Below are positions 1 to 64,000 of a stretch of DNA of 64,000 nt, piece after piece (positions within the stretch are counted from its first letter, which is position 1; each line of letters opens with the position of its first letter). The position numbers and the translations under genes are program-made. Location of the stretch: assembly GCA_902776435.1 (NCBI GenBank), contig CACYQB010000001.1, positions 124,001 to 188,000 on the forward strand. Direction: 5' to 3'. The notes beneath the pieces were generated by a model, which worked only from the letters and a program-made list of their open reading frames with translations, was not told where the DNA came from and did no database searches. Source of the DNA: an uncultured Bacteroidales bacterium. GTDB lineage: Bacteria > Bacteroidota > Bacteroidia > Bacteroidales > Muribaculaceae.

Positions 1-165
1 GGCAATCGAGGGCCAGGCATGGGTGGCATAGTGGGGCTCACCCGTCTTGCTGCCGCGTCCCTGCACCTCTCGCCACCCCGTGAATCCACGGCAGTTGAGC
101 AGATGCAGTTGCTCGACAATGCGGTCATAATAGGCCTCGTCAAAGGCTATGAATATCGCTTTCAT
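1..165 (-). CDS. Small conserved PII-like protein, 3'-truncated by window edge
   Basis: Fifty-five codons read from the ATG at 165 to the left edge with no stop, so the C-terminus is missing. The N-terminus (MKAIFIAFDEAYYDRIVEQL) is a beta strand followed by a helix, and is followed by a Gly-rich GRGSKTGEPH stretch. This layout resembles the ferredoxin-like fold of PII-type small proteins. It is the last gene of the minus-strand efflux operon, about 58 nt after the RND pump gene, and similar small proteins sit next to RND pumps in Bacteroidetes. The PII-like reading is inference from the fold pattern; function is unknown. Confidence 0.6.
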   Translation of the reverse strand, partial: MKAIFIAFDEAYYDRIVEQLHLLNCRGFTGWREVQGRGSKTGEPHYATHAWPSIA

Positions 166-223
166 ATCTTGTCTGTTGTTTAGTTGTTAGTCCATTAGTT
201 TTCAGCCCTAAAGCCTGAATATA

Positions 224-3200
224 TCAACTCTTACTGTGCTCCTTGGCGATCTTCTTGCGGTTGCGGCGGATACCGGTCAACGCAAAGATGGTGTACATCG
301 TCGGCACGAACAGCAAGGTCATCAGTGTGGACATGGCCAGACCGCCGATTACGGCGATACCCATCGGGCGCCACATCTCGCTACCTACACCGGTACCCAC
401 TGCCATGGGCACCATACCCAGGATGGTCGTCAACGACGTCATGAGCACAGGACGCAGACGCGAGTGACCACCGTTGATCACAGCACGGCGGATGCTCATG
501 CCGCGTTCACGGTTCAGGTTGATGTAGTCGATAAGCACGATACCGTTTTTCACAACAATACCAATCAGCATGATACCACCAATCATCGACATCACGTTCA
601 AGTTGGTGTGCGTCACAAGCAGGATGAGCACGATACCCGAGAAGGCGAACATGATTGAGGTCATGATAATGCCAGGATAGGTGAACGACTCAAACTGGCT
701 GGCCATCACGATATAAACGAGCAGGATGATGAGCAGACCCAGTACGGCAAGGTCGCCGAACGAGTCTTGCTGGTCCTCATAGCTACCGCTCAGCTGGATC
801 ATCACGTCACCGGGCTTGTCCATCTTGTCGATGAGCGGCTGGGCATCGGCGATGATTTCACTCATGGCGCGGTCTTGGACAACGGTGGAGACGGTGATGA
901 TGCGCTCACGGTCCTTACGCTCGATGTTGGGCGGATAGAACTGCTCGGTCACGGTGCCTACTTCCTTGAGGCGTACACCCGTGCCCATAGTATTATAGAG
1001 CATAATGTTCTCGATGTCCTCGATACTGCGACGGTGCTCGGGATCGTACATGACCTTGATGTCATACTCCATACCATCCTCGCGGAAGTAACTTGCTGTT
1101 GTTCCGTTGATGCGGTTACGCAGGGCAGTGGCGGCGGTGCTCAGGTTCAGACCGTATAACGCCAGTTTCTCGCGGTCAAAGTCCACATGGTACTCGGGCT
1201 GGTAGTCGCTGCGGCTGATGTTGATATCGGCTGCACCAGGAATTTCCTCGAGGATGCGTTTCAGGCGCTGGGCTACACTATCAGTCTTGGTGAAGTCATA
1301 GCCGTAGATCTCGTAGTTCAGCGTGTTTTGGCCGCTCATGCCGCCACCACGACCACCACCGACGTTAACCATGGCCCTCTTCAGTTCGGGATAATGCTTG
1401 AGATCTTCACGCATCATGCCGGCAATCTCGGTGATGCCGCGCTTGCGCTCGTTGGCTTTATTGAGCATGATGTTCATCGAGATGATGTGGCTACCATTGC
1501 TCTGCATCGAGGCATACATGTTGTCACTGCTGGCTTGGCCAACGGTGTAGTTGAAGGATTGGATTTCGGGATACTTCTCGGTCCACTCCTTGTAGAGTCG
1601 TTGGCTGACGTCCTTGGCGAGGTCAACGCGGCTACCGATGGGCAACTCCAGTGAGACGCCCAGACGGCCGTTGTCGTTGGTCGGGAAGAACTCGGTTCCG
1701 ACAAACTTCATCAGGAAGATGGAGAAAACGAAGATGCCAAGGGCTGTCGCTGCGGTAATCCAGCGGTGGGCTACGCACTTGTCGAGTACCTTAGCATAGA
1801 AGTCGTCAATCTTGTCAAGCACCTTGAGGATGGGGCCGTACACTTTCTGGAAAATCTTGGTGTCACCCACATTGAGGCGCAGCAAGCGGCTACACAGCAT
1901 GGGGGTAAGCATCAAGGCGCAGATTAGTGACAACACCATCATAATGGTCACCATCCAACCTAACTGTTTGAACAGCACACCCGTCATACCCTTGACCAAG
2001 GTCAGCGGGAAGAACACGGCGATCAGCGTCAAGGTCGAGGCCATTACCGACAGGGCGACCTCGTTGGTGCCGTTGACGGCGGCCTGCATGGGCGCTGAAC
2101 CACGCTCGATGTGTGTCGTCACGTTCTCAAGTACCACAATGGCGTCATCGACCACCATACCGATAGCGATGGACAATGCCGACAACGACACGATATTCAG
2201 TGAGTTACCCGTTACATACAGGTAGATGAATGAGGCAATCAGTGAGATGGGGATGGTCACCAGCACGATGACGGTAGCACGCCAGCGTCCCAAGAACACA
2301 AACACCACGATACCCACGAACAAGAGCGCGAACAGTACGGTCTCGACCAGTGATGCGATAGTGCTGCGGATGTTGTCGCTCGTATCCACGATGTAACCCA
2401 ACTTGATATCGCTGGGCAGGTTCTTCTGGATCTTAGGCAACTCCTTGGCAATCTTCTCTGAAATCTGTACTGAATTGGCACCCGACTGTTTCTGCACGAT
2501 AATCATCGCACCCTTCTGGCCGTTGTTGTAACTCTCCTGGGCGCGTTCCTCGAGTGAGTCGTCGATGCGTGCCACGTCACGCAGGTGGACAACACCGCCT
2601 GTCGGGGACATTCCCACGACCATAGCACCCATCTGCTGCGGGTCGGTAAATTCGCCCTGCACGCGCAGGGGGTAAGTCTCGTTACCGATGTCGAAGGTAC
2701 CGCCAGGGATATTGCGGTTCTCAGCACCGACAAGTGCGGCAACGGTTTCAACGCTCAGTTTATAGGCCTCCATGCGCAGGGGATCCAGATAGATGTGGAC
2801 CTCACGCTTGGGTGCACCGGCAATAGATACAGAACCCACACCGTCAACGCGAGCCAGCGGGTTGGCGACATTCTCATCCAGGATCTTATACAATCCCGGC
2901 ATGCTCTGTCCGGCCTGGACCGAGAGCAGCACGATGGGGATCATGTCGCTGCTGAACTTGAAGATGATGGGCGTGTTGGCATCGTCGGGCAGCATGCTCG
3001 ACACCATGTCGAGTTTGTCGCGCACATCGTTGGTCAACGTCTCGATGTTGTAGCCGTATTCAAACTCTAGTGTTACAATCGAGATGTTCTCACGGCTGTT
3101 TGACGTGATGTGCTTGAGGTGCTCCACCGAGTTGAGGGCATTCTCAAGGGGACGGGTCACGTTCTGCTCGATGTCCGAAGCACTGGTTCCCGCATAACTG

Positions 3201-3346
3201 GTCATCACCATGATGGTGTTGGTCTCCACGTCGGGGAACAGGTCAATGGGCAGACTTCTGAGCGAGAACAGACCCAGCACAATCAGTGCCACAAAGATAA
3301 GGATTGTGGTCACCGGTCGTTTGACTGAACTGGAATATAAACTCAT
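224..3346 (-). CDS. RND efflux pump inner-membrane permease (AcrB/HAE-type)
   Basis: This 1040-residue protein is the proton-driven pump of a tripartite drug or metabolite exporter in the inner membrane. Length and order match the family: TM1 at about 13-30, a periplasmic domain, a TM2-6 block, a second periplasmic domain, then the last TM block. The proton-relay motif GMVVDDAIVVLENV is near residue 400 and the matching Lys motif VVKNGIVLIDY near 940. The partners, an adaptor and a TolC-like channel, lie directly upstream in the same operon. The substrate cannot be read from sequence. A Gly-rich stretch (GGGRGGGMSG) lies in the second periplasmic domain. Confidence 0.95.
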   Translation of the reverse strand: MSLYSSSVKRPVTTILIFVALIVLGLFSLRSLPIDLFPDVETNTIMVMTSYAGTSASDIEQNVTRPLENALNSVEHLKHITSNSRENISIVTLEFEYGYNIETLTNDVRDKLDMVSSMLPDDANTPIIFKFSSDMIPIVLLSVQAGQSMPGLYKILDENVANPLARVDGVGSVSIAGAPKREVHIYLDPLRMEAYKLSVETVAALVGAENRNIPGGTFDIGNETYPLRVQGEFTDPQQMGAMVVGMSPTGGVVHLRDVARIDDSLEERAQESYNNGQKGAMIIVQKQSGANSVQISEKIAKELPKIQKNLPSDIKLGYIVDTSDNIRSTIASLVETVLFALLFVGIVVFVFLGRWRATVIVLVTIPISLIASFIYLYVTGNSLNIVSLSALSIAIGMVVDDAIVVLENVTTHIERGSAPMQAAVNGTNEVALSVMASTLTLIAVFFPLTLVKGMTGVLFKQLGWMVTIMMVLSLICALMLTPMLCSRLLRLNVGDTKIFQKVYGPILKVLDKIDDFYAKVLDKCVAHRWITAATALGIFVFSIFLMKFVGTEFFPTNDNGRLGVSLELPIGSRVDLAKDVSQRLYKEWTEKYPEIQSFNYTVGQASSDNMYASMQSNGSHIISMNIMLNKANERKRGITEIAGMMREDLKHYPELKRAMVNVGGGRGGGMSGQNTLNYEIYGYDFTKTDSVAQRLKRILEEIPGAADINISRSDYQPEYHVDFDREKLALYGLNLSTAATALRNRINGTTASYFREDGMEYDIKVMYDPEHRRSIEDIENIMLYNTMGTGVRLKEVGTVTEQFYPPNIERKDRERIITVSTVVQDRAMSEIIADAQPLIDKMDKPGDVMIQLSGSYEDQQDSFGDLAVLGLLIILLVYIVMASQFESFTYPGIIMTSIMFAFSGIVLILLVTHTNLNVMSMIGGIMLIGIVVKNGIVLIDYINLNRERGMSIRRAVINGGHSRLRPVLMTSLTTILGMVPMAVGTGVGSEMWRPMGIAVIGGLAMSTLMTLLFVPTMYTIFALTGIRRNRKKIAKEHSKS

Positions 3347-3441
3347 AATTGAATGCTAAATGTTTAGTCTCAATGGTCGCTATAGCCTGATGATCAGTTC
3401 AAAGCATAAATTCACTAATCTCTAATCACTCATCTCTAATC

Positions 3442-3473
3442 ATCAAGTTTTGATAGCGCCATCAAAACTTGAT
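3442..3473 (-). repeat. Perfect 13-bp hairpin between adaptor and pump genes
   Basis: ATCAAGTTTTGAT (3442-3454) and ATCAAAACTTGAT (3461-3473) form a perfect 13-bp stem with a 6-nt loop, directly after the adaptor stop codon. No T-run follows on the minus strand, so it is more likely an mRNA-stabilising or attenuating hairpin within the operon than a full terminator. Confidence 0.7.
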
Positions 3474-4487
3474 TTATTTCTTGAGTTGAACTTTAGCGCC
3501 GTCTTGCAGACGAGATGCACCAGCAATAACCACTTGGGTGCCGGCTACAAGACCTCCCTTAACCTCATAGCGGTCCTCGAGACGCTGACCTAGTTCTACC
3601 TCACGCAATTCGACTTCACCACCCTGGTAAACCCAAACGTAACGTACGCCCGAACCTACCTGCTTCTGTACGGCGCGGTCAGGAACGACAACACTGTGGG
3701 ATGTGCCATAGTTGAAATTCACGCGGGCAAACATGCCAGTGCGCACCTTGTCATTACGGTTGGTGATGGCCACCTCCACCTGAAAGGTGCGGCTGGTGGC
3801 GTCAACGGTGGGATGGATCAGGTAAACTTGGCCCTGGAAGGTTTCGTCACCATAAGTGTCAAATTTCACCACTACGGGCATGCCGCGTTTCACCTTAGGA
3901 TACTCGCTCTCGTTGACGTTGACGATAACCTTGAGGGGCTGTTGCTGCTCGATGGTCAGGATGGGCAGTCCTGCAGGCAGGTCACCGGCATCATAGTTCT
4001 TGGCAGTCACCACGCCGCTCACGGGCGAGGTGAGCACGGTGTTTTCCTGCATGGTGCGGATGGCGCGGGCATTGGCGTCATACTGTGCCTGCAGCTGGTC
4101 AACGGTCTGCTGGGTACCGCCACCGATTTTCACCAACTCACGGGCGCGGTCCAATTCGCGCTTCAGGTTGGCCAGAGCAATCTGCTGCTGAGCGATGTTC
4201 ACGTCGTCGAGGATGACCAGACGCTGGCCACGTGCCACGCGTGAACCCACATCGACCAGAATGCGCTTGATGCGCGAACCACTGTTCGACGAGATGTTGT
4301 TGGTCTTGAAGGCCTCGACAGTACCCGTGTATTCACTGGTCTGCTTCACGGCTTCCTCGCCGACGGTCACTACCTCAACAATGGGCAGTTCCTCTTTCAC
4401 TTCGGTTGTCTTCTTCTCTTCCTTACTGGAGCAAGATGCCAGCGCCAGGATGAGCATTACAATCGGTAAAAATTTCTTTTTCTTCAT
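3474..4487 (-). CDS. RND efflux periplasmic adaptor (membrane fusion) lipoprotein
   Basis: This 337-residue membrane fusion protein links the RND pump to the outer-membrane channel. A Lys-rich N-terminus and hydrophobic stretch end in the lipobox LASC with Cys19, predicting lipidation. The middle carries the split barrel-sandwich (lipoyl-like) halves around a coiled-coil hairpin rich in Gln, Leu and Arg (about residues 85-140), then a beta-barrel domain (about 190-260, with FDTYGDETFQGQV) and a C-terminal membrane-proximal domain. It sits between the tolC-like and RND genes. Family assignment is secure, substrate unknown. Confidence 0.94.
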   Translation of the reverse strand: MKKKKFLPIVMLILALASCSSKEEKKTTEVKEELPIVEVVTVGEEAVKQTSEYTGTVEAFKTNNISSNSGSRIKRILVDVGSRVARGQRLVILDDVNIAQQQIALANLKRELDRARELVKIGGGTQQTVDQLQAQYDANARAIRTMQENTVLTSPVSGVVTAKNYDAGDLPAGLPILTIEQQQPLKVIVNVNESEYPKVKRGMPVVVKFDTYGDETFQGQVYLIHPTVDATSRTFQVEVAITNRNDKVRTGMFARVNFNYGTSHSVVVPDRAVQKQVGSGVRYVWVYQGGEVELREVELGQRLEDRYEVKGGLVAGTQVVIAGASRLQDGAKVQLKK

Positions 4488-4534
4488 TGCTTGATGATAT
4501 TTTGTTGTTTGGTTTTTTCTTTTTTAATCTATAA

Positions 4535-4579
4535 TCTAGAGTCTCTAGAGTCTCTATAGTTTCTATAGTTTCTAGATGG
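4535..4579. repeat. Five imperfect 9-bp tandem units
   Basis: Units are TCTAGAGTC twice, TCTATAGTT twice and TCTAGATGG once, filling much of the gap between the TolC-like gene and the adaptor gene. Similar short-period A/T-rich tracts lie in several other intergenic spacers of this window. Confidence 0.7.
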
Positions 4580-4588
4580 TGTAGAGTA

Positions 4589-5926
4589 TTATCTCACGTA
4601 GTGGGTGTTGCCCAACGTGTATTCCAGGTCGCTTGAAGCAACCAGGTAGTTGTAGATAGCCTGGTAGTAGGCCAGGCGGGCAGCCATCAGGGCATCCTCG
4701 GTGTCCCTCAACTGGATGAACGAGGCGGCACCAATCTTGAAACTCTTTTGCATGATCTCATTGGCCTTCTCTGCCATGTGCACACCGGCTTCGTTGCTTT
4801 CGATTTGCTTGAGATTCTTGGTAATGGTGTTGTTCTGGGTGGCTACCTGCATGTGGAGGTTGTGTTCCAGATTCTCGCGTTGCCACTTCATTTCTTCGAC
4901 GGCGATTTCGGCCTGTTTCTGCTTGTAGTAGCGCTGTCCGCCCTGGAAGATGGGGAATGCTAAGGTCAAGCCCACGTTAGACGCACGGCTCCAGCGGAAT
5001 CCGCTCACGGGACTGCCATTGTTCATCGAGTGCCACATCAGGCTGGCACTACCTGTCAGGGTGGGGTACCATGCCATCTTCTGCACGTCGAGGGCTTTCT
5101 TCAAGTAGTCGGTCTGGAGGTCCATCGCCTTGAGGCTGGTGTTGTTGGCCAGGGTAGTGTCACTGCCCATGATGTTGTTGATTATTCGCTCATACATCTC
5201 ACCCCTGAAGTCAGCCAAGTGTTGGCTTGGAGTGATATCGGTGCGCACATCCATGCCCATGAGGACTTTCAACTGGAGCAGGAGCGCATTGATGGAATTC
5301 TCGGCTTCAACAATCGAAGGCTCCAGGTTGCTTACTGCAACATTGGCGCGCAGCACGTCATACTCAGACGCAGCGCCCAATTCATATTTCTTCTGGAAGA
5401 TTTCAGCATTCAACTTGGCAGTTGCATGGTTCTCTTCGATGACATTCTTGCTGTCAATGGCCAGCAACAGTGCATAGTAAGTCTTCTCCACTTGATTGAC
5501 CAGCGAGAGCTTGTTGGCACGGGCTGCTTCCACATTCTGCAGAATCTGGTTTTCGTTCAGTTTGACCGATTTCCACAATTGGGGGACAACCAGCGGAATC
5601 TGAGCTTGGAAACCGCCGTTGTGGGTGTTGTCACTACCCATCTTGATGGCCATAGTACCCTCAGGGGTATCCATGTACATCGTCTGCAACGACAGGTTGC
5701 GCGTGTACTGTCCTGCAAGGTTAATCGTGGGGAATAATTTGCCCAGTGCTTCCTTGCGGCTGTAGTCCACACGCGTGATTTCCATTTCCTTCACCTTGAT
5801 GGTGGGATTATCGTTGAGTGCGATGCGCACGCACTCGTCCAGCGTCAACGCCAGTTGAGCATGACCGCTCATGGCACCGCCGAATAACATTAATAAAATA
5901 ATGTACAAATACTTCTTGTTGAACAT
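4589..5926 (-). CDS. TolC-family outer-membrane efflux channel
   Basis: This 445-residue protein has an N-terminal signal peptide (MFNKKYLYIILLMLFGGAMS, cleavage near HAQ) and two OEP repeats, each starting with the usual helical pattern (LTLDECVRIALNDNPTIK in repeat one). The long alpha-helical segments about residues 150-230 and 330-420 fit the TolC tunnel. It should form the trimeric outer-membrane exit duct for the adaptor and RND pump encoded next. The gap to the upstream tetR gene is only 14 nt, so the two are co-transcribed. Confidence 0.94.
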   Translation of the reverse strand: MFNKKYLYIILLMLFGGAMSGHAQLALTLDECVRIALNDNPTIKVKEMEITRVDYSRKEALGKLFPTINLAGQYTRNLSLQTMYMDTPEGTMAIKMGSDNTHNGGFQAQIPLVVPQLWKSVKLNENQILQNVEAARANKLSLVNQVEKTYYALLLAIDSKNVIEENHATAKLNAEIFQKKYELGAASEYDVLRANVAVSNLEPSIVEAENSINALLLQLKVLMGMDVRTDITPSQHLADFRGEMYERIINNIMGSDTTLANNTSLKAMDLQTDYLKKALDVQKMAWYPTLTGSASLMWHSMNNGSPVSGFRWSRASNVGLTLAFPIFQGGQRYYKQKQAEIAVEEMKWQRENLEHNLHMQVATQNNTITKNLKQIESNEAGVHMAEKANEIMQKSFKIGAASFIQLRDTEDALMAARLAYYQAIYNYLVASSDLEYTLGNTHYVR

Positions 5927-5940
5927 TGTATCTTGTGGTT

Positions 5941-6555
5941 TTATTGATTTTGCTGTTGTTGGTTCTCGAGATACTCAATCATCTCGATGCCCTTGATGGT
6001 TGCCACACCACGCAAGAAACTGATAAACACGTGGTCAAACAGGTCGGTGTCCGTAAAACCATATTTGTTATTGTTGGCTCTCTCGTGCAACTCCCGCATC
6101 GACAGTAAGAACAAGTAGGCGGCAATCTCAGGATTGATGCGCTTGATGACCAGACCTTCGTCTTGGGCTTTACGCAGCACGTTGGCAAGACCGTTCATGG
6201 TGACTTTCTCGCTCTCGATATACTGATCAAAGATGTCGGGGTACAGGCGCTTAATATCGTTGATGAGGGCCACCGAGGTGCTTTTATACATCTCGCGGGC
6301 GCGCCGATAAACACGGTACATTGCTTCAAAGCAATTGCTCGCGGTGTCAAATATCTCCTTGACCGCGGCATTCTTTATTTCGTGATGACGGTGCATGCAC
6401 TCGCCTATGAGAGTACGTTTGTCGGGGAATGTCTCATATAGGGTACGCTTGGAGATGCCGCAGGCTCGCGCCACATCATCCATCGTCATCGAGGAGGGGC
6501 CGACGCTCATCAGCAGCTTACTGCCCTCACTAATAACACGTTCTCTCGTATCCAT
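5941..6555 (-). CDS. TetR/AcrR-family regulator of the efflux operon
   Basis: This 204-residue protein has a TetR-type DNA-binding domain at about residues 15-55 (MTMDDVARACGISKRTLYET holds the helix-turn-helix) and an alpha-helical ligand-binding C-terminal domain with no close motif. It is the first gene of the minus-strand operon tetR-tolC-adaptor-RND. Its promoter overlaps a perfect inverted repeat at 6604-6633, which argues for autoregulation and hence ligand-responsive control of the whole pump operon. Regulation is inferred, not shown. Confidence 0.92.
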   Translation of the reverse strand: MDTRERVISEGSKLLMSVGPSSMTMDDVARACGISKRTLYETFPDKRTLIGECMHRHHEIKNAAVKEIFDTASNCFEAMYRVYRRAREMYKSTSVALINDIKRLYPDIFDQYIESEKVTMNGLANVLRKAQDEGLVIKRINPEIAAYLFLLSMRELHERANNNKYGFTDTDLFDHVFISFLRGVATIKGIEMIEYLENQQQQNQ

Positions 6556-6594
6556 GTAGAATGGTTTGTTTATACATTAGTTATTTTAAGGCTG

Positions 6595-6625
6595 CAAAAT
6601 TACAGAAAACTTTTAAAACTCCAAA
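6595..6625 (-). promoter_or_regulatory. Promoter of the tetR-efflux operon
   Basis: On the minus strand TTTG (6622-6625) is followed by a 19-nt spacer and TAATTTTG (6595-6602). This is an exact match to the Bacteroidetes -33/-7 consensus, 40 nt upstream of the tetR ATG. Confidence 0.8.
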
Positions 6626-6633
6626 AGTTTTCT
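6604..6633. promoter_or_regulatory. Probable TetR operator (perfect 11-bp inverted repeat)
   Basis: AGAAAACTTTT (6604-6614) and AAAAGTTTTCT (6623-6633) are exact inverted repeats separated by 8 nt. They cover the -33 box and the promoter spacer, so a bound dimer would block the polymerase. Confidence 0.65.
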
Positions 6634-6682
6634 TGGTTTTTGCTTGTCTTTTCTTGTGTTTTTTTCATTTTATAACATAGCA

Positions 6683-6710
6683 AGGGTGGCGCCAGCCTTG
6701 ACGCCACCCT
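6683..6710 (-). terminator. Terminator hairpin after the C10 peptidase gene
   Basis: AGGGTGGCG (6683-6691) and CGCCACCCT (6702-6710) form a 9-bp GC-rich stem 36 nt past the peptidase stop codon. It has no strong T-run. Confidence 0.65.
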
Positions 6711-6746
6711 CACAATTAGTGATGTAAATCAGTATGTATTAATGTT

Positions 6747-9700
6747 TTAATGCATAATCTTGCTGCTCTTTACAGCACCGCTCTTGTAGCGGGTTACCAC
6801 GATGTTAATGCCATCGAACGGCTGCTTGCTCTGTACACCTGACATGTTGACGTAGGTTACCGACTCAATCTCGTCGTCATCGGCGATGAGCGAGTTGATA
6901 CCGGTGCTGACGTCACCGTTGCTCATGTTCAGACTCACGAGCGTTACCTCCTGGGTGTTACTGGTGGCGGTGGTGCCGTCCACATAGTTGGCAACCAGGT
7001 AGATGCTGTAGGTACCGCCCTCAACCAGGTTGCTCAGGGTGATGCCGGTGCTGCCAGCGCTGATGTCGGTGATCACAAAGTTGGTGTTGTCACCAGTTGC
7101 GGTTGCGTTAAAGTTCAGCGTGCCTGCGTGGATGGCGATATAAGCCATGTCGGGCGAGTAGCTGCTGTCGGTCGAGTAGATGGTGATCTTGTCACCGGCA
7201 CTTGCCGTCACGGTCCATGTATAAGTGTTGCCGCTCGAAACGCTGCGTTTCACGGCCGACGTCTTGGCCGACTTCACGGTGATGCTACCGCTGCCATAGC
7301 TGGTGCTGGAGGTCGTGATCTGTACAGTGAAGGTGGCGTTGCTGTAACCCGAGGGAACAGTGTAGGTGATGTTGCCATAGCTTGAGCTCCACCACGAGGA
7401 TGAGTTCTTGGTGTAGAAGGCGCCGTTACCTGCTACCACGTTAGAACCGCCCCACGGCGAGGTCAGCGTGATGCTGGCATAGCTGCCGGAGTAGTTGCTG
7501 CCGTCGAGGCTGGCCAGCAGTGAGTTCGAGGGCTCGTCGCCACCGCTGGGCTGTGCAGTCAGCGTGCCATACAGGGTGTAGCTCGATACTGACGATGCAT
7601 CTACGTCGTGGGTCCAGTTGGCGGTGAAGCTGGTGCTGGAAACGACGGTGGCAGCGTTCATCACGGGATTTGCCTTGTCGAGGGTGGCGGTACCGTTAAT
7701 CGAAACCGTCTTGCTCGTTGCGCCCGAGCTGGCCACGGTAACGGTGGCGGTCTGAGTGCCATAGGCGGTGGGCTTGTAGGTGACGGTCACGTTCACACCG
7801 TTAGCGGCATTGGCTGCCGTGATGCTCGAGGTCGAGATGGTGAAGACGCTGGCGCCACTCAGGCTCAGGGTTACGTTGCTGGTCAGGTCGGCACCCGTTA
7901 CCTTGAAGGTAGCGGTTGCGGTGCCGTTAACCTTGGCGCTCATGTTCAGGCTGGTGGGAGTTACGGTCAGCGTGGGAGTAGCAGTGGCTGTTTCCTCCTT
8001 GAGGGTGACGTTCTGCTCGTTACTCCATGCGCTGGAGGTACCGTCGGTGTAGAGGGCTTTCACCTTATAAGTATAGGTAGCGCCTGCGGTCAGGTTGCTG
8101 ACGGTGTAGTACTTGTTGGTGATGCCGGTGATGGTGCGCGAGTCAGCGTCGCCGGTCTCGCTGGCATTAAGGTTGATGTTGCCTGCATATACCTTGATCA
8201 GCGACATGTCGGGCGAGTAGCTGCTGTCGGTCGAGTAGATGGTGATGACATCGCCAGTCTTGCCGGTCACAGTCCAGGTGTAGGTCTCGCCCTTGGCGAA
8301 GGTGTGGCCTACAGCCGAGGTCTGAGTGGACTTCACGGTGATGTTACCCGTACCGTAGGTGCCGCTCACAGTGGTGATCTGTACGCTGAAGGTGGTGTTG
8401 CTGCTGTAACCCGAAGGAATGGTAAAGGTAATCTTGCCGGACGAGCCAGAGGTGTAAACGGCATTGTTACCACCCTTCACATTGGTGCCGCCCCAGGGCG
8501 AGGTCAGCGTGATGGTCTTGTAGCTGCCAGTGTAGTTACTGCCGTTGATGGTGCCCAACAGGGTCGTTGTGGTCGGGGTCGAGCTGCCCTGCTTGTTCAC
8601 TTGCAGGGTGTAGCTCGATACGTTGGTGCTACTGGTCTGGTCGGTCCAGTCGGCACGGAAGCTCGAACTGGTGACATAGCTGCTGTTGGCTGCGCTCATC
8701 ACGGGAGTGTAGGTCGTGATGGCTGCTGCGCTTGCGGTACCGCTCAACGAAACCGTCTTGCTGGTGGCGCCGCTGCTGGCAATGGCGATGCTGCCGGTGT
8801 GGGTACCTGCTGCCGTGGGCTTGTAGGTCACGGTAACGGTGGCACCGCTGGCGGCTGCACTGGCGCTGATGGTCGTCGGCGAGATGGTGTAGGCGCTATT
8901 GGCGTCGGTCTTGGTCAGGGTCACATTGCCGGTCAGGTTGCTACCGGTAACGGTAAAGGTCTTGCTCACGGTCTGGCCAGCGGTGGTGCTGAACGATAGC
9001 GAGGTGGGGCTAACGGTCAGCGTCGGGGTAGCGCTAGCGCCACTGGGCGGCTGGATACCGATAACCATCTGCTGATATACGTTGAAGTTGTAGCTGCTGT
9101 AGCCGAAGGAGTTCAGCGAGCACCAGGCGTTGCCGTCGCCACTCCAACCGAAGTTCACGTGGTACTTGTTGGTGCTGCTGTTATAACCATCGACATTGAA
9201 GGCGTGGCCACCGGCATTGCTGCTCACGGCGCAGAAGACGATGGGACGGCCAGCGGCCATCTCCTCTTGAATCAGTGCAGCCCACTGGCTGTCTGTATAG
9301 AGGGTGGTGCCGCCACTATAGGCACTGGTCTTCTTGACGAAGCGCGTGGTGCTGGAATTATAGCCGAAGAAGGTGAAAGCGTCGCGAATGTTGCACACAC
9401 TGTCAACACTCACACCGCTACCACCTGCAGCGCTCGTTCCATAACCCATTCGCTCGGCTTGACCTACATAGTGCATCAGCGTGGCGACTGCATTGCCCTG
9501 GGCGGTCGTGTAGCTGCCCGTATAGCTGTCTAACATGTTGGCCCAGTCAAACGTGGTTGAGGGCAGTGCCGAGTGGGTATAGCTCTTGGAGCCATAGCTT
9601 GAGTAGCTGATGGTGGACTTGTAGCCGGGAACAACGGGAGTAGCTGCGGTGGGATATTTCCAGAAGTAGAATACCATCGAGGCACTCGTTGCAGGGCAAC

Positions 9701-10214
9701 CGGTCAGACACTGGTAGCTACCGAACTTACACTGGTTGTAGTAAGGTGCTTCCTGATCCCAGTTGCAGGTCAACAGCGGGCCGTAGGTGGTAGCGTTCAA
9801 CTTCGGAGGGGTTTGCACGCTCGTGGGCTGCAGACCCGGATGCTCCTGCAGGAACATGATCTGGTCCTTGTACTGTCCCAGCATGTCCCTCATGCCCAGT
9901 GGCAGGTTATTGATGTCCTTGAGGGGACGGTCACCCACCATGAGGATTTCTTCGGCACGGTCATCACCAGCGACTACAACAAAGGTCGTCGAGGTGTTGT
10001 AGATGTAGTAAACGGGTTGATTGACTTTTGCGTTGCCCATCTCAGTCTTGAGTAACACTGGATTCAGGGCGGCAGGTGCCATCATTTTACCTGCGTAAAG
10101 CTGATTTGTCAGATAGTTCTTGGCTATCTTCTTGGCCGCAAACTCGTCAACAGGTGCGGCCGACAATGACATCGCCAGAATTGTGGCGGTCATAAAAAGC
10201 ATAATTTTCTTCAT
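6747..10214 (-). CDS. Secreted C10-family (streptopain-like) cysteine peptidase with repeat modules
   Basis: This 1155-residue secreted protease uses the ATG at 10214, which gives a clean signal peptide (MKKIMLFMTATILAMSLSAA); a longer reading frame upstream lacks one. An inhibitory prodomain (about 20-140) is followed by the papain-fold peptidase, with catalytic Cys in TGCPATSASM (about 174) and His in GGHAFNVDGY (about 336), then NFGWSGDG. After about residue 375 come two ASH/HYDIN-like beta modules (starting PTLTVSPTSLSFS and PTLTVTPTSLNMS), each followed by a longer Ser/Thr-rich module containing TIYSTDSSYSPDM. A short C-terminal tail (VNMSGVQSKQPFDGINIVV) resembles T9SS sorting domains. 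Likely an extracellular or surface protease; target unknown. Confidence 0.88.
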   Translation of the reverse strand: MKKIMLFMTATILAMSLSAAPVDEFAAKKIAKNYLTNQLYAGKMMAPAALNPVLLKTEMGNAKVNQPVYYIYNTSTTFVVVAGDDRAEEILMVGDRPLKDINNLPLGMRDMLGQYKDQIMFLQEHPGLQPTSVQTPPKLNATTYGPLLTCNWDQEAPYYNQCKFGSYQCLTGCPATSASMVFYFWKYPTAATPVVPGYKSTISYSSYGSKSYTHSALPSTTFDWANMLDSYTGSYTTAQGNAVATLMHYVGQAERMGYGTSAAGGSGVSVDSVCNIRDAFTFFGYNSSTTRFVKKTSAYSGGTTLYTDSQWAALIQEEMAAGRPIVFCAVSSNAGGHAFNVDGYNSSTNKYHVNFGWSGDGNAWCSLNSFGYSSYNFNVYQQMVIGIQPPSGASATPTLTVSPTSLSFSTTAGQTVSKTFTVTGSNLTGNVTLTKTDANSAYTISPTTISASAAASGATVTVTYKPTAAGTHTGSIAIASSGATSKTVSLSGTASAAAITTYTPVMSAANSSYVTSSSFRADWTDQTSSTNVSSYTLQVNKQGSSTPTTTTLLGTINGSNYTGSYKTITLTSPWGGTNVKGGNNAVYTSGSSGKITFTIPSGYSSNTTFSVQITTVSGTYGTGNITVKSTQTSAVGHTFAKGETYTWTVTGKTGDVITIYSTDSSYSPDMSLIKVYAGNINLNASETGDADSRTITGITNKYYTVSNLTAGATYTYKVKALYTDGTSSAWSNEQNVTLKEETATATPTLTVTPTSLNMSAKVNGTATATFKVTGADLTSNVTLSLSGASVFTISTSSITAANAANGVNVTVTYKPTAYGTQTATVTVASSGATSKTVSINGTATLDKANPVMNAATVVSSTSFTANWTHDVDASSVSSYTLYGTLTAQPSGGDEPSNSLLASLDGSNYSGSYASITLTSPWGGSNVVAGNGAFYTKNSSSWWSSSYGNITYTVPSGYSNATFTVQITTSSTSYGSGSITVKSAKTSAVKRSVSSGNTYTWTVTASAGDKITIYSTDSSYSPDMAYIAIHAGTLNFNATATGDNTNFVITDISAGSTGITLSNLVEGGTYSIYLVANYVDGTTATSNTQEVTLVSLNMSNGDVSTGINSLIADDDEIESVTYVNMSGVQSKQPFDGINIVVTRYKSGAVKSSKIMH

Positions 10215-10305
10215 AAGCCTTTTAAGATTAAGAAATAAAAATGTGCTATATAAAATGCTATATAAAATAATGTAGTCAATATGCACGTGGTAGTTTATAG
10301 CGCTC

Positions 10306-10313
10306 CAAAGGTA
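10306..10313 (-). promoter_or_regulatory. -7 element (TACCTTTG) upstream of C10 peptidase gene
   Basis: TACCTTTG on the minus strand matches the TAnnTTTG consensus about 92 nt upstream of the chosen start. No good -33 box is seen at the expected distance. The rest of the 10215-10563 gap is A/T-rich with nothing else recognised. Confidence 0.4.
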
Positions 10314-10563
10314 AATATAATTTTTAAGATAAACGAAGTTTTTCATGATATTTTTTTATTTTTTTACTTTCGCTGATTTGTTATTTGTCGGTTTTTGGCC
10401 GTGTTAGCTTGAAATTCTCAAATCGGAAAACCATGGTTTTTCAGATAGTGCAGCCACGTCCAGTGCAGGTTGTACCGCTATTGAATATTGCCTAGATATG
10501 ATGAAAGATGCTCATTTTTATTGACTATTTTTTGTTGGGCTTGCCTTGGTTTTTTGAAAGTTT

Positions 10564-10595
10564 TTTGGCCTTTAGAATCAGATTGACTACCTTTG
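10564..10595 (+). promoter_or_regulatory. Promoter of the DUF2461 gene
   Basis: TTTG (10564-10567), a 20-nt spacer and TACCTTTG (10588-10595) match the Bacteroidetes consensus, 17 nt before the ATG at 10613. Confidence 0.75.
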
Positions 10596-10612
10596 TGGGA
10601 GACTAACAGATC

Positions 10613-11287
10613 ATGACTACTATGAAATCTTCCAGCAATATTTCCGAAGTTTTGGCTTTCCTGCGCCAGCTTGCCATCAACAACGACCGCACTTGGTTCA
10701 AGGCTCGTAAGGACACCTACGACGTCCTGCGTGGGGCCTGGGAACAGGACATGGAGCGCCTCATCGCCCTTGTTGCAGACTTTTTCCCCGATGTGCGCGG
10801 TCTTGCCGTCAAGGACTGTGTGTACCGCATCTATCGCGACATCCGCTTCTCCCATGACAAGAGTCCCTATAAAACTTATTTCTCGGGCGTCATCGGCAAG
10901 GGAGGACGCCACACGCTGCAGTCCAGTTACTATGTCCACATCGGTGTCGAGGAAATGATGTTGTGCGGTGGTGTCTGGTGGCCTGAGAAACCCATCTTGG
11001 ACCAGTTGCGGGGACTTATCGATGCCGAACCCGAAGAATTCTTGGCCATTGTCAATCACCCTGACATCACATCCCGATATGAATGGATGTCCCAGACGCT
11101 CAAGAACGTGCCTAAGGACTATCCCAAAGATCATCCCCTGGCCCAATACCTCAAGATGAAGGAGTATCTGCTGGTCAAGCGGGTTGATGAAAACTACTTT
11201 GATTGCGACGATTGGGTCGAGCGTGTCGCCGAGGACTTACAACCTCTCAAGCCTTTGCATGATTTCCTTAATTATGTGTTTGAATAA
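10613..11287 (+). CDS. DUF2461 domain protein
   Basis: This 224-residue protein fits DUF2461 (TIGR02453) along its whole length. Typical signatures are LRQLAINNDRTWFKARKDTY near the N-terminus, YRIYRDIRFSHDKSPYKTYF at about 65-85 and GGVWWPEKPILDQLR at about 118-132. No signal peptide or membrane segment is visible, so it is cytoplasmic. It has its own promoter and no operon partner. The biochemical role of the family is not established. A second ATG three codons downstream could also be used. Confidence 0.85.
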   Translation: MTTMKSSSNISEVLAFLRQLAINNDRTWFKARKDTYDVLRGAWEQDMERLIALVADFFPDVRGLAVKDCVYRIYRDIRFSHDKSPYKTYFSGVIGKGGRHTLQSSYYVHIGVEEMMLCGGVWWPEKPILDQLRGLIDAEPEEFLAIVNHPDITSRYEWMSQTLKNVPKDYPKDHPLAQYLKMKEYLLVKRVDENYFDCDDWVERVAEDLQPLKPLHDFLNYVFE

Positions 11288-11350
11288 TTGACTGCAAAGT
11301 GATAATTTGTAAGTTGGGAATTTGCCACCATTTTGGCTAAAGACAGGACA

Positions 11351-11402
11351 TTTTGCCATCAAAAAACGAGAAAATCCGATTCTTTTGCCATTGTTTTTGC
11401 CA
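11351..11402 (+). repeat. Three short TTTTGCCA repeats upstream of hppA
   Basis: TTTTGCCA occurs at 11351-11358, 11383-11390 and 11395-11402, with a partial TTTGCCA at 11321-11327. They lie in the 300-bp gap between the DUF2461 gene and hppA. Role unknown; could be a regulator site or chance in A/T-rich DNA. Confidence 0.35.
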
Positions 11403-11484
11403 TTTTTGCAACGTGAAACAATTTTTTTTAATGCTTGCAGTGTTAATTTCTCAATAAAATAACACCTATTAAGAAAAATGGTAG

Positions 11485-11492
11485 TATCTTTG
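11485..11492 (+). promoter_or_regulatory. -7 element (TATCTTTG) upstream of hppA
   Basis: TATCTTTG is a full match to TAnnTTTG. No clear -33 box is found 19-21 nt upstream. Use of this site would give a leader of about 90 nt. Confidence 0.5.
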
Positions 11493-11588
11493 TGCCCGAT
11501 TTAGAAAGAGGGGCTCCCCTTTTGAGACCTTCATGAAAACCGATCAATTGTAAATTCAACATAAACACAAGTAATTTAGAGTAAATCT

Positions 11589-14012
11589 ATGAAGAAATCT
11601 TTTGTTTTTCTGCTGGCTTTGGCTTCCTCTCTGGGACTGAGTGCCAGTGAAGCCGACCTGGTAATGCCAGAGTCGCTGCATGATTTCAGTTTCTTGCACT
11701 GGGGTTTCCTCGTGTGCATTTTGGGTATGTTGTTCGGTGTGTATCATTTCATCAAGACCAAGAACCTGCCCGTGCATGATGCGATGCGCGAGATTGGTGA
11801 GGTGATTTACAAGACCTGTTCGACCTACCTCAAGCAGCAGGGCCGTTTCCTGGCCATCCTGTTCGTCTTCATCGGTGTGGTAGTTGCCTTCTACTTTGGC
11901 GGCCTCAGCCACATGAAGGCTTGGGAGGTGTGCATCATCCTGCTGTCCACCATCATCGGTATGCTCGGCTCCTATGCTGTCGCTGCCTATGGTATCCGCA
12001 TGAACACTTACGCTAACGCACGCATGGCGTTTGCTTCGCTTCGCCGTGATCCGCTTCGCCTGCTCAATATCCCCTTGAATGCCGGTATGAGCATCGGTGT
12101 GATGCTGGTGTGCGTTGAGCTCATCATCATGCTCGTCATCCTGTTGTATGTGCCTTGTGACCTGGCTGGTGTCTGCCTGATCGGCTTCGCTATCGGTGAG
12201 AGCCTCGGTGCCAGCGCCCTGCGTATCGCCGGTGGTATCTTCACCAAGATTGCCGACATCGGCAGTGACTTGATGAAGGTGGTCTTCAAGATCGGTGAGG
12301 ATGACCCCCGCAATCCTGGTGTGATTGCCGACTGCACGGGTGACAATGCTGGTGACAGCGTTGGTCCCACGGCCGACGGTTTTGAGACTTACGGTGTGAC
12401 TGGTGTCGCTCTGGTATCGTTCATCCTGCTCGCAGTCAACGATCCCGAGATGCAGAAGAACCTGCTCGTGTGGATCTTCTCGATGCGTATCCTGATGGTC
12501 ATCACCTCGGTTGTTGCCTACTGGATTAACAAGGCATTCTGCAAGGCTAAATATGCCGGCAAGGACAGCCTCGATTTCGAGAAACCGCTGACCTCGCTCG
12601 TATGGTTCGCCAGCGTGCTGAGTATTGCTGTAACCTACATTGTATCTTACATGCAGTTGGGTAATGTCGATGGCAACCCCAACCTGTGGTGGCAGCTTGC
12701 AAGCATCATCTCGATGGGTACCCTGGGCGCAGCCCTCATCCCCGAGATTACCAAGATCTTCACCTCGCCCAAGAGCGGTCACGTCATTGAGGTCGTTAAG
12801 GCTTCGCACCACGGTGGTGCTTCGCTGAACATCCTCAGCGGTTTTGTGGCTGGTAACTTCTCGGGCTTTTGGACAGGTCTGGCATTCGTGCTGTTGATGT
12901 TCGTCGGCTATGCCTTCTCTATCGACATCCCCGAGACCTTGATGTCCTATCCCGCAATCTTCGCCTTTGGTCTGGTTGCCTTCGGTATGCTCGGTATGGG
13001 TCCTGTGACCATCGCCGTTGACAGTTATGGTCCCGTGACCGACAACGCCCAGAGCGTCTATGAGCTCTCCCTGATCGAGGAAGTGCCTGACAAGGACGAG
13101 CAGATTGAGCGTGACTTCGGCTTCAAACCCGATTGGGAGAAGTCCAAACACTACCTAGAGGAGAACGACGGTGCCGGCAATACCTTCAAGGCTACTGCCA
13201 AGCCCGTACTCATCGGTACCGCTGTCGTTGGTGCTACCACGATGATCTTCTCCATCATCCTTGTGATCCAGAAGACCCTCGGCGTGGATCCCGCCAGCCT
13301 ACTGAACCTGCTCAATCCTTACACCATCATCGGCTTCCTGCTGGGTGGTTGTGTGATCTACTGGTTCACCGGTGCTTCGACCCAGGCCGTTACTGTTGGT
13401 GCTAACCGTGCCGTGGCTTTCATCAAGGACCACATCAAGCTCGATCCCAATGCGCCCAAGAAGGCCGACACCAAGTCGTCTGTTGAGGTCGTTAAGATCT
13501 GCACCCAGTATGCCCAGAAGGGTATGTTCAACATCTTCCTGGCCATCTTCTTCTTCGCCCTCGGTTTTGCTTGCTTGGCATCGCCGGGTAGCGTGGGTGG
13601 CAACAATGCCGTTTCGCTGTTCGTTTCTTACCTGATCTCGATTGCCCTGTTCGGTTTGTTCCAGGCCGTATTCATGGCCAACGCCGGTGGTAGCTGGGAT
13701 AACAGTAAGAAGGTTGTAGAGGTTGACCTCGACCTCAAGGGAACCGACCTGCACGATGCATCGGTTGTCGGTGACACCGTGGGTGACCCCTTCAAGGACA
13801 CCTCGTCAGTATCGTTGAACCCGATCATCAAGTTCACCACCCTGTTCGGTCTGCTCGCCATGGAGATGGCTATCAGCGAGAACTTCCGCGAGTTCGCACC
13901 CTGGGTAGGTATTGTCTTTGTGATTGTAGCTATCTTCTTCGTATGGCGCTCGTTCTACCGCATGCGCATCGATGACAGCATCGACAACATCCTCAACGCC
14001 TACAAGAAGTAA
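11589..14012 (+). CDS. hppA: Membrane-bound ion-translocating pyrophosphatase
   Basis: This 807-residue integral membrane enzyme couples PPi hydrolysis to H+ and/or Na+ export across the inner membrane. About 16 hydrophobic helices are present. Substrate-site motifs include EDDPRNPGVIADCTGDNAGD (about 237-256), DSYGPVTDNAQS (about 478) and a C-terminal NAGGSWDNSKK segment (about 698). A signal-peptide-like first segment and inserts make it longer than the roughly 670-730 of many homologs. At the site separating K+-dependent (Ala) from K+-independent (Lys) enzymes the motif reads GNTFKATA, i.e. Lys, but Ala rather than Thr three residues later. Ion specificity cannot be settled from this. Confidence 0.93.
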   Translation: MKKSFVFLLALASSLGLSASEADLVMPESLHDFSFLHWGFLVCILGMLFGVYHFIKTKNLPVHDAMREIGEVIYKTCSTYLKQQGRFLAILFVFIGVVVAFYFGGLSHMKAWEVCIILLSTIIGMLGSYAVAAYGIRMNTYANARMAFASLRRDPLRLLNIPLNAGMSIGVMLVCVELIIMLVILLYVPCDLAGVCLIGFAIGESLGASALRIAGGIFTKIADIGSDLMKVVFKIGEDDPRNPGVIADCTGDNAGDSVGPTADGFETYGVTGVALVSFILLAVNDPEMQKNLLVWIFSMRILMVITSVVAYWINKAFCKAKYAGKDSLDFEKPLTSLVWFASVLSIAVTYIVSYMQLGNVDGNPNLWWQLASIISMGTLGAALIPEITKIFTSPKSGHVIEVVKASHHGGASLNILSGFVAGNFSGFWTGLAFVLLMFVGYAFSIDIPETLMSYPAIFAFGLVAFGMLGMGPVTIAVDSYGPVTDNAQSVYELSLIEEVPDKDEQIERDFGFKPDWEKSKHYLEENDGAGNTFKATAKPVLIGTAVVGATTMIFSIILVIQKTLGVDPASLLNLLNPYTIIGFLLGGCVIYWFTGASTQAVTVGANRAVAFIKDHIKLDPNAPKKADTKSSVEVVKICTQYAQKGMFNIFLAIFFFALGFACLASPGSVGGNNAVSLFVSYLISIALFGLFQAVFMANAGGSWDNSKKVVEVDLDLKGTDLHDASVVGDTVGDPFKDTSSVSLNPIIKFTTLFGLLAMEMAISENFREFAPWVGIVFVIVAIFFVWRSFYRMRIDDSIDNILNAYKK

Positions 14013-14070
14013 CAACTAGAAACTAAGGACTAGAAACTTTACAAGGGCGCGAGCCCCCGTCAAATACCGT

Positions 14071-14116
14071 CAAGGCGGCTGGACACCACACAACGTCCAG
14101 CCGCCTTGCATAGTTT
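14071..14116 (+). terminator. Strong intrinsic terminator of hppA
   Basis: A 14-bp perfect stem (14071-14084 with 14095-14108, core AAGGCGGCTGGAC) with a 10-nt loop is followed by GCATAGTTTT. It also sits between convergent genes. Confidence 0.85.
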
Positions 14117-14146
14117 TATATGTCCTGTAACAGCAGGTTTAGCTGG

Positions 14147-14761
14147 TTACCTTTCCGAACCAACAATTTGCAGTGGCACAATGTATCTGTCAATGTCACC
14201 AACAAGTGGGTTTTCATTGCCATCAAGAACTTCAAGCTGTTGACTCAAGGCTTCTGAGAAACGATTGTTCTCGACCTTATAGTCTATGATCATTGTACCG
14301 TTAAGCGCGAAACGTACATTTACAATTCTACCTTGTATGATTTCGTTGATTTGTTCACGAGAAACCTGAAAGACGAGGTCGTCATCAATGCCGTGGGATT
14401 TTGAATGTGAATTGTTGACTTCTTTAATGCCCGCGCCAACAGTATTAAATTCCAAAACTTTACCATTACTTAATGTCAGGAAAATGGGCTGTGCTTCCAC
14501 CAAAAGCAGCCTTCTACTTCTATCAGATCTGGTGCGAAATCCGGACAATCTGATAGAATATAGTTGATCATTACTTTTGCTCTTATCTATTAAACGTACC
14601 TCTAAGTTAAGCGTGTTTTGTGAAAGTACATTCTCAGAAGATTCAGGAGCAATAACTATATTTGAGGGCATGGGCTTTTTAATATCCACGTTGTTGGATT
14701 TGCTTTGCGAAAACAAAACAAATGGCATAAATGAGACGAGAAGTAAGATAAACGTTTTCAT
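14147..14761 (-). CDS. Secreted hypothetical protein
   Basis: This 204-residue protein is read from the ATG at 14761, which starts a signal peptide (MKTFILLLVSFMPFVLFSQS); the longer frame adds 11 residues without value. The mature part is beta-strand-like and includes two related Val/Ile-rich segments (LNLEVRLIDKSKSNDQLYSI and IVNVRFALNGTMIIDYKVE). No family was recognised. It likely sits in the periplasm or on the surface. TATCTTTG on the minus strand at 14792-14799 is a likely -7 box. It is isolated, convergent with hppA, and visibly more A/T-rich than its neighbours. Confidence 0.7.
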   Translation of the reverse strand: MKTFILLLVSFMPFVLFSQSKSNNVDIKKPMPSNIVIAPESSENVLSQNTLNLEVRLIDKSKSNDQLYSIRLSGFRTRSDRSRRLLLVEAQPIFLTLSNGKVLEFNTVGAGIKEVNNSHSKSHGIDDDLVFQVSREQINEIIQGRIVNVRFALNGTMIIDYKVENNRFSEALSQQLEVLDGNENPLVGDIDRYIVPLQIVGSER

Positions 14762-15044
14762 AATACAATACCTTTTTATAATGTTTTTCTGCAAAGATAT
14801 AAGAATTCATGTAAATATCTGCTATTTTTGTGATTTTTTATACTTTGTTTCTATTTCACAACATATATCATCAGAATCGCCTTTGAGTTCAAAAGTGCAA
14901 ACCCTAGAATCACGCTTTAAGTGGAAAAAATGTGGAAATAATCACATTTTGGGTCCTAGAGTGTGATTTTTCACTTTTCCAAGGCTAGACGATTTGGTCT
15001 GATTTAGCAACTTCAATGTGTTTTGCCCGCTTGTGCTTTTTGTA

Positions 15045-15077
15045 GTTGACAGAGAGAGGTTGTTGGCGTTATCTTTG
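15045..15077 (+). promoter_or_regulatory. Promoter of the AAA/DUF4143 ATPase gene
   Basis: GTTG (15045-15048), a 21-nt spacer and TATCTTTG (15070-15077) fit the consensus. The 14762-15044 spacer is A/T-rich and shows only weak inverted similarity between 14889-14908 and 14951-14981. Confidence 0.6.
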
Positions 15078-15273
15078 TGTGATGTAGAGGATTTCCTTGT
15101 AATTGTCAACTGCAATTAACATTCCCGACCCTCCACTTTACAAGGGTACAGCAAACTTCTTCCACTGGCAATGGAAGATATCTTCCACTAGTAGCGAAAG
15201 AAATTGGAATTTTCTTTTGCTGGTATCAAAAGAAGTTATTAACTTTGCCATCGATAACCAAGATTTTCCTGTT

Positions 15274-16521
15274 ATGATAAGACAAAGTGAAATAGCAAGG
15301 GTGATTGACGATCAGAAGTCGCAATTGCGTCCTCGTCCTGACGAGATAGAACGTGAGCATCTTTCTCAGGTCAAAAACTTAGATGGATTTGCTACCATCA
15401 TTACGGGTATGCGGCGTGTGGGCAAGAGCACGTTGCTCTATCAAGTGGCTCGCAACATGGGCTATGGTCATGTGATGTATCTTAATTTTGATGACATCAA
15501 CATGAGTGGCTTCAAGCAGGATGATTTTGTCCGTCTTCACAACGAGATTAAGCGTCGTGAAGCTCATGAGTTGTTCTTTGACGAGATTCAACTCGTGGCG
15601 GGATGGGAAATCTTGATACATCAGTTGTTAAGAGAGGGATATGTTGTGTACATCAGTGGCTCCAATGCCTCGATGCTGAGCGTTGACTTGGGCACTCATC
15701 TTACAGGGCGCCACTTGTCAACGGAGTTGTTCCCGTTCTCTTATAACGAATTTCTGACTTATGCCCGTGAGGCTGCCAGCGTGCAATCGCTCGACAATTA
15801 CATGTTGACTGGTGGTATCCCCGAATTTGTCAAAACTCGTGATAGGGCAATACTGCGCACCTTGCTCGATGATGTGCTTGTTCGTGACATCGCTGTCAAT
15901 AAGAATGTGCGCAACGTGGTTGCGCTCAAGCAGTTGGCCGTTTATATGCTCTCCAATATCGCTCGACTGTATTCGGCCAGTAAATTGACCACTGTGGCAG
16001 GGGTGTCATCTCCATCTACAGTGATTGACTTCCTTTCTTTCATGCGTAATGCCTATCTTATAGACAGCATTGGCCTTTACGACCATTCCTTGAAGGTCAC
16101 GGCCCGCAATCCTCGCAAGGCGTATGCTTGTGACACGGGACTTGCCCGCAGTGTTTCGCTTTCCCATTCTCCAGATACGGGACGCTATCTTGAGAATGTC
16201 GTGTTTATCTCATTGAGACATCGATATACCAGCGACCATATTTATTATTACGCTCAGCGTGGTGAATGTGACTTTGTCGTTACAGGTGCTGATAATCGGC
16301 CAGAAATGCTCATTCAAGTGTGCCATGAACTCAACGATGAGAATTTCGAACGCGAAATGAATGGTTTGACCGAGGCGATGGCCTCTCTTCACTTGAATCA
16401 TGGCGTTATCGTGACACGTGACGAGGAAGATCATTTTGAAACGGCAGCAGGTGGTGTTGATGTGGTAAAAGCATGGAAATGGCTGGCATGCTCCCCACAT
16501 GCTCCGATTCTTATCGACTAG
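15274..16521 (+). CDS. AAA-family ATPase with DUF4143 C-terminal domain
   Basis: The frame is open from a TTG at 15103, but the ATG at 15274 (MIRQSEIARVIDDQ) matches the usual start of this family, giving 415 residues. Walker A is GMRRVGKST (about 44-52) and Walker B ELFFDEIQ (about 95-102), followed by the sensor-like ISGSNASML. The C-terminal half has the DUF4143 pattern (LTGGIPEFV and a nuclease-like segment RGECDFVVTGADNRPEMLIQ). Members are cytoplasmic STAND/AAA-type ATPases of unclear role, sometimes transferred horizontally. No partner gene is adjacent. Confidence 0.88.
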   Translation: MIRQSEIARVIDDQKSQLRPRPDEIEREHLSQVKNLDGFATIITGMRRVGKSTLLYQVARNMGYGHVMYLNFDDINMSGFKQDDFVRLHNEIKRREAHELFFDEIQLVAGWEILIHQLLREGYVVYISGSNASMLSVDLGTHLTGRHLSTELFPFSYNEFLTYAREAASVQSLDNYMLTGGIPEFVKTRDRAILRTLLDDVLVRDIAVNKNVRNVVALKQLAVYMLSNIARLYSASKLTTVAGVSSPSTVIDFLSFMRNAYLIDSIGLYDHSLKVTARNPRKAYACDTGLARSVSLSHSPDTGRYLENVVFISLRHRYTSDHIYYYAQRGECDFVVTGADNRPEMLIQVCHELNDENFEREMNGLTEAMASLHLNHGVIVTRDEEDHFETAAGGVDVVKAWKWLACSPHAPILID

Positions 16522-16569
16522 ACTTCTCAAAAAAATCATCATTTGTTGGTAATTATTCATGCAATTTTA

Positions 16570-16600
16570 CTTGCTATGTCCCCAAAAAGCAGTATTTTTG
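16570..16600 (+). promoter_or_regulatory. Promoter of the 2-oxoacid:ferredoxin oxidoreductase operon
   Basis: CTTG (16570-16573), a 19-nt spacer and TATTTTTG (16593-16600) lie 58 nt before the ferredoxin subunit start. Confidence 0.7.
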
Positions 16601-16657
16601 CGGTAATTAGACGAACATTACGATTAATAACCTTTTAAACTTTAAACTATTTCTTTT

Positions 16658-16888
16658 ATGGCAAAAATTCATGGAGCCGTAGTAGTGAATACGGAACGAT
16701 GCAAGGGATGCCGCCTGTGTGTTGTGGCATGCCCATGCAATGTGCTGAACCTCAAAGAGAAAGAGGTGAATGACCGCGGATATCATTTCGCGTATATGGA
16801 GCAACCTGAGGCATGTATCGGTTGCCAGAGTTGTGCACTTGTTTGCCCCGATGCGTGCATCGAGGTTTACCGTGTGACCGAGAAATAA
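16658..16888 (+). CDS. 4Fe-4S ferredoxin-like (delta) subunit of 2-oxoacid oxidoreductase
   Basis: This 76-residue protein carries two 4Fe-4S motifs: CKGCRLCVVACPC (about 12-24) and CIGCQSCALVCPDAC (about 48-62). It is the electron-transfer subunit of the 2-oxoacid:ferredoxin oxidoreductase encoded by the next three genes, passing electrons from the TPP site to ferredoxin. The gap to vorB is 34 nt. The arrangement matches KorD/VorD-type subunits in Bacteroidetes. Confidence 0.92.
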   Translation: MAKIHGAVVVNTERCKGCRLCVVACPCNVLNLKEKEVNDRGYHFAYMEQPEACIGCQSCALVCPDACIEVYRVTEK

Positions 16889-16922
16889 TAGTGACTAACC
16901 ATTTAAACTACTGTCGAACAAT

Positions 16923-18008
16923 ATGAACGATAAAGTAACATTGATGAAGGGTAACGAAGCCCTCGCCATGGCGATGATCCGCTATGGTGCCGACGGATAT
17001 TTCGGATACCCGATCACTCCGCAGAGTGAGGTGCTTGAGAAACTCGAGGAAGAAATGCCTTGGGAGACTACTGGTATGGTTGTGCTGCAGGCCGAGAGTG
17101 AGGTCGCTGCCATCAACATGGTTTATGGTGGCGCTATGACCGGCAAGGCCGTCTGCACCTCTACTTCCAGCCCTGGTTTCAGCCTCATGCAGGAGGGTGT
17201 GTCCTATCTCGCAGCCAGCGAGGTTCCCGCTCTGTTGATCAACGTTCAGCGCGGTGGCCCCGGTCTGGGTACTATCCATGCTTCACAGGCCGACTACTTC
17301 CAGGCTTGTAAGGGTGGCGGTCACGGTGACTACCACATGATCGTGCTTGCTCCGAGCAGTGTTCAGGAGATGGCCGATATGGTGGCTCTAGGCTTTGACC
17401 TGGCATTCAAGTATCGCTGTGTGTCGATGATTCTCGCCGATGGTACCATCGGTCAGCTCATGGAGAAGGTGGTGCTGCCCGAGCAGCGTCCGCGTCGCAC
17501 CGACGATCAGATCCGCGAGCAGTGCCCGTGGGCCGTGAATGGCCGCAAGGGCATGCGTCCCAGCAATGTCGTTACCAGCCTTGAGCTCGACGACGACAAG
17601 ATGGAGGAGAATAACTGGCGCTTCCAGGCTTGCTACCGCGAGATCGAGAAGAACGAGACTCGTTGCGAGCTCATTGACACCGATGACTGCGACTACCTGA
17701 TCACCGCCTTTGGTACTACCGCACGCGTCGCCATGAAGACGATGGAGCTGGCCCGTGCCGAGGGTATCAAGGTGGGTATGTTCCGTCCCATCACTCTGTG
17801 GCCCTTCCCCGAGAAGCAACTGCGCGAGGCCGCCAAGAACGTCAAGGGCATCCTGTGCGTTGAGCTCAACGCCGGCCAGATGGTCGAGGATGTGAAGCTT
17901 GCCGTTGAGTGCAAGATGCCGGTTGAACACTATGGCCGTTTCGGTGGCAACGTGCCCACCCCCGACGAGCTGCTGAACGTACTTAAAGAGAAACTCATTA
18001 ACAAGTAA
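16923..18008 (+). CDS. vorB: 2-oxoacid:ferredoxin oxidoreductase alpha subunit (VorB-type)
   Basis: This 361-residue protein is the alpha (pyrimidine-binding) chain that, with the beta chain, oxidatively decarboxylates a 2-oxoacid to acyl-CoA with ferredoxin as acceptor. Family features are the N-terminal LMKGNEALAMAMIRYGADGYFGYPITPQSE pattern (first 20 or so residues shown only in part), ESEVAAINMVYGGAMTGK and TSTSSPGFSLMQEG. The C-terminal domain II begins near DYLITAFGTTARVAMK (about 258). Substrate could be branched-chain 2-oxoacids or 2-oxoglutarate; sequence alone does not decide. It is second in a four-gene operon. Confidence 0.92.
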   Translation: MNDKVTLMKGNEALAMAMIRYGADGYFGYPITPQSEVLEKLEEEMPWETTGMVVLQAESEVAAINMVYGGAMTGKAVCTSTSSPGFSLMQEGVSYLAASEVPALLINVQRGGPGLGTIHASQADYFQACKGGGHGDYHMIVLAPSSVQEMADMVALGFDLAFKYRCVSMILADGTIGQLMEKVVLPEQRPRRTDDQIREQCPWAVNGRKGMRPSNVVTSLELDDDKMEENNWRFQACYREIEKNETRCELIDTDDCDYLITAFGTTARVAMKTMELARAEGIKVGMFRPITLWPFPEKQLREAAKNVKGILCVELNAGQMVEDVKLAVECKMPVEHYGRFGGNVPTPDELLNVLKEKLINK

Positions 18009-18016
18009 AGAACGCA

Positions 18017-18796
18017 ATGGAACTTAACGATATCATTAAACCTGAGAACAAGGTCTATGCTGAGCCTAAATTATTGAATAGGGTTCATATGCACTACTGC
18101 CCTGGTTGCAGCCATGGCGTTGTACACAAACTCGTGGCCCAGGTCATCGAGGAAATGGGTGTTGCTGAGAAGACCGTAGGCATTTCGCCCGTTGGCTGCG
18201 CCGTATTTGCCTATAACTACATCGACGTGGACTGGGAGGAGGCTCCCCACGGCCGTGCTACCGCTCTGGCTACCGCTGTAAAGCGCTTGTGGCCCGAGAA
18301 CCTGGTATTCACCTATCAGGGCGACGGTGACTTCTCGGCTATCGGTACTTGCGAGTCGATTCACGCTTGCAACCGTGGCGAGAACATTGTCATCATCTTC
18401 ATCAATAACGCAATCTACGGTATGACCGGCGGTCAGATGGCTCCCACGACCCTGCTGGGTCAGAAGACCGCTACCTGCCCCTACGGCCGCCGTCCGGACC
18501 TCAATGGTTATCCCCTGGCCATCACTCCGCTGCTGGCACAACTCGACGGTACTTGCTACGTGACCCGTCAGAGCGTTCACACGCCCGCTAACGTACGCAA
18601 GGCTAAAGCCGCTCTGAAGAAAGCCTTTGAGAACAGCATCAACTGCAAGGGTACTTCGGTTGTCGAGATCGTCAGCGCCTGCAACACCGGTTGGAAGCTC
18701 ACTCCCGAGAAGGCCAACAAGTGGATGGAAGAGAATATGTTCGCCAAGTATCCCCTGGGAGACTTGAAGGACTTGAAAGATGGTATTCAACGCTAA
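18017..18796 (+). CDS. 2-oxoacid:ferredoxin oxidoreductase beta (TPP-binding) subunit
   Basis: This 259-residue beta chain binds thiamine diphosphate. The motif YCPGCSHGVVHKL lies at about 27-40, the TPP/Mg2+ motif GDGDFSAIGTCE at about 101-112 with IIFINNAIYGMTGGQMAPTT following at about 131-150. It starts 8 nt after vorB, so translation is probably coupled. With the alpha chain it forms the catalytic core. It is annotated as VorA or KorB in relatives. Confidence 0.93.
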   Translation: MELNDIIKPENKVYAEPKLLNRVHMHYCPGCSHGVVHKLVAQVIEEMGVAEKTVGISPVGCAVFAYNYIDVDWEEAPHGRATALATAVKRLWPENLVFTYQGDGDFSAIGTCESIHACNRGENIVIIFINNAIYGMTGGQMAPTTLLGQKTATCPYGRRPDLNGYPLAITPLLAQLDGTCYVTRQSVHTPANVRKAKAALKKAFENSINCKGTSVVEIVSACNTGWKLTPEKANKWMEENMFAKYPLGDLKDLKDGIQR

Positions 18797-18811
18797 AATT
18801 TAGAAGACACT

Positions 18812-19351
18812 ATGATTAATGAAATAGTTATTGCCGGTTTCGGCGGACAGGGTGTACTGTCGATGGGTAAGATTCTTGCCTACTCTGGTTTGATGGAGGA
18901 CAAGGAAGTCTGCTGGCTGCCCTCTTATGGTCCTGAACAGCGTGGCGGTACCGCCAACGTAACCGTTATCGTGAGCGATGAGCGCATCAGCTCGCCCGTT
19001 CTCAACACCTATGACGTGGTGGTTGTCCTCAACCAGCAGTCACTGGACAAGTTTGAGAGCAAGGTGAAACCTGGTGGCATCCTGATGTATGACACCTATG
19101 GCATCCACAAGAAACCCACCCGCACCGATATCAAGATTTATCCTATCGATGCAACCGAGAAGTCTATCGAGATGAAGAACTCCAAGACCTTCAACATGAT
19201 CGTCCTGGGTTCGATGCTCAAGGTGCGCCCGATGGTGACCATCGAGAGCGTGCTCAAGGCCCTCAAGAAGACCCTTCCCGAGCGCCACTGGCACCTCATC
19301 CCCCTCAACGAGGAGGCTCTGAAGGAAGGTGGAAACCTCATCAAGGAGTAA
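18812..19351 (+). CDS. 2-oxoacid:ferredoxin oxidoreductase gamma subunit
   Basis: This 179-residue gamma chain starts with the CoA-associated pattern EIVIAGFGGQGVLSMGKI and has SYGPEQRGGTANVTVIVS at about 35-52, both typical of the POR gamma domain. It closes the operon ferredoxin-alpha-beta-gamma, 15 nt after the beta gene. The complete complex would let the anaerobe make acyl-CoA and reduced ferredoxin, or run the reverse carboxylation. Confidence 0.93.
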   Translation: MINEIVIAGFGGQGVLSMGKILAYSGLMEDKEVCWLPSYGPEQRGGTANVTVIVSDERISSPVLNTYDVVVVLNQQSLDKFESKVKPGGILMYDTYGIHKKPTRTDIKIYPIDATEKSIEMKNSKTFNMIVLGSMLKVRPMVTIESVLKALKKTLPERHWHLIPLNEEALKEGGNLIKE

Positions 19352-19371
19352 TCCCTAGAAGTCATTTAATA

Positions 19372-19407
19372 ACAATAACGGTTGACCTCATGGTCAACCG
19401 TTATTGT
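19372..19407. terminator. Bidirectional terminator hairpin
   Basis: A perfect 16-bp stem (19372-19387 with 19392-19407; core AACGGTTGACC) with loop TCAT lies between the convergent gamma subunit and nuclease genes. Confidence 0.85.
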
Positions 19408-19430
19408 GTTATATAGGAACCAGCCGTCGA

Positions 19431-21137
19431 TTATTGAACGGCGACTTTCCAAGCGCTGCGGCTGGTGGCAGTCTTGAGCAGGTAGATGCCACGCGGCAGG
19501 TCGATAACCATGTCGTTGTGCAGGTTGTCAATGCGGCGCACTACACGTCCGGCCATGTCATAGATGGTAGCGGTGCCCAGGTCCTCGTTGCACTGGATGA
19601 GAATGCCGCCCTCCTTGCCGATGATGTGTAAGGGCTTGTCGGCCTCAATACCAGTGATGCCGCTGGCATCCAGCGTAATGGTATTGGACGGATTGCTCAA
19701 GTAGCCCAGTCGGTAGGACTGCACGTAGTAGGTGTGGGTTTCGCCCGGCATGCGGTCGTCAAATAAGTAGCTCGCTGTGTTGCTGTCATCGGTGTTGGTG
19801 ACCTCGGTACGGACATCACCATTCTCCTTGTTATAAATGGTGCGGGTAATCACGTAATAGTCAACTTCCTCGTTGGCAGCCTTCCAGTTGGCGATATACT
19901 TGCTGCCGTTGATGTCGGTGGCTTCAAGGGCTGTGAGGGTTGTCAGGGTGGGAGCAGGAAGGCAAGTAGCGAGAAGTTCGACCTCCACACTGCCGACGAG
20001 TCCGCCATCATAAATTACCAGATGGGCCGAGTGGTTGCCGAGGGTTGTGGGTGTGTAGGTGATGGTCAGGGCATAGCCGTCGGCGCTGTTGGCAGCGGTG
20101 CGGCTAATGGTCGACACGGGAATGCTGAACATCTTGTAGTCGTCACGGTACAGCACCAGCGAGAGCGGATTGGTCAAACCGTGTCCCTTGACGTAGAGGG
20201 TATAGTCAAGCGACTTGCCCAGGGCGACTTCGCCAAAGTTGAGTGATGTGCCCTGTGTAGGTGCGATGAGTTCAGGTTCTCCGTCATAAGTAGTCGTGTC
20301 GCTGCTGGTGCCTGCCTCGCTAACGTAGAAAATCTGTCCCTGGCGGTTGCCCCAGATATATTCAAACAAATCAGGGAAGTCGATGAACGGGTTACGGTTG
20401 TTCTGGTGCTTCTGTACCGCATCGTTGCGGTTCACTTCCTTGTCGCTCACGGCATCGTTGCGTGCCCAGCGGCACAACATCTCGATAGACCAGTTGTTAA
20501 GCGTCTTCCAGGAAGTGTTGTTGAGCATGTAGGTGTATTTCCACTTGTAATGTTGATAGGCGCATGCCATATAGAAGTAGGTGCGGGCAAAGTCGCCCTT
20601 GTAACGGTTGTCCGGTTCAAACACCTGATTGGCTCCACCGCCTTGGCCCATCATGGGAGAGCCCACACGGGTCACGCCGTTATCAAATTCCACCTGTGAC
20701 ACCTCACCTAACGGCCAGTTATATTTTGCCATGTTGGCATCTTCCTCCGAGGGGTAGAGGTGGTTGATGTCGGTGTAGGCCGAGTAGCCTTGGCTCGCGT
20801 CATAGCCACCCCACCAACTCTTGGGCAAGGAGTGTTCCCTGTTCATGCCGTATGGGGCACTGTAGCCTCTGAAATAGAAGACGTCGTCACTGTACATGTC
20901 CCACACTTGATTAGGGTTCTCGGGACGGCAGTCGGTTTCGGTAAAGTAACCCCACAGGCTGCCGTAACTCAGCGTGGTGTGCTGCATTGCTAGGTTGTGA
21001 ATGGCATCCTTGAGGGCTTCACCGCTCTTGCCGTCTAGTGAGCTGTAGTAGCCGGCGGGAATGGTAGCGCTGGCGCCCATCCATGCTGTGATGGCAGCAA
21101 TGGCGATGGCGAGTCGGTATAATCTCTTTGGAATCAT
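19431..21137 (-). CDS. Secreted endonuclease I-family nuclease with T9SS-like tail
   Basis: This 568-residue protein has a signal peptide (first about 25 residues, ending GASA), then the endonuclease I fold with NREHSLPKSWWG (about 99-110) and DINHLYPSEEDAN (about 125-137), which hold the metal and catalytic His/Asn residues. A beta-sandwich with Ser/Thr-rich strands and an FN3-like segment (about 395-480) follow. The last roughly 70 residues (ATIYDMAGRVVRRI to the end) match the Por secretion/T9SS type A sorting pattern. It is predicted to degrade extracellular DNA or RNA, for example for nutrient scavenging. TAACTTTG at 21166-21173 on the minus strand is a probable -7 box. Confidence 0.9.
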   Translation of the reverse strand: MIPKRLYRLAIAIAAITAWMGASATIPAGYYSSLDGKSGEALKDAIHNLAMQHTTLSYGSLWGYFTETDCRPENPNQVWDMYSDDVFYFRGYSAPYGMNREHSLPKSWWGGYDASQGYSAYTDINHLYPSEEDANMAKYNWPLGEVSQVEFDNGVTRVGSPMMGQGGGANQVFEPDNRYKGDFARTYFYMACAYQHYKWKYTYMLNNTSWKTLNNWSIEMLCRWARNDAVSDKEVNRNDAVQKHQNNRNPFIDFPDLFEYIWGNRQGQIFYVSEAGTSSDTTTYDGEPELIAPTQGTSLNFGEVALGKSLDYTLYVKGHGLTNPLSLVLYRDDYKMFSIPVSTISRTAANSADGYALTITYTPTTLGNHSAHLVIYDGGLVGSVEVELLATCLPAPTLTTLTALEATDINGSKYIANWKAANEEVDYYVITRTIYNKENGDVRTEVTNTDDSNTASYLFDDRMPGETHTYYVQSYRLGYLSNPSNTITLDASGITGIEADKPLHIIGKEGGILIQCNEDLGTATIYDMAGRVVRRIDNLHNDMVIDLPRGIYLLKTATSRSAWKVAVQ

Positions 21138-21205
21138 AGCTTTAATTATTAAACGTTATGGCTGGCAAAGTTAGTGAAAAGTTTTCACTTGTCGGTTTTT
21201 AGCCG

Positions 21206-22672
21206 TTAGTTTTCTGGGTTATTGATCCAGTTGATGAGGTAAACGCGGTCCCGAGCACGCGTCATGGCGGTGTAAAGCCAGCGGTAGAAGTCCATCGACT
21301 GCATCGCGTCGGGCATGATGCCTCCCATGTCGATGAACACATTGCGCCACTGGCCACCCTGTGCCTTGTGGCACGTCACGGCATAGGCATACTTGACTTG
21401 AAGGGCGTTGAAGTAAGGGTGCTCCTTGAGTTGCTTGTAGCGCTCGCGCTTGTCGCCCGTCAGTTCATTATAGACTTCATTGAAGAGGCGTTCGCTCTGT
21501 TCGCGGTTCAGCGCCGGAGTATCGCTCAACAGGCAATCGACCACAATCTTGCAATCCATTTCCAAGCCGTCGTGGTCGGGAAACTCGACAGTGACGTTGG
21601 CAAAACGCAGCCCATATTTGTGCTCGATGTCACCCCACACGCGCCTCACACGGCACACGTCGCCGTTAGCGATAAAATCCAGTTCTTCATAGTCGCGTGC
21701 CCAGTAATAGTTGTTCTTGGCCACAAGCAGCATGTCATCGTTCACTAGCAGGTCTTCGCGGTAGAGGATTGAGTTGCGCACCCCCATATTAAATAATGTG
21801 GCGCGCTTGTTGCTGCGCGTCACGATGATGGTTTCGCCCATGCCGTCGCGGTCATAGCAGTCACTGATGGTCTCAAGCAGGAACTCACTCGACACGGTGC
21901 TGATGTCATCCATGCCATCGAGGTCAAAGTGGGGGCGTCCCAATATACCGTCTTCCATGGCTTGCCGCAGCAGCGTGGCGTTGTGCAGAATGCCGCTCTC
22001 CTGGGCTTGACGGGCAATCTGCTGCAGGAACACGCCATAGGTCGCCAGCCCCAATGACCGCAATATTTCGTCATCTAGGGCAGGACTTACGAGTTGCCCC
22101 ACTGGCGGCAACTGCGCATTGTCGCCCATGAGCACCAGCTTGCAGCCCAAGCCGTTATAGACATATCCGATGAGGTCTTCGAGCAACCGCCCGCTGCCGA
22201 ACATTGAACCGTCGTTCGCGTTGCTGATCATCGAGGCCTCATCTACAATAAACACCGTGTTGGTGTGCTTGTTGTCGGCAAGACCGAAGGCATCGATGCC
22301 GTAGCCCTGTTGGCGGTAAATCTTGCGATGGATGGTGTAGGCGGGATGGCCCGAGTAGTCGCTGAAGATGTGGGCGGCACGGCCAGTCGGCGCCATTAGC
22401 ACGGACTTCACTCCCTGCTGGTGCAGTGCCTTGACGATGGCACCCGTGAGCGACGTCTTGCCTGTGCCCGCATAGCCACCAAGGATAAACACCGAACGCT
22501 CGGGGGCATAGAGCAGGAAATGGGCCAGCGCCACGATGACCAGCATCTGGTCGTCGTTCGGGTCATAAGGGAGCCACCGCAGCACATCCACGGCCAGTTG
22601 CTTCACGCGCGGGTCCTGTCGGTCGGCCCCACCCGTGTTGTTGTAGTTCTGCAGTCGCTCGTTGTTATTCAT
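21206..22672 (-). CDS. RecD/Dda-like superfamily 1 DNA helicase
   Basis: Read from the ATG at 22672 this is 488 residues; the longer frame adds 24 residues overlapping the promoter of the divergent tRNA. Walker A is GGYAGTGKTSLTG (about 59-71), Walker B/motif II is FIVDEASMI (about 140-148), and motif III has KLVLMGDNAQLPPVG. The UvrD_C_2 end contains AVTCHKAQGGQW (motif V) and YTAMTRARD (motif VI). It likely unwinds DNA 5' to 3' in repair or recombination. It is a stand-alone protein, not a RecBCD subunit. No operon partner. Confidence 0.88.
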   Translation of the reverse strand: MNNNERLQNYNNTGGADRQDPRVKQLAVDVLRWLPYDPNDDQMLVIVALAHFLLYAPERSVFILGGYAGTGKTSLTGAIVKALHQQGVKSVLMAPTGRAAHIFSDYSGHPAYTIHRKIYRQQGYGIDAFGLADNKHTNTVFIVDEASMISNANDGSMFGSGRLLEDLIGYVYNGLGCKLVLMGDNAQLPPVGQLVSPALDDEILRSLGLATYGVFLQQIARQAQESGILHNATLLRQAMEDGILGRPHFDLDGMDDISTVSSEFLLETISDCYDRDGMGETIIVTRSNKRATLFNMGVRNSILYREDLLVNDDMLLVAKNNYYWARDYEELDFIANGDVCRVRRVWGDIEHKYGLRFANVTVEFPDHDGLEMDCKIVVDCLLSDTPALNREQSERLFNEVYNELTGDKRERYKQLKEHPYFNALQVKYAYAVTCHKAQGGQWRNVFIDMGGIMPDAMQSMDFYRWLYTAMTRARDRVYLINWINNPEN

Positions 22673-22703
22673 GGCTACAAAAATATTAAAAAAACGAGAA
22701 AAA

Positions 22704-22736
22704 CTTGCGGATTTCCGCCAAATTGTATTACCTTTG
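22704..22736 (+). promoter_or_regulatory. Promoter of tRNA-Ser
   Basis: CTTG (22704-22707), a 21-nt spacer and TACCTTTG (22729-22736) end 17 nt before the mature tRNA. Confidence 0.75.
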
Positions 22737-22753
22737 CCCCGCATTTAGCGAAA

Positions 22754-22841
22754 GGAGTGATGCTCGAGTGGCTGAAGAGGCACGCCTGGAAAGCGTGTAT
22801 ACGTCAAAAGCGTATCCCGAGTTCGAATCTCGGTCACTCCG
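22754..22841 (+). tRNA. tRNA-Ser(GGA)
   Basis: The acceptor arms GGAGTGA (22754-22760) and TCACTCC (22834-22840) pair fully, with discriminator G at 22841. The anticodon stem-loop is CACGC-CTGGAAA-GCGTG, giving anticodon GGA. A long variable arm (TATACGTCAAAAGCGTA) and the T arm (CCGAG-TTCGAAT-CTCGG) confirm a class II serine tRNA. CCA is not encoded. Confidence 0.96.
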
Positions 22842-22845
22842 CAAG

Positions 22846-22880
22846 AAAAAAGAGACGACAACAACTGTCGCCTCTTTTTT
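22846..22880 (+). terminator. Intrinsic terminator of tRNA-Ser
   Basis: GAGACGACA and TGTCGCCTC form a 9-bp stem with one A/C mismatch, followed by TTTTTT, 10 nt after the tRNA. Confidence 0.85.
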
Positions 22881-22909
22881 GATAACCAAAATTCTTGCTC
22901 TTGCTTGAA

Positions 22910-23899
22910 CTACGAGGATGGTGGGGTGACAATATTTTTTGCCAGGTTGTTGAGTTGCAGGCACTGGTCACGGGTGATTTTCTTTTTCTCGCTATGATAG
23001 GGCCAGGGGGCGACGAAAAGTAACTGCCCTCTGGCACAGGCATCGAATTGCTGGCCACCTGGTTTCCACAGCGGCGAAAAACCGTTCTCCAGCAAAATGA
23101 TTTCACGTATTCCTGCTTCGAAGGCAGTTCTCATCACTGTTTTCTCGCATGGGCTGATGCAGGGTGAGACCAATATGGACCCGTCTCGGGCCATTGCCAT
23201 GTAGCGGTTGACTTCGCGTGCTATGGCTTCATCGGTATTGATGCTCCGCGAGCATTGTACCATGATTTTGAAGGGGTGCTCAAGCAGAAATCGGTTGCCG
23301 GCGATGGCGACTTGAGTATTTCCCACAGTAATGTCTTGTTGGATGGTGAAGAACTCGGGATGGTAGCGCTTTGTCCACAGTCGGCGGGGATTGTCATGCA
23401 GGTAGTTCAACATGGTTTCCAACTGCCCTTTGTTAATGAGGATTCTGTCATGGTATCCCTCTTCCCAGAGGGTTGTGCCCAGTAATTCCCTTGCTGCGGC
23501 ATTGCATCCCACCTTGAAACCGTTTATTACATTACCCAAATGGTATGGTACCTGGCAGGTAACGAAGAGGACTCCGTGCAGATGGTCGGGCATGAGCTGG
23601 ATGTCCATTATTCTCACCTCGTGGTAATGGGCTGGGATGGCATGCCAGCATTCAAGCACCCTCTCGCCCAAGTGGCTTGGGCGAATCCATGGCACGAGGT
23701 GACTGTCATCGGGGTCGCATAACTCTCCTAGCACAGGCCTGCGCCCCTCCACGGCCATTGTTACCATATAAATGCAACGGCTGTGATAGTCGTGCCAAGC
23801 ATTGCGACGTTTCATGGAGCGATTTACTTGAAAGTCATCGTGGTGATGCTGCCACCACTGCCTGCGCTTCTCGTCACGCTCATGTCTCTCGTTACTCAT
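22910..23899 (-). CDS. REP-associated tyrosine (RAYT/IS200-like) transposase with extra C-terminal domain
   Basis: This 329-residue protein has a Y1 HUH transposase domain over about residues 30-185. The HUH motif is in QLMPDHLHGVLF (about 100-111) and the probable catalytic Tyr in MLNYLHDNPRRLW (about 164). The remaining about 140 residues look like a Rossmann-type fold: a first strand with AIAGNRFLLEHP, then ILVSPCISPCEK (about 243), AFEAGIREIILLENGF and ACARGQLLFVAP. The order resembles SLOG/DprA nucleotide-binding domains; this is inferred from pattern only. A large palindrome lies just upstream at 23938-24027, as expected for RAYTs and their REP targets. No IS ends were identified, so it may be a single-copy domesticated gene. 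Confidence 0.8.
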   Translation of the reverse strand: MSNERHERDEKRRQWWQHHHDDFQVNRSMKRRNAWHDYHSRCIYMVTMAVEGRRPVLGELCDPDDSHLVPWIRPSHLGERVLECWHAIPAHYHEVRIMDIQLMPDHLHGVLFVTCQVPYHLGNVINGFKVGCNAAARELLGTTLWEEGYHDRILINKGQLETMLNYLHDNPRRLWTKRYHPEFFTIQQDITVGNTQVAIAGNRFLLEHPFKIMVQCSRSINTDEAIAREVNRYMAMARDGSILVSPCISPCEKTVMRTAFEAGIREIILLENGFSPLWKPGGQQFDACARGQLLFVAPWPYHSEKKKITRDQCLQLNNLAKNIVTPPSS

Positions 23900-23937
23900 G
23901 TGGAGCAGGATGCTAATACTACTGGGGCTTTAAACAG

Positions 23938-24027
23938 GCCGGTGGCCTGCACTACTACAACTAGTGGTGCTGCTGTGATTGCAGTTGTTGCACGTGGTTA
24001 CCAGTTGTAGTAGTGCGAGCCACCGGC
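23938..24027. repeat. REP/BIME-like palindrome beside the RAYT gene
   Basis: Two 25-nt arms (23938-23962 and 24003-24027) are inverted repeats with only two adjacent mismatches; the shared core is GCACTACTACAACT and the outer part is GCCGGTGGC. The 40-nt centre is rich in TG and GC repeats. The element fills the gap between the RAYT start and the OPT gene end, and may also serve as terminator of the latter. Confidence 0.75.
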
Positions 24028-24037
24028 TCGTGTTTTA

Positions 24038-26002
24038 TCAGTTGTCTTTCTTGGCGCGGAGGCAAGAGATGGCCAGGAAGAGGATCAGGGCGATGTACAT
24101 CACGATGGCCAGGATGTTGCTGGCGGTATCGCTAAGCGGGCTGACGTACTTGAAGCCGAAGAAAATCATCGCAGCGCTGACAACACCCATGAGGGCACCA
24201 CCGGCGATGAAGCCCGATGCCAAGAGGGTACCGCGCTCCTTGCGAGCATTGTTGACCTTCTCATCCTTGCTGCGGCTGCCGACGAACCAGCTGATGATGG
24301 CGCCGACGAGCAGCGGGGCATTGAGTTGCAGGGGAATGAACATACCCAGCGAGAAGGGCAAGGCGGGCACCTTCAACCAGTTGAGCAGCAGGGCGAGGAT
24401 AGCGCCCACGCCGTAAAGTAACCAGGGGGTCTCGCCACCCATCATCAGGGGATCGATGACGGCAGCCATAGCGTTGGCTTGGGGAGCGACCATGGCATTG
24501 GGGCCAGTAAAGCCGTAAGCCTTGTTCAGAATCATCATCACACCGCCGACGGTGGCAGCCGACACGAGGGTACCGACAAACTTCCACGTCTGCTGCTTGG
24601 CGGGTGTGGTACCGATCCAGTAACCGATCTTCATATCGGTCACCATGCCACCCGCCATCGACAGGGCGGTGCAAACCACGCCACCGATAACCATCGCGGC
24701 AACGATACCCTTGGAACCGTCAAGGCCGATGGCGACGAAAATCACGCTGGCCACGATAAGTGTCATCAAGGTCATACCGCTCACGGGATTGCTACCCACG
24801 ATGGCAATCGCATTGGCAGCCACGGTGGTAAACAGGAAGGCGATGATGAGCACGACGATGAAGGCAACCACGGTTTGGAGGAGGTTGTGGATAACACCGA
24901 TATAGAAGAATACGAAGGTCACTACCAGCGCTGCCAGCAGGGCAAACACGAGGATCTTCATGGAGATGTCACGCTGGTGGCGCTCCACCTGCTGGCTCTG
25001 GTCTTGGCCCTTGAAGGCCTGACCAGCAAGGCCAGCGGCATTCTTGATGACGCCCCACGACTTGACGATGCCGATGATACCGCTCATGGCGATACCGCCG
25101 ATACCGATATAGCGTGCACCGTTAGCGAAGATATAGTCGGCAGGCTGGCTAGCCAAAGCGGGATCCATCGAGCCCATGAGGGGAACGATGATCCACCAGA
25201 TAAAGGCACTACCGGCAAAGATGATGAAAGCGTAAGGCAGACCGATGATATAACCAAGACCCAGCACGGCAGCACCAGTGTTGATCTTGAAGATCATCTT
25301 CACGTTGTCAGAGAAACTCTGCAGCGCGGGGATGGCCTGAGTGGTGAGCACCTCTTTCCACCAGCCGAAGGTCGAAAGCAGGAAGTCGTACAGACCACCC
25401 ACCAGACCAGCGATGAGCAGCGGACGAGCCTGGTCGCCGCCCTTCTGGCCGCTGACGAGCACCTGGGTGGTCGCGGTGGCTTCGGGGAACGGGAACTTGC
25501 CGTGCATGTCGCTCACGAAGTACTTGCGGAAGGGGATAAAGAACAGGATGCCCAAGCAGCCACCCAACAGCGAACTGAGGAAGACTTCCAGGAAGTTCAC
25601 CGTGATGTCAGGGTACTTCTCCTGCAGGATGTACAGAGCAGGCAAGGTGAAGATGGCACCTGCCACGATGATGCCCGAGGCGGCACCAATCGACTGGATG
25701 ATAACATTCTCGCCCAGTGAGTTCTTGCGCTTGGTCACCGCACCGATACCGGCGGCGATGATAGCGATGGGAATGGCAGCCTCAAAGACTTGGCCCACCT
25801 TGAGGCCCAGATAGGCTGCGGCGGCACTGAAGATGACCGCCATGATCAGACCCAGCGAGACAGAGTAGGGCGTGATTTCGGGATACGTCTTGTCGGGCTT
25901 CAAGATGGGGACATATTTCTCCCCGGGCTTGAGCTCGCGAGCGGCGTTATCGGGCAACGCAATCTCGTCTTGCTGTTGTTCAACAATGATTTCGTCTTTC
26001 AT
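24038..26002 (-). CDS. OPT-family oligopeptide transporter
   Basis: This 654-residue integral membrane protein matches the OPT superfamily (TIGR00733-type bacterial branch) along its length. After a hydrophilic N-terminus (ELKPGEKYVPILKPDKTYPE) come about 16 hydrophobic helices. Characteristic stretches are AAYLGLKVGQVFEAAIPIA (about 63-81), the ATATTQVLV motif (about 171) and SNPVSGMTLMTL (about 407). Bacterial members are proposed to import oligopeptides or metal chelates; the substrate here is unknown. It is monocistronic, with no clear promoter beyond a TATCTTCG-like box on the minus strand near 26055. Confidence 0.9.
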   Translation of the reverse strand: MKDEIIVEQQQDEIALPDNAARELKPGEKYVPILKPDKTYPEITPYSVSLGLIMAVIFSAAAAYLGLKVGQVFEAAIPIAIIAAGIGAVTKRKNSLGENVIIQSIGAASGIIVAGAIFTLPALYILQEKYPDITVNFLEVFLSSLLGGCLGILFFIPFRKYFVSDMHGKFPFPEATATTQVLVSGQKGGDQARPLLIAGLVGGLYDFLLSTFGWWKEVLTTQAIPALQSFSDNVKMIFKINTGAAVLGLGYIIGLPYAFIIFAGSAFIWWIIVPLMGSMDPALASQPADYIFANGARYIGIGGIAMSGIIGIVKSWGVIKNAAGLAGQAFKGQDQSQQVERHQRDISMKILVFALLAALVVTFVFFYIGVIHNLLQTVVAFIVVLIIAFLFTTVAANAIAIVGSNPVSGMTLMTLIVASVIFVAIGLDGSKGIVAAMVIGGVVCTALSMAGGMVTDMKIGYWIGTTPAKQQTWKFVGTLVSAATVGGVMMILNKAYGFTGPNAMVAPQANAMAAVIDPLMMGGETPWLLYGVGAILALLLNWLKVPALPFSLGMFIPLQLNAPLLVGAIISWFVGSRSKDEKVNNARKERGTLLASGFIAGGALMGVVSAAMIFFGFKYVSPLSDTASNILAIVMYIALILFLAISCLRAKKDN

Positions 26003-26103
26003 AATGATTATTAATTTGATAGATGGTTAATCGGGTTAACAAACTGCGAAGATAGACAAAAAACGAGAAACCATCACCATTCACAGTGGGAAATGTGTGT
26101 TTT

Positions 26104-26134
26104 TTTGTAAGAATGAAGATTTTAATTATCTTTG
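26104..26134 (+). promoter_or_regulatory. Promoter of the YD-repeat-like secreted protein gene
   Basis: TTTG (26104-26107), a 19-nt spacer and TATCTTTG (26127-26134) match the consensus exactly, 32 nt before the ATG at 26167. Confidence 0.8.
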
Positions 26135-26166
26135 CACAACTAAACATTAAAATAGATCACTCTGTC

Positions 26167-26991
26167 ATGGTTAAGAGATTTATATTGCTGGCTATCACGG
26201 CCATTATTACGATAGGGCTTGCCAATGCCCAGGGTTTGAATAGCAAGTATTGCAACGATCATGTCGCCCTTGAGGACTTGGCTGCCTATATCGACACCAT
26301 TCGTCCCGTGGATCCCAGTGTAAGGCTGTTCTATACCAATCTGGTGAACAATCCCACCCACAGTTACCGTATTGAGCACCTGGATTTAGGGTTTAACGGG
26401 TGCACGGGCCGCGTCGATGAGAAAGTCGTCATGGCCGATGGCTCCAAGCGCGACAACGTGTTCATCTTCAACAAGCAGGGCTTGCTTACACAATCCACCA
26501 TCCAGGGCAGCAAGGGCAACAAGACCGTGGTGGATTACACTTACTCCTATGACGAAGTGTTAGGCTTCACCATCAAGCAGAGTAAAAGCAAGAACCGCAC
26601 GATTAACTATGCGTCCATTTTTGGCGAGCATGGCCGTCGCGAGTCCATCAAGGGCAGCAACGGCAGCCGACAGGATTATACCTACAACGATCAAGGTCAC
26701 CTTACCAAACTTGTCATCACCCCTGCTAAGGGTGACAAGCGCACACTGCTCTATCAGGGTGGTTATGTCGTGCGTGAGGAGACAGCCGGCAAGGCTTTCC
26801 GTTACCATTATGACTTTGACACGGCAACAGGCAAGAAATTCCTCATCTCCATCGAGGAGTTGAAGGGAACCGAGGTCGTGCACGTGCGCACCTTCGATTA
26901 CGATATCGACACACACGGGCGCTACACTCGCGTCAACGTTGCCCTCGACGGCAAGAACCAGATGACCATCACGCGCAGTTACGGTGAGTAG
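26167..26991 (+). CDS. Secreted hypothetical protein with YD/RHS-like beta strands
   Basis: The ATG at 26167 follows a consensus promoter and begins a signal peptide (MVKRFILLAITAIITIGLAN, then AQ), giving 274 residues; the longer frame runs back through the promoter. The mature part has repeated beta-hairpin units such as VVDYTYSYDE, RQDYTYNDQGHLTKL and RYHYDFDTATGKKFL, which resemble single YD/RHS repeats. No catalytic motif is visible. Exported, probably periplasmic. It precedes porE, but the roughly 80-nt gap and its own promoter leave co-transcription open. Confidence 0.75.
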   Translation: MVKRFILLAITAIITIGLANAQGLNSKYCNDHVALEDLAAYIDTIRPVDPSVRLFYTNLVNNPTHSYRIEHLDLGFNGCTGRVDEKVVMADGSKRDNVFIFNKQGLLTQSTIQGSKGNKTVVDYTYSYDEVLGFTIKQSKSKNRTINYASIFGEHGRRESIKGSNGSRQDYTYNDQGHLTKLVITPAKGDKRTLLYQGGYVVREETAGKAFRYHYDFDTATGKKFLISIEELKGTEVVHVRTFDYDIDTHGRYTRVNVALDGKNQMTITRSYGE

Positions 26992-27071
26992 GCTTTAGGT
27001 TTTAGGGTTAAAAAACAATAAAAGGGATTGCTTTGACGTTTATAATGTTAAAGCAATTGTACCGCAGTTTC

Positions 27072-29069
27072 ATGAAACGGATATTATATATAATGGTGGG
27101 GCTGATGTTAGCGTCGGTGGCATTGTCATTGACGTCATGCAAGGGTCCCAAACTCAAGGACGCAGATGAGGCATACGACCGTGGCGAATACTTTGACGCC
27201 GCGACCATTTACCGTAAGCTATACAACCGCTATAACCGCAAGGAAGATGCCTGGTTGCGTGGCGAGTTGGCGTTCCAGTTGGGTATGTGCCACTTGAAAC
27301 TCAATCAGGGCAACCGTGCCTCGGCCGCTTTCCAGAATGCTATCCGCTATGAATTTGAGGACTCGACAACGTTACTGAGGCTAGCCCAGGCTCAGCAACT
27401 CGAGGGACAGTATACTGCTGCCATTAAGAGTTACAATGAGTATCTAGCCATGTTCCCCAACGACTGGGAAGCCCGGGTGGGTAAGCGCGGCTGTGAGCTG
27501 GCTCCGATGTTGAAGGAAGAGGGCTCACGCTACATTGTCAAGCAGAACAAATTGCTCAATTCCCGTCGTGCTGACTATTGCCCGATGTACCTCGACAAGA
27601 ACATGGAGTACATCTACTACACCTCGACCAACGAGAAATCCACTGGCGAGTTGCGCAGCGAGATCACGGGAACCAAGAAGGGAGACATCTACTTCACCAA
27701 GAAGGATGAGAAGGGTGCCTGGTCGCGTCCCGAGGTTGTTGATGGTGGCCTGAACACCGAGCATGATGAGGGTGCCGCTGCATTCTCTCCCGATGGCTCG
27801 ACGATGTATCTGGCCCGTGCCGTCCGCCAAGATTGGCCCACGACAGTCGAAATCTACACCAGTACCCGCAGCGAAGCCAAATGGAGTGCTCCGCAGAAGT
27901 TTGAAATCACTGCCGACACGCTGAGCAATTATTCTGATCCGTCCGTGAGCCCTGACGGCCAGTGGCTCTATTTTGCCAGTGACATGCCGGGTGGCCAAGG
28001 CGGCACCGACATCTGGCGAATCAACCTCAAGGACAAGCACGGTACCCTTGAAAACATGGGTCCGCAGATTAATACCAAGGGTAACGAGCGTTACCCCAAC
28101 ATGCGCACCGACAGTCTCTTGTACTTTTCCAGTAACGGCCATCCAGGAATGGGCGGCCTCGACCTGTTCGTGGCCAAGTTGCAGCCTCGGGATGAGAAAG
28201 ACAAGACCGCGATGGACCGCTGGGTCATCGAGAATATGGGCGTGCCGATGAACTCATCGGGCGATGATTTCGGCATTACCTTCGGTCAGGGCGAGAGTGG
28301 CATGTTCTCCAGCAACCGTGGCGATGCCCGTGGCTATGACCACATCTTTGACTTCATCAAACCTGACCTGCAGATTTGGATTTCGGGCTATGTGGTCGAT
28401 AAGGATGATGAACCCGTGCCTAATGCCGTGATCCGCATTGTGGGTGATGACGGCAGTAACCAGAAGACCGCCGTCAAACCCGACGGCTCCTTCCGCTTCG
28501 ACCTGCAGCGCGGCGTCAAGTATGCGATGCTTGCCGGTGCCGAGGGTTACCTCAACGCCCGTCAGGAATTTGTGAGCGACGATGCCGAGGAGGATGCTGA
28601 GTATAATGTAGACTTCATACTTGCAGCGACATTCAAGGCCCAGATTATTGAGAACATCTTCTATGATTTTGATAAGGCCGTCCTGCGCGATGAGTCCAAA
28701 TTGGCCCTCGACAGCATGGTTATGCTTCTCAAGGACCATCCCAACATCGTCATCGAGATGGCTTCACACACTGACCGTGTGGGCAGTGCGAAATACAACC
28801 AGGGTCTCTCTCAGCGTCGAGCCCAGAGCGTTGTGGATTATCTGATTGAGAGTGGTATCCCGCGTGAGCGACTCAAGCCCGCGGGTTATGGCGAGTCACG
28901 TCCGAAGACCGTGACAAAGCGCATCCACAGCAAGTATCCGCAGTTTGAAGAAGGCGTGACGCTCAACGAGGAGTTCATCAAGACCTTGAGCAAAGAGGAC
29001 CAGGAGGCAGCCGACCAAATCAACCGTCGCACCGAGTTCACCGTCCTCGACACCAGTTATGAGTATTAA
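27072..29069 (+). CDS. porE: PorE-like T9SS lipoprotein (TPR, beta-propeller, CRD, OmpA)
   Basis: Read from the ATG at 27072 this is 665 residues with a lipobox LTSC near residue 22. It shows the PorE architecture: TPR-like helices (about 25-130), a PD40-type beta-propeller (about 150-400; e.g. AAAFSPDGSTMYLA, SVSPDGQWLYFASD), a carboxypeptidase-regulatory-like domain (about 425-500; ISGYVVDKDDEPVPNAVIRI) and a C-terminal OmpA peptidoglycan-binding domain (about 540 on; IEMASHTDRVGSAKYNQGLS). In P. gingivalis PorE anchors the T9SS to peptidoglycan in the outer membrane. Related OmpA/PD40 lipoproteins exist, so the symbol is probable rather than certain. Confidence 0.82.
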   Translation: MKRILYIMVGLMLASVALSLTSCKGPKLKDADEAYDRGEYFDAATIYRKLYNRYNRKEDAWLRGELAFQLGMCHLKLNQGNRASAAFQNAIRYEFEDSTTLLRLAQAQQLEGQYTAAIKSYNEYLAMFPNDWEARVGKRGCELAPMLKEEGSRYIVKQNKLLNSRRADYCPMYLDKNMEYIYYTSTNEKSTGELRSEITGTKKGDIYFTKKDEKGAWSRPEVVDGGLNTEHDEGAAAFSPDGSTMYLARAVRQDWPTTVEIYTSTRSEAKWSAPQKFEITADTLSNYSDPSVSPDGQWLYFASDMPGGQGGTDIWRINLKDKHGTLENMGPQINTKGNERYPNMRTDSLLYFSSNGHPGMGGLDLFVAKLQPRDEKDKTAMDRWVIENMGVPMNSSGDDFGITFGQGESGMFSSNRGDARGYDHIFDFIKPDLQIWISGYVVDKDDEPVPNAVIRIVGDDGSNQKTAVKPDGSFRFDLQRGVKYAMLAGAEGYLNARQEFVSDDAEEDAEYNVDFILAATFKAQIIENIFYDFDKAVLRDESKLALDSMVMLLKDHPNIVIEMASHTDRVGSAKYNQGLSQRRAQSVVDYLIESGIPRERLKPAGYGESRPKTVTKRIHSKYPQFEEGVTLNEEFIKTLSKEDQEAADQINRRTEFTVLDTSYEY

Positions 29070-29102
29070 AACTCAACAACTAGAATACCGCTCGGTCCAA
29101 AT

Positions 29103-29236
29103 CTCACGCTAAGCCGCAAAGCCGCAAAGTTTTTTATGTTGCTCGCAAGGGGCTCGCAATTTTTATATTAAAATAATTTGTTGCGAGCCCCTTGCGAGCA
29201 ATAATTAATCTTAGCGGCTTAGCGACTTAGCGTGAG
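29103..29236. repeat. Nested long palindrome between convergent genes
   Basis: The inner stem is a perfect 21-bp repeat (29139-29159 with 29181-29201; TTGCTCGCAAGGGGCTCGCAA). The outer arms 29103-29129 and 29210-29236 match in 24 of 27 positions. The outer left arm has internal 9-bp direct repeats (AAGCCGCAA). It probably also terminates porE and ugd transcripts. Confidence 0.85.
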
Positions 29237-29267
29237 GCTAGATCCGGTTTAATGTGAGGATGGATGG

Positions 29268-30584
29268 TTATCGGCCGATGCAATAGTAGGTGAATCCCAT
29301 TTCCTGGAGCTCGTCTCCGTCATAGACGTTGCGGCCATCAATGATGAGCGGGGTCTTCATGAGACTTTTCACGGTTTGCCATGCCGGGATGCGGAACTGT
29401 CGCCACTCGGTGAGCAGCAGCACGGCGTCGGCACCCTTCACAGCGTCATACATATCCACACCGCAATACACGTTGCCCCAACGGCGCTTGGTGGCGTTCA
29501 TGGCAACGGGGTCATAAACGCGCACGTGGCAGCCGGCCTCCATCAGCAGGTTGATGGTGTCGATGGCGGGCGCGGCGGTCATGTCGTCGGTCTCGGGCTT
29601 GAAACTCAGTCCCCACAGGGCAACAGTCTTGCCCTCAAGGTTACCCTTGAAGTGGTTGTTGAGTTTCTTGAACATGATGCGTTTTTGCCGCGTGTTGACG
29701 TTCTCGACAGCCTTGAGCACTTCCATGTCGAAGTTGTGCTCGTTGCCTATCTTGATCAAGTCCTTGATGTCCTGAGGGAACAAGGTGCCGCCATAACCGC
29801 AGCCCGGGAAGATATACTTGGGACCAATGCGGCTGTCGGTGCCCACACCGTGTCTCACGATGTTGATGTCGGCGCCCACGATTTCGCACAGGTTGGCGAT
29901 TTCGTTCATGAAGCTCACGCGGGTGGCGAGCATCGAGGTGGCTGCATACTTAATCATCTCGGCTGTGCGGGTGTCGGTGTAGATGACGTTGCGGTTGTTG
30001 TGCATCAATATGGTGCGGTACAGGCGCTCCATCGCTTGACGGGCGCTGGCGGTCTCGGTACCGATGACAATGCGGTCAGGTTTCATAAAATCCTTGATGC
30101 CGTTACCCTCGGTCAGGAAATCGGGGTTGCTGGCGACGTCAAACTTGATGTCTCCTGCACCACGGGCTTCAAGTGTCTCACGGATGATTTTTGTCACATG
30201 CTGTGCTGTGCCCACAGGCACCGTTGACTTGATGACAAACACGCTGTAACTTGAAATGCTCTCGCCGAAGGTCTTGGCGATTTCCAGAATCGGGCCCACG
30301 TCGGTCGAGCCATCCTCATCGGCCGTAGTGTCGACGGCACAGAAGACGAAATCCTGATTGATGAAGCCTTTCTTGTAATCGCTGGAGAATGTTAACCGCT
30401 TGTCATTCACGTTGCGGGCAATCATGTTGTCAAGCCCAGGCTCGTAGATGGGGATGGCCCCATAGACCAAGCGGTTAATCTTCTGGCTGTCACTGTCCAC
30501 GCAGGTGACATTAACGCCAAGGTCGGCAAAGCAAGTGCCGCTTACCAGACCCACATATCCTGTTCCAACTATCGAAACATTCAT
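29268..30584 (-). CDS. ugd: UDP-glucose 6-dehydrogenase homolog lacking the catalytic cysteine
   Basis: This 438-residue protein has normal length for the family. The NAD-binding loop is GTGYVGLVSGTCFADLG at the N-terminus; the substrate-site helix AEMIKYAATSMLATRVSFMN (about 204-223) keeps the key Lys and Asn; the C-terminal lobe has WGLSFKPETDDM (about 323). The active-site stretch normally read as GGSCFPKD is GGTLFPQD here (about 259-266), so the nucleophilic Cys is Leu and the following Lys is Gln. Without that Cys, oxidation to UDP-glucuronate should fail, so it may catalyse another step or be inactive. UDP-glucuronate normally feeds capsule or glycan synthesis. No glycan genes are adjacent. 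Confidence 0.85.
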   Translation of the reverse strand: MNVSIVGTGYVGLVSGTCFADLGVNVTCVDSDSQKINRLVYGAIPIYEPGLDNMIARNVNDKRLTFSSDYKKGFINQDFVFCAVDTTADEDGSTDVGPILEIAKTFGESISSYSVFVIKSTVPVGTAQHVTKIIRETLEARGAGDIKFDVASNPDFLTEGNGIKDFMKPDRIVIGTETASARQAMERLYRTILMHNNRNVIYTDTRTAEMIKYAATSMLATRVSFMNEIANLCEIVGADINIVRHGVGTDSRIGPKYIFPGCGYGGTLFPQDIKDLIKIGNEHNFDMEVLKAVENVNTRQKRIMFKKLNNHFKGNLEGKTVALWGLSFKPETDDMTAAPAIDTINLLMEAGCHVRVYDPVAMNATKRRWGNVYCGVDMYDAVKGADAVLLLTEWRQFRIPAWQTVKSLMKTPLIIDGRNVYDGDELQEMGFTYYCIGR

Positions 30585-30634
30585 TGTATTCTATATTATT
30601 ATCCGTTAATGGGTTTGCAAGTGTAATGAATTTG

Positions 30635-30642
30635 CAAATATA
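30635..30642 (-). promoter_or_regulatory. -7 element (TATATTTG) of ugd
   Basis: TATATTTG on the minus strand fits TAnnTTTG about 50 nt upstream of the ugd start. A -33 box is not clear. Confidence 0.4.
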
Positions 30643-30662
30643 GGAAGTTTTTATCAAAAATT

Positions 30663-30694
30663 CTTGTGATTTACATTAAAAATTGCTAAGTTTG
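30663..30694 (+). promoter_or_regulatory. Promoter of the aquaporin gene
   Basis: CTTG (30663-30666), a 20-nt spacer and TAAGTTTG (30687-30694) lie 77 nt before the ATG. Confidence 0.65.
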
Positions 30695-30770
30695 CAAATT
30701 CGAAAAATAATAAAACGTTGTTTTACTCAAGAAATCACTTGTTTAACCAAAATAAAATCAAAATTACACT

Positions 30771-31460
30771 ATGAAAAAGTATTTAGCTGAAATGGTAGGA
30801 ACGTTCGTGCTGACGTTCTTGGGTTGCGGCGCAGCAGTAGCGCTTGGTTGTGGAGCTGACACGGCTTCGATTGTGGGAACGGCTATGGCCTTCGGTCTGG
30901 CTGTTGTGGCAATGGCTTACACCATCGGCGGCATCAGCGGATGCCATATCAATCCCGCTATCACGTTGGGCGTGTTCCTGAGTGGCCGCATGAACGCTAA
31001 GGATTGTGGCATGTACATGGTATTTCAGGTTATTGGCGCTATCTTGGCTGCTGCAGTTCTGGCAGGCATTGTGGGAACCGCTTCGCCCGATGCTATCATC
31101 ACGACAAGCACTGGTGCCAACTCCTGTGCATTCGGTGTAACCAACGGACTGATTGTCGAGATTGTGCTCACTATGCTCTTTGTCCTGGTTGTGCTGGGTG
31201 CTACCTCGGTAACCAATGGTGCTACCAATAACTTTGCAGGTTTGGCTATCGGCTTGTCACTGATTCTCATCCATTTGGTGGGTATCCACTTCACGGGCAC
31301 TTCGGTTAACCCCGCACGTTCCATCGGTCCGGCTCTCTTCCAGGGTGGTCAGGCGCTGAGCGAGTTGTGGGTGTTCATCGTCGGTCCGTTTATCGGTGGC
31401 GCTCTTGCAGCCTTGATCTGGAAGATTATCGACTGCAACTGTGACAAGAAGGCTGAGTAA
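30771..31460 (+). CDS. aqpZ: Aquaporin Z-type MIP channel
   Basis: This 229-residue inner-membrane channel has six helices and both NPA boxes: HINPAITLGVF (about 62-72) and TSVNPARSIGPAL (about 178-190). The Arg after the second NPA and a short, water-channel-like loop (no glycerol-facilitator insertion) favour an aquaporin Z-type water channel over GlpF. It is followed 32 nt later by a DUF4332 gene on the same strand and the two may share a transcript that ends at the hairpin at 31925. Confidence 0.92.
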   Translation: MKKYLAEMVGTFVLTFLGCGAAVALGCGADTASIVGTAMAFGLAVVAMAYTIGGISGCHINPAITLGVFLSGRMNAKDCGMYMVFQVIGAILAAAVLAGIVGTASPDAIITTSTGANSCAFGVTNGLIVEIVLTMLFVLVVLGATSVTNGATNNFAGLAIGLSLILIHLVGIHFTGTSVNPARSIGPALFQGGQALSELWVFIVGPFIGGALAALIWKIIDCNCDKKAE

Positions 31461-31492
31461 TTTCTTATTTAACTTATTACATAATTCCAACT

Positions 31493-31900
31493 ATGAACTA
31501 CAAGATTGTTGACATTGAGGGCATTGGTGAAGTATATGCTCCCAAACTCATTGCTGAAGGTATTGAGACCGTTGAGCAACTGCTTGACGCTTGTGCTGGT
31601 CCTACGGGCCGCAAAATCATGGCCGAGAAGACCGGTATCAGTGAGAAACTGATTCTCAAGTGGACCAACCACGCTGACTTGTTCCGCATCAACGGCATCG
31701 GCCCGCAATTCGCCGAGTTGCTTGAGGCTGCAGGTGTGGACACCGTGAAGGAACTGCGTCACCGCGTTGCCGCCAATCTCGCCGCTAAGGTGGCTGAGGT
31801 CAACGAGGAGAAACACCTGTGTGGCCGTGTGCCCGCCGAGGCCGAAATCCAGAAGATGATTGACCAGGCCAAGGAACTTGAGCCTCGCATGACCTATTAA
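31493..31900 (+). CDS. DUF4332 helix-hairpin-helix protein
   Basis: This 135-residue soluble protein is built of two helix-hairpin-helix-like halves, recognisable from IEGIGEVYAPKLIAEGIETV (about 8-27) and INGIGPQFAELLEAAGVDTV (about 66-85). These match DUF4332. Such folds bind DNA non-specifically in other families, but no function is established here. It lies 32 nt downstream of aqpZ. Confidence 0.85.
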   Translation: MNYKIVDIEGIGEVYAPKLIAEGIETVEQLLDACAGPTGRKIMAEKTGISEKLILKWTNHADLFRINGIGPQFAELLEAAGVDTVKELRHRVAANLAAKVAEVNEEKHLCGRVPAEAEIQKMIDQAKELEPRMTY

Positions 31901-31924
31901 TCCAGGTCTATCCTTCAACTTAAA

Positions 31925-31961
31925 CAAGCCGCCGGGATTCCATGAAGATTCCGGCGGCTTG
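31925..31961. terminator. Bidirectional terminator between DUF4332 gene and ansA
   Basis: CAAGCCGCCGG (31925-31935) and CCGGCGGCTTG (31951-31961) form a perfect 11-bp GC-rich stem with a 15-nt loop between convergent genes. Confidence 0.8.
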
Positions 31962-31984
31962 CTATGTAATGATATGGGGCGTTA

Positions 31985-33019
31985 CTACGGGATGGTGACT
32001 TCGCCGCAGAGGTCGCTGGCCATATATTTCTTGACCATGCTGGGGGAGTATTGCATCCCGAAGAGGAACATCAACTTGGTGATAGCGGCCTCGCTAGTAA
32101 TGTCATAGCCGCTGATAACACCTGCGTCCAGAAGTGTTTTGCCTGTCTCATAAAGAGAACAGTTCACGCCGCCATTGACACACTGGGTCACGTTGACGAT
32201 AACCACGCCGCGGTCAACGGCTTCCTTGATGCACTTGATGAACCATGGGTGGTTGGGCGTATTGCCAGCACCATAGGTTTTGAGCACGATACCCTTGATG
32301 CCTGGTGTGTGCAGCAGGTAATCGAGAGTCTGCTCGGTCATGCCGGGGTTGAGTTCGAGGAACATGACATTGGTGTCCATGTCGGTGCAGACCTTCAATG
32401 GGCGTGGTGGCATCTTCCTCAGGCTATTGTCATTATACTCGATATCAAGGCCGATTTCTGCCAACTCGGGATAGTTGAAACTCTTGAAGGCATTGAAGTT
32501 GTCGGCGCTCATCTTGGTGGCGCGGTTGCCTCGCCACAGGTAATTCTCGAAGAGGATGGCGACTTCCTGCACGCGCGGACGTCCCTTCTCATCGATGGCG
32601 GCGGCAACCTGCAGGGCGGTGATGAGGTTTTCTTCACCATCGGTGCGCACCTCGCCGATGGGCAACTGGGAACCCGTGATGATGACGGGTTTACTCAAAT
32701 TCTCGAGCATGAAACTCAATGCTGATGCCGTGAAGGCCATAGTGTCGGTGCCGTGCAGCACGACAAAGCCGTCATACAGGTCATAGCGCTCCTCGATAGC
32801 CAGAGCAATGTCGCGCCAGTGTGACGGGTCCATGTTGGAACTGTCGATGGGCGGATTGAACTGGATGTTGTCGATGTCAAAGTCCAACTTCTTGACCTTG
32901 GGCACATTGTCCATCAGGTGTGAGAAGTCAAACGGCTGCAGGGCGTGAGTCTCGGGATTCTCAATCATGCCGATGGTGCCGCCGGTATAGATGATGAGTA
33001 TTTTAGGTCGTTTAAGCAT
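31985..33019 (-). CDS. ansA: Type I (cytoplasmic) L-asparaginase
   Basis: The ATG at 33019 (MLKRPKILIIYTGGTIGMIE) gives 344 residues, the usual length; the longer frame runs into the upstream gene. Catalytic motif 1 is YTGGTIGM with the nucleophile Thr (about 13), motif 2 is LHGTDTMAFTASAL (about 86-99) and the Lys-bearing segment KTYGAGNTPNHP is near 245. No signal peptide, so it hydrolyses asparagine to aspartate and ammonia in the cytoplasm. It is the last gene of the minus-strand operon that starts at the GSCFA gene. Confidence 0.93.
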   Translation of the reverse strand: MLKRPKILIIYTGGTIGMIENPETHALQPFDFSHLMDNVPKVKKLDFDIDNIQFNPPIDSSNMDPSHWRDIALAIEERYDLYDGFVVLHGTDTMAFTASALSFMLENLSKPVIITGSQLPIGEVRTDGEENLITALQVAAAIDEKGRPRVQEVAILFENYLWRGNRATKMSADNFNAFKSFNYPELAEIGLDIEYNDNSLRKMPPRPLKVCTDMDTNVMFLELNPGMTEQTLDYLLHTPGIKGIVLKTYGAGNTPNHPWFIKCIKEAVDRGVVIVNVTQCVNGGVNCSLYETGKTLLDAGVISGYDITSEAAITKLMFLFGMQYSPSMVKKYMASDLCGEVTIP

Positions 33020-33039
33020 AGTCGTTGTGATGTCAATGG

Positions 33040-33963
33040 TTATTGGTTCATGAGTTCGGCGCCACGGATAAAGGCTTTGTGGAAGAACATCAGGTGATAA
33101 TCCAACGAATTCACCCAGTAGTCCCAACTGTGACGGCCAGGTCGTGTGGTGAAATCGTGGTCGATGCCTTTCTCGACAAGTTGCTCATGCATGGCGATGT
33201 TATTCTTGATGAAGATGTCGTTCAGACCGTCGTCGATGATGATATTCTGGGCGGGCTTGAGTTCACTGGCTTTCACCTGGTCCACAAGGTTGCACACGGC
33301 ATGGTCGCGCCAGCGCTGCTTGTTGTCCTCGTAGTTGCCCAAGCGGTCTTTAATGTGCCAACTGTCAGGAAATTGGGTGATATCCATGTTGCCGCTCATG
33401 CTGCCGCATGACCAGAAGACGTCGGGGTGACGGAAGGCCAGGAACAGCGCGCCGTGCCCACCCATGCTTAGCCCTGTGATGGCGCGCATGTAGCGGTTAG
33501 GGATGGTGCGGTAGTGGCTGTCGATGTAGGATACCAGTTCCTTGCTCACGTAAGTTTCGAACTGCATCTTGGGGTCCACAGGCGAGTCAAAATACCAGCT
33601 GTCTTGTCCGTCGGGACAGACGATGATGACGTCATACTTGCTGGCGAGTTGATTGAGGTCGGTTTTGCGTGACCAGTCGCTATAGCAGCCGTAAGCGCCA
33701 TGCAGCAGATAGAGCACGGGATAGCGATCCTGCTGCAGGTTGGCTGGGTAACAGTAGCTTTCGGGCATGATGACCACATTCTTGATGGTGCGTCCCATGG
33801 CTTGACTCATCACTTCGATGGTATCAGCCTGAGGGGAAGTGGGCGCCTCCACGGGACTTGCCTGTTGCTCAGTCGCGCTGGGGGCGGGGTGGGCGCATGC
33901 ACCGGCCGTCATGAACAGGACGGTCACAGCGAGAACAATCGATCTCAAGAACAGCTTTCTCAT
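33040..33963 (-). CDS. Secreted alpha/beta-hydrolase esterase (esterase D-like)
   Basis: This 307-residue protein carries a signal peptide (N-terminal 25 residues, ending GACA) and an alpha/beta-hydrolase fold of the PF00756 esterase type. The oxyanion region is LYLLHGAYGCYSDW, the nucleophile elbow GLSMGGHGA (about 167-175), the acid Asp in DDGLNDIF (about 243) and the His in PGRHSWDYW (about 280). Relatives include S-formylglutathione hydrolases and carbohydrate acetyl or feruloyl esterases; its secretion favours carbohydrate esters. Its start overlaps the tadA end by 4 nt (ATGA), and ansA follows 20 nt on. Confidence 0.9.
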   Translation of the reverse strand: MRKLFLRSIVLAVTVLFMTAGACAHPAPSATEQQASPVEAPTSPQADTIEVMSQAMGRTIKNVVIMPESYCYPANLQQDRYPVLYLLHGAYGCYSDWSRKTDLNQLASKYDVIIVCPDGQDSWYFDSPVDPKMQFETYVSKELVSYIDSHYRTIPNRYMRAITGLSMGGHGALFLAFRHPDVFWSCGSMSGNMDITQFPDSWHIKDRLGNYEDNKQRWRDHAVCNLVDQVKASELKPAQNIIIDDGLNDIFIKNNIAMHEQLVEKGIDHDFTTRPGRHSWDYWVNSLDYHLMFFHKAFIRGAELMNQ

Positions 33964-34427
33964 TTCTCCTTGGTTTTAAGTGGTCGTTTCTTCTTGAAGA
34001 AATCGGTCATCAATTTGCCGCATTCGTCGGCCAGCACGCCGCCAGTGACTATCGTCTTGGGATGGAAGGGAGCAGCGCACATCGTGTGGTAGCCCCGCTT
34101 GTCATCGCTCGCGCCATAGACGATGCGCGAAATCTGGCTCCAGGCCAGGGCTCCGGCGCACATCAGGCATGGCTCGACGGTGACATAGAGCGTGCAGTCG
34201 GTCAGGTATTTGCCACCCAGGGTGGATGCTGCGGCGGTGATGGCCTGCATCTCGGCATGGGCGGTGACGTCGGTCAGGGCTTCGGTCAGGTTGTGGCCAC
34301 GGCCGATGACGCGCCCCTTGCTCACGATGATTGCACCGATGGGCACCTCGTCGCGCTCGAGCGCCTTGTGGGCCTCATCGAGGGCCAGACGCATATATTT
34401 GATGTCGATATCTTCCTTGTTCAGCAT
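33960..34427 (-). CDS. tadA: tRNA adenosine(34) deaminase / nucleoside deaminase
   Basis: This 155-residue cytidine-deaminase-fold enzyme has the zinc motifs HAEMQAI (His, Glu; about 57-63) and PCLMCAGAL (two Cys; about 88-96). In bacteria TadA converts A34 to inosine in tRNA-Arg(ACG). A close nucleoside-deaminase role cannot be excluded. It overlaps the upstream LRR gene by 1 nt (TGATG) and the downstream esterase gene by 4 nt, so it is translationally coupled inside this operon. Confidence 0.92.
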   Translation of the reverse strand: MLNKEDIDIKYMRLALDEAHKALERDEVPIGAIIVSKGRVIGRGHNLTEALTDVTAHAEMQAITAAASTLGGKYLTDCTLYVTVEPCLMCAGALAWSQISRIVYGASDDKRGYHTMCAAPFHPKTIVTGGVLADECGKLMTDFFKKKRPLKTKEK

Positions 34428-35596
34428 CAGTTCACAAAGACTTTACGGACAGTCTTGCCCACGCGCACGATATAGACGCGCGGCCCGGGAAGACTGATCC
34501 AGTTGTTGACTGCAGGCCGCTCATACCACAGGTTGCCATAGACGTCATAGATGAATGTCCACAGCCCGTGGGTGTCGCCCTGGATGTAGATTGTGCCGTC
34601 AATTCCCACGATATTCAGTTCAATTTCAGGCTCTTCCTCGATTTCCTCGATGGCAGCGGGCTCGGCCGTAGCGACCAGTTCTAAGTCCTCCTCGTCATAC
34701 ATCAAAGTGGTGGGCACCACCAGGTATTCCGTGCTCTGGGCACCGATGGGCAGGAAGTAGCGGTCGGCAGCGGTCATGGCGATCAGATAGCCGTCAGGAC
34801 CATAAATCTTATAGGCCAGGCTATTGCCTAATGTCAATGCCGTCCAGTTCTCACCGAGGTTTTCCTGTTGCATCGTGGGCATCACGGCTAACCCCTCGTC
34901 GATCCAAATCGTGAACATGTCCTCATTGCCCCACACGGCATCATTCTGATAACGGCTCGTTGTAGCGCCATCGGCCAGCATCACGTGGATGTTACCGCAG
35001 CCCTCAAAGGTGTCATCACCCATCGTGAGGGGTGGGGTGGCAGCATCACTGTAAATCTCGTTGAGTATCGAGCAGTAGCCAAATGCTGACTCCCCGATGT
35101 AGCGCAGCGAAGCCGGCAGGAATATCGTCCGCAGGTAACTGCAATCTTCAAAAGCGCTCTGGCCGATGCTGACCACACCTTCAGGCAGGGCCACGTGAGT
35201 CACGGCTGTACCTGCTAGCATGTACCTGCTCACGGCCTTCAAGCCCAAGGGCAGGGTAATATTAGCGAGATCCTCGGCATCGGCAAACGCCGCGTCACCG
35301 ATCATGGTCACACTGTTAGGGATCTGCACCTCGGTCACGGCTGACCTCCAGAACGCCCTCGGAGCGATGGCGGCAACCTCGTAGTTCACGCCGTCGCAAT
35401 ATACCCGTTCGGGCAGGATGATGCAGCCCTCATAATGGTTCACACCATCGTAGAAAGCAGGCGCCACCTCGACCTGGGTGTCGCTGATGATATTGTAGTA
35501 GATGCCGTTTGCCTCAATGTCTTGGGCTAATGCTGTAGAGAAACCATCCGACAAAAAGGCTATCAGCAGTAATATGTCAAATAGAATCCATTTCAT
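34427..35596 (-). CDS. Secreted BspA-like leucine-rich-repeat protein with T9SS-like tail
   Basis: This 389-residue protein has a signal peptide ending near STALAQ and about four BspA-type (LRR_5) repeats in residues 65-190, with the pattern ...IPNSVTMIGDAAFADAEDL... repeated as LPEGVVSIGQSAFEDCSYL and LPASLRYIGESAFGYCSIL. A Glu-rich linker (about 315-335) leads to a C-terminal beta-strand tail (VYGNLWYERP, VYIVRVGKTVRKVFVN) that resembles T9SS sorting domains. BspA proteins mediate surface adhesion. It lies 3 nt after murF/alr. Confidence 0.87.
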   Translation of the reverse strand: MKWILFDILLLIAFLSDGFSTALAQDIEANGIYYNIISDTQVEVAPAFYDGVNHYEGCIILPERVYCDGVNYEVAAIAPRAFWRSAVTEVQIPNSVTMIGDAAFADAEDLANITLPLGLKAVSRYMLAGTAVTHVALPEGVVSIGQSAFEDCSYLRTIFLPASLRYIGESAFGYCSILNEIYSDAATPPLTMGDDTFEGCGNIHVMLADGATTSRYQNDAVWGNEDMFTIWIDEGLAVMPTMQQENLGENWTALTLGNSLAYKIYGPDGYLIAMTAADRYFLPIGAQSTEYLVVPTTLMYDEEDLELVATAEPAAIEEIEEEPEIELNIVGIDGTIYIQGDTHGLWTFIYDVYGNLWYERPAVNNWISLPGPRVYIVRVGKTVRKVFVN

Positions 35597-35599
35597 GAT

Positions 35600-38089
35600 T
35601 TATTCACGGTAATATACTCTCTTGACGCGTGGTGATACGCTGGTCAATATTTCGTAGGGGATGGTGCCGCGCGCTTCGCTCAGTTGCTCGACTGGCACGT
35701 GTTCACCGAAGATTTCGACGGTGTCTCCCACCTTGCAGGGGGCATCGGTCACGTCAATCATCACGGCGTCCATGCACACGGTACCCACTGTGGGACACAG
35801 CTGGCCGTTGACCCACATCTTCACCGCTCCGTTGCCAAAGTGGCGGTCGAAGCCGTCGGCATAGCCGATGGTCACCGTTGCGATGCGGCTGTCGCGCTCC
35901 AGTACACCGCGGCGGCCATAGCCGATAGTCGTCCCTGCGGGCCAGTCCTTGATGCTGATGATGATGGAACGCAATGCCGAGACGGGCTTGAGGGTGTCCT
36001 CGCTACCGTCAAACAAGGTGCGGATGCCGTATAGTCCGATGCCGATTCTCACCATGTCGTATTGGCGCTCGGGGAAACGAACTATGCCGCTGGTATTCAG
36101 CACGTGGCGCATGATATAATGGTCAAACGACTGTTGCAACAACGCACTGCAATCGTCGAAGTAGTCAAATTGGTTTTGGGTGTATGCGTCCTGAACGGGT
36201 TCATCGGCCACACTCAGGTGAGTGAAGACTGATGCGGGGGTGATAATGTTCTGGCTCTTGAGCAGCTCGATGAGTTCAGGTAATTGCTCACGTGTAAAGC
36301 CCAGGCGGTGCATGCCGCTGTCTATCTTGATGTGCACGGGGAAGCCTTGCACCCCATATCGCTTTCCCTCCTTGATCAGGTCGCGCGCCATGTCCAGACT
36401 GTAAAGTTCCGGCTCCAACCGATACTGGAACATCGCTTTATAGTTCACGCCGTTGGGGTTGAGCACAATGACTGGCATGGTGATGCTGGCCTTACGCAGT
36501 TCCACGCCCTCGTCATGGACGGCGACGGCAAGATAGTCACAGCCGCAGTCCTGCAAGGTCTTGGCAATCTCGTAACTGCCTGCACCATAGCCACTCGCCT
36601 TGACCATTCCCACAGTCTTGGTACCGGGCTTGATCAGGGACTTGAAGAACTTGAAGTTGTGGGCCAGAGCATTGAGGTCAACTTCCATCACCGTCATGTG
36701 CTGTTTGGCCTCTAACAGGTTAATAATCTGGCTGAATCCGAAGCGCGGGTCGCCTTTGATGAGAATGGTCTCATCGTCAAAGTCGCCCTTGGCGAAGTGA
36801 CTGATGAAGTCCTGGGTATCGTCAAAGAAATGGGTGTGCGGCAGGTCGTTGAAGTAGCGCTCAAAGCGGCACATGTCCTTGCCAATGCCGATCAGGCGGT
36901 TCACCCGCTTGGTCTTGAGCAATTCGCTCACACGGATGTACAGTTCATCGCCGCTGTAACTCTCGTTGCTCAAGTCGCTCAGGATGACGGTGCAGGGACG
37001 GTTGCCGGCGCGGCGTGTCATGAAGTTGAGCGCGGGAGTGAGCGAGTTGTAGTCGCTGGTATAGCTATCGACAATCACAGTGCAGTTGTTTACACCCTCG
37101 ATGACATTGAGTCGGGTCCCGACGGGGGTAAGGGTTGCCATGCGCTGGGCAATGACCTCGCGATCCAGTCCCAAGTGCAACAGCACAGCCAGGCAGGTGA
37201 TGGCGTTGTCCAGGTCACGGTCGGCAGTGAAGGGTATGGTCACTGTACTGGATTCGCCATCGTAGGAGTAGTGCACGGTGATGGTGTTCTCGTTGCGGTC
37301 GGTGCCGTCTACTTGCAGGGGTGCCTCACAGTGGTTACGCGACCAGGACATGCCGATGGCTACGTCGCTCTCGACCAGCGGTGCGATGGTGTGCGTCACC
37401 AGCGGGTCGTCGGCACAATAGACGATGCACTCGCAGTTGAACAGGATTTTAGCCTTCTCCTGGGCTTTCTGCTCCATCGAGGCGAAGCCGTCGTTGTGCT
37501 CGCTGCCCAGGTTGGTGATAATGCCGATGGTGGGGCGTATCATCGCCTGCAGGTTGTCCATCTCGCCAGTGGTCGAGATGCCGGCCTCGATGATGGCCAG
37601 GTCGGTATTGTTATCGATGTCCCACAACGACAGCGGCACGCCTATCTGGGAGTTGTAACTGCGCGGGGAACGCACGATGCGATAATCTTCCTTGAGCAGT
37701 TGAAAAAGCCATTCCTTGACGGTCGTCTTGCCGCGACTGCCCGTGATGCCGATGACGGGCAACTCACGGAAGCGTCTGCGGTGGAAGGTGGCAAGCGCCT
37801 GTAAGGCATCCAGCGGCGATTCCACAGCAATGTAATTGGCACCTGAACACTCGGGCAGCGTGTAGTAGTCACTGGAGACAACAAAATTGCGCACCCCCTT
37901 GTCATATAGGTCGGGGATGAAATTGTGGCCGTCTCCAGCCTCAGTGCGCAGGGCGAAAAAGATGGTTTCGTCGGGGTTTGTCAGGGAACGTGAATCGGTG
38001 AGCAACTGGCTGACAATCGCATCTTCGTCGACGATTTGTCCTCCAGTCACTTCCAGGACGTTATATATTTCTGTTATAGAATAGTTCAT
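35600..38089 (-). CDS. murF: Bifunctional MurF ligase / alanine racemase fusion
   Basis: This 829-residue protein joins two peptidoglycan enzymes. Residues about 1-455 are MurF, adding D-Ala-D-Ala to UDP-MurNAc-tripeptide; the ATP loop is GITGSRGKTTVKEWLF (about 113-128). Residues about 460-829 are alanine racemase, with the PLP Lys in VGMVKASGYGAG (about 496) and the second-base Tyr region around CMDAVMIDVTD (about 770). One chain thus makes D-Ala and uses its dipeptide. The fusion is typical of Bacteroidetes. It follows the GSCFA gene by 39 nt. A minor note: the MurF P-loop has SRGKTT rather than the more usual NGKTT. Confidence 0.94.
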   Translation of the reverse strand: MNYSITEIYNVLEVTGGQIVDEDAIVSQLLTDSRSLTNPDETIFFALRTEAGDGHNFIPDLYDKGVRNFVVSSDYYTLPECSGANYIAVESPLDALQALATFHRRRFRELPVIGITGSRGKTTVKEWLFQLLKEDYRIVRSPRSYNSQIGVPLSLWDIDNNTDLAIIEAGISTTGEMDNLQAMIRPTIGIITNLGSEHNDGFASMEQKAQEKAKILFNCECIVYCADDPLVTHTIAPLVESDVAIGMSWSRNHCEAPLQVDGTDRNENTITVHYSYDGESSTVTIPFTADRDLDNAITCLAVLLHLGLDREVIAQRMATLTPVGTRLNVIEGVNNCTVIVDSYTSDYNSLTPALNFMTRRAGNRPCTVILSDLSNESYSGDELYIRVSELLKTKRVNRLIGIGKDMCRFERYFNDLPHTHFFDDTQDFISHFAKGDFDDETILIKGDPRFGFSQIINLLEAKQHMTVMEVDLNALAHNFKFFKSLIKPGTKTVGMVKASGYGAGSYEIAKTLQDCGCDYLAVAVHDEGVELRKASITMPVIVLNPNGVNYKAMFQYRLEPELYSLDMARDLIKEGKRYGVQGFPVHIKIDSGMHRLGFTREQLPELIELLKSQNIITPASVFTHLSVADEPVQDAYTQNQFDYFDDCSALLQQSFDHYIMRHVLNTSGIVRFPERQYDMVRIGIGLYGIRTLFDGSEDTLKPVSALRSIIISIKDWPAGTTIGYGRRGVLERDSRIATVTIGYADGFDRHFGNGAVKMWVNGQLCPTVGTVCMDAVMIDVTDAPCKVGDTVEIFGEHVPVEQLSEARGTIPYEILTSVSPRVKRVYYRE

Positions 38090-38128
38090 TTCTCGTTTTC
38101 TTGTTATTAGTCCCTACTTCGCTTAAAT

Positions 38129-39106
38129 CTAAGGAATAAAGTCTTTGAGTTCAGGGTTTTGAGACAGATACGGGTATTCCTTGATGAGGTTACGCACTAC
38201 GCTAGCCGTGTCATTGTTGAAGCGCTCGACCGTCTCGCGGTTGGCACTCATGGGACGGTGCTGCAACCGTTTGTGTACGCGCTCACAGCGTGCTACTGCA
38301 AGGGCGCTACGGTCATCAAGATAAGTTGCTTGGAACGCCTGCCAGATGTATTCCACCGCCACATCGCTGGGATGAACCATATCGCTGGTATAGAACCGGT
38401 AGTCGCGCAGGTCATCGAGCATGATTTCATATGCTGGGAAATAGTCGCAATACTCTTGATGTGACACTATGGCGTTCTGAATGGCTACCCTTAATGAGGC
38501 CTTACTGAGCGAGTTGACATCCAACCCGTCGGCAATGTGACGGATGGGACTCACCGTGAAGATGATTCTCAGATTGGGGTTGAACTGGTGCAGTGCTGTG
38601 AGCATGCCGTCGAGCACCTGTGCCATCTCGGGCACCGATGCCATTTTGCGTTCAAACTCATGCTGGGGCACCTTGTGGCAATTGGCCACCACCTGGCCTG
38701 TGGAGCGAAGGCGATAGACTATCGCCGTGCCTAATGTGATAGTGAGTAGCTGAGCCTGACGCAAGGTCTTGTGTCCCAGTTCGATGCGCTGATTCATGCG
38801 GTCAAGCGTCACCTGCTTGTCAGGCATGGAATAGCGAGAGTGGAAGTCATAGCTGTTCCACACACCGCTCTGCATGAACAATTCCTGTCCCGCCATGGGC
38901 CGGCACTCAATGAGCCGTTGCACGCCGCTGGCTATACTCATGGGATTGTAAAGCGTACCCATGGGGTTAACCAGGGCGTTGATGAGTGCCCCGTGCATCT
39001 TGCCGCCCATGTTGTCACTGAAGCATGACCCCAGCAGCACCACGCTGTCGCTGTGGTGCAACCAACTGCGGTTCTCGCCTGTCTTCACTGTAGTCCTGAA
39101 CTCCAT
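38129..39106 (-). CDS. GSCFA-domain protein (possible SGNH-like hydrolase)
   Basis: This 325-residue protein has the defining GSCFSDNMGGKM motif at about 27-38 and a family-typical ending around YTSDMVHPSDVAVEYIWQAF. GSCFA proteins are related to GDSL/SGNH hydrolases, with the motif Ser as likely nucleophile and Asp-x-x-His (HPSD region) near the C-terminus. The true substrate is unknown; cell-wall or glycan esters are plausible given the adjacent murF/alr gene. It is the first gene of the operon running to ansA. Confidence 0.87.
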   Translation of the reverse strand: MEFRTTVKTGENRSWLHHSDSVVLLGSCFSDNMGGKMHGALINALVNPMGTLYNPMSIASGVQRLIECRPMAGQELFMQSGVWNSYDFHSRYSMPDKQVTLDRMNQRIELGHKTLRQAQLLTITLGTAIVYRLRSTGQVVANCHKVPQHEFERKMASVPEMAQVLDGMLTALHQFNPNLRIIFTVSPIRHIADGLDVNSLSKASLRVAIQNAIVSHQEYCDYFPAYEIMLDDLRDYRFYTSDMVHPSDVAVEYIWQAFQATYLDDRSALAVARCERVHKRLQHRPMSANRETVERFNNDTASVVRNLIKEYPYLSQNPELKDFIP

Positions 39107-39264
39107 GATGGAACTTATAATGGTTGTTTTTAACTCACAAAGATAAGGTATTTTGGTAAAATATCCTCACTTTTAAAACATTATTTAAAAAAGCAGTGTT
39201 TTCATTGGATATGAAAAATGAGTGTTCTTGAAATATAAAGTCCTCATTGATTATTGGTTAAGGT

Positions 39265-39417
39265 TTATTGCTTGATGTAATTGTACCGCACTGCGATGTC
39301 ATTGAAATATACCTTGTAAGTGCCGTTTTTTGACAGGATTTTTCCCTTTAGTTGTCGCCCAAATGCCCTAATTGCAACTCCAATTGCCGAGTTCAGATGG
39401 ATGATAGTCGGAGACAT
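39265..39417 (-). pseudogene. Orphan 50-codon frame, possible gene remnant
   Basis: A frame from ATG at 39417 to TAA at 39265 reads MSPTIIHLNSAIGVAIRAFG and ends FNDIAVRYNYIKQ. The frame stays open about 11 codons before the ATG (ending ...ALSWKGK). Composition looks protein-like rather than random, but no family was recognised and there is no start signal. It is the only object seen in the 470-bp gap between the GSCFA gene and DUF4492, apart from the promoter at 39517. Confidence 0.25.
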
Positions 39418-39516
39418 TTTCCCCTTCCAACTTAGGGCGAGGATGTGATTTTCTTAAGACAAATGCAGTAAATGGAAAGATTTCCTTACAAAAAGCCAAA
39501 AATAACCGCTATAATG

Positions 39517-39547
39517 TTTGGAAATAGAATTATTATCATTAATTTTG
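39517..39547 (+). promoter_or_regulatory. Promoter of the DUF4492-cydAB operon
   Basis: TTTG (39517-39520), a 19-nt spacer and TAATTTTG (39540-39547) match the consensus exactly, 31 nt before the DUF4492 start. Confidence 0.8.
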
Positions 39548-39578
39548 CGTTTTTAACAGTTAAAGCCTTCTCTGCCCT

Positions 39579-39815
39579 ATGAGTGAACAACCTGATCATA
39601 ATAAACAAGGGTTTTGGTCGCGTGTTTTCCATCTGTATTATGATGGATTCCGCAGCATGACCGTGGGCAAGACGCTGTGGTTGATTATCGGCATCAAGCT
39701 GTTTATCTTCTTCGTCATCATCAAGATGATCTTTTTCCCGAATTTCCTGAGCAGCAAGTGTGACACTGAGCAGGAAAAGACGGAATACGTTCGCCATCAA
39801 CTGGTGGATCGCTAG
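39579..39815 (+). CDS. DUF4492 small membrane protein of the bd-oxidase operon
   Basis: This 78-residue protein has an amphipathic start (GFWSRVFHLYYDGFRSMTVGK) and one long hydrophobic helix (TLWLIIGIKLFIFFVIIKMI). It fits DUF4492, a family found in front of cydA in Bacteroidetes. It may be an assembly factor or accessory subunit of cytochrome bd; this is inferred from position. The gap to cydA is 35 nt. Confidence 0.88.
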   Translation: MSEQPDHNKQGFWSRVFHLYYDGFRSMTVGKTLWLIIGIKLFIFFVIIKMIFFPNFLSSKCDTEQEKTEYVRHQLVDR

Positions 39816-39850
39816 CGAGACAATCATCACTAAACTATAAACTGAATCAT

Positions 39851-41428
39851 ATGGAAGAATTAATCAATGTTGTTGACTGGTCGCGGGCACAATTTGCACT
39901 GACGGCTATCTACCATTGGCTGTTCGTGCCGTTGACGTTAGGTCTGGGTATCATTGTCGCCGTGATGGAGACAATCTACTACAAGACCAAGAGCGAGAAA
40001 TGGCTTGCGACAACCAAGTTCTGGATGACGATTTTCGGTGTGAACTTCGCCATCGGTGTCGCCACAGGTATTATCCTGGAGTTTGAGTTCGGCACCAACT
40101 GGTCCAATTACAGTTGGTTTGTGGGCGACATCTTCGGCGCCCCGCTGGCTGTAGAAGGTATCCTGGCCTTCTTCATGGAATCGACGTTCATCGCCGTGAT
40201 GTTCTTCGGATGGAAGAAGGTGAGCCCCAAGTTCCACTTGGCAGCCACTTGGCTCACTGCCATCGGTGCCAGTTTGTCGGCACTGTGGATTCTTGTTGCT
40301 AACGCATGGATGCAGTATCCCACGGGCTGTGAGTTCAACCCTGCCACGATGCGTAACGAGATGACGAGTTTTGCCGCTGTAGCACTCTCGCCCATGGCAA
40401 TAAGTAAGTTTTTCCACACGGTACTGAGCGCATGGGCACTGGGAGGCGTTTTCGTGTGTGGCGTGTGTGGGTGGATGATGCTCAAGAAGCGCAACTATGA
40501 ACACTGCCAGCGCAGCCTCAAGGTGGGCGCCTGGGTAGGCGTCATCGGTATCGTGCTGACCATGATTACTGGTGACACGAGCGCCGTGACAGTGGCTAAG
40601 TACCAGCCTATGAAATTGGCAGCGATGGAAGGCCTTTACAAGGGCGACCATGGGCAGTCGATTGTAGCCTTCGGCATTTTGAATCCGTCCAAGCAGGCCT
40701 TTGACGAGCAGGATCCTTACCTGTTCGACATCAGTATCCCTTACGGCCTCTCGTTCCTCGCCACCCACGATTTCAATGCGTTTGTTCCCGGTGTCGAGGA
40801 TATCATCAATGGTGTGTCCTGCGATAACGAGGGCAATGAAATCAACACCGTTTCCTATGCCGAACGCATGGAGCGAGGCCGCCAGTTGAAGGAGATGCTT
40901 TCGCAGTACAATGCTGCGATAAACAGTGGCAACACGCTGATGCAGGACAGCCTCAAGAGCGTTATCAACGCCGACTTCAAGAACTTTGGTTATGCTTATC
41001 TGGATAAGCCCGAGGAGGCGATTCCCAACATCCCCTTGACTTTCTACACGTTCCACTTTATGGTGACTGTCGGTGGCTACCTGATGCTGTTCCTCCTGCT
41101 TGCATTGCTGTTTGCCTATAAGCCTGAGATTCTCAATAAGGCCAAGTGGGCTAAGTGGTGGTATATCCTGGCCATCATCACCATCCCGTTGACCTACCTG
41201 TGCAGCGCCAGTGGTTGGATTGTTGCCGAGGTGGGCCGCCAGCCGTGGACGATTCAGGATCTGATGCCTAACAAGGTGGCTATCAGTGACCTGAGTGCGG
41301 GTTATGTGCAGGTGACCTTCTGGATTTTTGCTGTGGTGTTCACCGCGCTGTTGATTGCCGACATCGGCATCATCTGCAAGCAGATTTCCAAGAAGTCACA
41401 GACCAACTTAGACACCGTTAACGATTAA
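39851..41428 (+). CDS. cydA: Cytochrome bd ubiquinol oxidase subunit I
   Basis: This 525-residue heme protein is the catalytic subunit of the high-affinity terminal oxidase, reducing O2 to water with quinol. Family features are the N-terminal DWSRAQFALTAIYHWLFVPL (with the heme His), the conserved GATWLTAIGASLSALWIL-type helix (LAATWLTAIGASLSALWI here), NAWMQYPTG and a C-terminal GWIVAEVGRQPWTI. The Q-loop (about residues 240-370) is of the short type. In anaerobic Bacteroidetes it removes and uses traces of oxygen. It is followed by cydB after 20 nt. Confidence 0.96.
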   Translation: MEELINVVDWSRAQFALTAIYHWLFVPLTLGLGIIVAVMETIYYKTKSEKWLATTKFWMTIFGVNFAIGVATGIILEFEFGTNWSNYSWFVGDIFGAPLAVEGILAFFMESTFIAVMFFGWKKVSPKFHLAATWLTAIGASLSALWILVANAWMQYPTGCEFNPATMRNEMTSFAAVALSPMAISKFFHTVLSAWALGGVFVCGVCGWMMLKKRNYEHCQRSLKVGAWVGVIGIVLTMITGDTSAVTVAKYQPMKLAAMEGLYKGDHGQSIVAFGILNPSKQAFDEQDPYLFDISIPYGLSFLATHDFNAFVPGVEDIINGVSCDNEGNEINTVSYAERMERGRQLKEMLSQYNAAINSGNTLMQDSLKSVINADFKNFGYAYLDKPEEAIPNIPLTFYTFHFMVTVGGYLMLFLLLALLFAYKPEILNKAKWAKWWYILAIITIPLTYLCSASGWIVAEVGRQPWTIQDLMPNKVAISDLSAGYVQVTFWIFAVVFTALLIADIGIICKQISKKSQTNLDTVND

Positions 41429-41448
41429 AGGAAAGGAGGAACCAAGTC

Positions 41449-42588
41449 ATGACTACTTATAATCTTTTACAGAATTACTGGTGGCTTATCATGTCGGTGC
41501 TCGGTGCGCTGTTAGTGTTCCTGCTCATGGTGCAGGGTGGCCAATCGATGCTCATCCATTACTCTAAGCCCGACAAACGCGCGTTGCTCATCAACTCGAT
41601 GGGCCGCAAGTGGGAATTGACCTACACAACGCTGGTGACCTTTGGCGGTGCCTTTTTCGCATCGTTTCCGCTGTTCTACAGCACCAGTTTCGGTGGTGCC
41701 TATTGGTTGTGGATGCTCATTCTGTTCAGCTTTGTGATACAGGCCATCAGCTATGAATACCGTTCTAAACCCGGTAATATCTACGGAGCGCGCTTCTATG
41801 ACACGCTGTTGCTGATCAATGGTATTGTTGGCCCGGTGCTGTTGGGCGTGGCGGTGGCAACGATGTTCTTTGGCGCGGAGTTCACGGTGACAAAGAGCAA
41901 TATCCTCAACGTGCAGAGTTCGTCTATTTCCCAATGGGGCCCACAGCATGGCATTGAGGCTATCCTGTGTTGGAAAAACCTGCTCTTCGGAGTGATGGTG
42001 TTCTTCCTTGCTCGCACGTTGGCTTCGCTCTATTTTATCAACAATATCGATGACGAGGAGGTAAATGCCAGCCAGCGTCACCTGCTGCTGGTTAATGCCG
42101 GTGTGTTTGTGCCATTGTTCATCGCCGTTGTGGTGGTGATTCTCGCTTCTCCAGGCGTGGGCTATGACGACGGCGGCAATGCCCAATGGGTAGCCTACAA
42201 GTACTTGCACAACTACCTCTCGATGTGGTGGGCCCTGGTCATCCTGCTCATTGGCGTGGTGATGGTGCTGTTCGGCGTTGGCAAGACGCTGATGAAGGGA
42301 GACTACAAGTGTGGCATTTGGCCTGCAGGCATCGGCACAGTGCTGGTGGTTCTGACTCTCTTCTGGGTTGTGGGCTACAACAACACCGCTTATCTGCCCT
42401 CGCTGCTCGACGTCCAGAGTTCGCTCACTCTGCGCAACAGTTCGTCCAGTGAATTCACCCTCACTGTGATGAGCGTAGTGAGCATACTCGTCCCCTTCGT
42501 CCTGGCCTACATCGCCTATTGCTGGTACAAGATGGACCACAAGAAACTCACCAGCGACGAACTCAACGAGACCGACCACAAGTATTGA
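41449..42588 (+). CDS. cydB: Cytochrome bd ubiquinol oxidase subunit II
   Basis: This 379-residue membrane protein has the subunit II pattern: an N-terminal LQNYWWLIMSVLGALLVFLLMVQ segment (LVFLLMVQGGQS) and several helices including GVMVFFLARTLASLYF, with long hydrophobic segments throughout. It stabilises heme-bearing CydA in the inner membrane. The transcript very probably ends at the 25-bp palindrome at 42624. Confidence 0.94.
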   Translation: MTTYNLLQNYWWLIMSVLGALLVFLLMVQGGQSMLIHYSKPDKRALLINSMGRKWELTYTTLVTFGGAFFASFPLFYSTSFGGAYWLWMLILFSFVIQAISYEYRSKPGNIYGARFYDTLLLINGIVGPVLLGVAVATMFFGAEFTVTKSNILNVQSSSISQWGPQHGIEAILCWKNLLFGVMVFFLARTLASLYFINNIDDEEVNASQRHLLLVNAGVFVPLFIAVVVVILASPGVGYDDGGNAQWVAYKYLHNYLSMWWALVILLIGVVMVLFGVGKTLMKGDYKCGIWPAGIGTVLVVLTLFWVVGYNNTAYLPSLLDVQSSLTLRNSSSSEFTLTVMSVVSILVPFVLAYIAYCWYKMDHKKLTSDELNETDHKY

Positions 42589-42623
42589 TACCATCTATAC
42601 TTTCTAAACAACAATTTTTATAT

Positions 42624-42685
42624 CAACAACTGAATAATCTGAACTTTCTGATAAAATATCGAAAGTTCAGATTATTCAGTTGTTG
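42624..42685. repeat. 25-bp perfect inverted repeat after cydB
   Basis: The arms at 42624-42648 and 42661-42685 (ends CAACAACTGAATAATC) are exact reverse complements with a 12-nt A/T-rich loop. A 14-mer from the right arm, ATTATTCAGTTGTT, recurs at 44710-44723. It probably terminates cydAB but is unusually long and A/T-rich for that. Confidence 0.85.
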
Positions 42686-42740
42686 TTAATTCGAGTTGTT
42701 TTTGTTGTTTTAAATATAGGGCGCAGATGGCAATTTTTTG

Positions 42741-42748
42741 TATTTTTG
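42741..42748 (+). promoter_or_regulatory. -7 element (TATTTTTG) of the Smr gene
   Basis: TATTTTTG lies 31 nt before the chosen ATG at 42779. No -33 box is seen at the right distance. Confidence 0.4.
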
Positions 42749-42778
42749 CAGCCTAAAAACAAAAAATTACAGAATATC

Positions 42779-43855
42779 ATGAATGTAAAGATTAACGATA
42801 TCGTGCGCTTCCTGAATGATGTGGGAGGCGGAAGAGTGTCCAGGATTGACGGCAAGACCGTCTATGTTGAGGACGAGGACGGTTTCGAGCGTCCCGCATC
42901 AGAACGTGATCTTGTGGTCGTGGGCCAGGCGGGTACTAAGGCGTCGGCCTACGAACGGCCTCTCGACATCCGCACCCGACTGGTGGAACCCGACAAACCC
43001 GCTCCCAAGCCTCAGCCTGCGCCAGAGCCCGTCCTTCCCATCGAGGAGACCCCCGAGGGCGAGGTGCTGAATGTTGTGCTGGGTTATGAAGCACGCGAAA
43101 TCAAGCACTTGAACACCACCACGTTTTATGCCTCGCTAGTCAATGACAGCAACTATTTCCTCTATTTTACTTACATGACGCGCGGTGATGGTGACGGCGA
43201 GTGGAAGACGCGCTATCATGGCATCGTTGAGCCTAATATCCAGGTGCAGCTCGAGGAGTTCGGTCACGATGATCTGAACGACATGACACACATCGCGGTG
43301 CAATATGTCGCCTTCAAGCAGGGTAAGGGCTTTAAGTTGAAGAATCCCGCCCTCATCGAACAGCGCCTTGATGTGACCAAGTTCTATAAGGTGCACTGTT
43401 TCCATGAGAATCCCTATTTTGACGTTCCCGTCATTGTGGTGGAAATCGTGACCAACGACCGCCCTGCTCGCCAAATGCGCATCGACAGCGGAGAGCTGGA
43501 GCGTGCCATGAAGGAGAAGAAGCGTATGGACCGCCCGCAGCGCAAACCGGTCCAGAAGAAGGTGGACAATAATGGCATTATCGTTCAGGATCTGCACATC
43601 AGTTCGTTGATGGATAACCTGAATGGTATGACGCCTGGTGCTATTCTCGAGTACCAGATGGACAAGTTTCGTGAAGTGATGGATGCCAACATCAGCAAGC
43701 GTGGCCAGCGCATCGTCTTCATCCACGGCAAGGGCGAGGGCAAGCTGCGTCAGCACCTGTTGAGCGAGCTCAAACGCCGCTACCCGCGTTGCACGGCCCA
43801 GGACGCCAGCTTCCGCGAATACGGCTTCGGCGCCACACAGGTTACTATCCATTAG
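42779..43855 (+). CDS. DUF2027 / Smr-domain protein
   Basis: The ATG at 42779 (MNVKINDIVRFLNDVGGGRV) gives 358 residues and follows a -7 box; the longer frame runs back through it. The N-terminal part matches DUF2027, with a Pro-rich linker (about 75-95; PDKPAPKPQPAPEP). The last about 80 residues are an Smr nuclease-like domain, with DLHISSLM (about 269) and IVFIHGKGEGKLRQ (about 316-329). Smr domains of MutS2 nick or bind branched DNA or act at collided ribosomes. The exact role here is unknown; the protein is cytoplasmic. Confidence 0.88.
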   Translation: MNVKINDIVRFLNDVGGGRVSRIDGKTVYVEDEDGFERPASERDLVVVGQAGTKASAYERPLDIRTRLVEPDKPAPKPQPAPEPVLPIEETPEGEVLNVVLGYEAREIKHLNTTTFYASLVNDSNYFLYFTYMTRGDGDGEWKTRYHGIVEPNIQVQLEEFGHDDLNDMTHIAVQYVAFKQGKGFKLKNPALIEQRLDVTKFYKVHCFHENPYFDVPVIVVEIVTNDRPARQMRIDSGELERAMKEKKRMDRPQRKPVQKKVDNNGIIVQDLHISSLMDNLNGMTPGAILEYQMDKFREVMDANISKRGQRIVFIHGKGEGKLRQHLLSELKRRYPRCTAQDASFREYGFGATQVTIH

Positions 43856-43880
43856 TTTGAAGCACGCTTCAAACTAATGG
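43849..43880. repeat. 15-bp perfect palindrome overlapping the Smr stop codon
   Basis: CCATTAGTTTGAAGC (43849-43863) pairs perfectly with GCTTCAAACTAATGG (43866-43880), loop AC. The stop codon TAG (43853-43855) lies inside the stem. A tandem GTTTAGA tract (about 43882-43900) follows. Confidence 0.8.
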
Positions 43881-43900
43881 AGTTTAGAGTTTAGAGTTTA

Positions 43901-43926
43901 GGGGGATGTTTGCCCCCTTTCTTTTT
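43901..43926 (+). terminator. Intrinsic terminator of the Smr gene
   Basis: GGGGG and CCCCC with a 7-nt loop, then TTTCTTTTT, form a standard short terminator. Confidence 0.8.
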
Positions 43927-43938
43927 ATTGTATTTGGG

Positions 43939-44652
43939 TTATTTGAGGATGGGGTAGTGGAAGTGGCGGAGTTGTTGTTCCAGGTCTTTCTCGTGGCCGT
44001 CGGTGTATTGGTTGACCAGGGCGTGGAACTGGGGAGAGTGGTTCATGTGGGTGAGATGGGCCAGTTCGTGGCAGATGACGTAGCGCACGAGGGCTTCGGG
44101 CAGGAACATGAGGTTACGCGAGAGTTGGATGACCTTTTTTGCTGTGCAGTGGCCTAGTTTGCGCATTCCGCGCCCGATTTCAAATCCTGCAGGCTGGAGT
44201 CCCAAGCCTTTGGCAATTTCACGGGCATAGGGCAGCAATTCCTTGTTGGCAATATAGCCCATGGCCTCACTGATTCGCTCCGATATATATTGCTTGGCAG
44301 AAAATTCATCCAAGTTAGTGCTCTCGTGCATCGTCACATGGAGGACATTGTCGTCATGCCACTCGGTCTTGAGATAGCCTGGACGCGGGTTGGTGGGTTC
44401 AATCACCACACGGCATCTGAAACATTCTATCACTTGACCGAACTGGAACGAGACGGATTGTGGATGAGGCAGCCGTCGCAGCTGCTCACGGTTAGTCTCT
44501 ATCATGCTTAGCAAATGGCTGGTTTTCACGCCCAGTGGGGCGCGCATCAGCAGATGGCCGTCAGCATGATAAGTGAACCGCACCGAGGTCATGCCTCGGC
44601 GCAGTTCAATGTAAATCTTCCCAAATTCCTTGTCCTCGATGTAACCTTTCAT
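43939..44652 (-). CDS. YgjP/M48-type metallopeptidase
   Basis: This 237-residue protein fits the YgjP-like (DUF45) zinc metallopeptidase family. The active-site motif is YVICHELAHLTHMNHSPQFH (about 190-209), with HExxH Zn ligands and the third ligand downstream. No signal peptide, so it is cytoplasmic. Substrates of the family are not known. It is a single gene between the Smr gene and trpS. Confidence 0.88.
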   Translation of the reverse strand: MKGYIEDKEFGKIYIELRRGMTSVRFTYHADGHLLMRAPLGVKTSHLLSMIETNREQLRRLPHPQSVSFQFGQVIECFRCRVVIEPTNPRPGYLKTEWHDDNVLHVTMHESTNLDEFSAKQYISERISEAMGYIANKELLPYAREIAKGLGLQPAGFEIGRGMRKLGHCTAKKVIQLSRNLMFLPEALVRYVICHELAHLTHMNHSPQFHALVNQYTDGHEKDLEQQLRHFHYPILK

Positions 44653-44668
44653 CGATAGCTTCCAAATT

Positions 44669-44757
44669 AATCAAACAACCATAACAACAATGAAGAACTA
44701 AAAACAACAATTATTCAGTTGTTAATGTTGTTTTTTTGTTGTTCAAGTTGTTTGATT
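44669..44757 (-). terminator. Imperfect A/T-rich palindrome, likely trpS terminator
   Basis: AATCAAACAAC (44669-44679) pairs with GTTGTTTGATT (44747-44757), with further partial pairing inside, and the element includes the 14-mer at 44710-44723 shared with the palindrome after cydB. It fills the gap downstream of trpS. Confidence 0.55.
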
Positions 44758-44767
44758 GATAGTGGTC

Positions 44768-45850
44768 TTAGAACTTGGTGATGCCCATGATCTCGCGGAC
44801 GTCGGCCAGCGTCTTGCTGGCACGGGCGCGTGCGCGCTCGGCACCCATTTCCAGAACGCGATGCAGGTAGGCGTCGTCGTTCTCGATGTCGATGATGCGC
44901 TCACGGATGGGCGTAGTCATGGCCACGATATCCTCGGCAATCTCTTTCTTGAGGTCACCGTAGCGGATTGAGCAGTCGTTATAGGCGTCGGTGAAGAACT
45001 GCACTTTGTCGGGGGTGCCGACGAGTTTGAGAATCGTGAATAGGTTCTGTACAGGTTCTGCCATGGGCTGGTTGGGCTCGGTGGGGCCACCATCGGTCAC
45101 GGCGCGCATTACCTTCTTGCGGATAGTCTTTTCGTCGTCAACAAGATAGATGCAGTTGCCTTCGCTCTTTCCCATCTTGCCACTGCCGTCCAGGCCGGGC
45201 ACCTTGACGGGTGCGCTGCCGAAGTTGAAATTCTGTGGCTCCTTGAAGTATTCGGTCTTGTAGAACGAGTTGAAACGACGTGCGAAGCGGCGAGTCAATT
45301 CCAGATGCTGCTCCTGGTCCTTGCCCACGGGGACAAAGTCGGCACGCTGGATGAGGATATCCACAGCCATCAGGGTGGGGTAGGTCAGCAGACCGGCGTT
45401 GACGCGCTTGTTGGTGCTGGCGCCGATGATTTCCTTGGCAACATCCTCGTCGTCATCACCTTGGGTGGGAGCAGTGATGCCAAGGGCCTTGCGGGCCTTG
45501 TCCTTGAAGGCCGCAGTGCGCATCAGTTCACCGATGCCCACGTGCATGTTGAGCAGCAGGTACATCTCGCTCACCTCGGGCACATCACTCTGCACAAAGA
45601 TGGTGGACTTCTCTGGGTCGAGGCCGGCAGCCAGATATTCGGCCAGAATGTGGCGCACATTGGTGTGCAGCTCCTTCGGGTCGGGGTTCGTGGTTAGGGC
45701 GTGCAGGTCGGCGATAAAGTAGTAACTGTCATACTTGCCTTCGTTCTGCATCTTCACGAAGTTACTCAGGGCGCCCAGGTAGTTACCCAAGTGCAACTGT
45801 CCTGTGGGGCGAATTCCGCTTAAAACAATCTTTTTGTTATCCATATTCAA
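44768..45850 (-). CDS. trpS: Tryptophan-tRNA ligase
   Basis: This 360-residue class I aminoacyl-tRNA synthetase has the HIGH-type motif GQLHLGNYLGAL (about 17-28) and KMSKS-type loop GKMGKSEGN (about 225-233). Length and order fit TrpRS of the longer Bacteroidetes type with an acidic insertion (QGDDDEDVAKE) near 130. The protein charges tRNA-Trp. It has a -7 box (TACCTTTG) at 45880-45887 on the minus strand; the heptamer tandem repeat at 45895 lies where the -33 region would be. Confidence 0.95.
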   Translation of the reverse strand: MNMDNKKIVLSGIRPTGQLHLGNYLGALSNFVKMQNEGKYDSYYFIADLHALTTNPDPKELHTNVRHILAEYLAAGLDPEKSTIFVQSDVPEVSEMYLLLNMHVGIGELMRTAAFKDKARKALGITAPTQGDDDEDVAKEIIGASTNKRVNAGLLTYPTLMAVDILIQRADFVPVGKDQEQHLELTRRFARRFNSFYKTEYFKEPQNFNFGSAPVKVPGLDGSGKMGKSEGNCIYLVDDEKTIRKKVMRAVTDGGPTEPNQPMAEPVQNLFTILKLVGTPDKVQFFTDAYNDCSIRYGDLKKEIAEDIVAMTTPIRERIIDIENDDAYLHRVLEMGAERARARASKTLADVREIMGITKF

Positions 45851-45879
45851 ATTTTGGGTATATTTTCTTTTTGTGGCCG

Positions 45880-45887
45880 CAAAGGTA
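45880..45887 (-). promoter_or_regulatory. -7 element (TACCTTTG) of trpS
   Basis: A full TAnnTTTG match on the minus strand, 30 nt upstream of the trpS start. The -33 position falls in a GTTTTCA tandem repeat. Confidence 0.5.
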
Positions 45888-45894
45888 CGATAAA

Positions 45895-45930
45895 GTTTTC
45901 AGTTTTCAGTTTTCAGTTTTCAGTTTTTTC
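45895..45930. repeat. GTTTTCA heptamer tandem repeat
   Basis: Four exact GTTTTCA units (45895-45922) are followed by a degenerate GTTTTTTC. It occupies nearly all of the gap between trpS and the inositol-phosphatase gene. Confidence 0.85.
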
Positions 45931-45942
45931 AATGAGGAGTAA

Positions 45943-46740
45943 TCACTCTACCATAGCAAGCAACTCGGGGGCGATGCCGGGGCAGGAGGCGAGGATGCAG
46001 ATGCCGTGGTCGTTGCGGTAACGCTTGACGGTGGCTCCGGCTTCCAGTGCGATCAGTTCTCCGGCACAGGCATCCCACTCCTTGAGGTTCAGTTCCCAAT
46101 AGCCGTCAAGCCAACCTGCTGCCACATAACACAAGTCCATCGCTGCCGAACCTAATCGCCTGATTCCCCTCACGCGTGGCATGACCTGAGCAAATCGGTC
46201 CAGGTTGTTATCGGGGTTGGTGGCTTTGTCATAAGGGAAGCCTGTTGAAATCACTGCGCGTTGCAGTTCCGTCGTGGGCTTGGCCTGCAAGCGCCCGTAC
46301 GGACCATAGGCGCCTTTTCCCTTGATGGCATAAAACTCCTCGCCGAGTGTCGGTGCATAGACGTAACCCATGCTGGTTTGGCCATCCACTTTGAGTCCGA
46401 TGGAGATGCAATAGGTCGCGAGTCCGGCGCTGTAGTTCACCGTGCCGTCGAGCGGGTCGATAACCCATTGGCACTGGGCTTGGCGGTGGTCATCGCCGCT
46501 TTCCTCGCTGAGGATGGCGTGGTTGGGGTACTGGTGGTGCAGGTGGTCGATAATGATGCGCTCGCTGGCCTTATCGGCCTCGGTCACAATGTCATACGCG
46601 CTACCTTTGTCCTCAATGTCCAGGTCACGGCGGCGGAAAAAGCCTTTCAGCGCTTCGCCAGCCTCGTGACCCATCAGCCTGGCGCTTTGAAGCCATTGCT
46701 GTTCCTGTGGGGTGAAATCGGTTGTTGTCATGTTTTTCAT
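45943..46740 (-). CDS. Inositol monophosphatase-family phosphatase
   Basis: This 265-residue metal-dependent phosphatase has the family motifs LSEESGDD (metal-binding Glu; about 76-83), DPLDGTVNYSAG (about 93-104) and WDACAGELIALEAGA (about 221-235). Members dephosphorylate inositol phosphate or related sugar phosphates; the exact substrate is not readable. An alternative start lies three codons downstream (MTTTDF). Confidence 0.92.
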   Translation of the reverse strand: MKNMTTTDFTPQEQQWLQSARLMGHEAGEALKGFFRRRDLDIEDKGSAYDIVTEADKASERIIIDHLHHQYPNHAILSEESGDDHRQAQCQWVIDPLDGTVNYSAGLATYCISIGLKVDGQTSMGYVYAPTLGEEFYAIKGKGAYGPYGRLQAKPTTELQRAVISTGFPYDKATNPDNNLDRFAQVMPRVRGIRRLGSAAMDLCYVAAGWLDGYWELNLKEWDACAGELIALEAGATVKRYRNDHGICILASCPGIAPELLAMVE

Positions 46741-46766
46741 CTTTAATTTGAAACCTGAAACATATT

Positions 46767-46796
46767 AAAAAAAGGGAGCCACTTGAGTGCCCCCTT
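46767..46796 (-). terminator. Probable terminator of the Lrp-family gene
   Basis: On the minus strand an imperfect GC-rich stem (46772-46782 with 46787-46796; one bulge and one mismatch) is followed by a T-run (A-run 46767-46773 on plus), just past the stop codon. Confidence 0.55.
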
Positions 46797-46801
46797 GTTT
46801 G

Positions 46802-47287
46802 TTACTGATTGATTGGTTCATTGCCGCCATCGGGCTCAATGGGAATCTGACGTTTAAACACCTCTTTGAAGGTGATAAGAGTCTCGCTGCGGCCCAAGCC
46901 CATTTTCAGGAAACGGTCATGGATGACCTGCAGGAGATGGTCATTGTTCTTGGCGTACAATTTGACAAACATGTCATATTTACCCGTGGTAAAGTAGCAT
47001 TCTACCACCTCGGGGACAGTTTTTAATCTCGCCACTACCTCGTCAAACTTTGAGGGGTCATTCAAGAAGAATCCGATATATGCACATGTCTCATAGCCTA
47101 CCGAAGCCGGGTTAATCAGTGAGATGGAACCATTGATAACCCCCATGTTATAAAGTTTCTGGATGCGCTGATGGATAGCGGCACCGGATACGTTACAAGC
47201 CCGGGCAATTTCCAGATAGGGCTTACGGGCATTGAGAGACAGCATTTTCAGGATCTTGTAATCAAGTGAATCTAGTTTAGTTGCCAT
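46802..47287 (-). CDS. Lrp/AsnC-family transcriptional regulator
   Basis: The ATG at 47287 (MATKLDSLDYKILKML) matches the usual family start and gives 161 residues; the longer frame adds 29 residues without a domain. The N-terminal winged helix-turn-helix is LEIARACNVSGAAIHQRIQK (about 27-46). The C-terminal RAM (AsnC) domain begins near ETCAYIGFFL and has the VVECYFTTGKYDMFVKLYAK segment (about 95-114). It likely responds to an amino acid. Targets are not evident from neighbours. Confidence 0.92.
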   Translation of the reverse strand: MATKLDSLDYKILKMLSLNARKPYLEIARACNVSGAAIHQRIQKLYNMGVINGSISLINPASVGYETCAYIGFFLNDPSKFDEVVARLKTVPEVVECYFTTGKYDMFVKLYAKNNDHLLQVIHDRFLKMGLGRSETLITFKEVFKRQIPIEPDGGNEPINQ

Positions 47288-47532
47288 AAGTTTATCGTTA
47301 TTTATCAGTGAATAATCATAATTATGCGCTACAACACGTTCATTTACAAGTGCAAGCGAGGGGTTGCTATTCAAGTCGCGGTTACAGCGCTACAAAGATA
47401 CAACAATTTTCTTAAACATAGTAATAATTTATAATAAAATTTCGCAAAAATCATTCATATCTCTTATTTTTAACATTTCGGCATGAAAAAGAAAAATAGA
47501 ATTAAATAGTTTCTTAATTGAAAAATATAGTG

Positions 47533-47540
47533 TACTTTTG
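47533..47540 (+). promoter_or_regulatory. -7 element (TACTTTTG) of prmC
   Basis: TACTTTTG fits TAnnTTTG and ends only 6 nt before the prmC ATG, implying a leaderless or near-leaderless transcript if used. No good -33 box. The 47288-47532 spacer is A/T-rich with nothing else recognised. Confidence 0.4.
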
Positions 47541-47546
47541 CGTACT

Positions 47547-48389
47547 ATGAAACTGAAAGAAGCTATAGAACAACTGAGGAGTGGCCTGGTTGGCGTGGCC
47601 GAGCCGCAGGAAGTCCAGGCAATGATTCGCGTCATCTGTGAGGATGTTTTCAATTATGACCCGGTGGACGTGGCATTGCGCCAGGAGAGTGAGTTGCCAG
47701 AGTTTGCTCAAGAGAAGGTCAACGACATTATTGCGCGTCTGTGCCGTCATGAGCCGTTGCAGTACATCCTGGGCAGCGCACGCTTTCACGGTCATAAATT
47801 CAAGGTTACTCCCGCCGTTCTCATCCCTCGGCCCGAGACTGAGCAGCTCGTTGACCTCATTGTGGATGAGAACCCGTCCAGTGACTTGCGGGTACTCGAT
47901 ATGGGAACCGGTAGCGGTTGCATTGCCATTTCTCTGGCGCGTGCATTGAAATTTGCCCAGGTCGATGCGCTGGATGTTTCACGCGATGCCCTCGCTGTCG
48001 CCCGGGATAATGCCGTTGCACTGAAGGTCAAAGTGAACTTTTTCGAGAGCGATATGCTCTCACCGCAGCCCCCTGCCCACTATGATATCATCGTGAGCAA
48101 TCCGCCTTATGTCTGCTGGAGTGAACGTGATGCCATGGATCGCAACGTCAAGGATTATGAACCGGGACAGGCCTTGTTTGTCCCTGATAATGATCCACTG
48201 CTCTTCTATAAGGCGATAGCCCCCTATGCCGCCCGATCACTCGACCGCGGTGGCCACTTGTATCTGGAAATCAACCAGCGATTTGGCAACGAGGTCAAGC
48301 GTCTGCTTGAAGCCGAGGGTTTTGACGAGGTACGCATCATCGAGGACAGTTTCGGCAAGGTGCGTTTTGCCGCTGCAATCAGGAAATGA
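47547..48389 (+). CDS. prmC: Release-factor glutamine methyltransferase
   Basis: This 280-residue SAM-dependent enzyme methylates the Gln of the GGQ motif in peptide chain release factors. The N-terminal helical domain (about 1-80) is followed by the methyltransferase domain with the SAM motif VLDMGTGSGCIAISLA (about 113-128) and the hallmark substrate motif SNPPYV (about 182-187). The start at 47547 is the first ATG; a TTG 9 nt earlier is inside the -7 box. ribD starts 3 nt after the stop, so the two form an operon. Confidence 0.93.
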   Translation: MKLKEAIEQLRSGLVGVAEPQEVQAMIRVICEDVFNYDPVDVALRQESELPEFAQEKVNDIIARLCRHEPLQYILGSARFHGHKFKVTPAVLIPRPETEQLVDLIVDENPSSDLRVLDMGTGSGCIAISLARALKFAQVDALDVSRDALAVARDNAVALKVKVNFFESDMLSPQPPAHYDIIVSNPPYVCWSERDAMDRNVKDYEPGQALFVPDNDPLLFYKAIAPYAARSLDRGGHLYLEINQRFGNEVKRLLEAEGFDEVRIIEDSFGKVRFAAAIRK

Positions 48390-48392
48390 TTC

Positions 48393-49427
48393 ATGCAGAT
48401 TGACGAGAGATACATGCGCCGTGCGCTGCAGTTGGCCCAGCAGGGAGCCGGTCACACGTCGCCCAATCCCATGGTGGGTGCAGTGATTGTCGGCCCTGAC
48501 GGGAAGATTCTCGGCGAGGGTTGGCATCGCAAGTGTGGCTATGCCCATGCCGAAGTCAATGCCGTGTCGATGATTCGCGATGCCAATCTGTTGAAAGACA
48601 GCACAATATATGTAACTCTGGAGCCGTGTTCCCATTACGGAAAAACGCCGCCGTGCGCCAGCATGCTTATCGAGCGAGGTATCCCTAGGGTGGTTGTAGG
48701 CACGTTAGACCCCTTTGTCAAGGTGGCTGGCCGGGGTGTGCAATTGCTGCGTGACGCTGGAATCGAGGTCGTTGTCGGCGTGCTCGAGCAGGAATGCCGC
48801 GAGTTGAACCGCCGTTTCATGACCGCCCACACGATAGGCCGCCCCTGGGTGCAGCTCAAGTGGGCCCAAACCGCCGATGGTTTTATTGCCCTGCCGCCTG
48901 ACGCGGGAGAGAATCCCTTGCACATGTCCACCCCCGTGACCATGTGCCTGATGCACCGCCAGCGGTCGCTGTGTGACGCCATCGTCGTTGGTGCTGCTAC
49001 TGCACGCATCGACAACCCCTCATTGACAACTCGGCAGTGGCCTGGCAAATCGCCCCTAAGGGTTGTCCTGTCTGGAAATTTGTCAATCCCCGACAACCTG
49101 AAGCTGCTGCATGACGGGCTGCCGACAATCATCTATAACCATGTGAAAAATGAAACCACCGGAGCAGTGGAGTATGTCAAAATGGACACCGATGCTCCAC
49201 AATCATGGCTCGAGGACCTGTATCGTCGCGGAGTGACCAGTGTGATGGTCGAGGGCGGCGCAAATGTGCTGCAAGGCATCATTGATGCCGGAGCATGGGA
49301 TGAGGCCCGTATCGAAGTCAGTTCCCGCCAGGTGGGGCGTGGTGTCGCGGCTCCCGTGATAGATGGCCCCGTTGCCGCCCGTCACTGCATCGACGGCAAC
49401 GTCATCACAGTGATGAGGCGCCGCTGA
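48393..49427 (+). CDS. ribD: Bifunctional riboflavin biosynthesis deaminase/reductase
   Basis: This 344-residue protein has an N-terminal deaminase domain (about 1-145) with zinc motifs HAEVNAV (about 51-57) and EPCSHYGKTPPC (about 76-87), and a C-terminal reductase domain (about 148-344; WAQTADGFIALP and VEGGANVLQG). It performs steps two and three of riboflavin synthesis. It follows prmC by 3 nt. No RFN riboswitch is visible in the region, consistent with operon placement. Confidence 0.94.
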   Translation: MQIDERYMRRALQLAQQGAGHTSPNPMVGAVIVGPDGKILGEGWHRKCGYAHAEVNAVSMIRDANLLKDSTIYVTLEPCSHYGKTPPCASMLIERGIPRVVVGTLDPFVKVAGRGVQLLRDAGIEVVVGVLEQECRELNRRFMTAHTIGRPWVQLKWAQTADGFIALPPDAGENPLHMSTPVTMCLMHRQRSLCDAIVVGAATARIDNPSLTTRQWPGKSPLRVVLSGNLSIPDNLKLLHDGLPTIIYNHVKNETTGAVEYVKMDTDAPQSWLEDLYRRGVTSVMVEGGANVLQGIIDAGAWDEARIEVSSRQVGRGVAAPVIDGPVAARHCIDGNVITVMRRR

Positions 49428-49602
49428 TTTTACTGGAGAAACAGCCTGTTCGCGTTAAAAAGGTGTAAAATTCCTCATTTTACCGTTTATTATCTTTAAC
49501 GGGTGCACGTCATGTGCCCGTGAAATAGTACCTTTACCCCCCAAAAATGCGGGCTCAGACATTATAATAAAGAAAAATCCAGTGTGAGACCGAATTTTTT
49601 TG

Positions 49603-49610
49603 TAATTTTG
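49603..49610 (+). promoter_or_regulatory. -7 element (TAATTTTG) before the DUF6242 gene
   Basis: TAATTTTG lies 30 nt before the ATG at 49641. No TTTG at the expected -33 position. The gap 49428-49602 contains nothing else recognised. Confidence 0.4.
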
Positions 49611-49640
49611 CCGTTTGTAAAAAAGAACAAATAGACAATA

Positions 49641-51140
49641 ATGACCAATAAAACACCTCTATATTTCGTGTTGGCGATGATGGTAGCGCTTTCATCGCTG
49701 CCCATGCTTGTATCATGTAACAAGGACAATGACAAAGACAGCGATGACTCGTACACTTACAGTACTAGTGAGCAGACGACATTGGTTAAGGACTTTGGCT
49801 TGCAGGCAGATTCGAAAGTGCTTGACAATCTGGACTCGGTGCATTTCACCGTCGACTACGATAAGGGCTTGATTTATAATGCCGACTCACTGCCTGTTGG
49901 CACTGATATCTCGTCCCTCAAAGTCATTGTCGAGTTTCTGAACACTGTCAAATCGGCTGTGTTCCATATCTCGGACGCCACTGTCCAGGCCGACACGGCA
50001 ATCAATTACTCCACCTCAATGACCCAGCCCATCGACTTCACCGGTAAGACCTTGTTGACGGTAACCTCGGCCGATGAGATGGAGGTAAAGAACTATGAAG
50101 TCAAGGTACTTGTTCACAAGGTAAGGCCTGACACCCTCATTTGGAACCAGAATTGGCGCCGCGACCTGCCGGGATATGCGAGCGACTTGAGTGCCCTCAA
50201 GATGGTCCAGCAGGGTGATCTGTACCGCATCATGACTTACAATGGTAACACCTGCAAAATGTTGACGGCTTCGGCTCCTGGCCAGACCTCATGGGATGAA
50301 CAGCTTGTTGATATGCCTTTCGAGCCCCAGGTAAAGACTCTCACTGCAACAGACGAAGCACTCTATATGCTGTCCATGGATGGCACCCTGTTCACCTCGA
50401 CCGAAGGTGTGGAATGGAACTCATGTGGTGTGAGGTGGTACACGTTGCTGGGTGCTTATGAGGAGCGTGTGCTGGGCATCATTGATAACTATGACGGAAG
50501 TTATACCTATGACGAGTATCCTCGTCAAGATGGCTTTGTCAGTGAGGAGGTTCCGGAGAATTTCCCTGTGAGCCACTCGTCTAACATGATAGCGGTTGAC
50601 AACAAGTGGGCCCTTTCGTCTCAGGTGATGATTGTGGGCGGTGTTGACTGCAACGGTAACGTGATAAAAGACACTTGGGGCTATGACGGCAACAAGTGGG
50701 GCCAGATCAACAATATCCATGGTGAACAATTGCCAGCCCTCGCCGATGCGACCTTGTTTTCTTATTTCACCTTCAAGAGATTGCCCGGTGTTCGCCGTTA
50801 CGGCCGCCAGTCAACATGGTACTTGATGGGTGGACGCAAATCCGACGGTTCGCTCAATAATGACATTTATCTGTCAAACACTCAAGGCGTTGTCTGGTTC
50901 AAGAGCGATTCGACCATGGTACAGCCCGATTATATGCCTGATTTCTATGGAGCCCAAGCATTTGTGGGTGAAGAGACCATGACAGCCCCCAACCGCGTGC
51001 CTAGCCGCGTGTCATCACTTCCCACCACGTGGCAGTGCCCCTATATCTATCTGTTCGGTGGCTATGATGCCGATGGCGATTTGTTGCCCTACGTGTGGCG
51101 TGGCGTGTATAACCGCTTGACCAATACGCCCATATATTAA
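49641..51140 (+). CDS. DUF6242-family surface lipoprotein
   Basis: This 499-residue protein has a signal sequence with lipobox LVSC (Cys about 26), then an Asp/Ser-rich linker. An N-terminal beta domain is followed by a Kelch-like segment of beta strands with repeated WxxxG patterns (e.g. MGGRKSDGSLNND, LFGGYDADGDL). The layout matches DUF6242 lipoproteins of Bacteroidales. Likely surface-exposed, function unknown. It sits 27 nt before porG, so it may be part of the same transcript. Confidence 0.85.
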   Translation: MTNKTPLYFVLAMMVALSSLPMLVSCNKDNDKDSDDSYTYSTSEQTTLVKDFGLQADSKVLDNLDSVHFTVDYDKGLIYNADSLPVGTDISSLKVIVEFLNTVKSAVFHISDATVQADTAINYSTSMTQPIDFTGKTLLTVTSADEMEVKNYEVKVLVHKVRPDTLIWNQNWRRDLPGYASDLSALKMVQQGDLYRIMTYNGNTCKMLTASAPGQTSWDEQLVDMPFEPQVKTLTATDEALYMLSMDGTLFTSTEGVEWNSCGVRWYTLLGAYEERVLGIIDNYDGSYTYDEYPRQDGFVSEEVPENFPVSHSSNMIAVDNKWALSSQVMIVGGVDCNGNVIKDTWGYDGNKWGQINNIHGEQLPALADATLFSYFTFKRLPGVRRYGRQSTWYLMGGRKSDGSLNNDIYLSNTQGVVWFKSDSTMVQPDYMPDFYGAQAFVGEETMTAPNRVPSRVSSLPTTWQCPYIYLFGGYDADGDLLPYVWRGVYNRLTNTPIY

Positions 51141-51167
51141 TCATCACTGCGACTCACTGACGAGAAG

Positions 51168-51839
51168 ATGAAGAAATCCCTATTCATATTATTATTGCTC
51201 ACCCTGATGACTGTGTCGCCAGTGGCGGCCCAGCAATACAAGTATGAGGCGGGTCCCACGTTGGGAATGACAGGTTATTTGGGCGAGGGCAACCTCGGCA
51301 GTTTGTTCAGGCATCCCAGTTTCACGGTTGGCGGTTTGTTCAGGTATACCCACAACAGCCGCTGGGCGTTCAAGGCCAACTTGAATTATGCCAACATCCG
51401 CGGCGATAGTGAGAAGGATGAGTCCTGGTACCCTGATGGGGCTAACTATACCTTCACGTCTAACCTTATCGACCTGGGCTTGACAGCGGAGTTCAACTTC
51501 CTGAACTTCGGCCGTGGCCCGGCCTACAAGAAATATAAGTTTATTTCTCCGTATATGGTGGCTGGTGTGGGCTTTGTGTTCGCCATGTGTAACGGTAGCA
51601 ATCAGGCCTCGTTCACCATACCTATCGGCATTGGCGTGAAATATAAATTCAAGGACAGGCTCAATCTGAATTTTGAATTCACCATGCGCAAGGAGTTCAG
51701 CGACCGCATAGACGGTTTGAGCGACCTGTACGGAATCAAGCACTCGTTTGCAAAGAATACAGACTGGTACTCGTTCGCCACGTTCTCGGTATCCTATGAG
51801 TTCGGCAAGCGCTGTATCAAGTGCAACTATATTGAATAA
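51168..51839 (+). CDS. porG: PorG-like outer-membrane beta-barrel of the T9SS
   Basis: This 223-residue protein has a signal peptide (MKKSLFILLLLTLMTVSPVA) and an eight-strand-type barrel pattern (e.g. KFISPYMVAGVGFVFAM, IPIGIGVKYKFKDRLNLNFE, WYSFATFSVSYEF at the end). It matches the DUF6089/PorG family. In P. gingivalis the order is likewise porG-uppS-bamA-skp-skp, which strengthens the call. PorG is a T9SS component linked to PorK/N and the OM ring. uppS begins 6 nt downstream. Confidence 0.87.
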   Translation: MKKSLFILLLLTLMTVSPVAAQQYKYEAGPTLGMTGYLGEGNLGSLFRHPSFTVGGLFRYTHNSRWAFKANLNYANIRGDSEKDESWYPDGANYTFTSNLIDLGLTAEFNFLNFGRGPAYKKYKFISPYMVAGVGFVFAMCNGSNQASFTIPIGIGVKYKFKDRLNLNFEFTMRKEFSDRIDGLSDLYGIKHSFAKNTDWYSFATFSVSYEFGKRCIKCNYIE

Positions 51840-51845
51840 TGCAGT

Positions 51846-52613
51846 ATGGCATCACTAAGTGACAAAATACAACAACTCGACCAGACGCGTATCCCGCGCC
51901 ACGTTGCCATCATTATGGACGGTAACGGCCGCTGGGCCAAGCAGCATGGCCATGAGCGCCGATTCGGTCATGAGAATGGTGTGACTACCGTTCGCCAGGT
52001 GACAGAGATAGCCAGCGAGGTGGGCGTGGAGTTCTTGACACTCTATACCTTCTCGACCGAGAACTGGAACCGCCCTCAAGATGAGGTGGATGCGCTCATG
52101 AACCTTATCGTGGTGAGCATCGAACAGCAGACGCCCGATTTGATTAAGAACAACGTGCGCCTGACCACCATCGGTGACATGGACCGCATGCCCGAGTTTG
52201 CCGCCAACCGCCTGCGCAAGTGCATGCAGGACACCTCCCACTGCACTGGCCTGGTGCTGTGCTTGGCACTGAGTTACTCGTCGCGTTGGGAGATCGTAGC
52301 CGCTTGCCGGCAGATGGCTCGTGAGGCCGTCGCTGGACAGTTGGATATCGATGCCATTGACGACACGGTGATGTCGGCTCACATGGCTACCCGTGACATG
52401 CCCGATCCGGACCTGCTTATCCGCACGGGCGGTGACTTGCGTGTGAGCAACTATCTGTTGTGGCAGATAGCCTATAGCGAACTCTACTTCACTTCAAAAT
52501 ATTGGCCCGATTTCACCAAGGAAGACTTCGTTGATGCGGTAGCCGAATTCCAGGCGCGTGAGCGACGTTATGGTAAAACGAGCGAACAGGTTAAACATGA
52601 GAATGAAGAGTAA
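51846..52613 (+). CDS. uppS: Isoprenyl (undecaprenyl) diphosphate synthase
   Basis: This 255-residue cis-prenyltransferase makes undecaprenyl diphosphate, the lipid carrier of peptidoglycan and glycans. The catalytic Asp lies in IIMDGNGRWAKQHGHERRFG (about 22-41); substrate-binding motifs LTLYTFSTENWNRP and DLLIRTGGDLRVSNYLLWQ-type segments (RTGGDLRVSNYLLW) are intact. It is between porG and bamA. Confidence 0.95.
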   Translation: MASLSDKIQQLDQTRIPRHVAIIMDGNGRWAKQHGHERRFGHENGVTTVRQVTEIASEVGVEFLTLYTFSTENWNRPQDEVDALMNLIVVSIEQQTPDLIKNNVRLTTIGDMDRMPEFAANRLRKCMQDTSHCTGLVLCLALSYSSRWEIVAACRQMAREAVAGQLDIDAIDDTVMSAHMATRDMPDPDLLIRTGGDLRVSNYLLWQIAYSELYFTSKYWPDFTKEDFVDAVAEFQARERRYGKTSEQVKHENEE

Positions 52614-55278
52614 ATCAATGAATATCAAACATATACTGCTGGCTATGGTGGCGCTTGCCGCTATCACGCCAGTGGCAGTGAATGCCCAGGAAACCCTGAC
52701 GGTAAACGATACCATTTATAATCCCAAGATAGTTTTCACGGGAACGCCGACGGCCTATGAAATCGCGGGCATCCGTGTGCAGGGTGTCGATAACTATGAT
52801 GAGAACATCATCATCGGTTATTCGGGACTTGCTGTCGGTCAACGCATCGACATCCCCGGTGACGACATCAAGTCGGCGGCAAAACGCTTCTGGCGTCAAG
52901 GCCTGTTTTCCAAGGTGCAGATCCTGGTCGAGAAAATTTACCATGACCAGGCTTGGCTGGTGTTCAACCTGCGCCAGCAGCCACGTGTCTCGGAGGTGAA
53001 CTATAACGGCATGAAGGGTGGCGAGAAAAAGGATATTATCGAGCGCTTGGGATTCCAGCCCGGTAGCCAGATGACACCCAACATCGCAGACCGCATCAAG
53101 GTCATCGTCGAGAAGTATTATGCCAATAAGGGCTTCGGCAAAGCCACGTGCGAGGTCGTTCAAGTGCCTGACCTGAGCAAGCAGAACGAGGTCATCGTCA
53201 ACATCAATGTGGATAAGCACGAGAAAATCAAGGTGCACAAGATCTACATCGATGGCAATGAGGTGCTGAGCGACTCCAAGATCAAGCGCACGATGAAAAA
53301 GACCAACGAGAAGACTAACCTGTGGAAAATCTTCTCGCAGAAGAAGTTTGTCCAGAGCGACTATGAGAACGATAAGCAGCTCATCATCGACAAGTATAAC
53401 GAGAAAGGTTACCGTGACGCCGTTATCGTGGCCGACAGTGTTGTTAAGTATGATGAAAAGAGCGTTGACGTTTATCTCAAGGTGGATGAGGGCAAGCGCT
53501 ACTATATCTCGGATATCACCTGGGTGGGTAATACCGTTTATCCGTCAGTCATTCTGAACGATGTGCTCGGCATTAAGAAGGGCGATGTCTATAACCAGAA
53601 ACTGCTCAACAAGCGCACCCAGGAGGATGATGACGCTGTGGCTAACCTCTACCTCAACAACGGTTACCTGTTCTACCAGCTGATTCCCATCGAGAGCAAG
53701 ATCGAGGGCGACAGCATCAATCTCGAGATGCGTATGTTTGAGGGTAAGCAGGCACGTATTAATAAGGTGGTCATCAACGGTAACGACCGCCTGTACGAGA
53801 AGGTGGTGCGCCGCGAGTTGCGCGTTCGTCCGGGTGACCTATTCTCTAAGGAAGACCTCATGCGCTCTGCCCGCGAGATTGCCCAGACCGGTCACTTCGA
53901 CCCTGAGAAGATGGACATCCGCCCCGAACCTAATCCCGATAATGGTACCGTAGATATCATCCTCAACCTCGAGAGCAAGGCCAATGACCAAGTCGAGCTG
54001 AGTGCCGGTTGGGGCCAGACGGGTGTCATTATCAAGGCATCGCTGAAGTTCACCAACTTCTCAATCCAGAATCTGCTGCATCCCTCATCCTTCAAGGGCT
54101 TGATTCCGCAGGGTGACGGTCAGACCTTTACCATCAGCGCTCAGACCAATGCCAAGTACTACCAGGCCTATAGCGTGTCGTTCCTCGACCCGTGGTTTGG
54201 CGGCAAGCGTCCCAACTCGTTGTCGGTATCGGCCTTCTATAGCCGCCAGACGGGTATCAACCAGTCTTACTATAGCCAGTTGTACCAGAATGCTATGTAC
54301 AACTATGCCAACTCGATGTATGGTTATGGTGGCTACGGCTACGGTTATGGTGGCTATGGCTATGGTGGTTACGGTGGCTACAATTATTATGAGAACGCTT
54401 ATGACCCCAACAAGTACCTGCAGATGGCGGGTGTGACCGTGGGCTTCGGTAAGCGTCTGAAGTGGCCCGATGACTACTTCACCTTCATGGCTTCATTGAG
54501 TTACCAGTGGTATAGCCTCAAGAACTGGGAGTACCTTTATTATATGAAGAACGGTGTGTCTAATTCAATCGTGTTGGGCTTGACCTTGTCGCGCAACAGT
54601 ATTGACAACCCGTTGTACACCCGTCGCGGTAGCTCGTTTACCCTGTCATTCAATGCCACGCCTCCTGCAAGCCTGTTCGGCAAGAAGAACTGGAGGGCAT
54701 TGAGCGAGAGCACGACCGAGGCTTCCAAGAAGGAACTTTATCGCTGGATCGAGTACTGGAAACTCAAGTTCTCGGCCCGTACCTATACGCCGCTCACCGA
54801 TCCCGATGGCCGCTGGACACTCGTGCTGATGACTCGTGCCGACATCGGTCTGCTGGGTAGCTGGAACAAGTGGCTGAAGTCACCGTTTGAGACCTTCTAC
54901 GTCGGTGGTGACGGTATGTCGGGTTCTTATACCTATGCGACCGAGACCATCGCCCTGCGTGGTTACGAGAATGGTGCGTTCACCCCCTACGGCAGCGAGG
55001 GTTATGCCTATAACCGCTACGTTGTGGAGCTGCACTTCCCGTTGATGCTTTCCCAGAGCGCTACCATCTATCCTCTCGTGTTCGTCGAGGCTGGTAATGC
55101 ATGGACCCATGTGAGAGACTTCAACCCGTTCAACATCAAGCGTTCGGCTGGTGTGGGTGCCCGCATCTTCCTGCCCATGATCGGTATGATGGGTATTGAC
55201 TGGGGCTATGGTTTCGATAAGGTCTTCGGCGAGAAGGGTGGCAGCAATTTCCACTTTGTTCTTGGCCAGGAATTCTAA
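52597..55278 (+). CDS. bamA: Outer-membrane assembly factor BamA (Omp85), Gly/Tyr-rich insertion
   Basis: The core of the BAM complex inserts beta-barrel proteins into the outer membrane. I use the ATG at 52597 (MRMKSKSMNIKHILLAM, with signal peptide ending VNAQ), which overlaps the uppS end by 17 nt; 52618 would avoid overlap. Five POTRA domains span about residues 45-450, followed by a C-terminal barrel with the typical end (HFVLGQEF). In the barrel a low-complexity stretch of Gly and Tyr (MYGYGGYGYGYGGYGYGG and more; about 569-592) forms an unusual loop. The gene is followed by the skp chaperones. Confidence 0.94.
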   Translation: MRMKSKSMNIKHILLAMVALAAITPVAVNAQETLTVNDTIYNPKIVFTGTPTAYEIAGIRVQGVDNYDENIIIGYSGLAVGQRIDIPGDDIKSAAKRFWRQGLFSKVQILVEKIYHDQAWLVFNLRQQPRVSEVNYNGMKGGEKKDIIERLGFQPGSQMTPNIADRIKVIVEKYYANKGFGKATCEVVQVPDLSKQNEVIVNINVDKHEKIKVHKIYIDGNEVLSDSKIKRTMKKTNEKTNLWKIFSQKKFVQSDYENDKQLIIDKYNEKGYRDAVIVADSVVKYDEKSVDVYLKVDEGKRYYISDITWVGNTVYPSVILNDVLGIKKGDVYNQKLLNKRTQEDDDAVANLYLNNGYLFYQLIPIESKIEGDSINLEMRMFEGKQARINKVVINGNDRLYEKVVRRELRVRPGDLFSKEDLMRSAREIAQTGHFDPEKMDIRPEPNPDNGTVDIILNLESKANDQVELSAGWGQTGVIIKASLKFTNFSIQNLLHPSSFKGLIPQGDGQTFTISAQTNAKYYQAYSVSFLDPWFGGKRPNSLSVSAFYSRQTGINQSYYSQLYQNAMYNYANSMYGYGGYGYGYGGYGYGGYGGYNYYENAYDPNKYLQMAGVTVGFGKRLKWPDDYFTFMASLSYQWYSLKNWEYLYYMKNGVSNSIVLGLTLSRNSIDNPLYTRRGSSFTLSFNATPPASLFGKKNWRALSESTTEASKKELYRWIEYWKLKFSARTYTPLTDPDGRWTLVLMTRADIGLLGSWNKWLKSPFETFYVGGDGMSGSYTYATETIALRGYENGAFTPYGSEGYAYNRYVVELHFPLMLSQSATIYPLVFVEAGNAWTHVRDFNPFNIKRSAGVGARIFLPMIGMMGIDWGYGFDKVFGEKGGSNFHFVLGQEF

Positions 55279-55377
55279 AAAACGAGAAGCGTTAAGTTAA
55301 TTTTTTAACGTTAACAAATAAACGATTTATATTATCTGCAGTCTAAAAACCGAAATTTTAAAATAATAATGAAAGAT

Positions 55378-55890
55378 ATGAAAAGAATAATTTTAATTGC
55401 AGTGACGCTTGTTGCCGGCTTCATGGCCGCCAACGCGCAGAAGTTTGCTCTTGTGGATATGGAGTATGTGCTCAAGAACATCCCCGCCTATGAGATGGCC
55501 AATGAGCAGTTGAACCAGGTATCGCAGCGCTGGCAGCGCGAGGTTGACGAACTCAAGAAGGAGGCCGACACCATGTACAAGAACTACCAGGCTGACATGG
55601 TCTTCCTGACCGACGACCAGAAGAAGAAGAAAGAGACCGAGATCACCGAGAAGGAGAAAGAGGCTCAGCAGCTGCAGTACAAGTACTTTGGTCCCCAGGG
55701 CGAGTTGTTCAAGAAGCGCCAGTCGCTCATCAAGCCCATCCAGGACGACGTGTATAACGCCTGCAAGAAGGTGTGTGAGGAGCGTGGTTTCCAGGTCATC
55801 TTTGATCGCGCCAGCAGCCAGAGTATCATCTTTGCCTCGCCGCGCATCGATGTGAGCAACGAGGTGCTCGAGAAGATGGGCTATAAATAA
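55378..55890 (+). CDS. OmpH/Skp-family periplasmic chaperone 1
   Basis: This 170-residue protein (ATG 55378; MKRIILIAVTLVAGF) has a signal peptide ending NAQ, then the Skp core: KFALVDMEYVLKNIPAYEMA followed by a long Lys/Glu-rich coiled coil (about 45-110) and a C-terminal VIFDRASSQSIIFASPRIDV segment. Skp holds unfolded outer-membrane proteins in the periplasm. An in-frame ATG at 55369 adds three residues. It is separated by about 100 nt from bamA and 86 nt from the next paralog. Confidence 0.92.
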   Translation: MKRIILIAVTLVAGFMAANAQKFALVDMEYVLKNIPAYEMANEQLNQVSQRWQREVDELKKEADTMYKNYQADMVFLTDDQKKKKETEITEKEKEAQQLQYKYFGPQGELFKKRQSLIKPIQDDVYNACKKVCEERGFQVIFDRASSQSIIFASPRIDVSNEVLEKMGYK

Positions 55891-55893
55891 GGT

Positions 55894-55921
55894 TTTAGGC
55901 TTTAGGTATTAGGCTTTAGGT
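55894..55921 (+). repeat. TTTAGG-type heptad tandem repeat
   Basis: Four heptads (TTTAGGC, TTTAGGT, ATTAGGC, TTTAGGT) directly follow the first skp gene. The same TTTAGG unit occurs twice at 26993-27006 after the secreted hypothetical. Confidence 0.7.
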
Positions 55922-55976
55922 CTTATTATTAAGAAAAAGAACAATTATTATATAATAACGAAAATCAGTTTTAGAC

Positions 55977-56489
55977 ATGTTTAAAAGATTTATGCTCTTA
56001 GCCGTTACGGCTACCATGATGTGCCTTGCTGCACAAGCTCAGAAATTCGGTTATGTTAACACCAGTGAGATTTTCAACGTGATGCCTGAGAAGGCTACCG
56101 CCGAGAACACCCTCAAGCAGGTGAGTGACAAGTATGAGACCGAGTTCAAGAACCTGCAGGACGCTTTCCAGAAAAAGATGGCTGACTACGAGGCCGCTGA
56201 CAAGGATGCCAGCACTCCCCAGGCTATCAAGGACCGTCACAACCAGGAACTGCAGGATGATTACGTGAAGATTCAGAACTTCCAGCAGACCGCTGCCCAG
56301 GATTTGCAGCGTCAGCAGGACACCTTGCTTGCCCCGATTACCCAGAAGCTCCAGAACGCCATCCAGGCTGTGGGCGCTGAGGGCGGTTACACCTTCATCT
56401 TTGACCAGGCTGCCGGCTCGATTATCTATACCGGTACCAATGCCGAGGACGTGAGTGCCAAGGTGAAAGCCAAGTTGGGCATCAAGTAA
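55977..56489 (+). CDS. OmpH/Skp-family periplasmic chaperone 2
   Basis: This 170-residue paralog has a signal peptide (MFKRFMLLAVTATMMCLAAQ, then AQ), the start KFGYVNTSEIFNVMPEKATA and a Gln/Lys-rich coiled coil. The C-terminus (FIFDQAAGSIIYTGTNAEDV) matches the Skp tip/trimer-core. It resembles paralog 3 more than paralog 1: both contain the NVMPEKA/ELMPEKA motif. It ends in a strong terminator at 56531. Confidence 0.92.
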   Translation: MFKRFMLLAVTATMMCLAAQAQKFGYVNTSEIFNVMPEKATAENTLKQVSDKYETEFKNLQDAFQKKMADYEAADKDASTPQAIKDRHNQELQDDYVKIQNFQQTAAQDLQRQQDTLLAPITQKLQNAIQAVGAEGGYTFIFDQAAGSIIYTGTNAEDVSAKVKAKLGIK

Positions 56490-56530
56490 TCACTGATTGC
56501 AACACACATAACACGATAATGCTAAGATGC

Positions 56531-56577
56531 GAAGTCCCGTATCGGCAGCAATGCCGGAACGGGACTTCTTGTTTTTT
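56531..56577 (+). terminator. Intrinsic terminator after skp 2
   Basis: GAAGTCCCGT (56531-56540) and ACGGGACTTC (56559-56568) pair perfectly, with an inner CGGC/GCCG stem, then TTGTTTTTT. Confidence 0.85.
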
Positions 56578-56586
56578 CCCTCATGG

Positions 56587-56618
56587 GTTGTGTGATTAAG
56601 AAAAAGTGATTACCTTTG
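56587..56618 (+). promoter_or_regulatory. Promoter upstream of the skp 3 gene
   Basis: GTTG (56587-56590), a 20-nt spacer and TACCTTTG (56611-56618) match the consensus. If used, the leader would carry the whole palindromic element at 56630-56822. Confidence 0.65.
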
Positions 56619-56629
56619 CTTAAAATAAC

Positions 56630-56822
56630 GTGAACTCGATGAAATCGTTTACTGAGATTCAATGCGTTAGCAACTCCCCCTCTAAGATTAGAGGGGGTGC
56701 CCAAAGGGCAGGGGCGTTGATGCTACTGTGACAATGTCCGCTTTCGGTGGCATCGACGCCCCCTGCCCCTCTTATCCAAGAGGGGGAGCTGAGATTCAGC
56801 AGTTTGTTTTCATCGAACTCAC
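56630..56822. repeat. BIME-like element: two inverted REP-type hairpin units
   Basis: The left unit has a perfect hairpin CCCCCTCTAA/TTAGAGGGGG (56676-56697) followed by GCCCAAAGGGC (56699-56709). The right unit is its mirror, with CCCCTCTT/AAGAGGGG (56766-56785). Shared GGGCAGGGG..CG and ATGC segments and end blocks (GTGAACTCGATGAAA at 56630-56644; inverted with 2 mismatches at 56808-56822) show the two halves are inverted copies. It sits between the terminator of skp 2 and the start of skp 3. Confidence 0.85.
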
Positions 56823-56857
56823 CATAATATAATAATGTGATAAAACAAGAAAGAACG

Positions 56858-57364
56858 ATGAAAAGATTTCTCATGATTGCCGCGGCGCTATTGCCGCTCG
56901 TGCTCATGGCTCAGGCCAGAATCGGTATAGTGAACTCACAACAGATTTTTGAACTCATGCCCGAGAAGGCGCAGGCCGAGGCGAAACTCAAGGCGTTGAG
57001 TGATCGCTATCACGCCGAGTATGAGTTGTTAAAGAGCGAGTTTGACAAGAAATATGCCGACTACCAGACGGTGGCTGCCGATGCCGCGATGCCCGAGACC
57101 ATCAAGGAGCGCCGTGTGCAGGAGTTGCAGGAGTGTGACAAAAAGATGCGGGAGTTTGAGCACCGTGCAGCCGACGATATCGCTGCGCAGCGTGCCGTTC
57201 TCACCAAGCCCTTGACCGACAAGATCCAGGCCGCCATCCGCAAGGTTGGTGAGCAAGGCGCCTATGATTTGGTGCTGGACACCGCTGTCACTCCTGTCGC
57301 CTATACTGGGCCTGCCACTATTGACATCACCCCGATGGTCAAAGCCCTGTTGGGCCTCAAGTGA
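56858..57364 (+). CDS. OmpH/Skp-family periplasmic chaperone 3
   Basis: The ATG at 56858 (MKRFLMIAAALLPLVLMAQA) gives 168 residues with signal peptide; a GTG frame 21 nt earlier is less likely. The core starts RIGIVNSQQIFELMPEKAQA and continues into an Ala/Lys/Glu coiled coil, ending with a Skp-like DLVLDTAVTPVAYTGPA segment. It is a tandem paralog of the two genes upstream, but is separated from them by a terminator, a promoter and a BIME-like element, so it is transcribed independently. Confidence 0.9.
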   Translation: MKRFLMIAAALLPLVLMAQARIGIVNSQQIFELMPEKAQAEAKLKALSDRYHAEYELLKSEFDKKYADYQTVAADAAMPETIKERRVQELQECDKKMREFEHRAADDIAAQRAVLTKPLTDKIQAAIRKVGEQGAYDLVLDTAVTPVAYTGPATIDITPMVKALLGLK

Positions 57365-57384
57365 TTTCAATAAACGGGTATAAA

Positions 57385-57423
57385 ACAAGAAAGCCTGCAT
57401 CAAGTGATGCGGGCTTTTCTTGT
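57385..57423. terminator. Bidirectional terminator of skp 3 and tRNA-His
   Basis: An 18-bp stem (57385-57402 with 57105-style partner 57405-57423; one wobble and one bulge) has A-rich and T-rich flanks on both strands and lies between convergent genes. Confidence 0.85.
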
Positions 57424-57426
57424 TAA

Positions 57427-57504
<78 letters not shown>

Positions 57505-57534
57505 ATGTATCGCATTTTCTCTCAAATGCGGGTG

Positions 57535-57566
57535 CAAAGATAATGCCATTTTTATAACTGTGCAAG
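57535..57566 (-). promoter_or_regulatory. Promoter of tRNA-His
   Basis: On the minus strand CTTG (57563-57566), a 20-nt spacer and TATCTTTG (57535-57542) match the consensus. A small hairpin CGCATTT/AAATGCG lies in the leader at 57511-57530. Confidence 0.8.
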
Positions 57567-57608
57567 TATTCAATCAAAAAAATCGTTGATTTTTTGTAAT
57601 TGTGACGG

Positions 57609-58805
57609 TTAGCGGTCGACAATCTCGGCGGGCGCATTGCGGTCACTTCCCTTGACAAACTCACCCATCGAGTACACGCCACGCAGATTGATGTCGCTGT
57701 CCAGCACCAGGATGTCGGCATCCTTACCGCGCTGCAAGGAGCCCTTGCGGTCATAGATGCCCATGATTCTGGCAGGTGTCTCGCTGGCCATCCTTACGGC
57801 ATCTTGCAGGGGTACATCAACGACGCGCACCATGGTCTTGATGAGGCGGTCCATGGTGGCGATGCTGCCGGCCAGAGCGCTACGGTCAGACAACTTGCAC
57901 ACGCCGTCCTCGATGATAACGCGCGGGTCAAAGGCATGCTCGCTCTCGCTGTCGGTCACGGCAAGGGCGTCGGTACACAGGGCGGTGCGTTCCACACCCT
58001 TGATGTGGTAAACCAGATTGAGCAGGGTGGAGGGAACGTGGATGCCGTCGGCAATGACTTCGACGGCCATGTCCTGGAGCAGATAGACGCTCTCGACGGT
58101 GCCAGCGTGCTTGAATTCACGCACGTTGTGGAAGCCGGGCATGCCATTGTAGAAGTGGGTTGCCAGTGTGTAGCCTGCATCCCAAGCCGCCTTGACATGT
58201 GGATACTCGGCTCCAGTGTGGCCGATGGCGGCGACAATGCCCTTTCCGGTGATGTACTTGCCCATTTCGACGGCACCGGGCAACTCGGGCGCCGTGTCCC
58301 AGCGGCGCATGCAGTCAAAGTCCTCGACGATGTGCATATACTCGTTGGGGTCAGGGATGCGGATGACTTCGGGCATCTGGGCACCAGCCTTGCTCGGGTT
58401 GAAGTAGGGGCCTTCCATATGCATGCCCATGATGGTGCAGTTGGGCTCCTTCATGATTTCGTCACACGTCTGGCAAGCCTTCTCCATCATCTCTATTGTG
58501 GAGGATGACAAGGTAGCATAGATGGCGGTGGTGCCGTGACGCAGGTGTGTCTTGGCGGCAGTATCAAAAGCCTCGCGGGTGCACTCCTGGAAGTCACATC
58601 CGCCTCCACCATGGCAATGCAGGTCAATGCCACCGGGCACCACATGCATTCCGTGGGCGTCGATGGCTTTGTCCATGCCGTCAAGCATGCGGCTGCTCTT
58701 ACTCACCTCCTTGATGCGGCTATCCTCAATAACGACCGAGCCGCCATTGATCCAACCCTCGGGAGTGAGCACATGACCATTGTAGATCTGAGTCAACATT
58801 AGCAA
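57609..58805 (-). CDS. nagA: N-acetylglucosamine-6-phosphate deacetylase
   Basis: This 398-residue amidohydrolase removes the acetyl group from GlcNAc-6-P, feeding amino sugars to glycolysis or to cell-wall synthesis. Metal and substrate motifs are GGIDLHCHGGGGCDF (about 58-72), MGMHMEGPYFNP (about 126-137), the IGHTGAEYPHVK region (about 195-206), and HFYNGMPGFHN (about 217-227). TATATTTG at 58836-58843 on the minus strand is a probable -7 box. A start two codons downstream is also possible. Confidence 0.94.
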   Translation of the reverse strand: MLMLTQIYNGHVLTPEGWINGGSVVIEDSRIKEVSKSSRMLDGMDKAIDAHGMHVVPGGIDLHCHGGGGCDFQECTREAFDTAAKTHLRHGTTAIYATLSSSTIEMMEKACQTCDEIMKEPNCTIMGMHMEGPYFNPSKAGAQMPEVIRIPDPNEYMHIVEDFDCMRRWDTAPELPGAVEMGKYITGKGIVAAIGHTGAEYPHVKAAWDAGYTLATHFYNGMPGFHNVREFKHAGTVESVYLLQDMAVEVIADGIHVPSTLLNLVYHIKGVERTALCTDALAVTDSESEHAFDPRVIIEDGVCKLSDRSALAGSIATMDRLIKTMVRVVDVPLQDAVRMASETPARIMGIYDRKGSLQRGKDADILVLDSDINLRGVYSMGEFVKGSDRNAPAEIVDR

Positions 58806-59330
58806 TCTTTTTTATCTTGTCTCCTACTTGACTTGCAAATATACATTGTTTTTTTATAGGTTGTATGTGGTGATTACATTTTTTTTGATTTCTTGACGAA
58901 TATTTTGGATAATCCGTCGCTGTGGGTTCTGATAGCGTTTTTATCGAGAATCGGACAGGACAGTGTAGAAACCAGTAAATGATTGGTCTTGATTTTTCAC
59001 GTGTTTGTCAACGTGATTTGTCTATTAGTCAAGAAGTCGCCATTAGCCGTTTTTTTAATCGGATTATTTTAACTTTCTTTGTATCGTAATATAGGCTTTG
59101 TGGCTATCGATATTCCAAATATTTACTGGAAATGATAGTATAGCCAATAGCAGTAATAGACTTAATCGTGTGTGTGTTTTGAAAGAAGGGGGGTATTTCC
59201 TGTTTGAAGGAAGTGCTCTCCTGTTTTTGTGGGCTTTATCAGAGGGCAATATGATGGCCGAAAATGATTAGAAGATGTTAAAAAGGGGGTATTTTTACTT
59301 AAAAATGACCTACACAGGCTCAGAAAATGT

Positions 59331-59360
59331 CTTGAAAATGAAAAAAAATTGCTAACTTTG
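59331..59360 (+). promoter_or_regulatory. Promoter of the glycogen-synthase-like gene
   Basis: CTTG (59331-59334), an 18-nt spacer and TAACTTTG (59353-59360) lie 26 nt before the ATG. The 58844-59330 spacer is A/T-rich and shows no gene I trust, only a loose inverted repeat around 59098-59140. Confidence 0.65.
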
Positions 59361-59385
59361 CATTATAAAATATACTGAAAAGAAC

Positions 59386-60183
59386 ATGGATGTAAAGAAA
59401 GTCTTATTCATATCACAAGAAATTGCTCCATACGTACCCGAGCGCCGTTTGTCCCAGATCGGAAGAATACTGCCTCAAGGTATTAAGGAACAAGGAATTG
59501 AAGAGCGCACTTTCATGCCCAAGTATGGAATGATTGCCGAGCGTAGCAACCAGCTTCACGAGATGATCAGGCTGTCGGGCATGAACGTCATCATCGATGA
59601 TACCGACCACCCGTTGATTATTAAGGTAGCGACCCTGCAGCAAGCCCATTTCCAGGTCTATTTCATTTATAATGAAGACTATTTTGCCAGCAGCCGCATC
59701 GATGAGTTGGAGATGAACTGCTCGACCCAGGATAATGACGAACGCAGCATGTTCTTTGTCCGGGCCGTCATCGAGTCAATCCGCAAGATGCGGTGGGTGC
59801 CCGACATCATCCAGTGTACCGGCTGGATTTCGGCTTTGGCGCCTGTTTACATCCGCACACTCTATGGTGACGATCCGTCATTCCGTGATGCCAAGATAGT
59901 TACCGCGCTGTTTAACGAACAATTACCAGCCCAATTGGATTCCCGCTTGAGCGAGAAAATGCACATGGACGGTGTGCCCAAGAATGCACTCAAGCCCATT
60001 GCTGGCAAGGAGTTGGACTTTGATGAACTGATGGCTTTATCGCTCAAGTACAGCGATGCTGTCATCCAGTGCGAGCCCAATGTCAGCGATAAGATTCTTG
60101 AGGCTGCCAGCAACTTGCCCAAGCTGGATTTCAGCGATGATGATGACGTCATGAAGGTGAAAGAGTTCTACGCTTCGCTGTAA
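59386..60183 (+). CDS. Glycogen/starch synthase-like N-terminal half protein
   Basis: This 265-residue protein matches only the N-terminal GT5 (starch synthase catalytic) domain: KKVLFISQEIAPYVPERRLS and WVPDIIQCTGWISALAPVYI are the family landmarks. The Lys-x-Gly-Gly-Leu nucleotide-sugar motif expected after EIAPY is missing (PERRLSQIG instead), and there is no C-terminal GT-B half. It is therefore probably not a working glycogen synthase. The same short protein followed by a DUF4270 lipoprotein occurs in Bacteroidetes, suggesting a shared role, unknown. The DUF4270 gene starts 73 nt downstream. Confidence 0.82.
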   Translation: MDVKKVLFISQEIAPYVPERRLSQIGRILPQGIKEQGIEERTFMPKYGMIAERSNQLHEMIRLSGMNVIIDDTDHPLIIKVATLQQAHFQVYFIYNEDYFASSRIDELEMNCSTQDNDERSMFFVRAVIESIRKMRWVPDIIQCTGWISALAPVYIRTLYGDDPSFRDAKIVTALFNEQLPAQLDSRLSEKMHMDGVPKNALKPIAGKELDFDELMALSLKYSDAVIQCEPNVSDKILEAASNLPKLDFSDDDDVMKVKEFYASL

Positions 60184-60256
60184 GAACACCGCCAGTAATG
60201 ACATCTTGCCGGTCTTTCTATATTCTTACATTAACGACTTGATCATTTTCGAGAAT

Positions 60257-61675
60257 ATGAAAAAATTCTTCAATGTGGTATTGGCGGTGGCAGCGCTGCT
60301 TGTCCTGTACGCATGCACTGACGAGACGATAGGTGTTTCAATCACCGATAGCGTGTCGTCGATTGTCGAGGATTCTTCCTTTGTCATCACGGGACACTCG
60401 GTTCGCAACAACCGTGTGCAGATGCGTACCAGCACCAAGATGCTGGGTGCCCTCAGCTGCGATGGCTATGGCGACCTCACTGCTTCGGCCGTGACCATGT
60501 GGATGCCTGCGATGAATATTGACACTGCGGGCATCACTGCCGCATCGATTGACTCGTGCCGCCTGAAACTGCGCATGCCTTACCGCAGCGGTTTCACGGG
60601 TGACTCGTTGGCGCCGATGCGCCTCAAGGTCTATCGTCTCAATAAGGCTTTGCCCTCACCCATCTTTAGTGACTTTGACCCCTCGGGCTATTATAATCCT
60701 GATGATGTGTTGGCTACTGAGTCCTATTCCCCGTTGTCGGGCTGGATGGAGGTGGCAGACTCCTATGTGTCCGGTTCCCGTGAGGTGGATACCGTGCGTG
60801 TGATATCGGTTCCCATGCCCGTCGAGTTGGGTCGGGAATTGTTCACTGAATTTGTCAAGGATCCCAGCCGTTTTTCCAATCCTAGAACGTTTGCCGACCT
60901 TTTCCCCGGCATCTATATCACTAACAGTTACGGTAGTGGCCATGTGATCAATATCAAGGCGACCCAGTTTGATGTGTATTATCACAAACACGTGAAGCTG
61001 AATGATAGCACCGAGGTGGACTCGACGCGCAGCCAGTCCTATCTGGCCTCGACACCCGAGATTGTTTCCAACAACATCATCAGCTTTAACATTGATGATG
61101 AGTTGACCTCGATGGTGGATGCAGGCCAGGCTCTGATTGTAGCTCCTGCTGGTTATGAGGTGCAGGTGCGTTTCCCGATTCAGGAAATCATCGACAAGTA
61201 TGAGCACAATACTGGTGATAACCAATCGATTATCAACACATTGTCATTGGAACTCCCCGTTTCTGTTCCCAAGACAGAATACAATATAGCTCCGCCAAAT
61301 TATCTGCTCATGGTCAAGACTTCCAAGAAGGACCAGTTCATCAATGGTGACAGCCTGGCCAACAACAAAGACTCGTTCTATGCAGTCTATGATGCAGTCA
61401 ACAAGAAGTACACTTTCCCCGGCCTGCGTTCTTATGTCTTGGACATCATCAATAATAAGGGCGGCATTGCAACCGAAGATGACATGAACTTCACGATCAC
61501 TCCTGTTGACGTGACAAACTATACTTATCCGGCATCCTACTCCTACTATTATTATCAGTCCACATCCTCGGTGGTGACTAAGATTTCGCCGATGGTGTCC
61601 CGTCCTGCAATAGTACGGCTGTTGCTTGATAAGGCCAAGATTAAGATTACCTATAGTTCACAAATTGTCAATTAA
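60257..61675 (+). CDS. DUF4270-family lipoprotein
   Basis: The ATG at 60257 (MKKFFNVVLAVAALLVLYAC) starts a lipoprotein signal with lipobox LYAC (Cys20), giving 472 residues; the longer frame adds a non-signal stretch. The body is beta-rich, with conserved parts such as SSFVITGHSV, YLASTPEIVSNNIISF and a C-terminal RPAIVRLLLDKAKIKITYSS, consistent with DUF4270. Outer-membrane location is likely. Function unknown. It follows the glycogen-synthase-like gene with probable co-transcription. Confidence 0.86.
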   Translation: MKKFFNVVLAVAALLVLYACTDETIGVSITDSVSSIVEDSSFVITGHSVRNNRVQMRTSTKMLGALSCDGYGDLTASAVTMWMPAMNIDTAGITAASIDSCRLKLRMPYRSGFTGDSLAPMRLKVYRLNKALPSPIFSDFDPSGYYNPDDVLATESYSPLSGWMEVADSYVSGSREVDTVRVISVPMPVELGRELFTEFVKDPSRFSNPRTFADLFPGIYITNSYGSGHVINIKATQFDVYYHKHVKLNDSTEVDSTRSQSYLASTPEIVSNNIISFNIDDELTSMVDAGQALIVAPAGYEVQVRFPIQEIIDKYEHNTGDNQSIINTLSLELPVSVPKTEYNIAPPNYLLMVKTSKKDQFINGDSLANNKDSFYAVYDAVNKKYTFPGLRSYVLDIINNKGGIATEDDMNFTITPVDVTNYTYPASYSYYYYQSTSSVVTKISPMVSRPAIVRLLLDKAKIKITYSSQIVN

Positions 61676-61677
61676 TC

Positions 61678-61709
61678 CTTGTCGGATTAGAAAATTTGTG
61701 TTACCTTTG
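61678..61709 (+). promoter_or_regulatory. Promoter of tRNA-Thr
   Basis: CTTG (61678-61681), a 20-nt spacer and TACCTTTG (61702-61709) lie 32 nt before the tRNA. Confidence 0.75.
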
Positions 61710-61741
61710 CACCCGCATTGCAAAATATCGCAGTGCACCAA

Positions 61742-61817
61742 GCCGCAATAGCTCAGTCGGTAGAGCATTTCATTCGTAACGAAAAGGTCGCGGGTTCGAG
61801 TCCCGCTCGCGGCTCCA
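61742..61817 (+). tRNA. tRNA-Thr(CGT)
   Basis: Acceptor GCCGCAA pairs with TCGCGGC (one A/C mismatch), D arm GCTC/GAGC, anticodon loop TTCGTAA gives CGT, and T arm GCGGG-TTCGAGT-CCCGC is perfect. CCA is encoded at 61815-61817. Confidence 0.94.
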
Positions 61818-61821
61818 ACAA

Positions 61822-61853
61822 GGCGGGGAAACGGTCACGTTTTCCCGCTTTTC
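61822..61853 (+). terminator. Intrinsic terminator of tRNA-Thr
   Basis: GCGGGGAAACG (61823-61833) and CGTTTTCCCGC (61838-61848) form an 11-bp stem with loop GTCA and one mismatch, followed by TTTTTCT. Confidence 0.85.
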
Positions 61854-61870
61854 TAATTCAGAGAGGCAAG

Positions 61871-62617
61871 ATGGAGATACGTGTTAAAGACTATATGGAG
61901 CGCCAGTTGGGAAACCCCAAGGTGGCCGAGACCGATCAGTTTTACCTGTGGATAGCCCTCAGATTGGCTAAGTTGTGGGACGAGTCTCCATGGCTGCGTG
62001 GCCTGGACGATGAAGTGCGCCGTGACGTTGTGCTTGCTGTGACGGGCTATTATCAGGATGTTGTAGCCGACGCTGGCTTGTGGCGGTCATTCACGAGGCT
62101 GCACAGCAAACTGAACGGTCATCCGGTGCCACACTATGGCCGCAGCGAGGAATATATCGACTATGAACTCAATGTGGAGGATGTGCGCTATGTGATCTGG
62201 TGGACTATCGTTGGTGAGGCCGGCAGTGAGGTCTTGGATCCGCATGACCAGGAACTGGAAGCCCTAGCTATGGCGTTCCACATGCTGCTCGACAAGGAAT
62301 ATGAGGAGGCACCAGTTCCACGCCAATTATGCATCGCCAGCGAGGTGGATCTGGATGACCCTCAGGATGCCCAGCGTGTCTATGATTACGCCTATTGGCT
62401 CTATTGGCGCAGTTTCCTGCTGCGTCCCTCGTCCCAAGCGGTGATGGAACGTGCGATGCCTGAGGCCCACGCCATCATCGAGCGGGCAGGGGAGAGCGAT
62501 GCCCGCCCCATGCTGCAGGAACTCAACGAGCGCCTGATGTTCAACGAACCTGCAGGCCCCATCCCACTGACCACCGCCCAATGGCTCCGCCTCATCATCG
62601 ACGACCAACTCCCGTAA
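61871..62617 (+). CDS. Hypothetical protein, DUF3843-like
   Basis: The ATG at 61871 (MEIRVKDYMERQLGNPKVAE) gives 248 residues; a longer frame would read through the tRNA-Thr gene and is rejected. The protein is mostly alpha-helical, acidic and Trp-rich (e.g. RYVIWWTIVGEAGSEV, YDYAYWLYWRSFLL), without signal peptide or membrane helix. The N-terminus resembles DUF3843 proteins of Bacteroidales, but I am not certain. It starts 17 nt after the tRNA terminator, so its own promoter is unclear; read-through or an unseen site is needed. Confidence 0.75.
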   Translation: MEIRVKDYMERQLGNPKVAETDQFYLWIALRLAKLWDESPWLRGLDDEVRRDVVLAVTGYYQDVVADAGLWRSFTRLHSKLNGHPVPHYGRSEEYIDYELNVEDVRYVIWWTIVGEAGSEVLDPHDQELEALAMAFHMLLDKEYEEAPVPRQLCIASEVDLDDPQDAQRVYDYAYWLYWRSFLLRPSSQAVMERAMPEAHAIIERAGESDARPMLQELNERLMFNEPAGPIPLTTAQWLRLIIDDQLP

Positions 62618-62641
62618 CATTAATAGTCACAGGACAGAAAA

Positions 62642-62678
62642 GCGGTTATAATCGCAATCAAACTGCGACTATAACCGC
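62642..62678. terminator. Bidirectional terminator
   Basis: GCGGTTATA (62642-62650) and TATAACCGC (62670-62678) pair perfectly, with an inner TCGCA/TGCGA stem after one A/C mismatch, between the convergent hypothetical and receptor genes. Confidence 0.75.
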
Positions 62679-62724
62679 AAAATAATTGTTTACTGTAGTG
62701 AAGAGAGTATGGCTGTTCTGTTTG

Positions 62725-64000
62725 TCAATCTTTCTTCTTGGCATCGAGGTGGTAAGTGAACGAGATGCCGATGTAGTGGTGCAACGTGTCTTGCCACTCG
62801 TTGGTCTGCTGATAGGCGGTCTGGCTGCTCCAGCGCCAGTCGTCCTGGTTGAGGATGTCATCGACGTAGAGACGGACTGTGCCCTTGTTCTTTAGGACTT
62901 TCCAAGCGACTGAGGCGTCCCACAGCAGGCGGTTGCGGTTCATGCCGCTGGAGGCGTAGCCGTGCCGCATGGACTCGGTGAGGCTGGACGAGAACACAAA
63001 GTTGCGGTAGTTGGCCTCAAACTCCATGCCGAAATTGTTGTCCCACAGTGTGGTGTTCTGGATGGGCGACTGCGAGAAGCGCAATTGGTCGGCATTCACC
63101 TCGGCAAAGGCCGAGGCCTTGATCCAGTTGTGGTCAAACGACACGGTCAGTTTGTCCTTGGGGTGAACGCTCGTCTGGCGGTTGAGGATGCGCTCACTGT
63201 GGGTGGGCAGCATGGTCAGGTAACCGTAGTACCGTCCGCCCATGACCTTGAGGTCATTCTGCAGGCGGAAGTAGTTGCCCAGGCCGTGGTCATAGTTGAG
63301 GTTCACTTCCCACACGCGGTTGCCCGCCACGGTCTCGGGACGGCTGGTATAGACGTTGGTCGCCGGGTCATAACTGAGCGCCGTGACGTTGTTGTGGTCG
63401 GCTGTGGTATATTTGGCATTGAAGCCTATCGACAACTGCCTGCTCGGGACGATGGCCTTGTAAGCCAACTGAATCTGGTGGGAGTGGCTGTCCTTCAACA
63501 GGGGGTTGCCCTCGGTGATGAACAGCGGGTCGCTCAAGTCACGGTAGCCGATGGTCTGGAGCAATTCGGGACGGGTGGTCCTGTAATTGTAGGTCAACTC
63601 CAGGCTCATGCTGCGGTTCATTTTCCATGAGGCCTTGAGCGACGGCTCGACCTTGAAGCGGTTTCTCACGGCGGCAGTGTCGAGCAGGGCTCGGCGGTAG
63701 TCCTGGTGCTCATGGTTCCATGTCATGGATGCCTTGGGTTGCAGTTGCACCTGGCCGATGTTGACTGTCGAGCCCGCAATGACGGTGTGACCGGTGCTGT
63801 GGTAGCGGTTGTTGAACGAGTTGGCGGCATCGGCCATGCCGTCGGTGGTGAAGTCGCAGTCCATCTTGTTGTTGTCGTGGCCCAATTGATACTCCGCATG
63901 GATCAGCCAGGCCTTGGTCAGCCAGCGCTCCAGGGTCATGGTTGACACCAGATTAAGCCGTGAGTAGGGCTCGATGGCATGCTGGCTCAGGGTCGAGGCG
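62725..64000 (-). CDS. TonB-receptor-like outer-membrane beta-barrel, 5'-truncated by window edge
   Basis: The frame stays open from the ATG at 63948 to the right edge (codons reading ...ASTLSQHAIEPYSRLNLVST), so the N-terminus lies outside the window. The visible about 425 residues are amphipathic beta strands with TonB-dependent receptor character of the PF14905 type: SLELTYNYRTTRPELLQTIGYRDLSDPLF (only core RPELLQTIGYRDLSDP shown), TEGNPLLKDSHSHQIQLAY, and a C-terminal ending FTYHLDAKKKD. An outer-membrane location is likely. Ligand unknown; no SusD-like partner visible. Confidence 0.85.
   Translation of the reverse strand, partial: ASTLSQHAIEPYSRLNLVSTMTLERWLTKAWLIHAEYQLGHDNNKMDCDFTTDGMADAANSFNNRYHSTGHTVIAGSTVNIGQVQLQPKASMTWNHEHQDYRRALLDTAAVRNRFKVEPSLKASWKMNRSMSLELTYNYRTTRPELLQTIGYRDLSDPLFITEGNPLLKDSHSHQIQLAYKAIVPSRQLSIGFNAKYTTADHNNVTALSYDPATNVYTSRPETVAGNRVWEVNLNYDHGLGNYFRLQNDLKVMGGRYYGYLTMLPTHSERILNRQTSVHPKDKLTVSFDHNWIKASAFAEVNADQLRFSQSPIQNTTLWDNNFGMEFEANYRNFVFSSSLTESMRHGYASSGMNRNRLLWDASVAWKVLKNKGTVRLYVDDILNQDDWRWSSQTAYQQTNEWQDTLHHYIGISFTYHLDAKKKD

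What the first reader, a model, noticed from the sequence alone, without database searches (positions are those of the whole stretch)
22910..23899. RAYT-type HUH transposase fused to a Rossmann/SLOG-like domain
The Y1 transposase domain is followed by about 140 residues with a layout like DprA/SLOG nucleotide-binding domains (NR.LLEHP, LVSPCISPCEK, EIILLENGF, ARGQLLFVAP). I know of no described RAYT group in which such a domain is part of the protein. It could load or protect single-stranded DNA, or sense a nucleotide signal to control REP handling, making a possibly undescribed domesticated system.
Basis: partly seen in the sequence, partly recalled or inferred. Interest (0 to 1): 0.75.

Follow-up and report, generated by a model that had tools for sequence, protein, structure and literature searches.

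The report
REP transposase carrying a DprA-like domain
A gut/rumen-type bacterium carries a tamed DNA-cutting transposase whose tail is a piece of DprA, a protein known for gripping single-stranded DNA; such joined proteins form a conserved family that travels with its own small DNA hairpins, and no description of the combination turned up in the papers searched.

Summary
ORF 22910-23899(-), 329 aa, is a REP-associated (RAYT/TnpA-REP-like) HUH/Y1 protein with an extra ~140-aa alpha/beta C-terminal domain. AlphaFold2 models are confident (pLDDT about 94). Foldseek places the N-terminus with IS200/IS605 and RAYT transposases; the 14 best PDB chains for the C-terminus are all DprA or DprA-like ShosA. 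Standalone DprA-like proteins of the same order bridge the weak sequence similarity. The domain keeps the arginine of DprA's G-S/T-R ssDNA-binding motif (R218, 74 of 78 homologs) but, by alignment, ends before DprA's dimer zone and RecA patch: a clipped DprA Rossmann domain, not a generic nucleotide sensor. Sampled fused proteins form one clade (78 vs 29 plain RAYTs). The domain is found in 64 of 198 genomes of the window's family (in 4 only as short frames), 1-8 matches each; both halves are under purifying selection. A clear REPIN (23935-24030) precedes the window gene. 69 of 78 genes have a hairpin in a flank or inside one loop of the transposase domain, and hairpin similarity rises with RAYT identity. 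Best reading: a domesticated REPtron whose HUH nuclease gained an ssDNA-gripping DprA module. New variant of a known kind; function untested.

The parts
22910..23899 (-). RAYT-DprA fusion gene, 329 aa
   Evidence: ORF and translation; 78-member family alignment; AF2 model pLDDT 93.9
23345..23791 (-). HUH/Y1 (RAYT) domain, about residues 37-185
   Evidence: NCBIfam NF047646 and Pfam Y1_Tnp; Foldseek to IS608/ISDra2 TnpA and RAYT 4er8
23576..23593 (-). HUH motif MPDHLH (residues 103-108)
   Evidence: D105, H106 and H108 in 78 of 78
23402..23404 (-). catalytic tyrosine Y166 (YLHDNPRR)
   Evidence: 78 of 78; catalytic role inferred from the family
22925..23344 (-). clipped DprA-type Rossmann domain, about residues 186-325
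   Evidence: AF2 C-term model pLDDT 93.5; Foldseek top 14 chains all DprA/ShosA; HMM hit to HpDprA E 0.009; standalone DprA-like proteins matched at E 5e-12 to 3e-10 per genome
23246..23248 (-). R218 of CSR motif, aligned with the ssDNA-binding Arg of DprA (R115 SpDprA, R52 HpDprA)
   Evidence: 74 of 78; alignments; role in DprA from passages of PMC4066776 and PMC7314969
23935..24030 (.). REPIN between the RAYT start and the end of the OPT-transporter-like gene: two inverted REP hairpins with inward-facing GTAGTG tags
   Evidence: 28-nt inverted repeat, 89%; DNA fold z -6.6, 0 of 200 shuffles; hairpins and tags largely conserved while the spacer diverges in two relatives
23935..23955 (-). REP 1: GTAGTG + CAGGCC-ACC-GGCCTG
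24010..24030 (+). REP 2: GTAGTG + CGAGCC-ACC-GGCTCG

Best explanation
The gene encodes a domesticated RAYT (TnpA-REP-type HUH single-strand nuclease) with a C-terminal module derived from the DprA Rossmann domain. Shown here by computation: domain identities, one clade among the sampled sequences, purifying selection, associated REP/REPIN elements, intact HUH and Tyr, conserved DprA ssDNA-binding Arg, and absence of the segment equivalent to DprA's dimer/RecA-interaction region. Inferred: the HUH domain recognises its tagged hairpin when exposed as ssDNA (for example on the lagging-strand template) and nicks and rejoins next to it via Y166. The DprA module grips the neighbouring ssDNA, holding or orienting the strand so that one protein can engage the hairpin and a flanking strand, or both REPs of a REPIN. 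REP/REPIN copies and in-gene REP insertions are the by-product and substrate population.
For: HUH and Tyr invariant in 78 of 78. C-term fold is DprA/ShosA: E 1e-4 to 1e-2, probability 1.00 for the 14 top chains, then 0.51 or below. Sequence bridges: standalone proteins L214-L216 match PF02481 (E 2e-7 to 8e-5, one over the cut-off) and the fused family's HMM (E 5e-12 to 3e-10 per genome). R218 in 74 of 78 aligns with SpDprA R115. The domain stops at the helix aligned with DprA 'RNRIIAGL', before the EDE triad E235/D243/E265 and the dimer-zone residues 249-275 named in PMC4066776. REP hairpins: 73 in 142 flanking 200-bp windows (0.51 each) vs 0.04 in shuffles and 0.086 in 523 control windows. 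39 of 78 genes have a hairpin in one loop of the Y1 domain, 4.8/kb vs 0.32/kb elsewhere in the genes. Of 16 genes with both flank and in-gene hairpins, 10 have closely matching ones (similarity 0.9-1.0; 0 of 2000 permutations reach the mean). Hairpin similarity rises with RAYT identity (Mantel r 0.68, 0 of 2000). dN/dS 0.06-0.15 (C-term) and 0.08-0.11 (N-term) where dS is not saturated. Fused rows are one side of a 100/99 branch.
Against: No experiment. hhalign of the C-term family (A3) with 19 canonical Bacteroidota DprAs gave only 9% probability, although collinear. Only 2 of 64 C-term members hit PF02481, best E 0.1. A3 against the 19 DprAs, in a set of 22 sequences, gave best E 0.0017 and 0.13 for the own-genome DprA. 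In the PDB search the HpDprA hits (E 0.009) are followed at E 0.08 by an unrelated ribosomal protein S3, and SpDprA is at 0.18. Four of 78 members lack the Arg, including own-genome paralog L003. PMC4066776 reports that ssDNA binding by SpDprA needs a patch of basic residues; that whole patch was not shown here. Only 29 of 79 flank hairpins have GT[AG]G near the foot (6 for the reversed motif). 9 of 78 genes show no hairpin by my criteria, and some flank hairpins will be chance or terminators (control windows: 42 of 523 hold one). In 5 of 16 genes the in-gene and flank hairpins differ (similarity under 0.4). Hairpin similarity rises only among RAYTs over 60% identical, so shared descent of the locus could explain much of the correlation. 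Foldseek TM-scores are moderate (0.61-0.68 by query length).
Confidence: 0.6

Rival explanations
1. The C-terminal module is a protein-interaction or regulatory domain, like the DprA homologs that act as antitoxins (ShosA, PsyrA): it restrains or targets the HUH nuclease rather than gripping ssDNA.
For: ShosA is the best single structural hit. Standalone relatives match PADLOC PsyrA at E 1e-11 to 1e-12. By alignment the dimer/RecA region is missing, so the classical DprA job is gone. DprA homologs are cited as antitoxins in a passage of PMC9122126.
Against: The ssDNA-binding Arg is kept in 74 of 78. The window protein itself has no PADLOC match at E up to 1. By eye, the neighbours of the window gene are an OPT-type transporter, a tRNA and a helicase-like gene, not a toxin partner.
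Confidence: 0.2
2. The domain is a structural relic: it stabilises the fold or dimer but contributes no ssDNA binding; the protein is an ordinary RAYT.
For: Remnant L224 (G992) lost nearly the whole ORF yet kept the REPIN, and L066 and L234 lack the C-terminus, so the gene is dispensable in some strains.
Against: Invariant residues in the domain (G201, N202, E252, P280, C288, N317 in 78 of 78) and purifying selection similar to that of the catalytic half.
Confidence: 0.12
3. A nucleotide-sensing SLOG domain controls REP handling.
For: Rossmann-like alpha/beta fold in general.
Against: Top structural hits are DprA/ShosA only; other Rossmann proteins follow with probability 0.51 or below. Apart from weak PF02481 (DprA) hits in 2 of 64, I see no SLOG family among the Pfam hits listed.
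Confidence: 0.05
4. It is an active insertion element, not a domesticated gene.
For: Several paralogs per genome (6 in G000); hairpins on both sides of some copies; orthologous site without gene and REPIN in L240 and L241.
Against: Own-genome paralogs are 34-72% identical to the window protein, not near-identical copies, and are scattered over the fused clade. Homolog L053 sits beside the same OPT gene and the same gene further downstream. No match in 50,697 phage or 72,556 plasmid records; 11 pattern stretches in IMG/VR, none confirmed.
Confidence: 0.08

Closest known systems
TnpA-REP / RAYT (E. coli TnpAREP, PDB 4ER8; TnpA-Y1 class 2 of Quentin et al. 2018, PMC6006769)
   Same: HUH + single Tyr with YxxxNP motif, REP/REPIN at the gene, low copy, REP type differs between RAYT lineages
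   Different: Extra DprA-type C-terminal domain. The parts of that paper that I read describe C-terminal additions as Bac_DnaA_C, HTH or unnamed domains, and its text holds the word DprA 0 times (listing)
TnpA-Y1 subclass 2.4 (Bertels group 4) as described in PMC6006769
   Same: [quoted passage not shown] abundant in Bacteroidetes among others
   Different: Published motifs NH[IFV]H and YIxNNP vs DH[LIF]H and Y[LIV]xDNP here; no core extension or tail reported for 2.4 vs a DprA domain here
DprA/Smf (HpDprA 4LJK, SpDprA 3UQZ; Pfam PF02481)
   Same: Rossmann fold, collinear motifs, GSR/GTR-type arginine kept as CSR
   Different: About 140 aa, ends before the dimer zone and RecA patch by alignment; fused to an HUH nuclease; too divergent for Pfam
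DprA-like antitoxins ShosA (8ZVA) and PsyrA
   Same: ShosA is the top Foldseek hit for the C-terminus; standalone relatives of the domain match PsyrA
   Different: No toxin partner seen by eye; fused to a RAYT

Membership tests
RAYT / TnpA-REP | HUH motif plus one catalytic Tyr in a Y1 domain | tested here: met
   H106, H108, Y166 in 78 of 78; Foldseek to TnpA and 4er8
RAYT / TnpA-REP | Curated family model score (NF047646 cut-off 80 bits) | tested here: not met
   Window protein 32.3 bits, E 8e-8; 78 of 78 members match at E <= 0.01, best 1.3e-14
RAYT / TnpA-REP | Gene flanked by REP hairpins in inverted pairs | tested here: met
   Window REPIN; paralog L004 has REPINs on both sides; family-wide enrichment of hairpins (pairing not counted family-wide)
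RAYT / TnpA-REP | GT[AG]G tag at the REP foot | tested here: inconclusive
   Present in the window REPs (GTAGTG); 29 of 79 flank hairpins family-wide vs 6 for the reversed motif
RAYT / TnpA-REP | REP copies dispersed in the genome | tested here: met
   13 exact-pattern sites in G000, sites in 35 of 61 genus genomes, reversed control 0 in all 61 rows; counts are low compared with classical REPs
RAYT / TnpA-REP | ssDNA REP cleavage in vitro | not testable with these tools
   needs protein
TnpA-Y1 subclass 2.4 | In-frame REP insertions inside tnpA | tested here: met
   39 of 78 family genes; not the window gene itself, and 1 of 6 own-genome paralogs
TnpA-Y1 subclass 2.4 | Motifs NH[IFV]H and YIxNNP | tested here: not met
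   DH[LIF]H and Y[LIV]xDNPRR; the DNPRR motif was also a selection criterion
DprA | Rossmann fold with G-S/T-R ssDNA motif | tested here: met
   Fold; CSR with R218 in 74 of 78
DprA | Pfam PF02481 match | tested here: not met
   0 hits for the window domain; 2 of 64 members, best E 0.1
DprA | Dimer zone and RecA-binding acidic patch | tested here: not met
   Domain ends before them by alignment

The most novel reading that the evidence does not exclude
A self-contained ssDNA capture-and-cut machine: the DprA module catches ssDNA (lagging strand, or incoming transforming or conjugative strands) and feeds it to a REP-guided HUH nuclease, so that dispersed REPINs serve as docking or resolution sites. 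That would make it a host recombination or DNA-entry control system built from a RAYT and a piece of the natural-transformation mediator.
Probability: 0.15. Interest if true: 0.85.

Novelty: new variant of a known kind. Interest (0 to 1): 0.6.

Why it matters
What RAYTs do for their hosts is an open question. A RAYT clade that has kept, under selection, a DprA-type ssDNA-binding domain gives a concrete, testable clue: the host-beneficial job may involve holding ssDNA, and the domain can be removed or mutated separately from the nuclease. It also extends REP/REPIN systems, including in-gene REPs, to a large group of Bacteroidales, some with several RAYT-REP pairs per genome.

Tried and rejected
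Tried, little gained: sequence search of the PDB with the single protein (0 hits); Pfam on 78 members (no C-term family in the list); hhalign of A3 against canonical DprA (9% probability), so the DprA assignment rests on fold, the weak HpDprA HMM hit and the standalone bridges; Rfam around the gene (0 matches). Considered and rejected: plain transposase tail (the model has a full alpha/beta domain); nucleotide-sensing SLOG enzyme; phage or plasmid cargo (records very near the own genome may be left out there); recent IS expansion.

Of the 80, 7 gave no single frame holding both motifs in my script (L059, L084, L085, L093, L107, L124, L131), and L066 was left out as truncated, leaving 72 plus 6 own-genome paralogs = 78. 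L066 is among the 73 loci and not. A3 used 64 of the 78, with the tail of L077 trimmed. Because fused rows were picked by full-length similarity and the DNPRR motif, close plain relatives could have been missed; tree 'plain' rows are 29 loci (L024-L052) from the class search, not all plain RAYTs. double-counts some hairpins and one search replaces it. Hairpins with runs of A or T were removed, not. The control windows are probably mostly coding DNA. One search has no shuffle control. E-values are for a set of 22 sequences. The site survey read 30 of the 58 genus genomes with an OPT match. OPT transporter, helicase and hsdM/hsdS were named by eye, without a family scan.

Literature: PMC6006769 outline, abstract, sections 11 and 12, and passages; PMC8266576, PMC9122126, PMC7314969, PMC4066776 passages only; all others search listings only. 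One search found 4,741 papers and listed 10, so it says little. Bertels et al. 2017 is recalled and could not be read.

Full report
Observation. The ORF at 22910-23899 on the minus strand encodes 329 aa. Its N-terminal part matches NCBIfam REP_Tyr_transpos (E 8e-8) and Pfam Y1_Tnp (E 9e-4), both under the curated cut-offs. About 140 residues follow that gave no Pfam hit.

Family. The own genome (G000, 3.45 Mb, 43 contigs) holds six members on six contigs, the others 34-72% identical to the window protein, all with the extra domain. The 80 kept are named as Prevotellaceae/Prevotella, Muribaculaceae, Bacteroidaceae, Porphyromonadaceae or otherwise unclassified Bacteroidales/Bacteroidia/Bacteroidetes, nearly all MAGs, many with ruminant-gut titles, plus the strain Prevotella lacticifex JCM 34664. 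With a model of the C-terminal domain alone, 64 of 198 genomes of the window's family match (16 of 30 genera, 1-8 matches per genome). In 4 of the 64 (G436, G487, G517, G537) only short frames of 67-160 aa match; the other 60 have a match in an open frame of about 245 aa or more, which I take as the fusion without reading each. In the order, 22 of 393 genomes match. Four of these (G751, G891, G892, G917) match in frames of 153-164 aa, that is, standalone proteins, and one (G436) in a 73-aa frame. With the full-length model, 105 of 395 genomes of the class match, but in the listed matches outside the own genome the hit stops at or before profile position 185 of 322, that is, plain RAYTs (the listing was cut and at most 5 candidates per genome were scored).

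Structure. AlphaFold2 on the 78-sequence alignment gave mean pLDDT 93.9, pTM 0.83; the C-terminal 145 residues alone gave 93.5, pTM 0.89. Foldseek of the full model finds IS608, ISDra2 and other IS200-like transposases and the RAYT 4ER8, together with ShosA and DprA. For the C-terminal model the first 14 PDB chains are ShosA (8ZVA) and DprA of S. pneumoniae, H. pylori and R. palustris, probability 1.00, E 1e-4 to 1e-2; the next hit drops to probability 0.51. By sequence, the family HMM matches HpDprA over the 'G..LL..P..V.I.GTR' stretch at E 0.009; an unrelated ribosomal protein S3 follows at 0.08 and SpDprA at 0.18. It matches standalone ~150-aa proteins of three other genomes of the order (L214-L216) at E 5e-12 to 3e-10 per genome. 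These hit PF02481 DNA_processg_A at E 2e-7 to 8e-5 (one over the cut-off) and PADLOC PsyrA at about 1e-12 to 1e-11. Against this, hhalign with 19 canonical DprAs gave only 9% probability, direct HMM scores to them were weak (best E 0.0017 in a 22-sequence set), and Pfam found PF02481 in just 2 of 64 members, best E 0.1. The domain is thus best read as a strongly diverged DprA branch.

What was kept and lost. In the joint alignment the CSR motif aligns with DprA's G-T/S-R. Counting on the 3UQZ chain makes that arginine R115 of SpDprA, reported as totally conserved and involved in ssDNA binding (R52 in HpDprA), together with a basic patch (passages of PMC4066776, and PMC7314969). R218 is present in 74 of 78 members; L003, L081, L092 and L123 lack it. 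The fused domain ends at the helix aligned with DprA 'RNRIIAGL', before the EDE triad (235/243/265) and the dimer-zone residues (249-275) that PMC4066776 ties to RecA binding and dimerisation. I infer that ssDNA gripping may remain while RecA loading is unlikely. HUH and Tyr are invariant (78 of 78). dN/dS is 0.06-0.15 in the C-terminal part (4 of 5 comparisons) and 0.08-0.11 in the N-terminal part (3 of 5); the rest were saturated.

Origin. In a maximum-likelihood tree of the Y1 core, the 78 fused proteins lie on one side of a 100/99 branch from 29 plain RAYTs, consistent with a single fusion. Long branches, midpoint rooting and the way rows were picked limit this.

REPs. The 138-bp gap between the RAYT start and the upstream OPT-transporter-like gene is largely filled by a REPIN, 23935-24030: two hairpins (CAGGCC-ACC-GGCCTG and CGAGCC-ACC-GGCTCG) in inverted orientation with GTAGTG tags facing inward. 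It folds far better than shuffles (z -6.6, 0 of 200); the single REPs do so less strikingly (1 and 3 of 200 shuffles as good). Across window, L053 and L066 the hairpins and tags are largely conserved (L066 has changes in the tag and stem of one REP) and the spacer is not. The pattern GTANTGCRAGCCNNNGGCTYG occurs 13 times in G000 and in 35 of 61 genus genomes, with zero hits of the reversed control in all 61 rows. In some genomes hits lie about 1 kb apart, as expected for a RAYT between REPINs, though I did not read what lies between; paralog L004 in G000 shows that arrangement directly. A second REP type, GTTGCGTTGNCAACGCAAC, occurs at 3 sites in G000 and in 21 of 61 genomes (palindromic, so counted on both strands), often in pairs 480-530 bp apart; in G000 the pair is one copy just upstream of and one inside the L005 paralog.

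Family-wide, 142 flanking windows of 200 bp hold 73 hairpins (55 windows with at least one) against 0.04 per window in dinucleotide shuffles and 0.086 per window in 523 windows 0.8-2.2 kb away (42 with at least one). [quoted passage not shown] The window gene has none there. 69 of 78 have a hairpin in flank or loop. In the 16 with both, 10 pairs match closely (0.9-1.0), one is at 0.58 and 5 differ (under 0.4); the mean, 0.73, exceeds that across loci, 0.43 (0 of 2000 permutations). Hairpin similarity follows RAYT identity (46 loci, 998 pairs under 80% identity, Mantel r 0.68, 0 of 2000), but the rise comes only above 60% identity, so common descent of gene and flank may suffice. GT[AG]G near the foot is seen for 29 of 79 hairpins (6 for the reversed motif), so the tag is not universal. 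In-gene REPs were called a unique feature of TnpA-Y1 subclass 2.4 (PMC6006769); this family shares it but differs in motifs and tail.

Site history. L053 (84% identical) lies beside the same OPT gene, and the gene at window 19431-21137 has its counterpart further downstream. Of 30 genus loci read downstream of the OPT gene, RAYT and REPIN stand together at this site in L221 (own), L229, L233 and L234 (the last without the C-terminus). L224 has the REPIN with only the two ends of the RAYT ORF. In L240 and L241 the OPT and helicase-like genes are neighbours with neither RAYT nor this REP type. The other 23 loci show neither RAYT nor this REP type, and in none of them was the helicase found within the stretch (at most 1.5 kb), so the site itself may differ. 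REPIN and RAYT thus occur together here, and the REPIN can outlast the gene.

Literature. Searches for RAYT/REP with Bacteroidetes, SLOG/DprA/Y1, RAYT/REPIN/DprA, REPIN/RAYT, DprA/HUH/IS200 combinations, 'DprA domain' with transposase, and RAYT with Prevotella/Bacteroidales listed no paper that, by title and abstract start, describes a RAYT-DprA fusion. The library lacks most subscription papers, and Bertels et al. 2017 was not held.

Verdict. Mechanism remains inference: a REP-specific HUH nuclease with an ssDNA-gripping DprA module.

Noticed in passing
L007:976-2121 (G000 contig C14): A sixth, very diverged paralog (branch 2.55) lies between genes that look like hsdM and hsdS of a type I restriction-modification locus (recognised by eye), and has no hairpin by my criteria within 200 bp. 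Possibly repurposed.
   Followed up: partly
L138, L139, L140, L143 (G000 contig ends C10, C11, C16, C22): REP copies of the GTAATGCGAGCC type sit beside what looks like the end of 5S rRNA genes at four contig ends (5S recognised from memory).
   Followed up: no
L214:1390-1851, L215:1384-1848, L216:1516-1971: Standalone ~150-aa DprA-like proteins (PF02481/PsyrA-like) next to an NYN-domain gene (L214) or genes with a HATPase_c_4 match (L215; L216 below cut-off); possible relatives of the donor of the fused domain and possibly two-gene systems of their own.
   Followed up: partly
L002 and L003, 250 bp upstream of the RAYT genes: By eye, head-to-tail short repeats of roughly 25-35 bp directly upstream of two paralogs.
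   Followed up: no
L224 downstream of the OPT gene: A RAYT remnant: the REPIN is kept while only about the first 26 and last 11 codons of the ORF remain (the last part judged by eye).
   Followed up: partly
window 22754-22880: tRNA-Ser (anticodon gga, found by ARAGORN in L001 = own genome, none in the other five loci scanned) followed by a strong inverted repeat (22846-22880) between the RAYT and the helicase-like gene; a similar hairpin stands downstream of L053 and L066.
   Followed up: no
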